Of a DNA stretch of 64,000 nucleotides, positions 1 to 64,000 are shown one piece after another. Under the pieces are notes generated by a model. It searched no databases. It was not told the DNA's origin and worked only from the letters and a program-made list of their open reading frames with translations. Position numbers and translations under genes: made by a program. Numbering within the stretch: the first letter of the stretch is position 1; each line of letters opens with the position of its first letter. Origin of the DNA: Rugalucina vietnamica (Eukaryota; Mollusca; Bivalvia; Lucinida; Lucinidae); contig OZ024875.1 of assembly GCA_964017185.1 (NCBI GenBank), positions 48,563,986 through 48,627,985 of the forward strand. The letters are read 5' to 3'.

Positions 1-835
1 AGGCTATAATAGAAGAAAGGGACACGAGAATAGAAGAGCAGAAAAGGGCACAATAATAAAAGGGAAGAAAATGGCACAATAATTAAAGTGAAGAAAATGG
101 CACAGTAATAAATGGCCGGAAAGAGGAATAGAAGGTAATGATAGAAGAAAAGGACAAAAGAAAAGAAGGACAGAAAAGGGCACAAGAATAGTACAGCAGA
201 AAAGAGGACAAGAATAGTAGAACAGAAAGAACGGAAGTAAGAATAGAAGAGCAGAAACTGGCATAAAGAATAGAAGAGCAGAAAAGGGGGCAAGACTAGT
301 AGGACAGAAAAAGGCACAATAATTGAACAGCAGAAAAGGGAAAAAGAATAGCAGAGCAGAAAAAAGGACAAAGGAATAGCAGAGGAACAAAAGGGCACAA
401 CAATTGGAAAGAAAAAGGGCACTTAAAATGAAGAAAACGGAACAAGAATAGAAGTGCAGAAAAGGGTACAATAATGAAGGGGTTTAAAGAGCACGAGCAT
501 GGGGGACTAGAAAAAAGTACTAGAAGAACAGAAAAGAGCCAAAGAATAAAAAAAGAAGAATATGGCTCAAACATACAGGAGCAGAAAAAGACACCAGCAT
601 AGGAAAATAAAAGGGCACAAGCATAGATGAGAAGAAAAAAGACCAAAGGATACCAGAGAAGAAAAGGGCACATGAGTAGAAGAGAAGAATAGGACACAAG
701 CATAGAACAGCATGAAAGTGCACAAACATAGAAGAACATAAAACGCACACGCATAGAAGGGCGGATAGGGGCAAAATAAAAGAAGAGCAGAACAGGGACA
801 CAGGAATAGAAGAGGGAAAAGTGTCACAAGTGGAG
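1..835. repeat. Purine-rich degenerate minisatellite
   Basis: Direct repeats of roughly 27 bp built around GAATAGAAGAGCAGAAAAGG and GGCACAATAAT run from the window edge to about 835. In the first 110 bases the GGCACA core recurs every 27 bp. The plus strand is almost all A and G, so the minus strand is open in several frames and gives Phe/Leu/Ser/Cys-rich ORFs; I do not regard these as genes. The left end of the array is outside the window. Confidence 0.85.
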
Positions 836-1884
836 CAGAAGAACAACAGAAAAGGACTCCTTTGTCACATCAGGGCTGAGCATCAGGGATTATATTGTTC
901 GTATATGTCCCACAAAGAGTCCACTCAGGCTTTAATATGTGGGCTAATGTCCTGGTTGCATTCCTGCGATGTAGAATCTGTAGATGTGTACATTGTTTGC
1001 GATGTCATCTTGAAAATCGAGAACGGCTTGGTCACCTCCCGACTTTATCATCAGTGTTTTATTAATGTTCTTAAATTTACACTTGCGCCACTACTGTATG
1101 CATTAAGACGACTTTTAAGTAAAAGCTGATCAGTTTAAAGAAGGTCTTAACAAATGCTTGTATTGTACCTTTAATAGTTTAACACGAATCAATCGAATTT
1201 CAGGATTATAATTAATAAAATCTTATCACAAGAAAACTCCTATCTGAATTAATAAAAATAACCCCATTAATAATCCAAGTCAGTATCCCCATCTTAACTT
1301 TGCATTGCATATGCTCGCATCAGCTTTGTATTTCTCAAAAGAAGCAAGCAAAAATACGTGGCAAAACGTTATGTGTACATTGCAAGGCTTGAAGTTTTCG
1401 GTGAAGACGATTTCTTTTGACAAGAGAGCTTTGGTAACGCCTGGGAAGGCAGTATACATATCAAAATAAACATTCGTGTTAACTTTCACCTATTTGCGAA
1501 ATATGAGAATATATCAGCGGGATAGTAATTAAACAGTTCAAGTATCATTTTGTTAAAAATAAACCAGTGTAAAGTTTCAAATTACTGTACAAACTGATTG
1601 TTTTTCAAAATTATCTTCTCAATATCTTGTTTAGAGCTGTTAACATGTAAAGTATATCTTTTCATTATCATAGTATTGTGATAAATGTTTGTTTTTACTC
1701 TTGAAGACAAAACCGACGGGCCACCAGAGACATACACAGAGATACATGGTATGTACTTTTTCCTATCATATACTAGTACTTGTTTTTATTCTGGGCATCG
1801 GAAAGCAAGTCAGAATCTAAATTGCACAAAAACGTTCATGTAGGGCATTAAATTATTATGCCCTATCTCAAAACGTTTCATTTC
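836..1884. other. Intergenic, nothing recognised
   Basis: AT-rich unique-looking sequence. A 102-residue plus-strand ORF (821-1129) begins inside the minisatellite and has no recognisable domain. No RNA gene or exon was recognised. Confidence 0.5.
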
Positions 1885-2160
1885 ATCAGGAAAACATTTC
1901 CGTAAAATGTATACCCCCGTAAACCCCACTTTTATGGAGCAAAACTGGGGTATGCAGGGGTATACCTATTTTTCTTATTTTTGCTCCAAAACATAGATTG
2001 TGGGTACTTGTTAGAACCGCCTCGCCGAGGCGGTTCTAACATGTACCCACAATCTATGTTTTGAGCAAAAATAAGAAAAATATCAAATTTTTTCTGGTGA
2101 AATTTTCAATTTTTACAGCCGTAAAAAATCTTTGTTTATTGCATGGGCAAGTTTTCGTTA
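1885..2160 (+). mobile_element. Family A MITE, copy 1
   Basis: About 276 bp. The left terminus reads ATCAGGAAAACATTTCCGT; the right terminus is the imperfect inverse (ends GGGCAAGTTTTCGTTA). The centre is a long palindrome: AGATTGTGGGTAC, then GAACCGCC, CTCGCCGAGG and the mirror image. Flanking the palindrome are inverted blocks around TTATTTTTGCTC. There is no coding capacity, so it is a non-autonomous DNA element. Confidence 0.85.
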
Positions 2161-2257
2161 TGTTTTTATATGGCGACAATATGCAATAGAAAGCTCTTGT
2201 TTTGTGGTATATTAAAAGAAAAAGGTACAAGTAGGCGATGATCAGGAAAAGCAACCT

Positions 2258-4223
2258 ATGGAAACGGTGTATTAGAAAAACGGTGAGACAACGGGGGTTA
2301 ATCGGATTTTTGTGAAGCATCGGGCGATGTGTCGGTGAGACATCGGGATTTGCACTAGATAAAAGGTATATTGTTTGTTTACTTCTATTTTGAAGCGAAA
2401 GCTAAAAATACTGCAGAAAATAAAAACAAATCGAACACTTGCAGGAGCTGTAAGGGTCTTTGATGCAGCCCCGGAAATCCTAAATTTGTTGAAAATATAT
2501 TTTGTTTAATCGCCACAGTGCGCCCCATTTTACTACTCAAACATTTCAGTTGACTTTCGGTTGTATTTTTTGTTTATTTTTTATGCTTACATCGAATTAC
2601 GAATGTAAACAACCTTAATTCAGATTGGTGAATATAGAAAAGAAAGCTCCTGATTATCAACCTTCAGAAAATGTGTAAAAAAGACTGGGAAAATCGAGAT
2701 TCAGCCGGGTGATTGATTATTTGGTGAGTCTCCGGGCAAGTTGTGTGTGTCGCCGGGGAGCAACCAAACTTTTTGATGGAATAAAACTTTAATTTCTTAA
2801 TTCTAGCCAGTACATGATTGTTGTTTTTTAACTTTTAGTTTGAGTGGGATCATATCTATCCAAATTACGGATTATATAAACACACGTTAATCACCGGCAG
2901 TGATGAGAACTCGGACGTTCCTTGTCCGCGGCGTCCGTCATATCGCACTGTTCGCATATATATAGTTTTTTTCCGCTGGTTAAATGAAGCTGAAGCAAAT
3001 GAAAACGGTGATTTTATCAGGAATAGTCTTTGGCATAGGCCGTTTATATACATGCCAATGAGGCCTCACATTTTTCTGAAATATGAGTGATGTTTGAAAA
3101 GCTGCAATTTGTAGTTTCACGGCCATGACTAATATTTCCTTAGAAGCCTCCGTGGCATGGTGGCCAAGCTACTGGCCTTGTAAACCAGGGTCGTGTGTTC
3201 GATCCCGGGCTTCTCCAGTCTTTTGGATGAGACTTTAAACCGAAGCCCCTTCTCCATATGACCTGATAGCTGTTGTGTGGGAAGTAAAACACCAATCAAA
3301 CAAAGAAACAAATTAATATTTCCGACAATATTTCCAGATGTCGTTAGCTGTTAACGGACGGCTCATTGGAACTAAAATTGCAATGGTGATGACGCTATGT
3401 AATTGCTCAAAATATTACTGGACTTTACAAAATTACTACAGTTGGGGTTGAGTTTAAAATGAATATACATGTACATATTTTAAACAAGAAACGGTAATCC
3501 GTTTGGGAACGATTTTCACACAAGTGGGTCTGGCACTGGCAATGATTCAGGTGAACGCTAGCGTTTTACTCTTGTCGGTCTAGCACTTTAATTTCCCAAC
3601 AAGAAAGGGTCTAAGATGATGCGGAATATGAAATTACCGGGTCGAAGATGACACGGAATATGAAATTACCTTGATCAAAAATAGCTCTAGAGTGTTTATA
3701 ATCGGAAATTAATGCAATGAGTTTTGATTGCCCGATGACTCACAAAATTCGCCCCGTCGTCTCACACAACTTGCCCGATGCCTCACATTATGTAAATGCA
3801 CATAGCATTAAATCCCTTTGCAATGCTTAGCGAGATTTTACTTTTTGTGGGAATTTTCAAGTATACTATTATTCGTTTGGAAATACCAACGTGACCTTCT
3901 TGGTCCATTTCTTTTACTAGAAAATCAAACGAAAATGTGCCCTCTAAAATGGGGCGCACAATCACAGGTTTCTTGGAATATATATTTACAAACTGTTTAC
4001 ATAATAAAGAACAATAATGATTTCTACAGCTCCTGCAGCAAACAGAATTTTAACATGCAACGTCACCCAGCCATGTCGGAACAAAACAAAAAGAAGATTA
4101 AAACTACGTACCGTGTCACCATTGTAAATCCCGATGTCTCACCGACACATCGCCCGATGCTTCACATTTTTCCGATTAACCCCCGTTGTCTCACCGTTTT
4201 TCTAATACACCGTTTCCATAGGT
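2258..4223. mobile_element. Foldback element with ~500-bp inverted arms
   Basis: The left arm (about 2258-2760) and right arm (about 3720-4223) are diverged inverted copies. Matching blocks include CAACCTATGGAAACGG with its complement near 4223, GTGCGCCCCATTTTA with its complement near 3950, and CGGGCAAGTTGTGTG with its complement near 3775. Both arms carry several copies of a GTGAG-CATCGGGC motif in both orientations, as transposase-binding subterminal repeats often look. The loop holds a tRNA-derived SINE. The 157-residue ORF across the right arm (3818-4291) looks like repeat sequence, not a gene. Confidence 0.75.
3142..3310 (+). mobile_element. tRNA-derived SINE (family S1)
   Basis: An A-box-like block (GTGGCATGGTGGCCAAGC) is followed by a B box (GTGTTCGATCCC, about 3195-3206) and a tail beginning CTCCAGTCTTTTGGATGAGAC. 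The same tail occurs in minus-strand copies near 23.8 and 37.7 kb. It lies in the loop of the foldback element. Confidence 0.7.
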
Positions 4224-4980
4224 TGAAAAGGCGCTATCAGAAAGAAATTCCCACTCCAAAAACCGAGGCGGGAAAAAACATTGACAATTAGGTACTTAAA
4301 GAACATACTGTAAGCCGAGTGAGCAGCTATTTCCCAATAGGCGTCTACTCAGTTACCCGAACTTAAAATTAATAAAACTATGAAAACGTATATAAGGTTC
4401 AAACAGCACAAAAATCGACTCCAAAACATAAAACAAATAGAACCATGACAGAAGTATCGCCTTGGAACGATCGATCAGTAATATAAACTACTGGGGGGAG
4501 GGGGCTTTAACTGGTGTTACAGGGCCCTACCCTCACCCTCATCTTCTGCAGTGTTTCACAACATTTAGGTAGTTTTTTGGTCCTCAACACAATGTTCAAG
4601 CATTTTCTATTGCATTTTGTCTCTATCCGCATTCGTCCAAAAAGCATTAATTTTCGTTTGTCACCGATAAATACCTTGCACTAGGATAGAAAATGATCAA
4701 TGCATTTTAAATACAGTCTTATTAAAAATATTGAATAGCGTAAGACATCGATCTTTTAATTGTTCAGAATTGCAGGGATTAATGTAATAATAAAATCCTA
4801 GAGACATTCAGGATATGAACTGTACAGGTTGGAATGTTGGTATTAAGTTTCAAAATAACGATTTTACACAACTGTTTTGGATAATCTAATGCTATGACAC
4901 TGTTTTCGTTCTTTTTTTCTCTCCCCCTCTTTAATGACTCCCCCCACCTCTTTAATCTTTGGTTACGAGCACAAGACCGT
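4224..4980. other. Intergenic, nothing recognised
   Basis: No exon, RNA gene or copy of the repeat families described here was recognised. It includes a pyrimidine-rich stretch near 4910-4960. Confidence 0.4.
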
Positions 4981-5181
4981 AAGTGCCGGTCCCACTGCGC
5001 TTAAGATCACTTAAGATTGCTATACGATTGTCTAAATATTAATGGGATCGTTTCTTTGGCCCCAAAGCATAAACACGTTGGAGAACATTTTACATAATCT
5101 ACATGCGCAGTCTTATCACAAAACTACTGATTATACAATCGTACGATTGCTTAAAACGATTCAGTGGCACCGGCACTTAAG
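4980..5181. mobile_element. Family J MITE, ~200 bp
   Basis: It starts AAGTGCCGGTCCCACTG and ends CAGTGGCACCGGCACTTAAG, an inverted repeat of about 18 bp with one or two differences. The interior also pairs loosely: ACGATTGTCTAA against TACGATTGCTTAA. Only one copy was seen in this window. It lies about 630 bp upstream of the ATG at 5812. Confidence 0.65.
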
Positions 5182-5811
5182 AACGCCATGTACATGAAAA
5201 GTTTACCATGCTTACGTTATATGCAACACAAATAGTTTTTCTTCACATATACCTTTTGCAACTGCTTTAAAATTTACTTAAAATATTTAGAGTACAACTA
5301 AAGGACCTCTTAGGCTTTTACTGAGCTTTAAAGGTATTACATGTATTAGATGGCATGCATGTGCCCCTTTGTTGACCCTTTAAAACAACTTCATTTGTCA
5401 TATCTCGCCAGTGTTGATTTTTCTCCCTCATATTGGAAGCAATGCAAGTTAAGTGGCCATTAAAGTCATTTAAGCAAACTGTACAGTTTACATAATTTAT
5501 AGATCATCTTAGCCACTGAGAGGCATTACAGAACGAAATAGGCTTTACGTCCTGTGAAGACTCGTATTAGCATTGACATACACCCAGCCTAATCAGTCTT
5601 CGCCACATAAAGAACGCATGCAGGTCCCTTATTTGGCTGCTCATTTCGACTGGCAAGACTGAAGGGGAAGCCAAACTGATTAAACTTTAGCTGGTGTAGT
5701 AAAACCCATTTCTTATGGCTTTCTTAAAATCCATTGCAGACATTACAGAGTATGAGTGCTGAACTCAGTTGAAGTATGAACTGAAACCTTACGGAATACA
5801 TAACGGATATT

Positions 5812-6549
5812 ATGGGAGGTGAAGACAATGTTGGTATCAAGAAGAGGAAGGTTGTCTGGGACGATTTCACTGGTGGATTCTATGCTGAGTCTAGAGTAGA
5901 AGCTGTTCAGAGACTGTGTGATTACCGTGCAAAGCTTACTGACGTCATAAATAAGAACGAGGCTGCGCGATGTCAAAACAAAATTAAGCAAGTGAATGCC
6001 GAAAGGCAGCTGTTTCTACTTAAAAGGTCACGTGACGCGCTAAAACATAATGAAACGTGGCAGGATCATAAAGCTCATCTTAGTGTTTTAGATAAACTTG
6101 CTAAAGAAAGGGAGTCAACTTTCTTGGCGGAGACTGATAATTATGGGCGCTATCCGCCGGAATATGCGCGGCGGGTTGATTTGGACGACAAAGTAGCAGA
6201 TGAACTGCGGGAAATGTCGCCCATCGTGATGCGGCGACGTGAAGCTGCAAGACTTTTGGGCAAAAGAACTGGAATTAATCTCATAGACAGAACAAGAACC
6301 ACAGAAGATATTTTCGATGAACTGAAAAAGACAAAGAGTCGAGTTCCAAGTCCAGCTAAATCTCCAGTGCCCGCTAGAAAGTCGAAATCGATGCCAAAGC
6401 TTATTCTGCCGGCAATTACGGTTAAAATGACAAAAGCAAGGGATAACTCAAAAATTGTAGAACCCGTTTCACAGAGGAAAGATCAAGATAAGATAAATAG
6501 AAACGAAAAAGGAGATAATTTACCTCCAGTATTTGTAACTCAGATTTAA
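5812..6549 (+). CDS. Unrecognised charged protein, 245 aa, single exon
   Basis: I do not recognise this protein. The ORF opens at ATG 5812 with an in-frame TGA about 30 bases upstream, so the start is bounded, and it ends TAA at 6549. The protein is very rich in Lys, Arg, Glu and Asp, with no signal peptide or membrane segment. Residues about 20-120 have a helical, coiled-coil-like pattern (RVEAVQRLCDYRAKL, then many Leu/Lys/Arg heptads). The C-terminal third is a basic, probably disordered tail with SP sites (RVPSPAKSPVPARKSKSMPK). Composition and codon use look like a real gene, and length is well above chance for this AT-rich DNA. An intronless gene or a retrocopy are both possible. No neighbour suggests a function. 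A minisatellite begins about 130 bp after the stop. Confidence 0.62.
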   Translation: MGGEDNVGIKKRKVVWDDFTGGFYAESRVEAVQRLCDYRAKLTDVINKNEAARCQNKIKQVNAERQLFLLKRSRDALKHNETWQDHKAHLSVLDKLAKERESTFLAETDNYGRYPPEYARRVDLDDKVADELREMSPIVMRRREAARLLGKRTGINLIDRTRTTEDIFDELKKTKSRVPSPAKSPVPARKSKSMPKLILPAITVKMTKARDNSKIVEPVSQRKDQDKINRNEKGDNLPPVFVTQI

Positions 6550-6676
6550 CTAGTGTTCATTTCTAAGTCATTTTTAATTTGTGCACGGGCGTGCGTCGCA
6601 TGCTTCTTTTTATGTCGAAGTTTGTGTGGTAATATTCAAGTTGATGGCTTGAGAACACATCTCTTCATTTCGAATT

Positions 6677-7032
6677 TTAGGATTTCATACTTCGATTGTT
6701 GGGATTTCATATTTCGATTGTTGGGATTCATATTTCGATTGTTGGGATTTCATATTTCGATTGTTAGTGTTTCATATTTCGATTGTTAGTATTTCATATT
6801 GCGATTGTTAGGATTCACATTTCAATTGTTCGGATTCATATTTCGTTTGTTAGGATTTCATATTTCGATTGCTAGTATTCTATATTTCGATTGTTAATAG
6901 GATTTTATATTAAGATTGTTAGAATTTCATACTTAGTATCCGATTGTTAGGATTCATATTTCGATTGTGAGGATTTCACATTTAATTTTTAGAATTTCAT
7001 ATTTCGATTGTCAGTATTTCATATTTCGATTT
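6677..7032. repeat. Minisatellite, ~22-23 bp unit
   Basis: About 15 imperfect direct copies of GGATTTCATATTTCGATTGTTA. Early units are near identical and later ones diverge, with one- to several-base indels. It lies just downstream of the 245-residue ORF and creates a repetitive 78-residue ORF (6553-6789) that I reject as a gene. Confidence 0.9.
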
Positions 7033-7954
7033 AAGATAATATAGTTTGCGTTATATATAAATCCTCTTCAGTTTTTGATGGTTTCTTATTGTCTTTCTAC
7101 AGCCATTTTAACCTTAAGTATTAAACAAACATTTCGAAAAAGAAACGAAGGATGTATTAAAGTAGGTTATGGCAAATTCACTGGATCACTATAGAGGTTG
7201 TGTGGCACTGTTCCGATTTTGTCAAAGGTCCGACTTGTATATTCATTCTAAAATGACAAAGATGTGCACGCCATTTATTGCTGTGACGAGAGGTTGCCGT
7301 TTCTATGTTGCCTCTTTACTCTTTACCGGCTATTACTGCAGCTGGTGTTGTGCCGTGTGGCGGCCCTAAAAAGTCTCCCCGTACATCATCCATAGTGCGG
7401 ATTATATTTTCTTTTTGGTCCTTTGAGATCAGTGAGGATATTCTGAGAACCCAGAAATTTATTATCGGTTAAGATTCATTTTCTAACCAATGTTTAATAT
7501 ACGCATTTGGCCCCATTTAGATGGTGCTAGTCTTTGTATCGACTGCCCTGTTGAGGGATGCAGATTTTCGGTGATTCTCTTTGGCTCCATGTTGCCAAAT
7601 CTACAGGGTCACTGACGAGACTTCAATAGTCGAAACCGCGGTATGGCCCATCCCCTTTCTCATTAATGTGTTCACTATTCTTAAAGGATCTGAGTTTTAA
7701 TTTTATTATCTTTTATGAGATGAAAAATGAATTGGATTAAAGAACACGGCTCTGAACCATCCTCTATCGCTTTCTTCCGAAAGCAACAGGCAAGCATTAG
7801 TTCAGTCCTGCGAATCCTTTGGTTACCTACGTTAAAATAGACTCCCTGCAGTGTAGATCAAGGATAAACCATCGTACACAATGTAGAATAAAAATCGTCT
7901 CCTGAAATTATATATAAAAGCAACAATTTGTTAATACGAAATACGTTAATAATA
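7033..7954. other. Intergenic, nothing recognised
   Basis: No recognisable exon, RNA gene or repeat copy. The 66-residue ORF at 7169-7369 has no identifiable motif. Confidence 0.4.
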
Positions 7955-8192
7955 TAAGCCGCTGCACCAGAAAACCAACAATCTGCATGTGCGAATACAA
8001 AGACGCAGATCAGCTGTGCAGTAACTGCACAGCTGATCAGCACATTTGTTTTCGCTAGTCGGAGAGTACAATTTCTCTATTTCTTAAATCCAAAATTTCA
8101 AGCTTCTAGCCTGCTCCTGTGACTGTACAGGCTGGCTTGTGTCGGAACTGGTCGGAAATCTAAATTGTTGGTTTTCTCATTTGGCGGCTCAA
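7955..8192 (+). mobile_element. Family B MITE, copy 1
   Basis: Family B consensus, about 240 bp: the terminus GAGCC(A/G)C(A/G)TCATGAGAAAACC is inverted at the other end as GGTTTTCTCATGAGGCGGCTC. Inside is a hairpin around GATCAGCT...AGCTGATC flanked by AAAGGCGC and GCGCCTTTGTTTTCGCTA. This copy has the TGTGCAG/CTGCACA stem version. Confidence 0.85.
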
Positions 8193-9339
8193 TTATAATA
8201 TATTAGTGACATATTCCTTATAAATACTCATTGTCACGAGAGGCCCTTTACAATCTTCAAATATAGAAATTCTAAGCGCCTTGAATTAAAAAATTGAAAA
8301 GAATTTTTGTTATTGCATAATCATAATATTGATAATAGTATTGTAGGTTAGTACTGACAGTAAAACAGAACGACTTGTTTGACATACGTCGTTATGGGTT
8401 TAATAAAATGCCTTTGTTGTATTTTGACCCATTGAAAACCATTATACCTTTTCATCATGATCAAAATTACGTCCACTTCTGAAAAAAAAACCTGAATGTG
8501 CTAATAAGGTCAAAAAGCGTAAATCAGCTGCACATTACTGAACCACAAAGCTGAGCTACATCTCTGGTTTTGGTTTAAATGTGCATGTATTACATATTTT
8601 AGAACCAACGTCCAGACCTCTTTTACGTCTCTAGCCATCGGTTATGCTGGGCCTGGTCAGACTTGAAGACAGAAGACTTTTTTCTCAGTACTAACGCACA
8701 TTTAAAGTTCTTCTATCTTGACCCTGATCAGAAATGAAAATATTTTTGTCATTTATTACGCCTACAACAGTGAAAAATATTCGTTTTTATCTTGGCCCTC
8801 AAAATAACCCTGACATATGTTAGTTAATAGTCTTATGTTGTCTTGGCTTGATCCCAACTATCGCCTTAAACTCTGCCCTAATACAAAATGAGCTTATATA
8901 ATGAAGGCCTTCAGTTAGAGTTCAGTGAAATTATGAAATTAATTGAAATTAAAACCAACATTTTGGCAATTTTAAGACAATTCGATCAAAACATTTCTAT
9001 GCTACTCAAAAGTTTGATAAGCAGCCACAACGAAGAAGAACTGCCAATGTACTGTTATTTAAAACATGGTACATATATTGGCCTCTTAATCAGTCACGTG
9101 ACAAATGACACTGACCTAGGAAACACCAAGGGTTTTGATCTCCTTGGAAAGACAAACGTTCAATGGCTCGTTCAATGGCTCGTTGCTCCATATAATATTT
9201 GGTCTTCAATGGCCAAACTGTTTTACAGGAAGTCTTTAAATAAAAGTTATGGCACGACAAGATAGCTCGACTGCATCTGGCTTTGTCAAACATAAGGGCC
9301 AACTCGACTCGTTACCCAAAGCATCACTCATATACCCCT
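8193..9339. other. Intergenic, nothing recognised
   Basis: A 125-residue ORF (8888-9265) contains a short direct repeat (TTCAATGGCTCG twice near 9160) and no known domain. I do not call it a gene. Confidence 0.4.
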
Positions 9340-10490
9340 TTGTCCTGATGCTATAAGGCAAAATCACTGAACCATGAAATTAGGTCGCAGTGAACTATTT
9401 TTACTTTGGGGTAAAGATCTTGTCATAGTCATAATTATGAGCAAATACGAAATGAGTGTCGAGATAAAAAGCAAAATCACTGAACCATGAAATTAGGTCA
9501 GTTACCTACAACTTCTTTAGTATTAACTAAGAAAGCCCTCCTAACACCATTTCATAATGTGAAAGAATCATGGTTATATACCAATTGAGTGTCCAGATAA
9601 AAGGCAAAGTCACTGAACTGTGAAAACATGCCACAGTGACCTATAACTCCTTTGTAGTAAAAGGTCTGCTATCTTAAGAAGGTATGAAAATTTACTAACT
9701 GTATAACACAAAATCACCGGACCATGGAAATTAGCCTATATGTCAACCCAACCTTATCTTTTATCATAGATGGGCATGGTGGCCAACTTGGTCATGAATA
9801 CTTACGCACACTTTTATTCTCCCATTACAACAGAGGCTTCATTAAAATTTGGCCTAGCAGTTTCAGAGGAAAAGAGCTTGCATATACTGGTAATATACAT
9901 GTATACTGCCCCGAGTGGGGGAAGCCATATCCAGTATTTTTTCAGAATCATAAATCTTCAGACCATTTGCAAATTTCCTAAGTTTTCCCATTCAAATGAC
10001 GTTAAAACAGTTTTCCCCTATACAAATGCACAGTAAACCTTGCCATAAAATAGGTCAAGGTCATCACAGAGTCATGATTTATGTACACATTGTAGTACTG
10101 CTACATTCAAAGTTTCGTTTAGCGGCTTGAAGGAGTGTACCACATATGGGCATGGTGGCCATCTTAGTCATGTGACCTGGGTTATTTATGTACACATTGG
10201 TTCACCCTTCCTATAGATTGGCAAATCAGTTTAAGAGAAGATCTCTGAAAATGGTGGACAATGGAGGGAAGACAATGACCGATAGAAGTCAGGTGCCAGC
10301 CTATCATGCTCTCTGAGCACTTGGCTCAGGTGAGCTAAAACTGGTGCACAACAGAAAATGGAAGCCAGGTACATGCCAATCCTATAAGCTCACCTGTGAA
10401 CATTTGGCTCTGGTGAGCTAAAAGTGGTGGACGACAACAGACGGATGCAGGTACCTGCCTTTCCTATAAGTTCTCCTGTGAGCTAAAAAT
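9340..10490 (+). repeat. Family C element, degenerate copy
   Basis: It begins with spaced copies of AAAATCACTGAACCATGAAA (about 9359, 9471, 9604, 9712). Recognisable family C blocks follow: GGGCATGGTGGCC near 9775 and 10148, and the terminal GGCTCAGGTGAGCTAAAA near 10325 and 10410. Short ORFs here (9724-10036) are repeat sequence. Confidence 0.65.
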
Positions 10491-10889
10491 CTGAAATATC
10501 TCTTGTTGAGAGGACCTCGCATAATTAGCACAGCTTCAAATTTTTATTCTACTCATATTGTTGACACTTCTAGAGAGTTTGGACATTTCATCAAAACAGC
10601 AAATATAACCCAACACAAATTATATCTGAATCACCTTTATACCTTAAATAGTAGTTATTTTAAAACAGAAATCAGCACTATGAGCCACTTTATGATAAAA
10701 CCAACAATTTTTTTTAATAGTTTTACGTCCCTTTCAAGATTATTTCAGCTCATATGAGACGGGCAAATCAGTAGGTGGAGCGAAAACGGGAGAACCCCGA
10801 GAAAAACCACCTGACACACCCCCAAGCAGAACTTGGCTTGTCTCACATGTGGCCCGAGCGGAGCTCGAACCCACACCAGACACAGTGGT

Positions 10890-11098
10890 GACCAACAATT
10901 TGCATAGGCAAAAACAAAGACGCAGTTCAGCTTCGCAGTAACTGCGAAGCTGATCAGCCCCTTTGTTTTCGCTACTCGGATAGTACAATTCATCTTCCGA
11001 AATTTCAAGCTTCTAGCTCTTTTCTGTGCTTGTACAGGCTGGTTTGTGTCAGACCTGTTCGGAAACCACATTGTTGGTTTTCCCACGAGGAGGCTCAT
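10890..11098 (+). mobile_element. Family B MITE, copy 2 (left end replaced)
   Basis: It has the TTCGCAGTAACTGCGAA stem at about 10930 and the intact right terminus ending GGCTCAT at 11098. The normal left end is replaced by unrelated sequence (10745-10889) with a B-box-like GAGCTCGAACCC, possibly part of a SINE. Confidence 0.8.
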
Positions 11099-11249
11099 TT
11101 ATGGTCACTCCCATTCTGACAGCTGTAATGCCCATTTTTTCATGATCTTGATTATGAAGTTTTCTGTTTATACTCCAGCTACTCTTATAATATCAAATTT
11201 GTTAAAATCAAATGTCTGTTTAACATGCCAGTTCTGATCCCATCATAAG

Positions 11250-12771
11250 ACCAGAGGACCAATGGTCCTGTAAACGCTCACCTGAAACCCGAGATATATA
11301 CCAATAAACTTGTTTGACTAGAATGATAATATACATGTATATAACCCCAGGGCCGGGTCAGAGCAACCCCTGGAGTCAATTTCTTTTTGAAAACATAAAA
11401 CTTTAGTCCATTTGCCAATTTACTGCAAGTTTTGCCCTTCAAATGACATTTTAACAATTTTCCCCATTCAAATGCATGGGCGACCTAAGTTGACCTTGCC
11501 GTAAAATAGGTCAAGGACACCCAAGGGTTACGATTTATATAAACTTTGTACAGCTCCATTGCCTGATGCTTCATGCCAAGTTTCAATATCATAGGCCTTC
11601 TGGTTCTGGAGTAAAATGTTTTTAAAGGTTTTTCCTATTTATAGCCATGGCAGCCATCTTGGTCATGTGACCTTGACCATTTATATATACTTTCATTCCC
11701 ACTTCCTAACAATACTCCTCATAAAGTTTGGCTTTGATTGGCCAACCAGTTTCAGAGAAGAAGATCTTTGAATATCACTGCAATATACATGTATATTGCC
11801 CCGGGGTGGGGGCAGACAGACTCCAAATTTTTTCAGAATCATCAAAATTAAGTCCATTTGCCCATTTCCTGCAAGGTTTTCCCTACGAATGACATTTTAA
11901 CACTTTTCCCCATTCAAATGCATGAGCGACCTATGTTGACCTTGCCGTATAATAGGTCAAGGTCATCCCAGGGTCATGATTTATACAAACTTTGTAGAGT
12001 TCCAGTCACTGATGCTTCACACCAAGTTTCAAAATCATTGGCCTTCTGGTTCTGGAGAAGAAGATTTTTAAAGGTTTTTTTCTATTTACAGCCATGGCAG
12101 CCATCTTGGTCATGTGACCTTGACCATTTATATAAACTTTCTTTCCCCCTTCCCAAGGATGCTCCATATGAAGTTTGGCTTTGATTGGCCAAGCGGTTTC
12201 AGGTGAGAAGATGCTTCATTATTATGGAAATATACATGTATATAGCCCCGGGGCAGGGGCAGACACCCCCCCCCCCCCAGGGGCTAAAATTTTCCATTAA
12301 CATTAATCTTCTGTCCATATGCCTATTCCCAGTTAGTTTTACCCATTAAATAGCATTTTACCATTTTTTTCCCATTCAAATGCATTGGCGACCTAAGTTG
12401 ACCTTGCCATAAAATAGGTCAAGGTAATTCTAGGGTCATGATTTATATAAACTATGATGGGCCCACATCCCCGATGCTACATACCAAGTTTCATGGAAAT
12501 CGGCCCACTGGTTCTGGAGAAGAAGATTTTTAAAGGTTTTTGCTATTTATAGCCATGGCGGCCATCTTGGTCATGTGACCTGGACCATTTATATAAACTT
12601 TCGTTCCCCCTTCCTAAGGATGCTCCACATGAAGTTTGGCTTTGATTGGCCAAGCGGTTTCAGAGGAGAAGATCTTTGAAATTGTGAACGACGGACGACG
12701 GACGGACGGACGACGGAGCATGGGTATACTATAAGCTCACCTGTGAGCCTTCGGCTCAGGTGAGCTAAAAA
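11250..12771 (+). repeat. Family C element, three tandem units
   Basis: It starts CCAGAGGACCAATGGTCCTG and ends CGGCTCAGGTGAGCTAAAAA. Three units of about 450-475 bp each contain TTGACCTTGCCG, AGGTCAAGGTCA, GGTTCTGGAGAAGAAGA and GGCCATCTTGGTCATGTGAC. A GACGGACGACGGACGG tract precedes the terminal hairpin. There is no convincing ORF. Confidence 0.85.
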
Positions 12772-12848
12772 TGTATCTCAGGATTTCAGTCAAATTGAAT
12801 GGCAGAGTACTGCATAAAGAAGAAGCCTCTAAAGCTGTTCTGCAACTT

Positions 12849-13149
12849 ATTACGAAAATTTGTCCATGCAATATATACTGAGAATTTTAAAGATGCAAAA
12901 AAAAAAATGATAATTTTCAGTAGAAATTTTTTGTTTTTCTTATTTTTGCTCAAAACATTGATTGTGGGTACACGTTAGAACCGCCTCGCCGAGGTTAGAA
13001 CCGCCTCGCAGAGGCGGTTCTAATGTGTACCCACAATCTATGTTTTGGAGCAAAAATAAGAGAAATAAGTATACCCTTGCATACCCCAGTTTTTCTACAT
13101 AAAAGTGCCATTTAAGGGGGTATTCATTGCATGGACATGTTTTCCTGAT
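12849..13149 (-). mobile_element. Family A MITE, copy 2
   Basis: Reverse orientation: it begins ATTACGAAAATTTGTCCATG and ends GGACATGTTTTCCTGAT. Its central palindrome carries a local duplication, with GAACCGCCTCGC present twice on one side. Confidence 0.85.
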
Positions 13150-13216
13150 GAAAGTACTTGCATCATAAATCATCTCTTCAGTTGGTGTTTGATTCTTGAT
13201 GATTTTAACTCATATA

Positions 13217-13434
13217 AGCCTGGTGTCCCTTTTATGGGACATAGGCAAACAGAATAGCCCCAGATGTGACGCCACAGAACGCGGCATCCCATCTGGGGCT
13301 ATTCTGTTTGCTTAGAGAAATTTCATCAAAAAATGGAATAAAAATTTACAAGCACACCTAAAGCCCCTAAAATGTAAGTAGACTCACCCAATTGATAATG
13401 ATGGGCGAATCCATTTGTCAAATATGGGTTAAAC
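13217..13434 (+). mobile_element. Family H repeat, copy 1
   Basis: It contains an inverted pair, AACAGAATAGCCCCAGATG and its complement, around ACGCCACAGAACGCGGC. The tail ends GATAATGATGGGCGAATCC. Diverged copies lie near 43.6 and 46.0 kb. Confidence 0.7.
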
Positions 13435-13670
13435 ATGAAAGTGAGGATATGAACTTGTATGTTGATAGTAATATCCTGACACTACAAGATCCGCCATCTA
13501 TAGTATTTGTGCATCAAATACCAAAACAAGAGCGTATATTATGTCAAACTACAGTCATTGATCAGGCTGAGCAGTGAAGCAGGCTGTCCTTCACCTCATG
13601 TGTCTGTATTTGGCATAAGCCATTGATTCTTGGTCTGGTTAAAAAATTGGAAAACTTAAGTCTGATAGGA

Positions 13671-16600
13671 TTAGTATCCTCTTTTCACATCCAGCACATA
13701 TTGTAAAGGTTTATTATCACAGTACAGTTGGTAATTCTTGGCAAATGATTCAGCAACCTGTAACAAGGAAATATAAGAAATCATTTTTCTGTATATTCTA
13801 TTCTGTACAACATTACAAAAACATGCCCATGCAATAAACAGATTTTTACACATGGCAAAAATGAACATTTTCAGCAGAAAAAAAATGATATTTTTCTTAT
13901 TTTTCCTCTAAAAATAGATTGTGGGTACTCGTTAGAACTGCCTTGGTAACCGCCTCACAGAGGTGGCTCTAACGTGTACCCACAATCTATGTTTTGAGCA
14001 AAAATAAGAATACCCCTGCATGCCCCAGTTTTGCTATATAAAAGTGGGGTATAAGCAGGTATATATAAAATGGACATGTTATCCTGATGAAAGTTAATAA
14101 ATTCCTTCTTTTTTGTAGTCAATAATTCTATATCTGCAATTCAAGATTCTAGCCATCTTCTAAAGTCTGACCTGATCAGTTTGTAGCACAGCTCTTAACT
14201 TAGCTTTAACTTCTGGTTAAACACACAAAACATAATCAATTCATAGAGGAGTTAAGCTTTACCATCAACTTCTTCAAAAGAATTGTTATTTCCATTAAAA
14301 ATGGTAAAAGTATGCAAAATTACACAATATGAAATATTTACTGACCTGTTTAGCAAGACTAACTCCAGAGATATGTGGTGTGAGATAAACTCCTGGTAGA
14401 GTCCACAGTGGACTGTCAGAGGGTAGAGGCTCTGTACAGAAAACATCTAGTATAGCACCACCTAACCAACCCTCGCTATGAAGTATACATGTATGATGAA
14501 GAGCAATAGGGGATACCCAAATGTTTCATCAGATGTAATGAACCAGAGGACCAATGATCCTGTAAACGCTCACCTGAGTCTGCTGCATATACCAATAAAC
14601 ATGTTTGAATATTATGGTATTTAACCCCATTGCAGGGGCAGATGAAGCCCTTGGGCGGTTTTCCTTTTTTCAGAATAATCAATATTCTGTCCATTTGCCA
14701 ATTTCTTGGCTCTTGCTGGCTTTTCCCTTCAAATGACATTTTAACAGTTTTTCCCATTCAAATGCATGGGCAACCCATGTTGACCTTGCCATAAACTTGG
14801 TCAAGGTCATCACAGGGTCATGATTTATATATACATTGTAGTACTTTAACCATGGATGCTTCACACCAAGTTTCATTGAAATCAATCTATTGGTTTCATA
14901 GAAGAAGATATTTGAAGGGTTTCTACCATATATGGGCATTGCGGCCATCTTGGTCATGTGACCTAGATTATTAATATACACATTGGTTCCCCCATCCTAT
15001 AGATGCTTCACATAAAATTTGGCTTCAATTGGCCAAGTGGTTTTAGAGGAGAAGATGTTTGAATATTATGGTAATATACATGTATGTTGCCCCGGGGTGT
15101 GGGCATATGAGCCCTTAGGTCCATTTTTTTCAGAATCATTATGGCTATTTCACAATAAGGGTTTCCAATATAATTGGCAATTACCTTGTCAAGTTCATGA
15201 ATACATCAGGTGTCCCTTTCACAACTTGACCTGAGGAGTTGGTAAATCAATTGAATTGGTCTAGAGATAATTCCCCAATAATATATTCCTAGTGTACAAG
15301 TTTACAATAGGAGGTGTGAAGAGATCATTGTCAAAGGGGAGAAAATTGCCAATATCAAAAATATTACACCATGTAATACTTTCCATGATAATAATATACA
15401 CCATGTATTGAACAGCAGCAATTTTGTCAATGTTAGCTCACCTGAGCAAATGCTTGTTAGCTCACCTGAGTTGAAGAGGCAAAACATGAGCTTATGAAAG
15501 ATGGATTATAAGAATACAAGTCATAATTCTTATGAATAATTTGCTCATAAAGCAAGACATCTGATTAGACAATGTTATGGCAAATTTACCATTTGAATAG
15601 CCAATATAATACCCAATGATACTGTCAACTTGATGAAATACATCAGGTTTCTTTTGCAAATAAGTAATAATCTCACTGATTATACACACAATGTAATGAA
15701 ACACAAAAATGTTCGATCATTGACAGCTCACAAGAGCAAAGTCTTGTTAGCTCACCGGAACTAAGCCTAATATCTTTGTCAAATCGCTTTGCCCATGTAA
15801 AAAGTATTGACGGTTACATTATGAAAACATGCCCATGCAATATAAAGAGATTTTTTTCAAGAAGCAAAAAGTGCAAGTTTCATTGATTTTTTTTATATAT
15901 ATTTTCGCTCAAAACATACATTGTGAGTACATGTTAGAACCGCCTCGCTGAGGCAGTGCTAACGAGTACCCACAATGTTTTTGGATAAAAAAATAAGAAA
16001 ATTATGTATACCCCTGCAAGGCTGTAACCCCAGTTTTTCTATATAAAAGTGGGGTTTAAGGGGTATACATTTCACGGACATCTTAACATGATGGTTTGTT
16101 TTTATTGTATGGAGGTTTAACGTCCCAGTCAACAATTTCTTGATGTATTCATATGAGAAAACCACGATGCTTATCTGCATCTTTTGTTTTTGCTACATGG
16201 ATAGAACAACGCCATTATTAACTAACCAAGAACAAGCTGACCTGTCCTGAAATTTGTAATTCAACATAGCTTATCATCATCTTTGTTTTCGCTTAATAGA
16301 TTACACAAGTCAAACACAACCAATGCAACTGAGAAAAACAAACACAGATGGAATCAATGTGAAACGTTAGGTAATAAATACCTGTCTGGGAACAACTTTC
16401 TACAGACAGGTATTTGAATGCTCTAGTCATAAATTGATTCCATCTGCGTTGGTTATTCTCAGTCACATTGGTTGTCTCTGGATAACCAGCGCGCAAGACC
16501 TCTTGTTAATAATTCTGAAATTTCATGCCTGTAGCTCTCCTGTTGTTGCACATTCAGGTTTGTTTTTGAATGGATGGTAAAACCTGAAGACAAGTTTTCT

Positions 16601-19600
16601 CAAGGTGTGACTCATAATACCTTGATTATGGGTCATTATCAGCTTTAACTCTACACAAGGAAAAAAGATTACACCATCAATTTGTAATGCAGCAATTTAG
16701 ATATGAATGAATTTGAGATCATGGTTAGGAATTTCTTTTCTAACTTCCTCAGGTGGCAATCATGTTGACAATTGAGCTGGTCAAGACTAAAGTGAAAGCG
16801 CAATAATATTTAGTCCTACTACCCATTTCCTGCAAGATTTTCACCTCAAATGACTTTTTAAAAGTTTTTCCCATTCCAATGCATTGGCGATCTATGTTGA
16901 CCTTGTCGTAAAATAGGTCAAGGTCACCACAGGGTCATGATTTATATATACATTGTAGTACTTCAGCCATTGGTGCTTTATGCCAAGTTTATTTGAAATT
17001 GGTCAACCAGATTCGGAGAAGTAGATTTTTGACGGGTTTTTACCATATACATGTATGGGCATGGCGGCCATCTTGGTCATGTGCACTAGATAATTTATAT
17101 ATACATTAATTCCCCCATTCCATAGATGCTTCACATAAAATTTGGCTTTGATTCGCCAAGTGGTTTCAGAGGAGAAGATGTTTGAATATTATGGAGACAT
17201 ACATGTATATTGCCATGGGGTGGGGGCAGATGAGCCCCTGGGGTCCATTTTTTTCAGAATCATTAATATTCAGACCTACTGCCCATTTCCTGCAAGACTT
17301 TCACTTTAAATGACATTTAAAAGTTTTCCCCATTCAAATGCATTGGCGACCTATGTTGACCTTGGCGTAAAATAGGTCAAGGTCATCCTAAGGTCATTAT
17401 TTATATACACATTGTGGACCTTGAGTCACTTATGCTACATGCCAAGTTTCAAGATCCTAGGCTTTTGGGTTCTGGAGAAGAAGATTTTTAAAGGTCTTTA
17501 CCATATATGGGCATGGCGGCCATCTTGGTCATGTGACCTGTATTATTTATATACACATTGGTTCCCCCTTCCTATAGATACTTCATATAAAATTTGGCTT
17601 TGATTGGCCAAGCGGTTGCAGAGGAGATGATGTTTGAATATTATGGAGATATACATGTTTATTGCCCTGGGGTGGGGGCATATGAGCCCCTGGGGTCCAA
17701 TTTGTTTCAGAATCATAAATATTCAGCCCTACTGCCCATTTCCTGCAAGACTTTCACTTTAAATGACATTTTAAAAGTTTTCCCCATTCAAATGCATTGG
17801 CGACCTATGTTGACCTTGCCGTAAAATAGGTCAAGGTCATCCTAAGGTCATTATTTATATATACATTGTGAGCCTTGAGTCACTTATGCTACATGCCAAG
17901 TTTCAAGATCCTAGGCCTTTGGGTTCTGGAGAAGAAGATTTTTAAAGGTTTTTACCATATATGGGCATGGCGGCCATCTTGGTCATGTGACCAGGATTAT
18001 TTATATACACATTGGTTCCCCCTTCCTATAGATGCTTCATATAAAATTTGGCTTTGATTGGCCAAGTGGTTTCAGAGGAGAAGATCTTTGAAATTGTGGA
18101 CGGACGACGGACGGACGACGGACGGACGCCGGATCATGGCCATCCTATAAGCTCACCTTGTGAGCCTAAGGTGAGCTAAAAATACATGTATTTTTATTTC
18201 CTTAGTGGTGATGAAGCAACCTAATGTATTTAGGAAAGGAAAAGAAAATGCAAAAACTATTAAAGCTGTTTGTGACCATGCATTGTGTCAATATATCAAA
18301 CCTAGACAAAAGGTGTAGACTGATCAATATCCAAGCTGTATCAAGACTACATGCCAGGGCTTTTTCTATGTACAAAACTGGGTCTGGTTGCTGGTACCAA
18401 ATTGTTCCCAGTTGGCTGAAAAAATTCCAATTAACCTAAAACTTAACATCCCAATTTAAAAGGTAAACTTTCCCAATTTGGCTAAAAATCATGTTATTTT
18501 TTTTTCCCAAATTTAAAGAATCTATGTACCTTTTTCCCAATTTGGTCCCAATTCCCAGTACCAAAAATTTCCCAAAAAGGTGAGAAAATGCCCTGACACA
18601 TGTTTGAAGCCTGCCTCTATATAAGGAAAATGTTCATTTATCCATTACCGGTATCTTTACAACTATGTTTTGGTTTGGTTATGACATCATCATGCTTCTA
18701 GGTCCCAAGGTTATAAAACTTTTTCATGCTCAACTCAGCTGAGCATGAATTTTCAATAGCTCATAATTTAAATACAAAATAGCCTAAATCAGTTAAAATA
18801 TTGTGGCATAAAACCCATAACACAGTAATTGATCCTGCTGATTAATGTTAAAATGCCAACAATTGTTGGCATTTAAACATTTATCAGCAGGATCAATTTT
18901 AGTCACAGCTGAGCTGAGGATGAAAAAAGTTTAATAACCTCGGGCTCTGAGCTGATATGTTTTGTCTATCAAACACAAAGTACAATGTAATGTAATTGAG
19001 CTGACTCACTTTATAGCATTGACTAAACTATCTTCTGATATGACATCTCCTCTTCCTATGTTGATGAGAACACTTTGCTGAAATTAATTTATGTCTAACA
19101 TTATGTTCCAAATTTTAGCCTCCTGAAAATTTAGAAAAAGAACAATCTGCATGTGCGAAAACAAAGGTGCAGATCAGCTTAACAGCGCCTTTATTTTTGC
19201 TACACAGATGGTACAATTCCTCTTCTTGTTAAATCTGAAACTTCAAGCTTCTAGCCTGCTCCTGTGACTGTACAGGCCAGTCTGTGTCAGACCTGGTAAG
19301 AAACCCAATTTGTTGGTTTTCCCATACAATGGCTCACAATTTTGTCGAACAGGTTCCAGTTACCAGTATTGTCATAACTTTCTGATTTTTTTTTTTTAAT
19401 TAAAATTTTTTACACTATTTTTTTTGCTCTCAAAGATTATTTGTATTTAAATACAACTACTACTAAATCAATCATGTAATTATTTCATTTCATTGTTTCT
19501 CTCATTCTTATCTTTCAACCATCTCATCTCACAGTTTACGAGGTGAAATCTTATGAAATAAAGCTTGTCTTATTCGATATCACAACTCCCGATAATATAT

Positions 19601-22600
19601 ATCAGTGCAATAATCCTATGATATTTCATAGACATGTTTTTGTAGTGAATATTTATTATACACACTTACTTTATCTTTACAGTGTGACAAAACATCCCCA
19701 GATAGTAGATTCTTAGTTTCTGGTGTACTGGGGAGAATATTACACACATAATCACAGCACTGCAATACTACTGGGAGATCAGATAAAGGTCTGCAAAGAA
19801 AATAAATGTGAAAACACTTTCGCTATAAACAAAACAGTATTTAGTAGACTGAAAATGAGATTTTATAGAAAACCATTAGGCACCGAGTTATAGATAAAAA
19901 ACAGTCATAAGATAGCACCAATTTGCAACTTTTTCAAACACATTTTTTCATTATGATAAGTAAAAGAAATCAAAAACTGCTACCTGTATTCACTTACAGC
20001 AGGACACCTGTGTTCCTCTGATGGGACAGACCTTGTTATACCCAAAACTTTCATACCCATACTCTCACATTTACTGGCAACTAGAATAGAACATTGATGA
20101 AACATGAACCCTGGCACACACACATATGTAGCAAAGAACAAAAGAAATCAATTTTGAATTTTACCAAATCTCAATACACCCATGTACTTGTGTTAAATCT
20201 GCAAAAAGCATCACTATGACAAGTCTTTGTAATGTATACCCACTTATACCCCACTTTTATGTACCGGTAGTAAAAGTGGGGTGTACAGGGGTATATCTAT
20301 TTTTCTTATTTTAGATCAAAAACAGAGATTGTGGGTACTTGTTAGAACTGCCTCAGCGAGGCAGTTCTAACGTGTATCCACAATCTAAGTTTTAAGCAAA
20401 CATATTAATAATATCTAAAAAAAAAATTATAAATGAATATTTCATTTTTTTTTTCAAAGTCTGTATATAACATAGGCTCGTTTTCGTAATGGTGTATGAC
20501 AGACCGGTCTTGGCAGGCTGTGCAGCTCTTGCCATAACTGAGAATACTGCTCATAGTCTACATGTTGGATTTGAATCTTTGGAAAGCATGACTACATGAA
20601 AGAAACATTAACCACATTTTGGGTCTGCATGTTCCCCTATTTTCAATCAATCAAGTGAAACCTAGTACAAAATTTGAATTAATTGTACCTACCATCTTTT
20701 CCAATATCGCCAAGTCCCAGAATTCCAATGGTGAGATCACTCAGACTTCTGTACTCTCTGTAGTCTGTACTGGTGTGAAAATTATAGAACATTAAGACAA
20801 AACTATTGAATACATCTGTGATTTAGATACGTTAAGTTTTCAATTTTGAGAAATGATGCCAAGCATACATGTGATATCTCCCTATTTCGGAGGGATCTCC
20901 CTATTTTTGAGAAAATCTCCCTATTTGGAATTTTAGAATTTCCCTATATACCTTATAGATCTCCCTATTTGGAATTCCAGATCTCCCTACCAACCAGAGG
21001 ACCAATGGTCCTGTAAACGCTCACCTGAGATCTGCTGCATATACCAATAAACATGTTTGAATATCATGGTATTTAACTCCAGTGCAGAGGCAGATGAAGC
21101 CCTTGCGCCATTTTCTTTTTTCAGAATCTTCAATATTCTGTCCATTTGCCAATTTCCTGCTGGCTTTTCCCTTTAAATGACATTTTAACAGTTTTCCCAA
21201 TTCAAATGCATAGGCAACCCACGTTGACCTTGCCATAAACTTTGTGAAGGTCATCACAGGGTCATGATTTATATATACATTGGAGTACTTTAGCCATCGA
21301 TGCTTCACGCCAAGTTTCCTTGAAATCAGTCTATTGGTTTCAGAGAAGATTTTTGATGGGTTTTTACCATATATGGGCATGGTGGCCATCTTTGTCATGT
21401 GACCTAGATTATTTATATACACATTGATTCCCCCATTCTATAGATGCTTCACATAAAATTTGGCTTTGATTGGCCAAGCGGTTTCAGAGGAGAAGACGTT
21501 TGAATATTATGGAAATATACGTGTATATTGCCGCGGGGTGGGGGCACATGAGGCCCTGGGGTCCATTTTTTTTCAGAACCATTAATATTCAGTCCTACTT
21601 CCCATTTCCTGCAAGACTTTCACTTTAAATTACATTTTAAAAGTTTTCCCCATTCAAATGCATTGGCGACCTATGTTGACCTTGCCGTAAAATAGGTCAA
21701 GGTCATCACAGGGTCATGATTTATATACACATTGTAGTGCTTGAGCCATCGATGCTTCACGCCAAGTTTTGTTGAAATCGGTCAACCGGTTCTGGAGAAG
21801 AAGATTTTTGAAGGGTTTTTACCATATATGGGCATGGCGGCCATCTTGGTCATGTGACCTGAATTTTTTATATACATATTTGTTACCCCTTCCTACTGAT
21901 GCTTCACATAAAATTTGGCTTTGATTGGCCAAGTGGTTTCAGAGGAGAAGACGTTTGAATATTATGGAGATATACATGTATATTTTGCCGCGGGGTGGGG
22001 GCACATGAGCCCCTGGGGTCCAATTTTTTTCAGAATCATTAATATTCAGTCCTACTGCCCATTTCCTGCAAGACTTACACTTCAAATGACATTTTAAAAG
22101 TTTTCCCCATTCAAATGCATTGGCGACCTATGTTGACCTTGTCGTAAAATAGGTCAAGGTCATCACAGGATCATGATTTATATAAACATTGTAGTGCTTG
22201 AGCCATTAATGCTTCATGCCAAGTTTCGTTGAAATCTGTCTACCGGTTCTGGAAAAGAAGATTTTTGAAGGGTTTTTACCATATATGGGCATGGCGGCCA
22301 TCTTGGTCATGTGACCTGTATTTCTTATATACACATTGGTTCCCCCTTCCTATTAATACTTCATATAAAATTTGGCTTTGATTGGCCAAGCGGTTTCAGA
22401 GGAGAAGATCTTTGAAATTGTGGACGGACGGACGACGGACGACGGACGGACGCCGGATCATGGCCATCCTATAAGCTCACCTTGTGAGCCTAACGGCTCA
22501 GGTGAGCTAAAAATCATAAAGTTCCTTTTTGGACAGGGAAATTTCCCTATTTGGCTTTCCAGATGTATCACATGTATGATGCCATGAGAATTCAAAAGTT

Positions 22601-25600
22601 TATCTCTTAAAAAAAACTTTTACAAGCTTAAGAATGCACACAAAGCAAACCCTCTTGCAAATTCAGGAACTTGTGAATAATATTGAAATTTAGAATTCAT
22701 AAAATAAAAAAACACAGCCAGAAGAAGATTACCAGTAGTTAATGCACATCACTTTAACCACTAATAAAATGTTCTTTTTGTAACAGACGAAGGGGAAGTC
22801 ATGTCATAGAAATCTTTTCATGACCAAACCATCATGAAAGAAATGTGTGGCGTGCCAATCACATTACATGTACAAATAAGACACACTATCCATCAAGCTA
22901 TCATACTCAGTCTCATGTATATGGTTGAGAGCTCCAATTAAGTGTGCATATTTTATGTCATTCATAAAAGATATAAGCCACCTCGTGAGAAAACCAACAA
23001 TTTGGTTTCCGAACAGGTCCGACACAAACCGATTTGTACAAGCACAGAAAAGAGCTAGAAGCTTGAAACTTCGGATTTAAGTAGAAGAGGAATTGTACTA
23101 TCCGAGTAGCAAAAACAAAAGGCGCTGATCAGCTTTGCAGTTACTGCGAAGCTGATCTGTGCTTTACTGCGAAGCTGATCTGCGCTTTTGTTTTCGCCTA
23201 TGCAGATTGTCGGATGTGGTGGCTCATACGTTAAGAAGTCTTTCAAATTGACAAAAATCCACACATTATCTAGAGACAAGTTAGACAACAATGTTTATGT
23301 GACTTAGAACCACAAACACAGATGAAATGGATAAAGCAAATACATATACCTGTCTGGGAACAAACTGTGTCAGACCATTTTTGATCCATGACAAGTTGTT
23401 AACTTCCCATAAGGTATTTACTCCCTAATACTGCTTGATAATTCCATCTGTATTGGTTGTGCTCAGTCCTGTTAGCTGTCTCTGGATAACTAGTGTAAAC
23501 CATGTGCACACAAGAGATGTTCAATATTTTGTGTACCTATTCCAGTGTCTATTCTGTTGGTCTTGCCACATGCCAATCAAACCTCTCTCCTTCACCAATA
23601 TATACATCAACACATACTCTGCCATCAGAGGCCCAAATGTTCCGCCCATTCTCGTTATCTGACAGGCTGGAGGCTGATTTGTGAAAAATATACAGATTTA
23701 AATACAAATTTGAATCATCAAGTTAATTTAGTATATTGATTTTCATGTTTTATGTCCCACTCAAGAGCTAAGATCACATGGAGACAAGATTTTGATTTAA
23801 AGTCTCATCTAAAAGACTGGGAAAACTGGGATCAAGCTCACTACCCCTAGTGGCCTAACCACTAAGTTAATATGAGTTTAAATTTTTCATTCATAATTGA
23901 GCAATTAGCATCTTTCTTTATTCATTTGACTAAATCAATATCACTTTTTGTGAAGGAACTAACTTCAGGGGCACTTCTGTTGGTTCTTTGTAGGATTCAT
24001 AATAAGTGCAAAACATAGTCTCTGCTGAGTTGAGCAAGAAAAAAGTTTTATAACCTCAGAGCCAAGTCAAAAATCCTTGAAAACTGGTCACAAACCTTGT
24101 CTGGATCAATGCCTTTAATGAAGCCATCAACACCTGAAAGTTAAAATATGATGAATAAAAGAAGGTGGGCTTATACACACTAGACTGTCAAAGGGTGAGC
24201 TAAAAATGTTCATTACACTTTATAAGTAACCCATTCAAGGAATTTAGTTCCCCAATATTTGAATGATGGTTAGGAGCAAAAATAATTCTCAGTTGAGTTA
24301 GTTTTTATGACATATGGCACATTTTTACCTGCCCATGTACAAGCAGCCCACTTCAGTTTCTTAGCAGAATAAGCCACGTCTCTGATAACAGAACCATCAG
24401 CAAGGATAACTTCTGCATTCTCTTCAATGTTTTTCTGATCTTCTGGAGCCAGCTCTGCAAAAATAACATATGGTCGTTCATCAGAATGTTATCATCATCA
24501 AATCTTTTTTAATATCCTTTTTCTGTTATCAAGGGTTGGACCCCGGGTTGGACTTACCTGAAAAGTATTTGCATAGGAAACTCCTTAGGTGTGTTCATTT
24601 ACCAGGAGCGAAATGGGTCTTGAATTACCAGAATGGACTACAGAAATGGACTAAGATGTATTTAATATGTTTTAAATGCACAGAATAGTATAAAGATCTA
24701 TCATATGATACCACTGTTATTAGCAGATAATGTCTTGCAATAAATAAATAAGGTCCTCTTAGTGTAATGGTTAGAGTATCCCTTTTGGGACTGGGAGGTC
24801 ATGGCTTCGATCCCCGGCTGCGTCATACCAAACAAACTGAAAGACGTTACAAATGGTAGCAGTGGCTACCTTGCTTGGCGATCAGGTTTATAAGGCAAGC
24901 ATTGGCTTCTCTTGTCCCAAAAATATAGCATCACTATTAAACATAACATGTGAGAAAGTCTGAATAATGACAAAAAAAAGTCTGATAATAATGATCAATG
25001 TCTGTATTCGCTGGAGGACTGTATGGAAGATTGGCAGTTGCGCTATTTGTGTTATCCTCCTAAAATATAGAGATTATTATTAAGATATGGCCACACCTGT
25101 ATTACTTTAGCAGCAATTTGCCATGTCATGTGAGGATGTAATCAGAATTAGATCAGAAAGTCAAACAGAAAAGTTTACTGGTGAAACGTCAAATTGACAA
25201 TATCATCAATGAATAATTTCAGTGAAAATATAACCATTTTACAGCAACAGAATTCTCAAATTCCATATGATAAAACATTACAAATCTTACACTTTTGATC
25301 ATTTCAAAAGGCAAGCTGGATTTTCAGTTTAACTGTTGTCAGTCAGTAAGCATTGCAAATTTCACAATAATTATTGGAGCGGACTGGCGCAGGGGTAAAG
25401 TGTCGTACTCCTGTCCCAGAGGTCCTGAGTTCGATCCTCAGCTGGAGTGCCGTTCGTTGTGGACTTGAGCAAGTCACAATTTCACAGCTCCTGAGGTAAT
25501 GGTCAGAAATTGATCGACTCAGTAAACAGTAAGAAAAAAATATATATTATTGAACAACCCTCGTATATGTAATTTTCACAGTTTGAGAAATTGCATACTA

Positions 25601-25781
25601 CACAATTAATCTACTAAAGTAAAGTTGAGCAGCAAGATAGAGATTATTTACCATTTGAATTAATGAGATTTAAGTTTATAACATTTGAAGAGCCGATGAG
25701 CTTTTTTACTTCAGCTGACAGTGCCTTTCCGTTGACACTTGCAATGAAAATTGTTGACAGCAACTTTTTGCTCGATGACAT
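13671..25781 (-). CDS. D-2-hydroxyacid dehydrogenase (glyoxylate/hydroxypyruvate reductase type), 331 aa, 10 exons
   Basis: This gene encodes an oxidoreductase of the D-isomer-specific 2-hydroxyacid dehydrogenase family, which interconverts 2-oxoacids such as glyoxylate or hydroxypyruvate with D-2-hydroxyacids using NAD(P)H. Exons in transcript order: 25781-25652, 24454-24329, 24133-24096, 23658-23537, 20769-20693, 20080-19984, 19790-19670, 19077-19010, 14475-14346, 13757-13671. All introns are GT-AG and phases agree throughout. Visible motifs: WAACTWAGVD near 80-88; the nucleotide-binding GLGDIG at 157-162; INIGRGD with catalytic Arg246; DVFCTEPLP with Glu275; LTPHISG with catalytic His294. 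After the second strand the sequence is ITRS (179-182); an Arg there suggests NADP(H), by analogy with GhrA-type enzymes (inference). Length fits the family (about 310-330). No targeting peptide is evident. It is divergent from DSTYK. GhrA-like and GRHPR-like subfamilies cannot be separated by eye, so no symbol is given. Confidence 0.93.
13812..14088 (-). mobile_element. Family A MITE, copy 3
   Basis: It lies in the last intron of the dehydrogenase gene. It begins ATTACAAAAACATGCCCATG and ends TGGACATGTTATCCTGAT. The palindrome is partly asymmetric through a small insertion (CCTTGGTAACC). Confidence 0.85.
14541..15165 (+). repeat. Family C element, truncated
   Basis: It starts with ACCAGAGGACCAATGATCC and holds one full unit and the start of a second. 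It lacks the terminal GGTGAGCTAAAAA hairpin in place, though GTTAGCTCACCTGAG fragments follow at about 15430-15470. It begins about 65 bp from a dehydrogenase exon. Confidence 0.8.
15818..16092 (-). mobile_element. Family A MITE, copy 4
   Basis: It begins ATTATGAAAACATGCCCATG. The right terminus is degraded (GACATCTTAACATGAT). The palindrome reads GAACCGCCTCGC/TGAGGCAGTGC, with unpaired changes on one side. Confidence 0.8.
16305..16495. repeat. Family G inverted repeat, copy 1
   Basis: Long inverted arms: AATACCTGTCTGGGAACAAC is followed by CAGACAGGTATTT, and the outer arms pair AACCAATGCAACTGAG with its mirror ending GGTTGTCTCTGGATAAC. Related copies lie near 23.3 and 48.1 kb. Confidence 0.65.
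16800..18180 (+). repeat. Family C element, three tandem units
   Basis: Units centre on GGCCATCTTGGTCATGTG near 17050, 17520 and 17975. The 3' end has the GGACGGACGACGG tract and AGGTGAGCTAAAAA. The left terminus (ACCAGAGGACC) is absent, so this copy is 5'-truncated. It lies in the intron between dehydrogenase exons 8 and 9. Confidence 0.85.
18704..18944. mobile_element. Family E MITE, copy 1
   Basis: The left end is CCCAAGGTTATAAAACTTTT followed by CATGCTCAACTCAGCTGAG; the right end is the inverse, ending AAAAAGTTTAATAACCTCGGG. The centre is a second palindrome, AATGCCAACAATTGTTGGCATT, flanked by GATCCTGCTGAT and ATCAGCAGGATC. Confidence 0.8.
19118..19336 (+). mobile_element. Family B MITE, copy 3 (hairpin lost)
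   Basis: The termini are degraded. The central hairpin is reduced by a deletion to GATCAGCTTAACAGCGCC, so this copy can no longer fold like the others. Confidence 0.75.
20208..20490 (+). mobile_element. Family A MITE, copy 5
   Basis: A diverged copy. Its palindrome reads GAACTGCCTC...GAGGCAGTTC: the usual CCG/CGG pair is replaced on both arms at once. Confidence 0.8.
20858..20992 (+). repeat. Family K repeat, left part
   Basis: It begins GATGCCAAGCATACATGTGA and continues as repeated ATCTCCCTATTT blocks. It stops at a family C element; a matching GGGAAATTTCCCTATTTGG to CACATGTATGATGCC segment resumes at 22540-22582, so C appears to be inserted in K. Confidence 0.6.
20993..22513 (+). repeat. 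Family C element, full length, three units
   Basis: Both ends are present: ACCAGAGGACCAATGGTCC at the left, and CCTAACGGCTCAGGTGAGC with TAAAAA at the right. Units centre near 21385, 21840 and 22295. The 133-residue minus-strand ORF at 21021-21422 is repeat sequence: the equivalent stretch in the copy at 14.6 kb reads similarly. Confidence 0.87.
22975..23227 (-). mobile_element. Family B MITE, copy 4
   Basis: Reverse orientation. The TTTGCAGTTACTGCGAA stem is followed by a duplicated half-stem (TTACTGCGAAGCTGATCTG twice). Confidence 0.85.
23311..23505. repeat. Family G inverted repeat, copy 2
   Basis: It contains ATACCTGTCTGGGAACAAAC and the distal TGGTTGTGCTCAGTCCTG to CTGTCTCTGGATAACTAG. 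It abuts dehydrogenase exon 4 (23537-23658). Confidence 0.6.
23745..23875 (-). mobile_element. tRNA-derived SINE (family S1), minus strand
   Basis: Read on the minus strand it gives TTAGTGGTTAGGCCACTAGG (A box), then GAGCTTGATCCCAG (B box) and the CAGTCTTTTAGATGAGAC tail shared with the copy at 3.2 kb. Confidence 0.65.
24019..24060. mobile_element. Family E MITE, one terminus only
   Basis: Only a right-end fragment remains: TGAGTTGAGCAAG followed by AAAAAAGTTTTATAACCTC. Confidence 0.55.
24749..24905 (+). mobile_element. tRNA-derived SINE
   Basis: The A box is TTAGTGTAATGGTTAGAGTA and the B box GGCTTCGATCCCC (about 24803-24815). A non-tRNA tail follows (ACCTTGCTTGGCGATCAGG). It does not close into a normal cloverleaf acceptor stem, so I do not call a functional tRNA. 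Confidence 0.65.
25376..25525 (+). mobile_element. tRNA-derived SINE
   Basis: The A box region is TGGCGCAGGGGTAAAGTG and the B box GAGTTCGATCCTC. The body has GACTTGAGCAAGTCACAATT, resembling the TTGAGCAAGGCACTTTAC core of the SINE at 35.2 kb. Confidence 0.7.
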
Positions 25782-25901
25782 TTTTACTGCGACACCGGTC
25801 AAATTAGAGTAGTTTCCCTTGAGGCGGAAGTGTCAGAATCTCGGACCAATTTCTCTTGTGTGGTTGTGAGGAAAAACACAAGTTTTTGACATCAAGAGAC
25901 C
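25782..25901. promoter_or_regulatory. Shared (bidirectional) promoter region, 120 bp
   Basis: This is the whole interval between the dehydrogenase ATG (minus, 25781) and the DSTYK ATG (plus, 25902). It contains GGCGGAAGTG at 25823-25832, a close match to the ETS/GABPA site, and a CCAAT box at 25846-25850. No TATA box was seen. Transcription starts and 5' UTRs must lie in or very near it unless there are upstream non-coding exons. Role inferred from geometry and motifs. Confidence 0.65.
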
Positions 25902-28900
25902 ATGACAGCCTCATTGATTACTGCCCTTAAAAGATTTAATGGTCATTCTAAACGACTACGGACAATTTTAGAAGAAACAAAACGTTGTTTTGACGACATT
26001 AATGAGAGAACTTTGGATAATGGTATGAAACAAAAACAATAGAAATAACAGCATTCTTTTCCAATGAAAAGTAATCTCTAAAATTTCTTTTACTTTGCAG
26101 TTACACAGAATCTGCACATAATCCTTGCAAGAGGGTACTGCGGTACATATAGAAAGAAAGAAAAATGGAAATATAAGTGAAAGCAAAATGTCAACAGCAA
26201 TTTTCTCCTTTTATATGCGGAATCAAGTGGCATATATATAGCGCTTATATGCCACTTGGCGGAATGTGTTAGCCTTTTGGTAAAGGCTTTAAAGCATCAA
26301 TCTGTATGTTTTTTTTTTGTTTTCTTGTTACTCCCATCAATCAATTTCTGATTATTCTTGGGAGGTGTACATTGTACACTCCGGTGTGCTTGCTGGGTGA
26401 GCCTACATGCATGAGGATAGAACCTGTGTAGGGATCATTAACCTGCACAGGGGATGACTGTCCCTGCACAGGGGGGCCTCCAGTTAACGTCCCAATCCGA
26501 AAGACGGCGCACTGTATCATGTCATCCCTGCAAATGACACGAAGGGAAGCATGTTCGGACCAACAAATTTTCCTCGCCGCAGGCGGGGATTGAACCCGGG
26601 ACCTCTAGCACATGAAGCCAGTGCGCTAACCCCTCGGCTACCTCGCTTGGTATGCTATTAGCCTATTAGGACCAATTCTGGTACTTTAACAGCAGGTGTG
26701 TTCATTTACTGGCTAGTTACATAAAATTGGACAAATATTTTAGTAGCTGTTGGCTATCTGTGTGCAATTGTTGTCATCTGATCAACAATTTAAATATATT
26801 TCAAGAGGTCCTCACCTTGGTTCTACCCCCAAATTGCGTATATTTCCCATGAATTCTGGGTAATTAGCTCTGTCTCAACATGATTGAAAAATTGTTGACT
26901 TTGACATAGATCAACTAAGTCTGACATGTCAGCTGTTTAAATGAATTTTTGATACCTTATTGTTTATTAAAACAACCCATTGAATTTCAATTGGACAGCT
27001 TACAAGTCTGACTACAAGATTCAAGACTTTATTTTACCAATTTTTGGCCCAGCAAGGGCACAAAAAGATGTTGTACAAAGCTTAAGACTAAAGAGTAGAA
27101 GTCTGTCGTTGTTTACTACATGTAAGATCAACTGAAAGCAGGTGAGATGATAGAATGTTTTAGAGCACTATTATTATAAATCAGCAGTTTAATCTACTTG
27201 GGACTGTCTATAAAAAGCACCCCATGCTTCTATATCAAATTAAGTTCTTTTTTTGTTTCTGTTCATTTGGGCTATATGGCTCATTTTTTTCTAGGTCAGC
27301 AGGGATTCACTGCAGAACTTCTACAAGAAGAAGAAGCAGAGATTTTGTGTACTTCTCAGAAACAGCCAGGCATTGTTGTCCTGGGACAGAATGCCTACTG
27401 CAAGTCAAAAGTTGTCAATGAAATCTTCAACAGAACCATATTCCCCACGTTTGACAATACTGATGATAAGACCAAATTTAGGATGGTGAGATTCAAATAT
27501 GGTGACAACTTGAGTGTTAGTCTAGCGTTACCTGGTGATTATGCATTAGTGGATAATTTAGAGGCCCATAACGGGCCCTGGAATACGATTCCGCGTAAGG
27601 ATCTAGAATTTGACAATGAAGATAACTGTGATAATGCTCATGGTGCAGCAGTGTTAGAAGTGACAGTGAACCATCAGCTGCTGAGGTTTGGATGTACGGT
27701 AGTGGTCTCAGAGTGTAATAGTGTAGACACAAGTCAGGTGGCTAGGTGTATAGAAAACATATCTCCAGTTCTGGTGTATGCCTTTCAGACAGACTCACTT
27801 TCCACCAAGGTAGGTATTCATATACTGTGAGTTCAGAAATATTCAATATGTGACTTTTGTTTGGCATTTTTTCTATTTTGGAATTATTACTTATTAGCTA
27901 GCTCTTGAATTCACAATTGTGTACTTTTGCAGTCTTTTTATTTTAGCAAAAAACTTGTGAGCTTTACTGTTCATGTATAATTTACATGGACCAAAAAGCT
28001 GGTCTAGGGTGTTCTTGAATACAAGTACATGTACGAATTTGGCAACATAACATATAAAGAGATTTACAGAGCCTCAAAATAAAGGCTTTGATTAGCTTTA
28101 ACATGGTAAAACATAGCAAAAGAAGATAAAAGTGAGAGTATGAATAACTGAGTGGGACAAGACTACTCTTTATTAGTTCTTTAAATCAAAGACATTAACA
28201 TTTGAGCCGCATCGTGAGAAAACGGGATTATTGCCTATGCGAAAACAAAGGCGCAGATCAGCTTCGCAGTAACTGCGAAGCTGATCAGCGCCTTTGTTTT
28301 CGCTACTCGGATAGTACAATTCCTCTTCTACTTAAATCCGAAATTTCAAGCGTCTAGCTCTTTTCTGAGCTTGTACAGGCCGGTTTGTGTCGGACCTGGT
28401 CGGAAACCCCGAAGACCGGTTTTCTTGCGTCGCGGCTCATTTGATGACTATGAACTTGTCTCATAAGTATAAGTGTTACTAGTGCTTGGGTAAGTTTCTG
28501 TGTTGGTTTTGGTTCACTTGCTGTTTTATATCTTAGTTTAGTTAGATATTGAAGAATAATCAAGTTTAATCCACTAAATGTATGTCATAAGTAATGTGTA
28601 CATGTGTACTTTGTGTGCGGCTTTTAACTTTTATCCAAAACTAATATTTCCATGGGGAAAATAGTAAAATTGTCTATAAGGATTAGCAGCCTTGTATAAA
28701 AGCTGACAATAAGGAAAGGAGGTGGCCTAGAAGTTAGGTTGTTAGACTTCGGATCCAGACATCTTGGGTTCAATCCTCAGCTCATTTCCTCCTCATAGTA
28801 CTGATTGCTGACAAAGAATGGTGGCTCTGTCGCTTCATGACTAAAAATTGTTGCAGGGATGTTAAATCACAAAATGATCAAACAAAAATAAAATCTGACA

Positions 28901-31900
28901 TTAATTTCCCGGTTTATTGCAGGATATTCAAGAGTTAGAGGAAATCAAGCAAATCACTCACTTCCAGCCTATTTGTTTTGTCAAAGTTCCCAATCCTTGG
29001 CCCCCAGACAGTCAAGTGCAGATGGTGTCGGGCGGACCATTCCACTGCGCCCCAGTCTCCACACCGATATCCCCACCAGTAATGGACAACACCGGGGAAC
29101 AGCTGGACTACATGCTGCAAAGTGGTAGTCCAGGGACTGTAAATGTAGATATTAGGCCATTGAGTCTAGATGTTGGGGCTGGGGATTCCAGGGACAGTAT
29201 GCCAGCTCTCCGACGGCATACACAACCTGACAAGTCACCGGCATCTCCGACATCCCCATCTCACAGACAGGGTCGTGTGTTTGTGACCTCTATCCCTCCA
29301 ACAGACTGTACAATGGTATTCAAACAATTATGTGGCATTGGTTACCTCACTGATACCCCCGGTGTTAGAAACATTTCACGAGATATTGTCGGAGATTATT
29401 TCGACGTCGACAGTGTACTTGTGTCAAATTTTGATCATTTCATGTCGTCTTTCACAAACTTTCTAGAACAGACACTTCAGCAGTTTCTAGTGAACTCTGT
29501 CACCGTGCTGAACAATACTCACATACGATGTCTCAACACTTTCATAATATCGGCATTCGACATGGCAAGAGACATGTTAATCACGCCAAAGAAGCTCGAG
29601 TTTGCACGTGACAGGGAGGAGGAGCTATATAAGTCACTGTTACAGATAGCTGTAGATAAGGGAGACGAAATCAAAGACATGATAGCAAACACAATAGCAT
29701 CTAACTGGGATAAATTGGTGGAGAAAGCCAATGATTATGACTTCATAGGTAAGGTTATCCAACTTATCCTGTTTGTGATGAATGGGCTTGTCCATCATTA
29801 TCATTTGGGTGAGTCCACATTCATTTTAAGGGGCATCAAGAGTGGTTTTAAATTTTCATTTCTTTTTTTGATTAAATGAATAAAATTACACATGGACCTC
29901 GTTATAATATGGTTCATTACAACACAGTTTTGGATATAACACTGATCGCTGCTGGACCCCACATTGTCATTGTTGACTATTTTTGCTATATGTCTATACA
30001 TTTTTCTCTTGTTATAACAAGGATTGAATAAGGAACACCGAAATTGGCTTGGACCCCAACAGTAGTGTTAGAGAGAGGTTGTGGTGTATATTTCTCAGTA
30101 ATCATTAAATGAGCCATGTCATGAGACAGACTGTCTTCAAAGTTTCTGAGCAGGTTCAACACATACCGGGCTCTCCTGCCACAGAATAGGGAAAGGGATA
30201 AACTGTTTGATTTAGGAATAAGCAGGATTGTGTTTCATTTGTTCATTACGAAAACATGCCCATATGATATACAGTAATTTTTTTCAGGTCAAAAATCGAT
30301 AATTTTCAGAGGAAAATTTTTGATATTTTTCTTATTTTTGCTCAAAACATAGATTGTGGGAACACGTTAGAACCGCCTCGCTGAGGCGGTTCTAACGAGT
30401 ACCCACAATCTATGTTTTGGAGCAAAAATAAGAAAAATAGGTTTACCCTTGCATACCCCAGTTATACTATATAAAAGTGGGGTATAAGGGGGTATTCATT
30501 TCACGGACATGTTTTCCTGATGTTGTATTTAAAGATACACCCTACTCAGTGGATCATCTGTTTTTCTGATGTATGCAAAATAAGTTTTCATATAACTCAG
30601 CTCAAAATTTGCATCCTATCTGTTAAAACATGCACTCAAGGTGATGCTCTTGACCTCAGAAGTACTTTAATACAGTAATAGAATGGTCATTGCCACATGA
30701 TATTCACCCTGACAAAATCTTTTGAGGCCTCAGATGTTTATTAGCCTGCTTATTCATAGACAGCTTCTAAAGTTTTTGATTAGATAAAGTATTAGCTTAT
30801 GAAACCATGCAATCCCAGTAAGCAGCCTGGTCCCGAAGTTATAAAACTTTTTTCATGCTCTACTCAGCTGAGACTAAAATTTATCCTGCTCATAAATGTT
30901 AAAATGCCAACAATTGTTGACATTTTTTATCAGCAGGATAGATTACAGGCTTTTGTGATCTAAACATGAAATTTCAATTTATTTGGGCTATTTTGGTATT
31001 TATGAGCAGTTTACATTTGATGCTCATCAGGATTGAGCATGAAAAAAGTTTTATAACCTCGGGACCTGCTATATGTCGCACATTGTTGCAAGCTTTATTA
31101 TATTGGCTTGGTTTATCATGTTTATAGTATACATTAGAAAGTTTACCATATGTGACCTTCGTGATTAATCACTGATATCAGGGTGCAATGATTTTAATAA
31201 ACATGATTTCATCGGCTTTATTTCATCATAAGAAAACCTTCAACTTTCTAAACTATTCAAATAGTATGTATGAAATACTGTGGGTTATTGTTTTAGTATT
31301 ATTTTTTGTGTGTATTCATTAGATTTGCCTGGAAGAGGCTTGTTCAATGTTAGGTTCCCAAGTTAAATGCTTTTGCGATTTTTAATACAGTGCATGTCAA
31401 CAAGTAATTATGCCAAGAACCTCTGTTACATATATACATGTACTTAAAGACCTTTCTATAGATATGCATTACATCATAATATGACCAGGAACTAAATGAA
31501 AAAGAAAAATGATATGATTGAAAAGAAATTTAATCTTGATAGGGGTGTACTTTTATATCTTATTGCCATTCATGTCAATGATATTGTAAAAAATAATCTT
31601 GATAATGTTCACGATATTGACTTGGATTGTTATGAGTCCATGAAACACATGCATATGATATCACCCTGATCATCAGGGAGACTCCTGGAAATGAGCAGTA
31701 AAATGACATAAATTTTCTCTAAAATACATGTATGTCACTTTCTTCAAGAAAATTAAAAAAATCCCAGGGATGAACCAAGAATTTTCTTATATATACTACA
31801 TTTTCAAAAAAATCTCCCTGAAATGGGAAATCTCCTTGATGCCACTTTCAAACTCATCATGTCTTTTATTGTCATCTTAACCTGCAAATGGACAATTTTT

Positions 31901-34900
31901 TAAGAACTGTATGAATATATAGAAAGATAATCATTTTTGTCTTGCCATATTGATGGGCATAGCTATTTGATTTGAAAATTGACTCTCTGAGAGAATGTCT
32001 GTATAGTACATGTATTGTTAAAAATTTCAATGACTCTTGAACCTATTAGATTCCCTTTCTGCTTTGAAAGTAAATATTTTAAAATTTTACTCATTGTTGG
32101 AGAAAAGTGCCAGTCTGTCAGACAAACCAGCAGTATTTCATTATGATGGTCAGAAAGTTTCATTCTGTCTGACAAATGTCTGGTCAAGATTTCATTATGA
32201 TTAACATAACTTTAGGAACTTTTCTGCAAACTAAGCCTTTTTCCAGCAAGAATTTGCTATTTTGTAGCAGCTAGCTCAAGTAGACTGAAGAAAGATTTCA
32301 TGAAGACTGGTTGATTTGCTCGCAACCCTATTTCTATGCTTTCCTGTTTGTTTAGACTTACTTGAATGGTGTCTCATAATTCAGGAAAATACATTATGAA
32401 TATGGCATGATATAAAATTGCAGGTGTTGACTTCAGTGAGAAGGGAGAGATATTGACCCCTAAAGGGCTGAAGATATGTACGGGTCAGATCCAGGAGCTG
32501 GTTCTAGGAGGTCTGAACCAGGCTGTAGCAGGGAAACTTGTCAGTTCTGTTGATATTCTCAGGGATTCATACACAGGTAAATGCAGTATGCAACTTAGAT
32601 CAGTGAATTCATTGTATAAAAAACATTTCGTCTAACAGACATTTCATCTAAAGGACATTTCGTCTAAAGGACATTATGCCTAAATGTCATTTTGTCTAAT
32701 GGACATTTCGTCTTAATACGACATTTTGTCTAAAGTTCGTCTAAAAATGTCTAAAAACATCTAAAATTCGTCTAAAACTCGTCTTAAACATAAATGATAA
32801 GGAGAACAAATTTTATTGATGATATTTAATAGCTCAAATTGTAGACAATCCATGTATTTCATATCTAAAATGGTATAATAAAATGGTAGATAGTATAAGC
32901 CATATTGTGCAATTCTGTGCATATTGTGCATGGTCAAATAATAAAAACGTTGTTTAGAATATGTTTCTACATGTTTATGTTTTAAAAACTCAGAATGTTT
33001 TACTGATGTGAAAGGATTGAAAGAAAAATATGATCTACACTAATGTCTGTGTAAAAAGAAATGATAAACAAATATAGACCTCACATTGATTAATATTGAT
33101 TTAAAGTAGGGTACGACATTTGGTCTAAAAAGTCTTCAATTTTCAACTGTTTTTTAGACCAAATGTCATACATGCTTGATTTTATAGACAAATTGTCCAT
33201 TAGACAAAATGTCCTTTAGACGAAATGTCATGTAGACAAATTAATTGTTCTTTAGACCAAATGTCCTTGAGACGAATTGGCATTTAGACAAAATATCCTT
33301 TAGATGAAAGGGCATTTAGATGAAATGGTTTTAGACAAAATATCCTGCACCCCACAAATTTATGAGAACCTTGTAGAAATATGGAAGTGACATCCCAACC
33401 GGGCTATAGCTTTTGACAGAGATATTAAGCAACAAAAGAAACAAACAAAATTTTGCATGTATATTTTTGCTACTTTTCAGGCACTTTAACCAGGTGTTTG
33501 GAAAGTTTGGAGAAAGTTGAAAGAGAAAACCCAGCTACAACACAAGCTCTCAAACAGGTACTGTACTATATTTGTAGAACTTGACTGGGAAGCATGATGA
33601 TTTGTGTAACTAGTGAGGCCATATCAGGGGAAAGAGGTCTTAGCTTCCTTCTCACTGACAGAAAAGTGACCTTTCTTCCCAGCTCCCTAAAATGTTTTCC
33701 TCAGATCCCTGCTCCCTAAAACCCCAAAAGTTTTTGCTTGCTCCCCAGCTCCCTGAAAATAAATGGCCCTTCTCCCTCATCTACAAAACCCCTAATAGGG
33801 CCCCAGGGGGTCAAGAGTTGATCCCGCTGTTTGACAAATCAAAATGCAGTCAGACTACATTGTATGTGATTGTTTGATAGCTCTTAATGTGCAGCCAATA
33901 GAAGACTGATTGATTTAAAGGCTGACCTGTCATTTTGCTGCTTTGAAAGCAGGAAAGCATTACATTCTTTCTCTATCTATAAAATTCTTATCTGTAAAAG
34001 AGAAAGCCTTTAATTGAGACTTCGATTACTTAGATCTAGTTGCCTTCAATGACTTATTCAAATTCTGGCATTTATTTGTCATTGTGCACAATATGATATA
34101 TTTGCAGATATTAAATGCAGCGTACCAAGTGGAGATTACCGTGAGGTCAAGTTCGACCTTGATTCATTTTCTCCTTGAGAGAATGAAACAGGTGAGACAA
34201 CCACAGAGATGTGTAAACTAGAGTGAGCTCCCTTGGTGTAATTGAAAAAAGACAAACATTTGAGACCTATTTCTGTTTCCCATCATTTTGGTGAATGTCG
34301 CAGTCCATATACACAAAATTGTTCCTGCAAAACACAAATTGTTTTATACAGTTGGCGTTAATTTGCAATAAAAATGTTCCTGTTTGTGACAGTAGTTCAT
34401 AGAGTTTTGGATTCTCTCAGGTTTTACTTTTCTGCCGACAACTAAGTAAAGCCTTATTTCAAGGATTTTGAATTATACTTTAAAAAAAAAAAGTCCGAAT
34501 AAAAAGTCAGAAATGTATGTCTCAAGTGATTGTCTGTAAATCATTTGCACATGGACCTCACTCTGTTATATTTGAGCCACCTCGTGGGAAAACCAACAAT
34601 GTGGTTTTCGAACAGGTCCGACACAAACCGGACTGTACACGCACTGAAAAGAGCTAGAAGCTTGAAATTTCGGATTTAAGTAGAAGAGGAATTGTACTAT
34701 CCGAGTAGCGAAAACAAAGGCGCTGATCAGTTTCGCGGTTACCGCGAAGCTGATCTGCGTCTTTGTTTTCGCCTATGCAGATTGTTGGTTTTCCCATGAG
34801 GCGGCTCATTTATATGAAGTTGTTAATATTTCACCATATTTTTACCACAGATAGTACAAATGACATATCGTCTTGAGTTGTCCGTCAATACGAGCTACAC

Positions 34901-37900
34901 GCAGGTGTTACGTAAAAAAATGCAAAAGGTATGGCACTCAATGTAAACTGTAGGTCTCTCAGTTCATAATTTTTCTTGCTAACTAATTAGCATGGTTTCT
35001 GCTAAATGTGCTTTGTGCAAGCTTTAATACTGTTTCTCATCTTTTATCATAGCTTTTGCTTCATTTACAAAAGAATAGCAGATTAGGGGCATCATGACTT
35101 TTGTGGTTAGTTTTTTCAGTAAATATGCCCAATTTTGTTATAATCGATCTTCTAGTCTTTCCGAATAGCTCGGTTGGTAGAGCGTTGGTCTTCAGATACG
35201 GAGGACCTGGGTTCGAATCCCAGCGCGGCCACTGAGTTGTTTGGTTGTGTCCTTGAGCAAGGCACTTTACAGATATTACAGGTGTATAAATGGGTACCTG
35301 TGAGGGATGCATGCCAGTGTACCGCGGCTGCCTGTAGCGCCATGTGTTAGTGGTCGACATACATCTCAGTGACCAGGGGAGTTAATGTGGAAGTCAGTTG
35401 AACATTCATTGAGAGTGGATAACAGACTATAAACCGTCAACTTTAACTTTTAAAATACAGCAGACATATAAGATCTGGTTATAGAATTTTCTGTCCATCC
35501 AAATTATGGAAAAGTTAGAACCAATGTCACTAACTAATCATCAAGAAGTCTTCTAACTGGTTTGCTGCAGTCAACTCTAGTGTGGGTTACTTGTTCTTCA
35601 TGTCATTCACATCAGGAAAACACGTCCGTGCAGTGAATACCCCCTTAAACCACAATTTTATACAGTAAAACTGGAGTTTGCAGGGGTACACCTATTTTTA
35701 GCTCACCTGAGCCGAAGGCTCACAAGGTGAGCTTATAGGATGGCCATGATCCGGCGTCCGTCCGTCCGTCCGTCGTCCGTCGTCCACAATTTCAAAGATC
35801 TTCTTCTCTGAAACCGCATGGCCGATCTAGTTGAAATTTTATGTGGAGCCTCCTTGGGTAGTGGCATTTCAAGTTTGATCGCCAAATCTAGGTCACATGA
35901 CCAAGATGGCCGCCACGCCCATATATGGTAAAAACCCTTCAAAAATCTTCTTCTCCAGAACCGGTGGGCCGATTTCCACGAAACTTGGTATGTAGCATCG
36001 GGGGCTTCAGCCCATCATAGTTTGATAAAATGATGACCCTTGGATGCCCTTGACCTATTTTACGGCAAGGTCAAATTTGGAAACATAGGCTTTTACATGG
36101 GAAAAAGTGAAAACTATGGATTTTTTGAAAACTATTGCAGCCTGAGGCCTGAAAAGTGGTAGATGCAAACAACTAATGGAGTAGATGAAGGTATGTGATT
36201 AATTTAGGTCAAGGTCATCTCTTGACCTTGGCCAGTCAGTCGTCCATACACACTTTTCAAAGATCTTCTTCTCTGAAACTGCTGGGCCAATCAAAGTGAA
36301 ATTTTTATGTGGAGCCTCCTTGGGTAGTGGCATTTCAAGTTTGATCGCGAAATCTAGGTCACATGACCAAGATGGCCGCCACGCCCATATATGGTAAAAA
36401 CCACTCAAAAATCTTCTCCAGAACCGGCAGGCCGATTTTCATGAAACTTGGTATGTAGCATTTGGGACTCCAGCCCATCATAGTTTGATAAAATGATGAC
36501 CCTAGGATGACCTTGACATATTTTACGGCAAGGTCAATTTTGGAAACATAGGCTTTTACATGGGAAAAAGTGAAAACTATGGATTTTTTGAAAACTATTG
36601 CAGCCTGATGCCTGAAAAGTGGTGGATGCAAACAACTAATGGAGTAGATGAAGGTATGTGATTAATTTAGGTCAAGGTCATCTCTTGACCTTGGCCAGTC
36701 TGTCGTCCATACACACTTTTCACAGATCTTCTTCTCTGAAACTGCTGGGCCAATCAAAGTGAAATTTTATGTGGAACATCCATGGGTAGGGGAGACGAAA
36801 GTTTGATCGTGAAATCCAGGTCACATGACCAAGATGGCTGCCACGCCCATATATGGTAAAAACCACTCAAAAATCTTTTTCTCCAGAACCGGCAGGCCAA
36901 TTTTCGCGAAACTTGGTATGTAGCATTTGGGACTCCAGCCCATCATAGTTTGATCAAATGATGACCATAGGATGACCTTGACTTTTTTTACGGCAAGGTC
37001 AATTTTGGAAACATAGGCTTTTACATGGGAAAAGGCAAAAACAATGGATATTTTGGAAACTGTTGCAGTCTGAGACCTGAAAGTTGCTAGATGCAGACAA
37101 CCGATGGAGTCAATGAAGGTAAGTAATTAATGAAGGCCAAGGTCATTTCTTGACCTTGACCCAAGGTCATTTGAATATCAAAATTAAAATTATAGTTTTC
37201 TCAGAAATCACTGGGTTTGGAAACTATTGCAGCCTGAGACCTGAATCTTTGCAGATGCAGACAACTTATGAATTCAATAAAGGTGTGTGAGTATTCAAGG
37301 TCAAGGTCATTTCATGATGACTTAATACTCCAGGATCAGGCTTCAGGTGAACGTTCTCAGGACCATTGGTCCTCTGGTTCTTATTTTTGCTCCAAAACAT
37401 AGATTGTGGGTACTTGTTAGAACCGCCTCGCCGTGTGGTCTAACATGTACCCACAATCTGTTTTGAGCAAAAATAAAAAAATATCAAAAGTTTTCCACTG
37501 AAACTTTTCAATTTGTACAACTTTAAAAATCACAGTATATTGCATGGGTAAGTTTTCGTAATTCACTTCATTTCTCTTTATGCACTTTAGATAGAACATT
37601 GTTAGCCAATTTTGTGTTTACATCCCACTAAACATCTAAAGGTCATATGGCAATAGTACCTCAGGTACTTATACATGTACTATAGTCCTCCAAAAGACTG
37701 GAGAAGCTGGAAATCAAACCCACCACCCCTAGTTTGCAAGGCAGGTAGCTTATCTACTAATCCATGGAGACTTCTAACATTGTTTTATTTCATTAAGAAA
37801 ACTTGCCCATACAAATATACAGCCATTTTTTTTTCAGCTGTAAAAATTAAAAATTTCATCGGAAAAATTTCGATATTTCTAACATTTTTGCTCAAAACAT

Positions 37901-40900
37901 TGATTGTGTGTACACATTAGAGGTGGTTCTAACGAGTACCCACAATCTATGTTTTGGAGCAAAAATAAGAAAAATAGGTATACCCCTGCATACCCTAGTT
38001 TGACTAGACAAAAGGGGGGGATCAAGGGGGTATACATGTCACGGACATGTTATCCTGATGTTGCACATGAATTGTTAGCTTGTCAGCTTTAAAGCGGAAA
38101 GGATTTTGAATGCTTACAAAATTGTAAAGACTTGTGGTTAATCTGTCATTAAAACAACCCACAATTTCTGTTCTAATGACTACCCACAATATGTTTTTCT
38201 TTGAATCATGTTTTGCAAATGTTACACTTCTAATCTAGGTAATGCATCTCACATTCAATATCTAATAACAAACTCTTGCTATATGAGCCATCACGTGAGA
38301 AAAGTGGTGTTCGGGGATTCCGACTCGGTCTAACATAAGCTGGTCTATGCAGCCTCAGAAGAGAACTAGAAGCTTGGAATTTCGAACTTAGCAAGGACAG
38401 GAATTGTACTATCCGTGTAGGGAAAACAAAGGCGCTGATCAGCTTTGCATAGGCAAAAATCTGGTTTTCTCATGATGTGGCACATATAGTGTCAGGAAAT
38501 GTATTTGAATAAGACTGTTCACTTTTAAAAAATTCAATTTTCACTTCATAATAATAATTCTCACTTGTACTTTTTCTGAAATGCTTTTAACTGCATTATT
38601 TGTGCACCAGATTCTTAATTTATTTGAAGCAATGGCATGATACTTGCAAATGCAAATAAATTTTATATCAACCTCTCAGCAATAGCATGCTTACAGGTCT
38701 TTTCGCAAACATGGAAGTGACGTGACGGAACATACATATGATAGATAGGGGAAACGGGTTACTCCGTTATATCCCGTTAATAACGGTGAAGTAACGGAGA
38801 CAAAGTTATCGACATCACACTAGTATGAAAAAAAATCTTTATGAATTTGTCTATCCCCCATAGCTTGAATGGAATAGGATACAAAATACAGTATGAGGGT
38901 TCGAATCCCACTAGTTCAGTTTTTCACTTTTCTAATTATGCCCCCAACTTCGAAGAAGTTGAGGGGGCATATTGGTTTGGGTCTGTCCGTCCAGTGGTGT
39001 TCAGTGGTGTGCAGTCAGTCTGTGATGCGTGAGTAACGCTTAGTACTCGGTCAGGAACCGTTAGAGCTAGGATCTTGAAATTTGGTATGTAGTTTGTATA
39101 TGAAAATTAAGAGGACCCATATTTTTTCTTTCAGGTAAATTCAAGGGGCTAGGGGCCCATACTGTGAGAGTTATTTCCCTTTTTAATTCTTGATGAAGTG
39201 AATAGATAGTGGGTACCTTGTGTGGGCAACTCCTCCTACAGTTTTATTCCGATTCTCTTGAAACTTTACAGATGTTGTGACCATGCTTTGAAGATATGCA
39301 TGTGGTTTGGATATAATCCTCAGATTAATTTTTGTCACTTTTTCTGCAATTTGAACTTAGCCATTTTTCGGGCATTCTGACAATGAAAGTGAATGGGCAG
39401 TGGGTACCTTGTGTGCGCAAGCCAACTCCTCCTACAGTTTCATGCCAATTCATTTAAAACATTGCATGTGTTATGGGCATGGTCTGAAGATATGCATGTG
39501 GTCTGGATATAATCCTTAGATTATTTTTTGTCATTTTTTTCACAGTTTGAACTTAGTCATTTTTTCGGGCATTTTAGTAAATGGATAGAGGGTACCTTGT
39601 TTGCGCAACTCCTACAATTTAATACCGATACTTTTTAAACTTTGCAGACATTGTGACCATGCTTTGAAGATATGCATGTGGTTGGGATATACTCCTGAGA
39701 TTAATTTTTGTCACTTTTTTTACAATTTGAACTTAGTCATTTTTTAGACATTTTACATCTTGAATGTGACTTACCAGTTGGGGGCATAGTGTTTCATAAA
39801 CACATTTTCTAGTTGATCTAGAGCCTTGATATTTGGTATACTGATTGATGCTGAGGAGTAGATCTCCAGATTAACTTTTGAGAACTTCTTGTCAAATTTT
39901 GACAGAATTATGGAATTTTTAAAATTTTACCCAATTTTTAATTTGTCTGCAAAAAGCCTGTATTCTATATAACAAATATTCTAGGCTAGGTTTGGGGCAA
40001 GCATACTGTTGGGGGCATTGTGTTTTACAAACACACATTTCTAGTGTTTTTTTTTTGAAACAGCGGTTGGTTGTTGTTTGTTTTGATTTATATCATCGTT
40101 TCTTTACAACATAAACCTAAGATTTTTATATAGCACAATGTCATGATTTTGTTTGTTTGAATTGATGAATATTGATTAACTTTCCAGTCAACAGCTATGG
40201 TCATGACGGGACGTTGCCTCCCCGTTGGAGGTTTGTACCCAAAATTGGGATGTCATGGCATCAAAAAAAATGTTTTGTCTGGATGGTTTGACTTGAACCA
40301 CTTTTCCTTGCAAGGCTCAGACCTGAGCAGTTAATCATATGGTTAGTCAGTAATGTATAAGATTTGCCTGGACACAGAAGTAGCCCTTCTATTTATTTAG
40401 GCCTTAATGGGTGGGAAAGTGAGTGTTCCTTATTAACATAATGCAAGAACTACCTGTTTCTAAGTGACTGTGTAAGTGCATATTGTAAAAAAGTAAAAGA
40501 TCAAAGTGGACAATACTAGCAAAACTGGATTACCTATTTACAACCATTCATGACCATGTTGATATCCGTCCACTGTACATGTTGTTGAGCAATGTCATGA
40601 GAAAAACAGCTTCATGCATATGCAAAAAACAAAGGCATTTGTCAGCTTGTAGCCTTTGTTTTTGCTACACAGAAAGTTTAAGTATGATTCCTATTCTTCC
40701 TAAAGTAAAATTCTAACCATTGTAGGATTATCAATGCTCACTTTTTTCCGGGGTCATAATATAATACAAATCCACATCAAATATTTTGGCTGCAATTAAT
40801 ATTAAGTTGTTAGCTAATGTTAATGCTTTATATGAGAACTTTGACAATCATGCTATAGTTACCAATCATTCTGAGTGCTGTTGGAGATGGCTTAAGCATG

Positions 40901-43900
40901 TAAGCTTTGTATGCAAGCAAAATATAAATATGCTTCCCCCATTATGTTCAGCAATTTTGATTAATTTTCTCAAGAAGGGCATCTTTCAATTACAGGGAAA
41001 CATGTGATTTATTTTTATTAAATCAAAATATTGTTCTTAGCAATACATGTAGTCAAAAGACTATAGTGCCACTAAGTTGTGTTTATGAGGTTGAAAATGT
41101 ACACATTTTTAGCTCACCTGAGCCGAAGGCTGATGGGGAGCTTATAGTATGGTACTCGAGCCGGCATCCCTGTGTGCGTGCATGCGTCCATCTGTGCATG
41201 CGTGCGTTCACATTTTCAAAGACCTTCTTCTCTGAAACCGCTTGGCCAATCAAAGCCAAATTTTATATGAAGCATCTATAGGAAGTGGGAACCAATGTAG
41301 ATATAAATAATCCAGGTCACATGACCAAGTTGGCCGTTATGCCCATATACATGTATGGTAAAAACCCATCAAAAATCTTCTTCTCTGGAACTGGTGGACC
41401 GATTTCAATGAAACTTGGCATGAAGCATCTATGACTCAAGTACTATAATGTGTATATAAATCATGACCCTGCAATTACCATGACCTATTTTACAGCAAGG
41501 TCAGGTTTGGAAACATTGGCTTTTACATGGGAAAAAGTGAAAACTATGGATTTTTGGAACGCTATTGCAGCCTGAGACCTGCAAACAAGTAATAGACTAG
41601 ATGAAGGTATTTGATTAATTTAGGTCAAGGTCATCTCTTAACCTTGGCTGGTCTGTTGTCCTTACACACTTTTCAAAGATCTTCTCTGAAACAGTTTTGC
41701 CAATGAAAGCCAAGTTTTTATGTGGGGCCTCCATGGGTAGTGGGAACAAAAGTGTGATTGCAAAATCCTTGTCACATGATCAAGATGGCCACCACGCCCA
41801 TATATGGTAAAGACCACTCAAAAATCTTCTTCTCCAGAACCAGCAAGTGGATTTTTATGAAACTTGGTATGTAGCATTAAGGACTCTAGCCCATTGTAGT
41901 TTTATCAAATGATGACCCTTGGGTGACCTTGACTTATTTTACAGCAAGGTCAATTTTGGAAACATACGCTTTTACATGGGAAAAAGTGAAAACAATGTTT
42001 TTTTTTGAAAACTGTTGCAGACTGAGACCTGAAAAGTGGTAGATGAGGAGAACTGATGGAGTGAAGAAAAGTATGTGATTAATTAATCACCTTGACCCAT
42101 CTTATGCTTTTCAAAGATCTTCTCTGTAACTATTTGTTTTGACTCTCAGGTGAGCGATCGTGTCAAGTTCTGTCAGAAACACCAAACTTTGGCTTTATTA
42201 CAAAGCGGCCTGTCTATTTCCAGCTTGTCCAGGCCATGCCGTGGAGTAACCCACCTCGTATTGATGATGAATGGAAGAAGAAAGTAGCCTCAGAAATGTT
42301 GACCAGTCTCTCAGCTGGAAGGTAATACGAGCCACTGCATGAGAATGCCAACAATCTGCATATGCGAAACCAAAGGCGCAGATCAGCTGTGCAGAAACTG
42401 CACAGCTGATCAGCACCTTTGTTTTCGCTACTCAACTAGTACTATTCCCCTTTTACTTAAATCCAAAATTTCAAGCTTCTAGCCTGCTCCTGTGACTGTA
42501 CAGGCCAATTTGTGTCGGACCTGTTCAGAAATTAAGATTGTTAGTTTTCTTATGTGAAGGCTCATATAGCAATGGTTCACTTCACTAGGGGCTTTATAAC
42601 AGGGAAAAATGTTTAAAATGATTTGTTTCAAGTTTGACACATTGGTGATTAAGATTGTTATGGTTGGACAGGAAAGATGTACTTCATGAATTGATTGGGA
42701 TATTTTGTTAACGCCCTGACAATTGCTTGAAGTACTTTTATCTTAACATTTACAATGTATGTTGATCAGTCATTACAACAGCAGTCTAGCTAAATAAAGC
42801 ATTTGGAAAAAAAATATAGGCAAACTTTAAGGTCCTGGTCTATAATTAAGCTATATGGGAAACGGAAACAGTGTTGATCATTTGCACATCTCTTGAGCAT
42901 GTATGTCAGTATGTGGTTGGTATAAGAGGGAACATCCTACACACCAATTTTGCTGACTTATTTCCCACTTTGATGTACTTTTCAGTGAAAATGATTTTAG
43001 ACAAATAGTGACTCATCTTGATGTCTTTAAAAGATGCAGTCATTTCCTTATTCTGAAAGATTTACAATGTGTAGACTACAAACTGAGCCGTGACTTTGGG
43101 GTTTCTGACCAGTTCTGACCAGATTTCGGAAGAAAAGGAATTGTGCTATCCGAGTAGCGAAAACAAAGGCGCTGATCAGCTGTGCAGTTACTGCACAGCT
43201 GATCTGCGCCTTTGTTTTCGCATAGGCAAAAATCTGGTTTTCTCATGATGAGGCTCAATTAGTTTGCCCATGAAGAGTTTGTGGTTTTGGCCTGCCCAAG
43301 CGATAAAACAAAAAGCAAACCAAACAATAAACAATAAAATAATTTTAAGATAAAAAAATAATTTGACATTATTAAGGAAGGTCCCTTTGATTTTCGTATA
43401 CTGAAGGTAAATAACTTTTTTCCGCAATGAGAGTAACTGTTACAGAGTAATATTACCTCCCTCAGATTGAATATTTTTATCATTTCCTTCTAACAGTGTT
43501 ACAGTTTGAATATATTTTTCTATTACAAAAACATGAACCTCCCATCTTCTTGCACTCCTTTAACTCAAGCAATCCTGGTGTACCCGGTACTATATATGGA
43601 ACATAGGCAAACAGCATAAACTCGGAACTGGCCCACAAAATGGGGCATCACATCTAGAGCAAATTTACAGAAAAAATGAAATTAGATTAATATAACTCCT
43701 GAGTCACCTTTAAATGAAAGTGGATTCATCCAAATGATAATGATGGGCATGTCATTTTGTCACAAATTGGTCAAATTTCTTGTCCCTCTTTTCCAGATTA
43801 GCCAAGAGTATCTCCTCCCAGATCAAGGAGCGTCTCAACAAGTCTCACGAGGCTTTCTCGAGTGCCCTGAAACAGCTGGAGTCCAAACATTGCGGCCGGC

Positions 43901-46900
43901 TGGATAAGATCGAGGAGGACCGGCTGAAATTGAGAAAATACCATGCCCCAAGGGTGGCCAAGGTGGCACTAGAGAGTACCTCACTTAAAGATCATATCTT
44001 ATATGGTAGGTTTACAGCCTATAGGTACCAGTAGTTAATGTGCCTTGCTCGAAAAGACGCAACCAACTACCAGTGGTAGTTGGTTGCGTCTTTTCGAGCA
44101 AGGCGCTTTAACTACCGGTACTCCTAGTGCTGGTCAGTACCATGGAAGTGATGGCACCATGCCGACATGATTTAAAAAGTATTGACTGGGATGCTAAACT
44201 ATAGCCTAAAACTCAGACCAATGAAGAGATGAAGGCTTATTTCATCTAATTATTTATATCAGTGAGTGAAATTGATGGCATAGAATTATTATTTTTTGAA
44301 GACATTGAATAGTTTTAGCAACAAACAGTTAAGTCTCATATAACTGCTTTGTTTAGCCATTGGAGTTGGAGGTAAACAAGACATTTCAGCAGTTAGATAA
44401 TAGTACTTTTATTCGAAGATGTTCCTTTGTAGGTACTCCTGTTATGGGTAAAGAGATAGGGCGAGGTCAGTACGGTGTTGTCTATTCCTGTGATCAATGG
44501 GCAGGCCACTCTCCTTGTGCAATAAAGTCAGTTGTCCCCCCTGATGATAAACACTGGAATGATCTAGCATTGGAGTTCTTCTATACCAAGTAAGTTTCTT
44601 CATATACAAATATTTGTTATGTTATTTAAGAAATTACATAAATATATTGTTCCAGACTAGCATATTTATAGGACCAAAATCCTCTCCCCTATTGAGATGA
44701 TGTAAGATCCTGAATCTGTCAGAACTGTCTGATGTTTGCATACACTGTTCACCAACAAGATGCACGAAAAAAGGTTTGTTTGTTTGTTTGAATGTTTAAA
44801 TGGTCTTTTATGTTCACGTTAAAGAACTACATGTACAAAGTTCGGTTATCGTAGCCACACTGTTCCAGTATATGCCTCCCAGAGGCAGGTTACCAGTACT
44901 TATTGCACATTTCATTCAATAACATTGACAAAATGCTCTTCTTGAATAGGCAGATGAGTAAGAATGGCTGTAGAAATATTTTTATGATTGTTAAAATCTT
45001 CATGAAAGTAATGTGCCATATGTGAGGATCTGCTATGTAACGAATCGATCAAGCTGTCATGCTTGGTCAAATAGATTTACAAAGCTTATGCTTAGGGTTT
45101 TTAACCATGCACAGTCTGAGCAGTACATATCTTATAATTGCTTTTTATGTTAGCTTAACTTTATGGCTATTAAATACATGTGATACCTCCCTGATCATCA
45201 GGGAGTCTTCAGGAAATGAATTGCAAATTTACATAAAATGTGTCAAAAATGTACCACTTTTTCAAGAAAATTAAAAATCTCCCTGATTTAAAATTTAAAC
45301 ACCGCCTTGAAATAAAAGAAAGATTTCTCTGATGCATCTTTCAAACTAATCACATGCATGTTATCATGATGCCTACAGGAACATTCCTGAACATGATCGT
45401 ATAGTAGCTCTGCGTGGCTCAGTGATAGACTATACCTATGGCGGTGGGACCACTCCGGCAGTATTACTAGTGATGGATCGGGCACAGAGGGACCTGTATA
45501 CAGCCATCAAACAACACCTAGACTGGGTTGGACGGTGAGCTATACCCTCTCATTTGATCCGCGTCATGAGAAAACCGGATTTTTGCATATGCAAAAACAA
45601 AGACGCAGATCAGCTGTGCAGTAACTGCACAGCTGATCAGCGCCTTTGTTTTTGCTACACAGATAGTACAATGCCTCTTCTTCCTAAATCGGAAATTTCA
45701 AGCTTCTAGCCATCTTCTGTAGCTGCACAATTTGGTTTGTGTCAGACCTGGTCGGAAACATGGAAGACGGTTTTTCTCGTGTCATGGCTCATTTAAGCTG
45801 TGTCACAAGCAAAATCTGTCTTTGGGGTTTCTGAACAGTCTGTACAGCGCTAAACCCTTGCAAGTTTTTATATAAAAAATAATAATAAGATAAACGTCAG
45901 ATGCTACATTTAATAGGATCACATGGCTTCCAAGAATGTTGATTCAATTTGACATACACATAATAATTATTAGACTTTAAGTCATTTATGCCTGGCATCC
46001 TTTTTGTGGCACATAGGCTAAAAGTATAGTCCCAGATGTGACACCGGATGTGACACCGCAGAATGCAGCGTCCCATCTGGGGATACTCTGTTTGCTCTGA
46101 CAGAGGATTTTCATCAAAAAATGAAATAAAAATTGAAAAACGCACCTGATGCCCATAAGAAGGAAAGTGAACCAAATGATAATGATGGGCAAGTCCATTC
46201 ATCACAAAAGGGTTACAAGCTAATGTACCATATTTCAGATTACAAGTGTCTATAGATGTGATAGAGGGGATCAGATTTCTTCACAGTCAAGGTCTAGTCC
46301 ATAGAGATATCAAACTGAAAAATGTCTTGGTGAGTAGGAATGAGTCACAGCTATTGGGTCACCAGTCAAGTGATTAAACCGGCTCTATCAAAATCACTGG
46401 CAGTCTTTCTAACAAATACAAGTTGAGAAAGCAACTGATAGATTAAGGGAAATGGTTGACTTAATATATTAAGGCAACAAAGTTGCTGATCAGACTGCAC
46501 ATGTACCGGCTTACCTGCTCACATTATTATATGAAAAAAAAAAAAAAAAAATAACTAGCTCATATTGATTGCTCATTTGTATATCCTGGTTATTTTCTTA
46601 TTTTATTTAACATCACTTTTCGAGAACTTGCTCACCATGCATTTTCCTCTTTGGAGATATTTCTCCTGCATAACAATTCAAGAAGAGCTGTTGCTGGCAA
46701 AAGAATATGCATTTAGTGCTTTTAACTTAAAATGGGATTTTTTCACAGTATGCCATAGATGATTTAAAAAGCCATATAAAACTGAAATGTACCTGTATTT
46801 TCAGCTTGATGACAAGAATCGTGGTATGATCACAGATCTAGGCTTCTGTAAACCAGAGGCTATGATGAGTGGTAGTATTGTAGGTGAGTCATTTTGACTC

Positions 46901-48950
46901 TTACAGGAAAACACAATATGAAAACCAACAATAGGTATAGGCAAAAACAAAGGCGCAGATCAGCTGTGCAGTAACTGCACAGCTGATCAGCACCTTTGTT
47001 TTCGCTACACAGATGGTACAATCCCTCGACTTCTTAAATCTGAAATCTCAAGAATCTAGTCTGCTTCTGTGACTGTACAGGCTGGTTTGTGTTGGGCCTG
47101 GTCAGAAACCCAAATTGTTGGTTTTCTTTTTGGGAAGTTACCCATTTCAGTTCACTTTTTGGACTTGACTGTGAATTCAATACATAATGTAACCCAAATA
47201 ATTTTCTCAGCTATTATAATTAGCATTTTGTAACAAATCATATTCAAGAACGACATACATAATGTCAGATTGTACATTTTTGCATTTTTGTCAGATTGTA
47301 GTTCATCACAAAAATAAAGTGCTGTTGAACATAAATTGGTCTACAGTATTGAAATTAAAGTAAAAAATAAAGCATCTAATTTTCCTGAACTTGTTGATCA
47401 AAGGGTGTAAAACATTTGTTACATACTGTTTTGTAAAGCTAAAATGGGAAATTGCCCATGTGGTGATTTGTGAGTTTTACTCACTGTTGCACCAAATATT
47501 ATGAAACAAATCAACTAACATCATAGATAAGACTGATTGTCATCCTGTAATCTCTAGGTACTCCAATACACATGGCTCCCGAGTTGTTTACTGGTCGCTA
47601 TGACAGCAGTGTTGATGTCTATGCCTTCGGTATCCTATTCTGGTACATATGTGCTGGCAGTGTACGGCTACCACAGAACTTTGAACAATGTGCTAATAAA
47701 GACATGCTGTGGAACAATGTGAAAAAAGGTAGGTATCTACAACCAGTTTACGCCCCCATTATCTAGAGACATAACTGAGAACAACTATTGCAGATGAAAC
47801 CAACAAACATAAACATATATGAGCCACTGCATAAGAAAATCAACAAAATGCTTGAACGAAAACAAAGGCGCAGATCAACTTTGCGGTAACCGCGAAGCTG
47901 ATCAGTGCCTTTGTTTTCGCTACAGAGATAGTATAATCCCTCTTCTACTTAAATACAAAATTTCAAGCCTCTAACCATCTTCTGAGAGTGCACAGCTCAG
48001 TTTGTGTCAGACCTGGTTGGAACCCAAATTGTTGTTTTTCTAACGCACAGGCTCATATATACCTGTCTGGAAACAACCTACATTCTTACATTGATTTCAT
48101 CTGCATTGGTTATTCCCTGTGTGGTTGGATGTCTCTGGATAACTCGTGTGGTTTAGAATAGTGATAAGATTTATGGGAAAGGAGGTGGGCCTTACACTGG
48201 TTGTGGCTATTTTAAAAGCTACATCACCTCATCAGTGACCCACTTACTTTTTGGTGGCCTAATGGTAGTACACCACAACCTCTTTATAACGCTGTTGTTA
48301 GGGTCCAAGCCAATTTCTGTCTTAGCTATCCAATCCATGTTATAACAAGAGTAAATTGTACAGACATATAGCAAAACTAGTCTAAAATGACAATTTGGGG
48401 TCTAGCATTGATCAGTGTTATATCCAAAACCATTATAATGAACCGTGTCATAAAGAGGTCCAGGTGTATCTGAGGCATCCTGGGTTTGAATTCCAGCTGC
48501 ACTAGTTTGTGCCCTAGAGCAAGACACACTAACTACACATAGTATACTGGAAGGGATGCCTCTCGCTTGACATGGATTTGCAAAGCATGTGAAGCTGGGC
48601 CAGACTGCCCCGATCTGGTACTAATTAAGATCTGTTTTATTTCTATGCTCTATTAGTACTGTGATATTATAAGATCAAGATAATGCACTACTGACTGTGT
48701 TTTTAGAAAACTATTTTTCCTAATTCTTGCAGGACTACGCCCCGAACAGCTACCAGTTTTTGACGAGGACAGTTGGACGTTGATGTCAGATTGTTGGGAG
48801 GGTGAGCCCAGCAAGCGCCCCCTACTGGGGGACGTCCAACAACAACTGTCACAGATCTATGAGAGATACAAGTCTGGCCCCAGTCTCAGAACAGCAAAGG
48901 ACGGGCCGTCTTACAAGTCGGGCAAACCACTCAAGTACAAAATCAAATGA
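25902..48950 (+). CDS. DSTYK: Dual serine/threonine and tyrosine protein kinase, 15 exons (up to 1010 aa)
   Basis: DSTYK is a cytoplasmic kinase implicated in FGF/ERK signalling and cell-death control in vertebrates. CDS exons: 25902-26022, 27295-27809, 28923-29748, 32424-32576, 33481-33557, 34108-34191, 34851-34928, 42224-42321, 43797-44005, 44433-44589, 45379-45534, 46239-46329, 46805-46883, 47558-47728, 48733-48950. All borders are GT-AG and every phase agrees. The N-terminal region (1-720) matches vertebrate DSTYK along its length ([34 protein letters not shown]). The kinase domain (about 726-985) has GRGQYGVV, Lys752, Glu768, HRDIKLKN (Asp848, Asn853), DLG (Asp866) and MAPE. DLG replaces DFG, as in vertebrate DSTYK. 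A Pro/Ser-rich insert near 240-315 makes it longer than the human protein (929 aa). Exons 6 and 7 look like duplicates; with one of them the product is 982-984 aa. Introns are packed with MITEs. No plausible alternative identity. Confidence 0.97.
26300..26650 (-). mobile_element. tRNA-derived SINE, minus strand
   Basis: On the minus strand the head reads GCGAGGTAGCCGAGGGGTTA (A box), then the B box GGGTTCAATCCCC (around 26590). The body extends leftward through GACGTTAACTGGAGGCC to a T-rich end near 26310. It lies in DSTYK intron 1. Confidence 0.7.
28203..28440 (+). mobile_element. Family B MITE, copy 5
   Basis: Nearly intact, in DSTYK intron 2. Perfect stem GCTTCGCAGTAACTGCGAAGC. The flanks read CATTT before the left terminus and ATTTG after the right, suggesting a short A/T target duplication. 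Confidence 0.88.
28718..28865 (+). mobile_element. tRNA-derived SINE
   Basis: The A box is GGTGGCCTAGAAGTTAGG and the B box GGGTTCAATCCTC. The tail (GGTGGCTCTGTCGCTTCATG) ends about 50 bases before DSTYK exon 3. Confidence 0.65.
29892..30092 (+). mobile_element. Family F repeat, copy 1
   Basis: It starts TGGACCTCGTTATAATATGG and ends with the loose inverse (GAGAGAGGTTGTGGTG). The shared interior CTATATGTCTATA...CTTGTTATAACAAG also occurs near 48.3 and 55.6 kb. Confidence 0.65.
30245..30521 (-). mobile_element. Family A MITE, copy 6
   Basis: A nearly intact copy in DSTYK intron 3: termini ATTACGAAAACATGCCCAT and CGGACATGTTTTCCTGAT. The palindrome GAACCGCCTCGCTGAGGCGGTTC is perfect apart from its centre. 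Confidence 0.88.
30832..31063. mobile_element. Family E MITE, copy 2
   Basis: CCCGAAGTTATAAAACTTTT at the left and AAAAAGTTTTATAACCTCGGG at the right. The inner palindrome AATGCCAACAATTGTTGACATT has one mismatch relative to copy 1. Confidence 0.82.
31064..32423. other. DSTYK intron 3 interior
   Basis: Mostly unique-looking AT-rich sequence. 31665-31860 carries a family K-like block (CTGATCATCAGGGAGACTCC ... AATCTCCCTGAAATGGG) that recurs at 45.19-45.35 kb. No exon was recognised. Confidence 0.45.
32622..33345. mobile_element. Foldback element made of inverted 16-mer arrays
   Basis: The left arm (about 32622-32790) has repeated ACATTTCGTCTAAAGG-like units. The right arm (about 33105-33345) has the complementary CCTTTAGACGAAATGTC-like units. 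The loop between them is unrelated and AT-rich. It starts about 45 bp after the DSTYK exon 4 donor. Confidence 0.8.
34108..34191 (+). other. DSTYK: DSTYK exon 6 (28 codons), duplicate pair member a
   Basis: Phase 0/0. It reads [16 protein letters not shown], continuing to LLERMKQ. This is the closer match to the single equivalent segment of vertebrate DSTYK as I remember it. Confidence 0.85.
34573..34809 (-). mobile_element. Family B MITE, copy 6
   Basis: It separates DSTYK exons 6 and 7. The stem reads TTCGCGGTTACCGCGAA, with G and C exchanged for the usual A/T-flanked pair on both arms. The flanks TATTT and ATTTA suggest a short duplication. Confidence 0.88.
34851..34928 (+). other. DSTYK: DSTYK exon 7 (26 codons), duplicate pair member b
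   Basis: Phase 0/0 with good splice sites (TTTTTACCACAG before, GTATGG after). It reads [16 protein letters not shown], continuing to LRKKMQK. By eye it has about 8 identities plus many conservative matches to exon 6 over 26 positions. Confidence 0.72.
35155..35420 (+). mobile_element. tRNA-derived SINE, full length
   Basis: The best-preserved tRNA head in the window: TAGCTCGGTTGGTAGAGCG (A box) and GGGTTCGAATCCC (B box). The body contains CTTGAGCAAGGCACTTTAC and AAATGGGTACCTG, like known metazoan SINE core domains. Its minus strand yields misleading ORFs (35061-35360). Confidence 0.8.
35609..37561 (+). mobile_element. Family A MITE, copy 7, split by a family C element
   Basis: The left part (35609-35700) starts ATCAGGAAAACACGTCCGTG and stops at ACCTATTTTT. 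The right part (about 37380-37561) resumes CTTATTTTTGCTCC and ends AAGTTTTCGTAAT. Joined, they match other family A copies without loss, so this is a clean nested insertion. Confidence 0.85.
35701..37379 (-). repeat. Family C element inside a family A MITE
   Basis: Reverse orientation: it starts AGCTCACCTGAGCCGAAGG and ends GGACCATTGGTCCTCTGG. Three units centre on GTCACATGACCAAGATGG near 35900, 36365 and 36830. A longer unit variant includes TTTACATGGGAAAAAGTG and GCAGCCTGA. Confidence 0.87.
37620..37775 (-). mobile_element. tRNA-derived SINE (family S1), minus strand
   Basis: The minus strand reads GGATTAGTAGATAAGC, then GGGTTTGATTTCCAGC and TCCAGTCTTTTGGAG. It sits just outside the right end of family A copy 7. 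Confidence 0.6.
37792..38059 (-). mobile_element. Family A MITE, copy 8 (palindrome half deleted)
   Basis: Termini ATTAAGAAAACTTGCCCATA and CGGACATGTTATCCTGAT. One arm of the central palindrome is missing (ACACATTAGAGGTGGTTC), so the GC-rich hairpin cannot form. Confidence 0.82.
38284..38486 (-). mobile_element. Family B MITE, copy 7 (hairpin truncated)
   Basis: The outer termini are intact, but the stem is cut to GGCGCTGATCAGCTTTGCAT, leaving half a hairpin. Flanks CTATAT and ATATAG. Confidence 0.78.
38938..40044 (+). repeat. Family D element, copy 1
   Basis: It starts ATGCCCCCAACTTCGAAGAA with the hairpin GTTGAGGGGGCAT and ends GGGGGCATTGTGTTTTACAA plus ACACACATTTCTAG. Inside are three diverged 200-230 bp repeats containing GTGGGTACCTTGTGTG, CTCCTACAGTTT and GAAGATATGCATGTGGT. 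No ORF. Confidence 0.8.
40585..40725 (+). mobile_element. Family B MITE, copy 8 (partial)
   Basis: A degenerate left half: TGAGCAATGTCATGAGAAAA and CCTTTGTTTTTGCTACACAG are recognisable, with most of the hairpin deleted. Confidence 0.6.
41109..42160 (-). repeat. Family C element, about two units
   Basis: It starts AGCTCACCTGAGCCGAAGG. Units carry CAGGTCACATGACCAAG near 41315 and GTCACATGATCAAGATGG near 41771. It degrades toward CTCAGGTGAGCG, about 65 bp before DSTYK exon 8. Confidence 0.82.
42329..42566 (+). mobile_element. Family B MITE, copy 9, beside a splice donor
   Basis: The left terminus GAGCC begins only 7 bases after DSTYK exon 8 ends at 42321. The stem is the TGTGCAG/CTGCACA version with a GAAAC-containing loop. 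Confidence 0.87.
43084..43258 (-). mobile_element. Family B MITE, copy 10
   Basis: Shortened on one side; perfect stem GCTGTGCAGTTACTGCACAGC. It lies in DSTYK intron 8. Confidence 0.85.
43577..43768 (+). mobile_element. Family H repeat, copy 2
   Basis: CCTGGTGTACCC, ACATAGGCAAACAGCATAAA and ATGATAATGATGGGCATG align with copy 1. The inverted arm is eroded. It ends about 30 bp before DSTYK exon 9. Confidence 0.6.
44025..44121. repeat. Near-perfect 97-nt hairpin
   Basis: The inner arms 44043-44072 and 44074-44103 are perfectly complementary around a single central base (44073). Pairing continues out to 44025/44121 with a G-T pair at 44041/44105 and two mismatches. It begins 19 bases after the DSTYK exon 9 end at 44005. 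Confidence 0.9.
45185..45375 (+). repeat. Family K-like repeat abutting an exon
   Basis: CCTGATCATCAGGGAGTCTT to AAAAATCTCCCTGATTT matches the block near 31.67-31.85 kb. Its distal part (TCTTTCAAACTAATCACATG) runs into the acceptor of DSTYK exon 11 at 45378. Confidence 0.6.
45554..45792 (+). mobile_element. Family B MITE, copy 11
   Basis: It starts 19 bases after the exon 11 end. The stem is GCTGTGCAGTAACTGCACAGC. The right terminus reads CTCGTGTCATGGCTCAT. Confidence 0.87.
45978..46215 (+). mobile_element. Family H repeat, copy 3
   Basis: CCTGGCATCCTTTTTGTGGC, an inverted AGTCCCAGATG/CATCTGGGGATA pair, and TGATAATGATGGGCAAGTCC. A 13-bp internal duplication is present (GATGTGACACCG twice). 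It ends about 25 bp before exon 12. Confidence 0.7.
46914..47139 (+). mobile_element. Family B MITE, copy 12
   Basis: It starts about 30 bases after the exon 13 end, with the TGTGCAG/CTGCACA stem. The left terminus is degraded (ACACAATATGAAAACC). Confidence 0.84.
47820..48056 (+). mobile_element. Family B MITE, copy 13
   Basis: It starts about 90 bases after the exon 14 end. The stem TTTGCGGTAACCGCGAA has one unpaired change. Flanks are ATATAT on both sides. Confidence 0.85.
48057..48150. repeat. Family G repeat, copy 3 (partial)
   Basis: ACCTGTCTGGAAACAACCTA, TTGATTTCATCTGCATTGGT and GATGTCTCTGGATAACTCG align with the copies at 16.4 and 23.4 kb. Confidence 0.55.
48240..48545 (+). mobile_element. 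SINE split by a family F element
   Basis: An A-box segment (TGGTGGCCTAATGGTAGTAC, to about 48273) and a B-box segment (GGGTTTGAATTCCAGC, from about 48481) are separated by a family F copy (about 48275-48467, CCTCTTTATAACGC to TAAAGAGGTCCAGG). Confidence 0.6.
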
Positions 48951-49090
48951 CTGGATGGTGAAGATTTTGGAGGTTCCTATACTGAGCATAAGAAGACAGA
49001 TTATTCACCGGATTCGTGCACGACAGTTTTCACGGATTTTGCTTCCTATTTCTTTCACTTATCAGACATTAGACCACTTCATTCATAAAA

Positions 49091-49290
49091 TGAGCTGCAA
49101 TGCGAGAAAACCAGTCTTCGGTGTTTCCGACCAGGTCCAACATAAATTGGCAGGCACAATCACAGAAGAAGACTAGAAACTTGAAATTTCGGATTTAAGA
49201 AGAAGAGGAAATGTACTATCCATGAAGCAAAAACAACTATGCTTTGTTTTCACATAGACAAATCTCTCTGACTTCCTCATGAAGTGGCTG
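49091..49290 (-). mobile_element. Family B MITE, copy 14 (hairpin deleted)
   Basis: It lies about 140 bp after the DSTYK stop codon, probably within its 3' UTR. The stem is gone; GAAGCAAAAACAACTATGCT replaces it. Confidence 0.75.
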
Positions 49291-49358
49291 ATATCTTATC
49301 CTTTAAGATTTTTTTTTCTTTAATCAAAAGCTAGCTCTCTGATTGTGTCTTAGATGTC

Positions 49359-49634
49359 ATCAGGAAAACATGTCCGTGACAAGTATACCCCCTTGAACCC
49401 TACTTTTATATAGTAAAAGTGGGGTTTACAGGGGTATACCTATTTTTCTTATTTTTGCTCCAAAACATAGACTGTGGGTACTCGTTAGAACCGCCTCGGC
49501 GAGGCGGTTCTAACGTGTACCCACAATCTATGTTTTGAGCAAAAATAAGAAAAATATCGAAAAAAATCTTCAGAAAATTTTCAATTTTTACAACTTAAAA
49601 ATCACTGTATGTTGCATGGACGTGTTTTCATAAT
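49359..49634 (+). mobile_element. Family A MITE, copy 9
   Basis: The cleanest copy: termini ATCAGGAAAACATGTCCGTG and GACGTGTTTTCATAAT. Perfect palindrome GAACCGCCTCGGCGAGGCGGTTC with extended arms TAGACTGTGGGTAC and GTACCCACAATCTA. Confidence 0.9.
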
Positions 49635-49744
49635 GTGTGTCCAGTATTTACAGATTTTGTATCATTTGATTTTTAAAAGGTTTTGAGAGGGAAACTTTTT
49701 TCAAGGTAGTTAACAACAAACTTAAAAAATGCTCTCATATAGCA

Positions 49745-50119
49745 TGTGTTCGGGGTTCTCCAATGGTACCATTTGGGAAAACCAACAATGTGGTTTCCGA
49801 ACAGATCCGACACAAAACGGGCTGTACAGTCACAGGAGATAGCTAGAAGCTGGAAATTTTGGATTAAGAAAGTAGAGGCATTGTACTATCCGTGTAACGA
49901 AAACAAAGGCGCTGATCAGCTTCGCGGTTACTGCGAAGCTGATCTGCGTCTTTGTTTTCGCATATGCAGATTGTTGGTTTTCTCATGATGTGGCTCATTT
50001 GTACCAATTTAATTACCAATGGTACCATTGGTAAAGAAATTGGTGCAAATGGTAAAAATGGTAATGCCATTGGTAACAATGTTACCAACCAATGGTACCA
50101 TTGGGAGAACCCTCGAACA
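49745..50119. mobile_element. Inverted-repeat element with nested family B copy 15
   Basis: The ends read TGTGTTCGGGGTTCTCCAAT and the inverse ATTGGGAGAACCCTCGAACACA. Near the right end are several ACCAATGGTACCATTGGTAA-type blocks in both orientations. A family B MITE (about 49770-49998, stem CTTCGCGGTTACTGCGAAG) occupies the left half. Confidence 0.7.
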
Positions 50120-50706
50120 CACGCATAAATTGGCAGAATGAGCTCTTATTTGAGAAAAATCACTCTTAAGTACAACCTTTTTGTTTTGACACCACATTGT
50201 TTGATTGATGAGTTTTTATGAGAAGTTGGTTTTAGTTATAACATTACCTGATACCCAGTTGGTTTAAAATGGGAAAAAAATATTGTCCATCTTGCCATTT
50301 GAAATATTGTTAGTTATCATATTAAAATATCTGTTTTAAAAATGGATGGAAATTAAAACCCCACAGTTGTCAGTGGGATGGGTAGTTGTGCTAAAGAAAA
50401 GAGAAATTATTCGTGCGATAAGTACATGTAGCTATGTCCATGAAATGAAATTGGGTACAGTAGTTTAGCCCAGGGAATATAAATGATACGAGTTAGGGCT
50501 GTAGAGTAGTTTGTCATGAAGACAGGTGATTACGGGGCAGTGGGTTGGGAGTAAACATTAAATAATATTGTGGGTGAGTAGTTATGTCCATTAAATGGTT
50601 TGGGTCAGTAGTGTAACCCATAAAATCACACTTAGGAGTACTTGTATTATTCCCATTAAAGGCAGTGGGGTTAGTAGTAAAAGCCATAAAATATAAGTAT
50701 TGTAGA

Positions 50707-51602
50707 TCACTGTGTCCAATCGGAATGCAGGAAGAACGGTCGAAATGCTGGATTGGCATTGTTTTAACTTCGGATTGCAGTAGTTTTGGTTGGATTTGCC
50801 GCCATTTTTGGAGGAAACAATTTGGACCAGGTAACAAAAACGTTTATTATAATACAGGCCACCTTCGCTGCCTCGAAAAACAACTACAGGGAGAGACGCT
50901 CGGGAGTGAGAGATCACTTTGACATAAGTGGGGTTTTCGAGACAACTGAGTTTGAGATAGCGCAGGTGGCCTGCATTACGAGTTTATATCAACGTAATCA
51001 CTAGCCTATCCGGATCTACATGCATGGCTCTTTCTGGCAATTGTTCTGCCAATGCGTAAGCTCCACTGTAAACATTCAAGGAGATTTTTGTTTTGCATGT
51101 TTGGCCATACGCTATAATAGTGTTCGCCCCAAAAAGATTACTGCTATTGTCATTTTCTTCAAAGTATTGACAAACTGCTTGCGCATGGGACTGAATCATA
51201 AGAAGCCAATTGCTCCTGATTTTTTGCCCAAGCAAACGTAGGTTTCAATAAAATACCGCAAAGACAAAGTAACGACAGATAATATGGCAACCTGGGTTTT
51301 CAAAGTTTGCAAGTACATATATTTGAATAGATTAATGTGTTGTAAGGTCTAGCATGCAAGTGGAATGCTCGTTTTTGTGCAGAACAATTGGCGGTTAGGG
51401 GCAAGTATGTAGATTTGGATAGGCTAGTGCTTATGTTGACAAACTCTTTTAATATCTATATAAAACGTTTTTGTTACCTGGTCCAAATAGTTTCCTCCAA
51501 AAATGTTGGCGAATATAACGGAAACTACCGCAATATGGAGTTAAAACATCGCCGATCGGGTGTTTCGACTGTTCTTCCGGTGTTCCGATTGCACACGGTG
51601 TA
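50707..51602. mobile_element. Foldback element with long interrupted arms
   Basis: The left end CACTGTGTCCAATCGGAA pairs with the right end TTCCGATTGCACACGGTG. GGAGGAAACAATTTGGACC pairs near 51480, and ACTAGCCTATCCGGATCTAC (about 51000) pairs near 51405-51425. The left arm carries about 130 bp extra, and the loop is about 51060-51370. The short ORFs here (71-108 residues) match no domain I know. Confidence 0.75.
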
Positions 51603-52483
51603 GATGGTTATGCAGTGGGTTGTACATGCAGCAATAATAAAGTGTTTTGACCAGGACATAAAAGAGCATTGGGATAAAAATGTAAACTATGAAAGACTAT
51701 ACGTGTATCTATATCTTCTTTGCAAGAAGAATACATGTAATGATTTATTATGTTTATAATCGTTTTTCTAAGAAGGAATGTTTTTCTTGCTAAAAGCTTT
51801 GTATGAAGTCTGTATGAAATGTTCTCAACTTTTAGAGAGACAGGAGTGCCATGCACACTGGGTTTAACCGACCCAAGTGCTTTATAAAAGTATTTTGATT
51901 TTTGTTTTAAATACAGAATGACTTTTCTTCCTTTTCATATTATTGTTTGACTCGTATTTGTCCAAATTTAAAATTAATTTTCTGGGATCACAGTGTATTT
52001 TCAGTTTTGTTGAGTTGTGTGGTGAACTTTCGTCTTCCCAAAATTACTTCAGTATAATTTTCATGTTATTCATTTTGTCATAATGGTAAATTTACTTATG
52101 TAAATGACTTGTGAATGATAAGTATATTGTAATTTGTCGGCATTTGGTATGTTAATTGCAACTAGTCATGATAAAATATGCAAACATAGGCACAGATCAA
52201 CTACATGAGAATGCTGGATGATCAGAGCCTGTATTGTAAAGATTTGACAAGATATGGCCTGTAGCAATCAAGAATGACTTTGATAAATATGTTGTTCTGT
52301 TATTCAAAAACTTCTTTGTTTCCATGAGTGTTATGTCCCATCGCACCACTCATTCATTCGAGATTTTCTGCTGTGGTTGGAAGGTCGGGTTGGCAGATCA
52401 CATGATGCGTAGCTGAAAATAGCACAGGTATTCGATACAATGTATCATATAAGTACAATCTCTGACATACTGCGTCAGGGAGT
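51603..52483. other. Intergenic, nothing recognised
   Basis: AT-rich sequence with no exon, RNA gene or family copy recognised. Confidence 0.4.
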
Positions 52484-52565
52484 CGACTCTTTGGCTCAGT
52501 GGTTAGAGCATTGGATTTCTACCGCGGCAGTCCGGGTTCGAATCCCATCAGGGATGTGGGATTTT
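52484..52565 (+). mobile_element. tRNA-like head, SINE or tRNA pseudogene
   Basis: GGCTCAGTGGTTAGAGCATT (A box) and GGGTTCGAATCCC (B box, about 52534-52546), with GTCGACTCTT and CAGGGATGTGG outside. The acceptor stem does not close convincingly, so a functional tRNA is unlikely. Confidence 0.6.
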
Positions 52566-52797
52566 TTTAAACTATGCATCATTTCTTAGTTACGAATTTT
52601 CATATTAGTAAGAATGAGCTAAAAGCAGGTGTAACATGTACATGGTTACTAGTGAATAGCCACATGCTTGTACATGTGCTTGGTTCTATTTATTATCAGT
52701 AATTTATTTGTTAAGCTCTGTTGATTTCTCAAGATATTTTGAGCATGAAAACACGAGCATCTTTAACAGCTAAGCAAAGCCATGTCCATAAGACATT

Positions 52798-52978
52798 TGT
52801 GCCGCGTCATGAGAAATTCAACATTTTGTAACTACGAAGCTGATCAGTGGCTTTGTTTTCGCTACATCTCTTCTTTCTAAATCTAAAATTTCTAGCCTCT
52901 AGCCGTCTTATGTGCTTATACAGCTTGTTTAATATTGGACCTGTTCGGAAACCACATTGTTGACTTTGCGGCTCATTT
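52798..52978 (+). mobile_element. Family B MITE, copy 16 (shortened)
   Basis: GCCGCGTCATGAGAAATTC at the left; half stem AACTACGAAGCTGATCAG; right end TTGCGGCTCATTT. Confidence 0.75.
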
Positions 52979-53175
52979 AGTTTTGTCATAAATACTTTGA
53001 GGGGAGCCTTATGGCCTATTAGAGTGTACAGGTCCTGTTTGCTCAGCGGATAGAATGTCTCCTTCTGGAGTGATAGGTTGCAAGTTAGAGCCTAAATACT
53101 AGCACTTTTTAAAGCCTCTCTAAATATTAAGAAAGTTATGCTGTTCAATGGCTGATTATTTTGGTCATCTCTTGT

Positions 53176-53376
53176 ATGAGCCGTGACGCCAAACAACGAT
53201 CATAGGAGTTTCGGACCAGCTCTGACACAAATCGGCCTGTTCAGTCCCAGAAAAAGGCTAGAAGCTTGAAATTTTGGACTTATGGAGAAGAGCAATTGTA
53301 CTATCTGTGTAGTGAAAACAAAGGCGTCTTTGTTTTTGCATATGCAAAAATCAGGTTTTCTCAAGATGCGGCTAAT
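53176..53376 (-). mobile_element. Family B MITE, copy 17 (hairpin deleted)
   Basis: ATGAGCCGTGACGCC and AGGTTTTCTCAAGATGCGGC frame it. The stem is reduced to AAAGGCGTCTTTGTTTTTGC. Confidence 0.78.
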
Positions 53377-53473
53377 ATGAAATAGGCTTGTTTCGAGCTC
53401 AAAATGTCCTGGTCTATTTACTGTGTGTATGGCATTGCTGTTGTTACAGTTTATTCAAACACCTACCATATAA

Positions 53474-53698
53474 ATGAGCCTGTGCATGAGAAAACCAACA
53501 ATCTGGGTTTCCGATCACATACAAAACCGGCCTGTACAGCCACAGAAGCAGCCTAGAAGCTTTAATTTTTGGGTATAAGTAGAGGAGGAATTGTACTATC
53601 CTTGTAAAGTCGCTGATCAGCTGTGCAGTTACTGCACAGCTGACCTGTGCCGTTGTTTTCGCCTATGCAAATTGTTGGTTTTCCATGTGGCGGCTCAA
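53474..53698 (-). mobile_element. Family B MITE, copy 18
   Basis: Perfect stem GCTGTGCAGTTACTGCACAGC. Flanks ATAAAT and AAATAT. Confidence 0.85.
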
Positions 53699-53983
53699 AT
53701 ATAAGTTCTTTCAATGCAAAGTCATTTTGAGTCAAAATTTGATGCTTGTTATGAATCAAATGAAATAAATTATTTTCTCATCAATTATTTTTTCTTTAAA
53801 ACCCCTTGTGTTCAGAATCAGAATCACCACACTACAACACTGCATTGCGTATGTGCCCAGCAATTTTCTTATAATAAGGCATGAAAGTATTGATAATAAA
53901 GTGCCTGTTCTATCAGCGTACCTCTCTCGAGTCTTTAGGAAAAATTTCCACTGCTGATAAAAGGAGTTACAACAAAAGCTTTT

Positions 53984-55487
53984 TATGCCCCCAACCTCAA
54001 AGAAGTTGAGGGGGAATATTGGTTTAGGTCTGTCCGTCCATCCAGTCCAGTGCACGAGTTACGCTTAGCACTCGGTCAAGAACCGTTAGAGGTAGGATCT
54101 TGAAAGGACTTGGGCATTTAACGCCTGATTTTGGCCTCAGATTTTGCTAAAAAATAAATTTTGTAATTTAGATGAGAAAACTATTCCTTCAAACAGTCGT
54201 ATGTCTCCTCTATTAAAAACAAGAACAAGTACATCATTTATCGTACCAGCGTTGCCATGGCAGCGTCCAGAAGAACCATAGATAGAGCACATTTTGCACT
54301 TTTTGGTCTATTTTTGACCATTTCTGAACAGACTTTTTAAGTGCCAGCCCATGCGACGAACAAAATGATACTTGGCATACAATATCTCTGGATGATACTT
54401 CATAATTATTTCATAATAAGAAATTGTTCGTCCCGTGGGCCGGTAGTTGAAAATGATGTTGATTGGTGAAAAATAGACCCAAAATTGCAAAAAGTGGTAT
54501 TTCTATGTTTTTCGGAGCGTTGCCATGGCAACATGTGTTATTTGAATGTGATAGTTGTGCTAAAATTTATAAGCAGGGACCAATACCTGCTACTTGCAAT
54601 ACTTCTATCCTCAAAATTCCAAAATTCAATTTTTTACCAACACATGAGGCCGAAATCAGGCCTTAAATTCCATAGGCCTTTGATATGTGGTTATGTATGA
54701 AAATTAAGAGGACCCAAATTTTTTCTTTTTGCTAAATCCTAGGGGTGAGGGCCCATTTCCCTTTTTAATTCTTGATAAAGTGAATAGATAGTGGTGACCT
54801 TGTGTGGGGAGCTCCTCGTACAAATTAATACTGATTCTCTTAAAACTTTACAGATATGACCATGCTTTGAAAATATGCATGTGCTTTGGATATAATCAGA
54901 TTAATTTTGTCACTTTTTTCACAATTTGAACTTACCGGTATTCATTTTTCGGGCATTTTGACAATGAAAATGGGTACCTTGTGTGCGCAACTCCTACCGT
55001 TTCATGCCCATTCTTTTGAAACTGACATGGTCTGAAGATATGCATGTGGTTAGTGGTTATGATATAATCCTCAGATTAATTTTTGTCATTTTTTTTACAA
55101 TTTGAACTTAAGTCATTTTTTCAGGCATTTTAGTGAATGAATAGTGGGTACCTTGTGTGCACAACTCCTACAGTTTAGTACCGATACTTTTGAAACTTTA
55201 CAGATGCTGTGACCATGCTTTGAAGATATGCATGTGTTTGGGATATGCTCCTCAGATTAATTTTTGTCACTTTTTTAATTTTTGTCACTTTTTTGTAATT
55301 TGAATTTAGTCATTTTTCACAATGAAAGAGAGGTACCTTGGGTGTGCAACTCCCCCAGTTTTAAAACATCACAGGTGTTTTGGACATGCTTTGAAGATAT
55401 GCGCAGTAATAAAACCAGCGCTCTCAACCGCTCAGCCACGGAGGCGCCAGATGGGGGCATAGTGTTTCATAAACACATGTTCTAGTT
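53984..55487 (+). repeat. Family D element, copy 2, with nested insertion
   Basis: It starts ATGCCCCCAACCTCAAAGAA and ends GGGGGCATAGTGTTTCATAA plus ACACATGTTCTAG. It is interrupted at about 54105 by the Spy-like foldback. A tRNA-like fragment (minus-strand GCTGAGCGGTTGAGAGCG, about 55418-55436) sits near its end. Confidence 0.8.
54106..54671. mobile_element. Spy-like non-autonomous foldback, ~570 bp
   Basis: The left end GGACTTGGGCATTTAACGCC plus TGATTTTGGCCTCA pairs with the right end TGAGGCCGAAATCAGGCC plus TTAAATTCCATAGGCC. Long inner arms also pair (GCGTTGCCATGGCA in both, and GACGAACAA against TTGTTCGTC). It sits between CTTGAAA and TTTGATATG of a family D copy; copy 1 reads CTTGAAATTTGGTATG at that point, so nothing was duplicated. 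Confidence 0.72.
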
Positions 55488-55489
55488 AT

Positions 55490-55665
55490 ACTTAAACCTC
55501 ATTATAACGCCCATCATTATAATGTGGTTTTCAATATAACACGGCCATGTCATGGCTCCCAAATTATTTTGCTATATGTCTATAGTAATTAACATCATTA
55601 TAACATGGTCCACTTATAACACAATCTGTTTCTATGGACCCTATAGATAGCATTATAGTGAGATT
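55490..55665 (+). mobile_element. Family F repeat, copy 3
   Basis: ACCTCATTATAACGCCCATC, GCTATATGTCTATAG and ATTATAACATGGTCC align with the copy at 29.9 kb. Confidence 0.6.
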
Positions 55666-55761
55666 GCCTGCAGGGGGCTAACTAGTTGAGTAACTATAAA
55701 CATCTCTCAGCGCGACCTCATTAGAGTAATGCAGCAAATCGGGAGCAAAGGACTAAACCAT

Positions 55762-58700
55762 TTGAGCCACGTCATAAGAAAACCAACAATAACCAGGTCC
55801 AACACAAACCGGGCTGTACAACCACAGAAAAGGTTTGCAGCTTGAAATTTCGGAATCAACAAGGAGAGGGAGTGTACTATCTGTGTAGTGAAAACAAAGG
55901 CACTGATCAGCTGTGCATTTCCTGAGAAAACCAACAATTTGCATATGCCAAAAACAAAGACACAGATCAGTAACTGCGAAGCTGAACAATTTGCGCATGC
56001 CAAAAACAAAGACACAGATCAGTAACTAGGAAGCTGATCAATGCCTTTGTTTTCTCTACACGGATAGTACAATCCCTCTTCTTCTTAAATCCGAAAGGGC
56101 CTGTTACAGGGTATGGGAAATTAACATGGGAGTTTGCCCACGCATGGAATTTTATGAAATTATGTGCATTAATTGTCTTGGTTATGACTGCTATAATAAT
56201 GGTGCATTCCCTTGTAAATTCAATTCCACTGGAAAATTATGACGTAATATATGACGTCACTACGATAGCTAAGGGCACCCCACTTTAAACGTTTCTATAG
56301 TGACCAACGATTCATGAAGCAAATGTTGAAAGCTTTCCAGAAATAAAGTAGTTATTAGTAAGTTTGCTGATACTATAAATGACTTTGTTGGTATCAAGAT
56401 AGTGGCGGAGAAGTCATTTTCATGTACATGTAACCTCTATTTTCACATGCTTATTTTAAAAGAGGTAGAATTTGAATTAAAAATTTTCTGTGTTCCAGTC
56501 TTTGTCAAGACACCATTTTAATATAAAAACTGCCCACATATGTTAGAAATATATTCGTTAAATTTCACAAAAATCATGGACCGGTAACATGGTGTTTTGT
56601 TACATTCATTACACATGACCCTTATTCATCAAAATGTTAACATGTTCACAAATAATTACAAAGTACTTTAAAAATAATTTATGACTGTAGGAGATTTACT
56701 GTAGGCTTATTATAAGCAGTTTATATTATTATAGCATGATTTTAATGAAACCCAACACCCAGACCTTATACCTTGTTACATTAGTTACCGTTTGGACAGA
56801 CTTAAAATAATTTAAAGATTTCAATAAAATTTTGTGTTTAAACATCACATAAGTATAACTGCAGGGTTTCAAATGCAATATTATTGATCTTCTTGAATTC
56901 AGAAGTTGTCTCTTAGTACCCTTTCCATTTGTTACATATGTTACATTTAGCGCAAACATGTACTGTGAACAATTTTCATATGATACGATCTTTAAGAGCT
57001 GAACTTTTTCTTCTTATTTTAAAAGGATGTTATATGTAACTAGTTAATACACATGCTAAATCATGGGGTGTTCAATTGGATTCATCCTATCCTTATCTAA
57101 TTAGCATGTTACAAAATTATAAATTAAGAAATTACATTTCATTGAACATCACAATACATGTACCGCGATATTAATCTCAAGAGGAGATTATAAGTTCATA
57201 ACCCAATCTGTTTTTCTGACATTTATTCATCATTCAATGTTTTATTTGGATGCAAACCATATCTTAGTACTTTTGCAGGCTTGTGCAACCGATAAGAACA
57301 CATAGTATGCAAGATTAATGTTTTTATTTGTATGAAAGGAAACTTTGTCTACAAGACGTTTGTCATGATATGACACAACTTACTTTATAAAATCTAATTT
57401 TTACCAAGAAAATATTATCTTTAATATTCAATTTGGAATGATGTAATGTATGTAACGTACAATATTCGTTTAATAGGCTGAATAAGATCCACAGGAATGT
57501 GAATATAGCAAGTGGACTTGCTTTAACAATGAAACATACTTCATAATCAGCCTAAATGCATACATTTTATAGGACATTTAGTTTTGATGTTTATTTTGCA
57601 AGCATTTATGTGGGTAACATATGTAATGCAGTGATGTTGCATTTGACTGAAGACTAAATGCTTAAAATACTTATGGCATATGACTACAGAATTTATGTCT
57701 GTTTTATTCCCATGTAAAGATCAAAATTAGATCGTTTGTTGAAAATCAAAGTTATAAAATTTGGGTACAGTAAGCGATATAGGAGGTACTATAGCTTTCC
57801 CTCTAAAAATTAAAACATGGAATTGGTATGTTAAAGTAATATACAGTGAACATTTGTCTATATTTCCACTTGAGTCTTTTACAATAAAATACTATTGGTC
57901 CAAGAGTGAGAAATAATAATATCAGATTCAGTTTATCACTACGAGACAATTCCACATGGACCTCCCTGTCTCACTCCTATATGAGAAGCATAACATATGA
58001 TTATCAGTTAAACAAATTTAAACATCCTCTATTATTTCGTCATTAGAATAATTCAGAGCTTTCAGCATTGATTCAACTGAAGGCAAACTGTAAGCCATTT
58101 GGACTCACTGTTATTTTAGAATTACTTTATATCGTTCTAAACCTAAAGAAAACAGTCAAGTGTGAAAAACAGATGGTAGAAAACCATCATGAATAACATC
58201 TTTTTGGCAAAAGTAAGCAATGGCCAGGAGCTGCTGCAATTAGAACCAAGGTTCAACCTAAAATTCCACGTGGAAAACAAGCGAAATAACAAATAGTTAC
58301 TTGTACAAAGAGAATGCACAGTTTGACAAGAGAGCAGCTATTTCCCAACAGGTGGCCACTCAGTTACATAAATGTAACTATATGTATGCCATTCAGGATT
58401 GTCTTAGCACAATGTGTGTCAGAAATGTGCATTATGGTCATAATCCAAAACCTTTTTGCGATGTTTTGGAGCAATGTCAACATTTTGTTAAAATTATGAA
58501 AAGTGACCTACATGTATACAATGTAAAAATGACAATGTTACCGGCTTTGAATTATCATGAAATTTTGCTCATATCAAGAGGATATATATGCCATGTTTTT
58601 ATGCAAATATGTTATCTTGACAAAGACTGGAACATATTTATCCTTTAAGTTTAATTTGGTATTTTTTGTAGATTCTCGAGAAAAAATTGAAAAAGTTTAT

Positions 58701-59103
58701 AATTATTTAATCAGGAAATCAATATAATACTTCTGTAAAATGATTTTACGGTATAAGTATTATGCCTGGGATGTTCTCGAGCCAATCCACTTGACAAATT
58801 GGCGAAAATTATAAAACCTAAATTTTAGGCCATACAAAGATGATGGCAGGTATCATTTTATTGTGGGAGTGAGCCAAGGTTGCCTCCTGAGTCCTATAAT
58901 TAATTATTTAATTCAATATATACATTTTCGTAGCTCATATATGATAACCTACTTATGTGTAAAATTTAAAGCAAATCCATGCGTGGGCACATTTGTAACA
59001 CCCCCTTTCAAGCTTTTAGCCTGCTTCTGTCACTGTACAGGCCAGTTTGTGTCAGACCTGGTCGGAACCCCCAATTGTTGGTTTTCTCATGCACAGGCTC
59101 AAA
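55762..59103. mobile_element. Family B MITE copy 19, split by a 2.9 kb insertion
   Basis: The left part (55762-56096) is rearranged: it has GAGCCACGTCATAAGAAAACC, then two extra internal starts (AACCAACAATTTGCATATGC and AACAATTTGCGCATGCC), and stops at TTAAATCCGAAA. The right part (about 59008-59103) resumes TTTCAAGCTTTTAGCCTGC and ends TCTCATGCACAGGCTC. Joined they give CCGAAATTTCAAGC, as in other copies. Confidence 0.85.
56097..59007. mobile_element. Spy-like 2.9 kb transposon, no transposase seen
   Basis: Ends: GGGCCTGTTACAGGG and, inverted, GGGGGTGTTACAAATG. A second inverted block follows, TGCCCACGCATGGAA near 56137 against TCCATGCGTGGGCA near 58976-58989. The interior is AT-rich with recurrent GTTACATATGTTACAT-type motifs. 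The longest ORF (115 residues, 58301-58648) resembles no transposase, so it is non-autonomous or decayed. The insertion is between AAA and TTT of a MITE with no duplication. Confidence 0.75.
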
Positions 59104-59464
59104 TTAATTTCAGGCAAAGTGCAAGTTGCCACCTTTGGGGAAACAGCTGTGAACTGAATTTACGGTATAGTCATTTTGTCTTAGAAACTATGTGTAATTT
59201 TGTTTATTTAATCCTGGGCCTTAGGGTGTACTTTGTGTCCAATTCCAACAGTCCCTGATCATTGCTTGCCTTTTACTTTTCATGTAGACACAAAAAAGGC
59301 TGATCTGTGACAGTGTACATGCAGTCTGATCAGCCTAGCTATGTGTGATACAGTAGTAAGTTTCTTTGTTCAAAATCTACTGTGAAATGGGGGTCTGTGT
59401 CTTTTACTGGTGAAAACAGACATGCATGTCGAGGATTCTATAAAAACAACGCCGAGAAACATAT

Positions 59465-59478
59465 TTTATTGTTTTATT
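59465..59478 (-). terminator. Candidate polyadenylation signals of NDUFA12
   Basis: Two AATAAA hexamers on the minus strand (59470-59465 and 59478-59473), about 210 bases past the NDUFA12 stop codon. Confidence 0.5.
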
Positions 59479-59685
59479 CTAAAACAAAACTTGAAGCACA
59501 CCAGTTCTAAAGCTGTGACACAACTGCACTTGCAACCCTAATATTATTGTGCTTCCTTTCAGAAAATCAAAGAAACTTCCAATCTTCATATAAATATTTC
59601 GATGAAAGTACTGAACATTACTTCTTCACAAGCATCCTATTGAAGTCAAAACTACATCAATAAAATAGTTTCTATATTTAGACAC

Positions 59686-62600
59686 CTAATTGGGTGGTTT
59701 CCAGCTTTCTATTTTCGGTTTCCCTGTACTGTATGGTACATAAATGTCCCTGGTTCCTGTCTTATTTTCCACATGATCTTCAATCCATTTCCTGGGAGTG
59801 GGAGGTTTCTCTGTGGGGGGCTCATCACACATATGGTGCATCCACCTGTGCCTGTAATTGAAACAAAACAGACTGGTGACTGAGTAGAATACTGTAACCC
59901 AATTTCTTGCACACCAGATAGAGAAATCCTATGTTTTACCCCATGTGAGAAATTCTTATCTCACCCTCGTTATCTCACCCCGGTCGCACCCTGCGTTCAA
60001 GTGTTCTTTTTTTAATATTGCTTGTATAGGACGTCACATAATTCCGTCCCTAAGCGCAAACGTCACAATGACGTCAAAACGTTTTAAATCAAAATGGCGG
60101 ACGCCGCGATTGAAGCATTTTTCTAGGTAAATAACATAAAAATCAAGCTTCGCCGCATTAAGGTGTGCAAGAAAAAGAATCCATCATGCGTGTCAGGTAT
60201 GGATAGACAAATCTGTCCCTCGGGTCACAGTTTGGCATCACTCGGCGAGCCTCGTGATGCCAAAATGTGACCCTCGGGACAGATTTGTCTATCCATACCT
60301 GGCACTCATGTAAGATTCTTATAATATTTTGCTATTATTTAATATAACTTTTTTTCTCCAGGCACTCACGCAAGAATATCTTATGTACCACTCAAAATAA
60401 ACATAAAAAGCCATTTATGAGAGCTGCCAAATAAGAAAACCAACAATATGCATAGGCGAAAACAAAGACGCAGACCAGCTACGCAGTAACTGCGAAGCTG
60501 ATCAGCGCCTTTGTTTTCGCTACATGAATAGTGCAATTCCTCTTCTTTCTAAGCTTCTAGCCTGCTTCTGTAACTGTATAGGCTGGTTTGTGTTGGACCT
60601 AGTCGGAAACCTCATTGCTGATTTTCTCATGCGAAGGCTCATTTCATAGTGTCAGAGCAAGTAGGTTGGTCATGTTTTAAGTATTTCTCATTATGTGAAT
60701 GTTGCTCAATAAGAGCTCGCCTGACTTGTGCTTTGCCACTAAAACTATTAAAATCTACTTTCAAAGTCCAAGACTTTCACCGCAAGGTTAACTCAGGTGA
60801 GTCGTGATGGTACAGCATGAAATATCTGACAACAGGCATAGTATCAACTTATCCATCAACAGGTTCAAGAGATAAACTTTAACATAAAATTTCAAAGTCC
60901 GTGACCTTGACCTCACTTGTGAGCAACACAGATGCCAATGCCGATGCGGACGCCTGGGTGAGTTCAACAGCTCTAAAAAGCTAAAAGGCAACCCTCCAAT
61001 ATAATTACAAAAAAAATGATGTTTAAACATCTGAGGGAAAGTAGGAGCATAGCCTAAGCCATATTACCATTCTGGCGGGATCTGGCTTGCATTGTAATCC
61101 CATCCAAACTGTGGTGAGTAGTCTACCCAACGGTTTTTGGCTGGAAATAGAAAAACAAAATTACCGGTATGTCATTTTACTTGCTTATGAAGTCATGCTA
61201 GAACCACCAGTAATCCTTAGCTAAAGTTTTCTTAGGCATGCTTGACCTCTTAGACACAGTTAACCAGTGTTATGTACAGACCATTTCACCAAGCAGACAA
61301 CTGGTTAAAGATTTGCTTGAGTGGTTAATTTCAAGCTTTGTGTCCACTGGAGAGGGAGCCTTGGTTGACATTCCCTTTCAAATGACTCAAATTGACTAAA
61401 AGATAACAATAACTCTGTTACACTAGGTAGCACAATAGATGCAAAAACCTCAATGAAAGTTTCAGCTAAAACTCAATAAAAATGTTTTTTTTTCTGGAGA
61501 AATTTGTATTTAAGCACTCCATTGTAATTATTTATTTGCTTTATGTATTTAACATTCCAGACAACAATTTTTCAGTCATGTTGGGATGGGGAAAAAATGA
61601 GATTTTATAAACACAAATGAGCAAATCATGTACAAGAAAGTAAAATTATTAAATAGGGTACCTGAAGTCTAACACAATGAATTTCACAGTTTTTGAATAA
61701 CCAGAGGACCATTGGTCCTGAGAACGCTCACCTGAAGCCTGACCTTGGAGCATTTAGTAATCATAAAATGACCTTGACCTTGAATACTCACATACCTTTA
61801 ATGACTTCATTAGTTGTCTGCATCTGCCAAGTTTCAGGTCTCAGGCTGCAATGTTTCCAAACAAATCTATTGTTTTCACTTTTTCCCCATGTAAAAAGAC
61901 AAAAGTATCCAAAATTGACCTTGACATAAATTAGGTCAAGGTCATCCTTGGGTCATCATTTGAACAAACTATGATGGTCCCTGATGCTACATGTACAAAG
62001 TTTCAGGAATATCTGCCCACCGGTTCTGGAGATTTTTGAGCATTTGTGAGCATGGCTGCCATGTTGAGCATGCAACACTAATTTCACCAACAAAATTTAA
62101 TTCTCCCTATGCATGAAGGCTTCCAATACAATTTCACATTTATAGGCTCAGAGGTTACTGAGCAAAAAGTCTTTAATTTCGATATTTCAATGACCTTGGG
62201 CCCAGGTCAAGAAATTACCTTGACCTTAATTAATTGCATACCTTCATTGGTTGTCTGCTTCTGCCAACTTTCAGGTCTCAGGCTGCAATAGTGTCCAAAA
62301 TATCCATTGTTTTCACTTTTTCTCATGTAAAAGTCTATGTTTCCAAAACTGACCTAGCTGTAAAATTGGTCAAGTTCATCCTAGGGCTATCATTTGAACA
62401 AACTATGATGGGCTGGAGTCCCAGATGCTACATACCAAGTTTCGTGAAAATCAGCCCACTGGTTCTGAAGAAAAAAGATTTTTTAGCATCTTTGAGCATT
62501 TGCAAGCATGGCAGCCATGTTGAGCATTTGACCCATATTTCGTGCACAAAATTTTGTTCCCGCTATTGGCCCTAAGAATGGAGGCTCCACATAAAATTTC

Positions 62601-63394
62601 AGTCATAGGCCCGGTGATTTCTGAGAAAACCTTAACCTTAATTTTGATATCTAAATGACCTTGGGTCAAGCTTAAAAAATGACATTGACTTTAATTAATT
62701 ACATACCTTCATCGACTCCATTAGTTGTCTGCATCTAGCAACTTTCAAGTGTTGGGCTGCAATAGTTTCCAAAATATCCATGAAAAGTCTACGTTTCCAA
62801 AATTCACCTTGCCATAAAATAGGTCAAGGTCATCTAAGGGTCATCATTTGAGCAAAATATGATGGGCTGGAGTACCCGATGCTACATACCAAATTTTGTG
62901 GAAATAAACGCACCTGTTCTGGTGAAGAAGATTTTTTTGAAGGGTTTTTACCGCATATGGGCGCCGTGGCCATCTTGGTCATGTGACCATGATATCGCGA
63001 ACAAAACTTCAATGCCACTACCCAAGGAGGCACCAAATCAAATTTCAACTTGATCGGCCTTAGTTTCAGAGAAGAAGATCTTTGAAATTGTGGACGACGG
63101 ACGATAACGGACGGACTCAGGATCATGCCTATACTATTTAAGCTCACTCTGAGCCATCGGCTCAGGTGAGCTAACAACCTGGGTTGTGTAACAACTTTTA
63201 GTGTCATTAAAGTCCTTTTTGGGGGATAATTGATTAAGCAAAGTGACCTCATTAAGATTTTAAGACTGAGAGGCAATGTTGCAGATTATAAATCTAAGAA
63301 ATATTACTCACCAAAGAAGTAATAATCACTTTCATAGTACTTGTTTCCAAACTTATCTGTGCCTTTCAATGTACCTAGTTTCAATTCATCAGTC
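59686..63394 (-). CDS. NDUFA12: NADH dehydrogenase 1 alpha subcomplex subunit 12, 3' part (partial)
   Basis: This encodes the B17.2 accessory subunit of mitochondrial complex I, located at the peripheral arm on the matrix side. Three coding exons are visible in transcript order: 63394-63312, 61140-61068 and 59851-59686, ending in TAG at 59688-59686. All borders are GT-AG and phases agree. Characteristic blocks in order: [65 protein letters not shown]. These match the family's KYGNKYYE, PPEWHRWLH and YVPYSTTRKKI regions and its normal C-terminus. The first visible exon begins with one base of a split codon, so the N-terminal 35-40 residues are encoded upstream, beyond 64000 or in an exon I could not recognise. 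Confusion with the paralogous assembly factor NDUFAF2 is unlikely because the C-terminal YVPYST block is present. Confidence 0.95.
60176..60322. repeat. Long imperfect palindrome in NDUFA12 intron
   Basis: The left arm (about 60191-60241) contains CAGGTATGGATAGACAAATC and TTTGGCATCAC. The right arm (about 60254-60304) is its complement with a few mismatches. Weaker pairing (AGAATC against GATTCT) extends it outward. Confidence 0.82.
60418..60642 (+). mobile_element. Family B MITE, copy 20
   Basis: ATGAGAGCTGCCAAATAAG at the left; stem GCTACGCAGTAACTGCGAAGC with one mismatch; right end TCTCATGCGAAGGCTCAT. Confidence 0.82.
61698..63174 (+). repeat. Family C element, diverged copy
   Basis: It starts ACCAGAGGACCATTGGTCC and ends CCATCGGCTCAGGTGAGCTA. 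The two upstream units have lost the YY1-like block (ATGGCTGCCATGTTGAGCAT); the last retains GGCCATCTTGGTCATGTGAC near 62970. It lies in the NDUFA12 intron between the first two visible exons. The 148-residue minus-strand ORF 62830-63276 is repeat sequence. Confidence 0.82.
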
Positions 63395-64000
63395 CTGAAA
63401 GGATATAGTATTAGAATAAGTGAGTTACTCAATTGTGAACACTTTTGAAAATGTGTGGTATGAGCAAGTCAGCATGTCACATATATAGAGATGGCTCTGT
63501 GATTTTAGCCCATGTGACTGACTGAGTGAAATTAAGCCAAGAACAATAATTTTGTTTCCAGAATTATCTATAAAAAAAAATGGGTGTTTGGCTTCATGGA
63601 GATTTTTTTATTCTCCTAAAATGTTTGATATAGATAATATATGAATTATTAGTATCATGCAGGCTTGGGCAGCATTAGATAGCAAAGTAATGCATTATGA
63701 CCATTGTCATTAACATTAAAACTGATTTGAAGCATTGGCATTAGCTAGTTTATAAAAACAATGCATTGACATTAGCATCATTTGACAAAATAATGCATTG
63801 GCATTAGTTTTCAGGTTATTTTATGATAGGGAATTGAACCAGTGCAGTGATGGGTTGTACATGTATCTTCATTGAACATTTAACCAAATATCATACAGTC
63901 ATTGCCGATTCTGGTACTTCAAAGTTATTTAACACATTTATGATAGAGATGATGAACTCAGTATATGATCAAGGACAAAGGCAAACAAACAATTTCTCAA
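63395..64000. other. NDUFA12 upstream intron, nothing recognised
   Basis: AT-rich; short GCATTAG/AATGCATTG-type repeats recur at about 63690-63810. No first exon of NDUFA12 was identified. Confidence 0.4.

What the first reader, a model, noticed from the sequence alone, without database searches (positions are those of the whole stretch)
34108..34928. Tandemly duplicated exon pair in DSTYK: candidate mutually exclusive exons
Seen: exons 6 (28 codons) and 7 (26 codons) are adjacent, both phase 0/0, both with good splice sites, and similar in sequence (I....Y..E..V..S.T pattern, then L...M near the end; about 8 identities by eye). Exon 6 joins exon 8 as vertebrate DSTYK does; exon 7 also joins exon 8 in frame. 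Known: vertebrate DSTYK has one such segment (memory). Inferred: an exon duplication that either adds 26 residues or is used alternatively, changing the region before the kinase domain.
Basis: partly seen in the sequence, partly recalled or inferred. Interest (0 to 1): 0.8.

Follow-up and report, generated by a model that had tools for sequence, protein, structure and literature searches.

The report
Duplicated kinase exon, probably alternatively spliced
In an animal gene for the kinase DSTYK one short exon is followed by an old, still intact copy of itself, so the animal could probably make two versions of the protein, although no RNA data here show which versions are made.

Summary
Exons 6 (34108-34191, 28 codons) and 7 (34851-34928, 26 codons) of a DSTYK-like gene are adjacent, phase 0/0, with GT-AG sites, and homologous: 8 identities and 19 positive columns of 28; 8 of 1,000,000 shuffles reach the score. 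Of 1,437 open AG..GT candidates in the window, exon 7 alone outside the exon-6 locus reaches it, and only one other has both splice sites as good by a recalled matrix. Identity of 12/19/10 of 26 at codon positions 1/2/3 suggests an old copy under protein-level selection.

Mutual exclusion is not shown. All three joins stay in frame and the 659-nt intron has an ordinary branch-point region, so frame and present steric enforcement are absent or unlikely. That intron holds a high-copy MITE ending 36 nt before exon 7 and a single-copy ~60-nt stem. Leaving out both, 65 nt remain, about 40 from donor to branch point, under the published ~50-nt limit: a hint, not proof, of a once sterically exclusive pair. 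No relatives or RNA reads were available. New member of a known kind.

The parts
33481..33557 (+). DSTYK exon 5, ends phase 0 (...ALKQ), donor CAG|gtactg
   Evidence: donor 4.8 bits by recalled matrix, lowest of 13 scored
34108..34191 (+). Exon 6, 28 codons, phase 0/0, [28 protein letters not shown]; the counterpart of the human segment
   Evidence: 15 of 28 identical to the recalled human segment; tblastn 53% over 32 residues; acceptor 2.0 bits, donor 11.6
34192..34850 (+). Intron 6, 659 nt, holding a single-copy stem and a MITE
34216..34275 (+). Left arm of a single-copy imperfect stem (partner 34508-34567)
   Evidence: arm borders; duplex -56.8 kcal/mol, 0 of 500 one-arm shuffles as low; 34192-34566 folds with z -6.3; no other genomic match to 34219-34566; arm pattern hardly commoner than its reversed control
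34508..34567 (+). Right arm of the same stem
34567..34814 (+). Palindromic MITE-like repeat with 37-nt terminal inverted arms, ending 36 nt before exon 7
   Evidence: arms; of 2,851 first-look candidates the best 40 were scored: this copy and 39 others at 95-98% identity; copies in the window are 75-92% identical over 180 bases or more
34851..34928 (+). Exon 7, 26 codons, phase 0/0, [26 protein letters not shown]; duplicate of exon 6
   Evidence: one genomic match by DNA
42224..42321 (+). DSTYK exon 8, joins exon 6 or exon 7 in frame

Best explanation
Exon 7 is an old tandem duplicate of exon 6 that codes for an alternative version of the same segment of DSTYK, about 105 residues before the kinase domain in human numbering. 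Most likely one or the other is chosen (5-6-8 or 5-7-8) by regulated splice-site choice. Shown: homology, intact frame, plausible splice sites, the codon-position pattern of protein-level constraint, frame-compatible joins. Inferred: that exon 7 is spliced into mRNA, that it replaces rather than adds to exon 6, that the segment is a strand-turn-helix, and that the choice changes partner binding or control of the kinase.
For: End-to-end homology (8 of 1,000,000 shuffles; among 1,437 candidates reached only by exon 7 and by three that are or overlap exon 6). Identity by codon position 12/19/10 of 26; codon shuffles reach these in 722, 0 and 3,044 of 20,000: old and constrained. Nearly equal length; same alternation of hydrophobic residues at positions 6, 8, 10 and 12 in exon 6, exon 7 and the recalled human segment. 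Exon 7 resembles the recalled human segment on its own (19 positive of 26 aligned positions, 2 of 20,000 shuffles as good). Splice sites: 2 of 1,437 candidates, exon 7 included, have both sites as good by a recalled matrix. Exon 6's acceptor is weak (2.0 bits, second lowest of 13), as regulated exons often are (general knowledge). It fits the search criteria that PMC5740500 used for candidate exclusive exons: neighbouring, same frame, length difference within 20 aa, similarity (section read), though WebScipio's own score was not computed.
Against: No transcript evidence. Nothing found forces exclusion: 84 and 78 nt keep the frame; intron 6 is 659 nt; the nearest AG upstream of exon 7's acceptor is at -33, so a distant branch point is unlikely; intron 5 shows no complementarity to introns 6 or 7 above 40 shuffles, and the match of intron 6 to intron 7 lies in the MITE. 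A small matrix trained on this gene's own 12 other acceptors scores exon 7's acceptor badly (-4.4, 56% of all AGs score as high). Codon usage does not separate exon 7 from non-coding candidates (158 of 1,006 as high), nor exon 6 (296 of 1,006). PMC5740500 states that many similar neighbouring exons are not spliced exclusively (passage).
Confidence: 0.58

Rival explanations
1. Both exons are included (5-6-7-8), always or as a cassette, so that the protein carries a second 26-residue repeat before the kinase domain.
For: All joins are in frame. Exon 6 has the strongest donor of 13 scored (11.6 bits) and exon 7 a good acceptor (8.0 bits) by the recalled matrix. The intron-6 stem and the MITE hairpin together would bring that donor and acceptor close.
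Against: The human protein as recalled has one segment; exon 7 kept nearly the same length and residue pattern, as a substitute would. Neither point is decisive.
Confidence: 0.3
2. Exon 7 is a relic: a once used duplicate that is no longer spliced.
For: It diverged more than exon 6 (6 against 15 identities to the recalled human segment); a MITE whose best relatives are 95-98% identical lies 36 nt upstream; the gene-trained acceptor model scores it poorly.
Against: No stop in 26 codons, both splice sites present, second codon positions conserved against a near-random third position.
Confidence: 0.09
3. The likeness is chance and exon 7 is not an exon.
For: Local similarity alone is within the range of unrelated six-frame segments (34 against 33, 32, 32).
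Against: End-to-end score, place, phase and splice sites together.
Confidence: 0.03

Closest known systems
Tandem duplicated exon substitution events (e.g. FYN, PGM1; PMC9741552, passages seen)
   Same: Adjacent homologous exons of nearly equal length, same phase, in an old gene; FYN is a kinase whose swap covers the linker and the start of its kinase domain.
   Different: Gene: DSTYK does not occur in the main text of PMC9741552, PMC5740500 or PMC9013439 (term counts; supplements not seen). No RNA or peptide evidence here.
OGDH exons 4a/4b (PMC7969005, passages seen)
   Same: Homologous exon pair. The paper reports exclusion enforced by branch points 25-41 nt from the donor, below a proposed ~50-nt steric threshold, with transposon insertions disfavoured.
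   Different: Here the intron is 659 nt, a distant branch point is not supported, and a MITE has inserted.
Dscam-type competing RNA structures (PMC6071210, passages seen)
   Same: Tandem exons with stable intronic RNA structure.
   Different: The stem here lies wholly between the two exons; no selector shared by both exons and no docking site was found.
Vertebrate DSTYK
   Same: Exon 6 and most of the gene align with human DSTYK (recalled sequence).
   Different: A second copy of the exon-6 segment; its absence in vertebrates is recalled, not tested.

Membership tests
DSTYK | Kinase domain exons of DSTYK type | tested here: met
   tblastn with recalled human DSTYK, up to 85% identity in kinase exons; Pfam kinase families in 3 of 3 kinase exons scanned at E below 0.001, over the curated cut-off in 1
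DSTYK | DSTYK-specific N-terminal region | tested here: met
   37-58% identity to the recalled human protein over exons 2, 3, 4 and 9; exon 1 only weakly (E 3.9)
Tandem exon duplication | Homology of the neighbouring exons beyond chance | tested here: met
   8 of 1,000,000 shuffles
Tandem exon duplication | Same phase, no stop, splice sites on both sides | tested here: met
   the gene-trained acceptor model disagrees on the acceptor
Mutually exclusive exons | One and only one exon in each transcript | not testable with these tools
   no RNA data
Mutually exclusive exons | Joint inclusion breaks the frame (optional mechanism) | tested here: not met
   84 and 78 nt, 5-6-7-8 stays open
Mutually exclusive exons | Donor to branch point under ~50 nt (optional mechanism) | tested here: not met
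   659-nt intron, candidate branch points at -25 and -18, nearest AG at -33; would be about 40 nt if the stem and MITE were both left out
Mutually exclusive exons | U2/U12 incompatibility (optional mechanism) | tested here: not met
   by inspection only: GT-AG, ordinary U2-type donors
Mutually exclusive exons | Competing docking/selector pairing (optional mechanism) | tested here: inconclusive
   no complementarity above 40 shuffles between intron 5 and introns 6 or 7; no relatives to test covariation
Mutually exclusive exons | Conservation of both exons in relatives | not tested
   no related animal genome held; protein scans of genome contigs and viral contigs gave no relative

The most novel reading that the evidence does not exclude
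The two exons were once parted by an intron of about 65 nt, with about 40 nt from donor to branch point, and so were mutually exclusive by steric hindrance. First a fold-back element now seen as the single-copy stem, then a young MITE, enlarged the intron to 659 nt. This either broke the exclusion or moved it to RNA structure, since both inserts fold away and leave the signals close together.
Probability: 0.12. Interest if true: 0.65.

Novelty: new member of a known kind. Interest (0 to 1): 0.42.

Why it matters
Little is known of DSTYK's non-kinase region: the N-terminal pieces scanned (parts of exons 2 and 3, spliced exons 4-9) match no Pfam family over its cut-off, and spliced exons 4-9 find no PDB chain better than E 0.23. 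A natural pair of alternative segments would mark a place where evolution tunes this kinase. If the intron history is right, species with and without the inserts would allow a direct test of how transposons loosen mutually exclusive splicing.

Tried and rejected
Searching relatives: the search for related loci in genome contigs (57 stretches matched a pattern, none confirmed) and viral contigs (13 matched, none confirmed) found nothing, as expected for an animal gene. PDB gave six hits, the best at E 0.23. A whole-genome protein search for DSTYK paralogues or spliced retrocopies, which could have shown real exon joins, was asked for eleven times and never answered, so paralogues are untested. 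A first family search with PF07714 listed 150 kinase matches from 139 of 728 candidates scored, none inside the window, so it did not pick up this gene's short exons. Exon 7 DNA has one genomic match, itself.

Codon usage could not tell exon 7 or exon 6 from non-coding candidates. A splice matrix from this gene's own sites was too small to trust and had the exon 9 donor set one base off; it gave exon 7 a fair donor (7.1, 2.1% of GTs as high) and a poor acceptor, and 51 of 4,379 candidates, exons 6 and 7 included, matched exon 7 on both sites. The recalled human-like matrix gave 5 of 4,379, exon 7 included. In both counts stops in the first 63 bases were not filtered; the corrected count is 2 of 1,437, exon 7 included. 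A look for splicing-factor motifs around the exons gave nothing I could use.

The idea that the intron-6 stem is a repeat family was tested and not supported (one search shows that the search finds a real repeat family). Steric, frame and U12 enforcement in the present gene were rejected. No structure prediction was run, because the spliced protein is not given letter for letter by contiguous DNA, which that tool requires.

Full report
What is there. The window lies in a 1.09-Gb genome of 47 contigs. A human DSTYK protein recalled from memory aligns exon by exon along 27366-48866 on the + strand, with a weak exon 1 match at 25902 (E 3.9) and a gap over human residues 272-302. Pfam kinase families match 3 of 3 kinase exons scanned at E below 0.001, one of them over the curated cut-off. 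Exon 5 (33481-33557), exon 6 (34108-34191), exon 7 (34851-34928) and exon 8 (42224-42321) have GT-AG borders, and the joins 5-6-8, 5-7-8 and 5-6-7-8 are all open through exons 4 to 9.

Is exon 7 a copy of exon 6? The two peptides align end to end with one 2-residue gap, 8 identities and 19 positive columns of 28, score 34. Shuffles of exon 7 reach this 8 times in 1,000,000. On this strand introns 5-7 offer 79 open phase-0 candidates, so roughly 0.0006 such matches are expected there by chance. In the whole window, both strands, four of 1,437 candidates reach 34: three that are or overlap exon 6, and exon 7. The five other pairs among exons 5-8 score below zero. By local score alone exon 7 would not stand out.

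Is it under selection? Over the 26 aligned codons, identity is 12, 19 and 10 at positions 1, 2 and 3. Shuffling codons gives about 7 at each and reaches the observed value in 722, 0 and 3,044 of 20,000. That is what an old duplicate looks like whose protein was kept while silent sites drifted. Hydrophobic residues alternate at positions 6, 8, 10 and 12 in both exons and in the recalled human segment, which fits a beta strand (inference). Exon 6 is closer to the human segment (15 identities) than exon 7 is (6), so exon 6 is the conserved copy and exon 7 the divergent one. Codon usage was uninformative.

Can it be spliced? With a recalled human-like matrix exon 7 scores 8.4 (donor) and 8.0 (acceptor), inside the range of the gene's other scored sites, while exon 6 has the best donor (11.6) and a weak acceptor (2.0). 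Only one other of 1,437 open candidates has both sites as good. A matrix trained on this gene's few sites disagrees about exon 7's acceptor. Branch-point-like motifs lie at -25 and -18 and the nearest upstream AG at -33.

What could enforce a choice? Not the frame, not U12 sites, and not the present intron length. PMC5740500 (passages) reports potential steric interference in 57 (9%) and frame incompatibility in 377 (60%) of human clusters, so lack of the first is usual, lack of the second less so. PMC7969005 (passages) gives about 50 nt as a proposed donor-to-branch-point limit.

Intron 6. Two fold-backs fill most of it. The MITE at 34567-34814 is abundant, with 2,851 first-look candidates in the genome; of the 40 best, which alone were scored, 39 are other copies at 95-98% identity, which suggests a young insertion, although copies in this window are more diverged. 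The upstream stretch folds with z -6.3; its arms 34216-34275 and 34508-34567 pair at -56.8 kcal/mol, 0 of 500 shuffles as low. The arms' alignment score of 27 exceeds 500 shuffles (maximum 23), but six of 187 windows scanned across the gene score 27 or more too, one of them over this MITE, and three near an inverted repeat of intron 7; the other two were not examined. The stem may therefore be an old decayed transposon. Yet it has no other match in the genome, and its arm pattern with up to two mismatches is hardly commoner (1,103) than the reversed control (1,028). With the borders I set, 65 nt remain when both are left out, against 427-7,295 nt for the 11 other introns measured. This is the basis of the novel case.

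Literature. Searches for DSTYK with mutually exclusive exons (one paper), oyster (none), and alternative splicing plus invertebrate (one paper) gave no paper on such a pair, judging from the listings. Searches on exclusive or duplicated exons with mollusc, bivalve or Crassostrea were seen as listings, capped at 20 in the last two. DSTYK is absent from the main text of three exon-duplication papers (term counts). Passages of a RIP-kinase comparison (PMC9573974) and a DSTYK cancer paper (PMC8636471) say nothing of such exons; the word exon does not occur in the former. Supplements and subscription papers were not seen.

Verdict. A real, old tandem exon duplication in DSTYK; probably an alternative exon, with exclusivity unproven.

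Noticed in passing
window 35166-35223: tRNA-like match (Rfam RF00005, 29.3 bits, just over the cut-off) in intron 7, not called by ARAGORN with its bacterial setting; looks like a tRNA-derived SINE head.
   Followed up: partly
window 34567-34814, with copies e.g. at 49774-50003, 28203-28408, 10891-11097, 42329-42568: High-copy palindromic MITE family, many copies in this window and 2,851 first-look candidates in the genome.
   Followed up: partly
window 35700-37380 and 41110-42110: Repeated units beginning 'agctcacctgagccgaaggc', several diverged copies in intron 7; seen by eye.
   Followed up: no
window 32620-33340: Intron 4 stretch rich in short motifs like 'gacatttcgtctaa' in both orientations; seen by eye.
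   Followed up: no
window 30780-31138: Strongest fold-back of the 187 windows scanned across the gene (score 53 against a median of 12), in intron 3.
   Followed up: no
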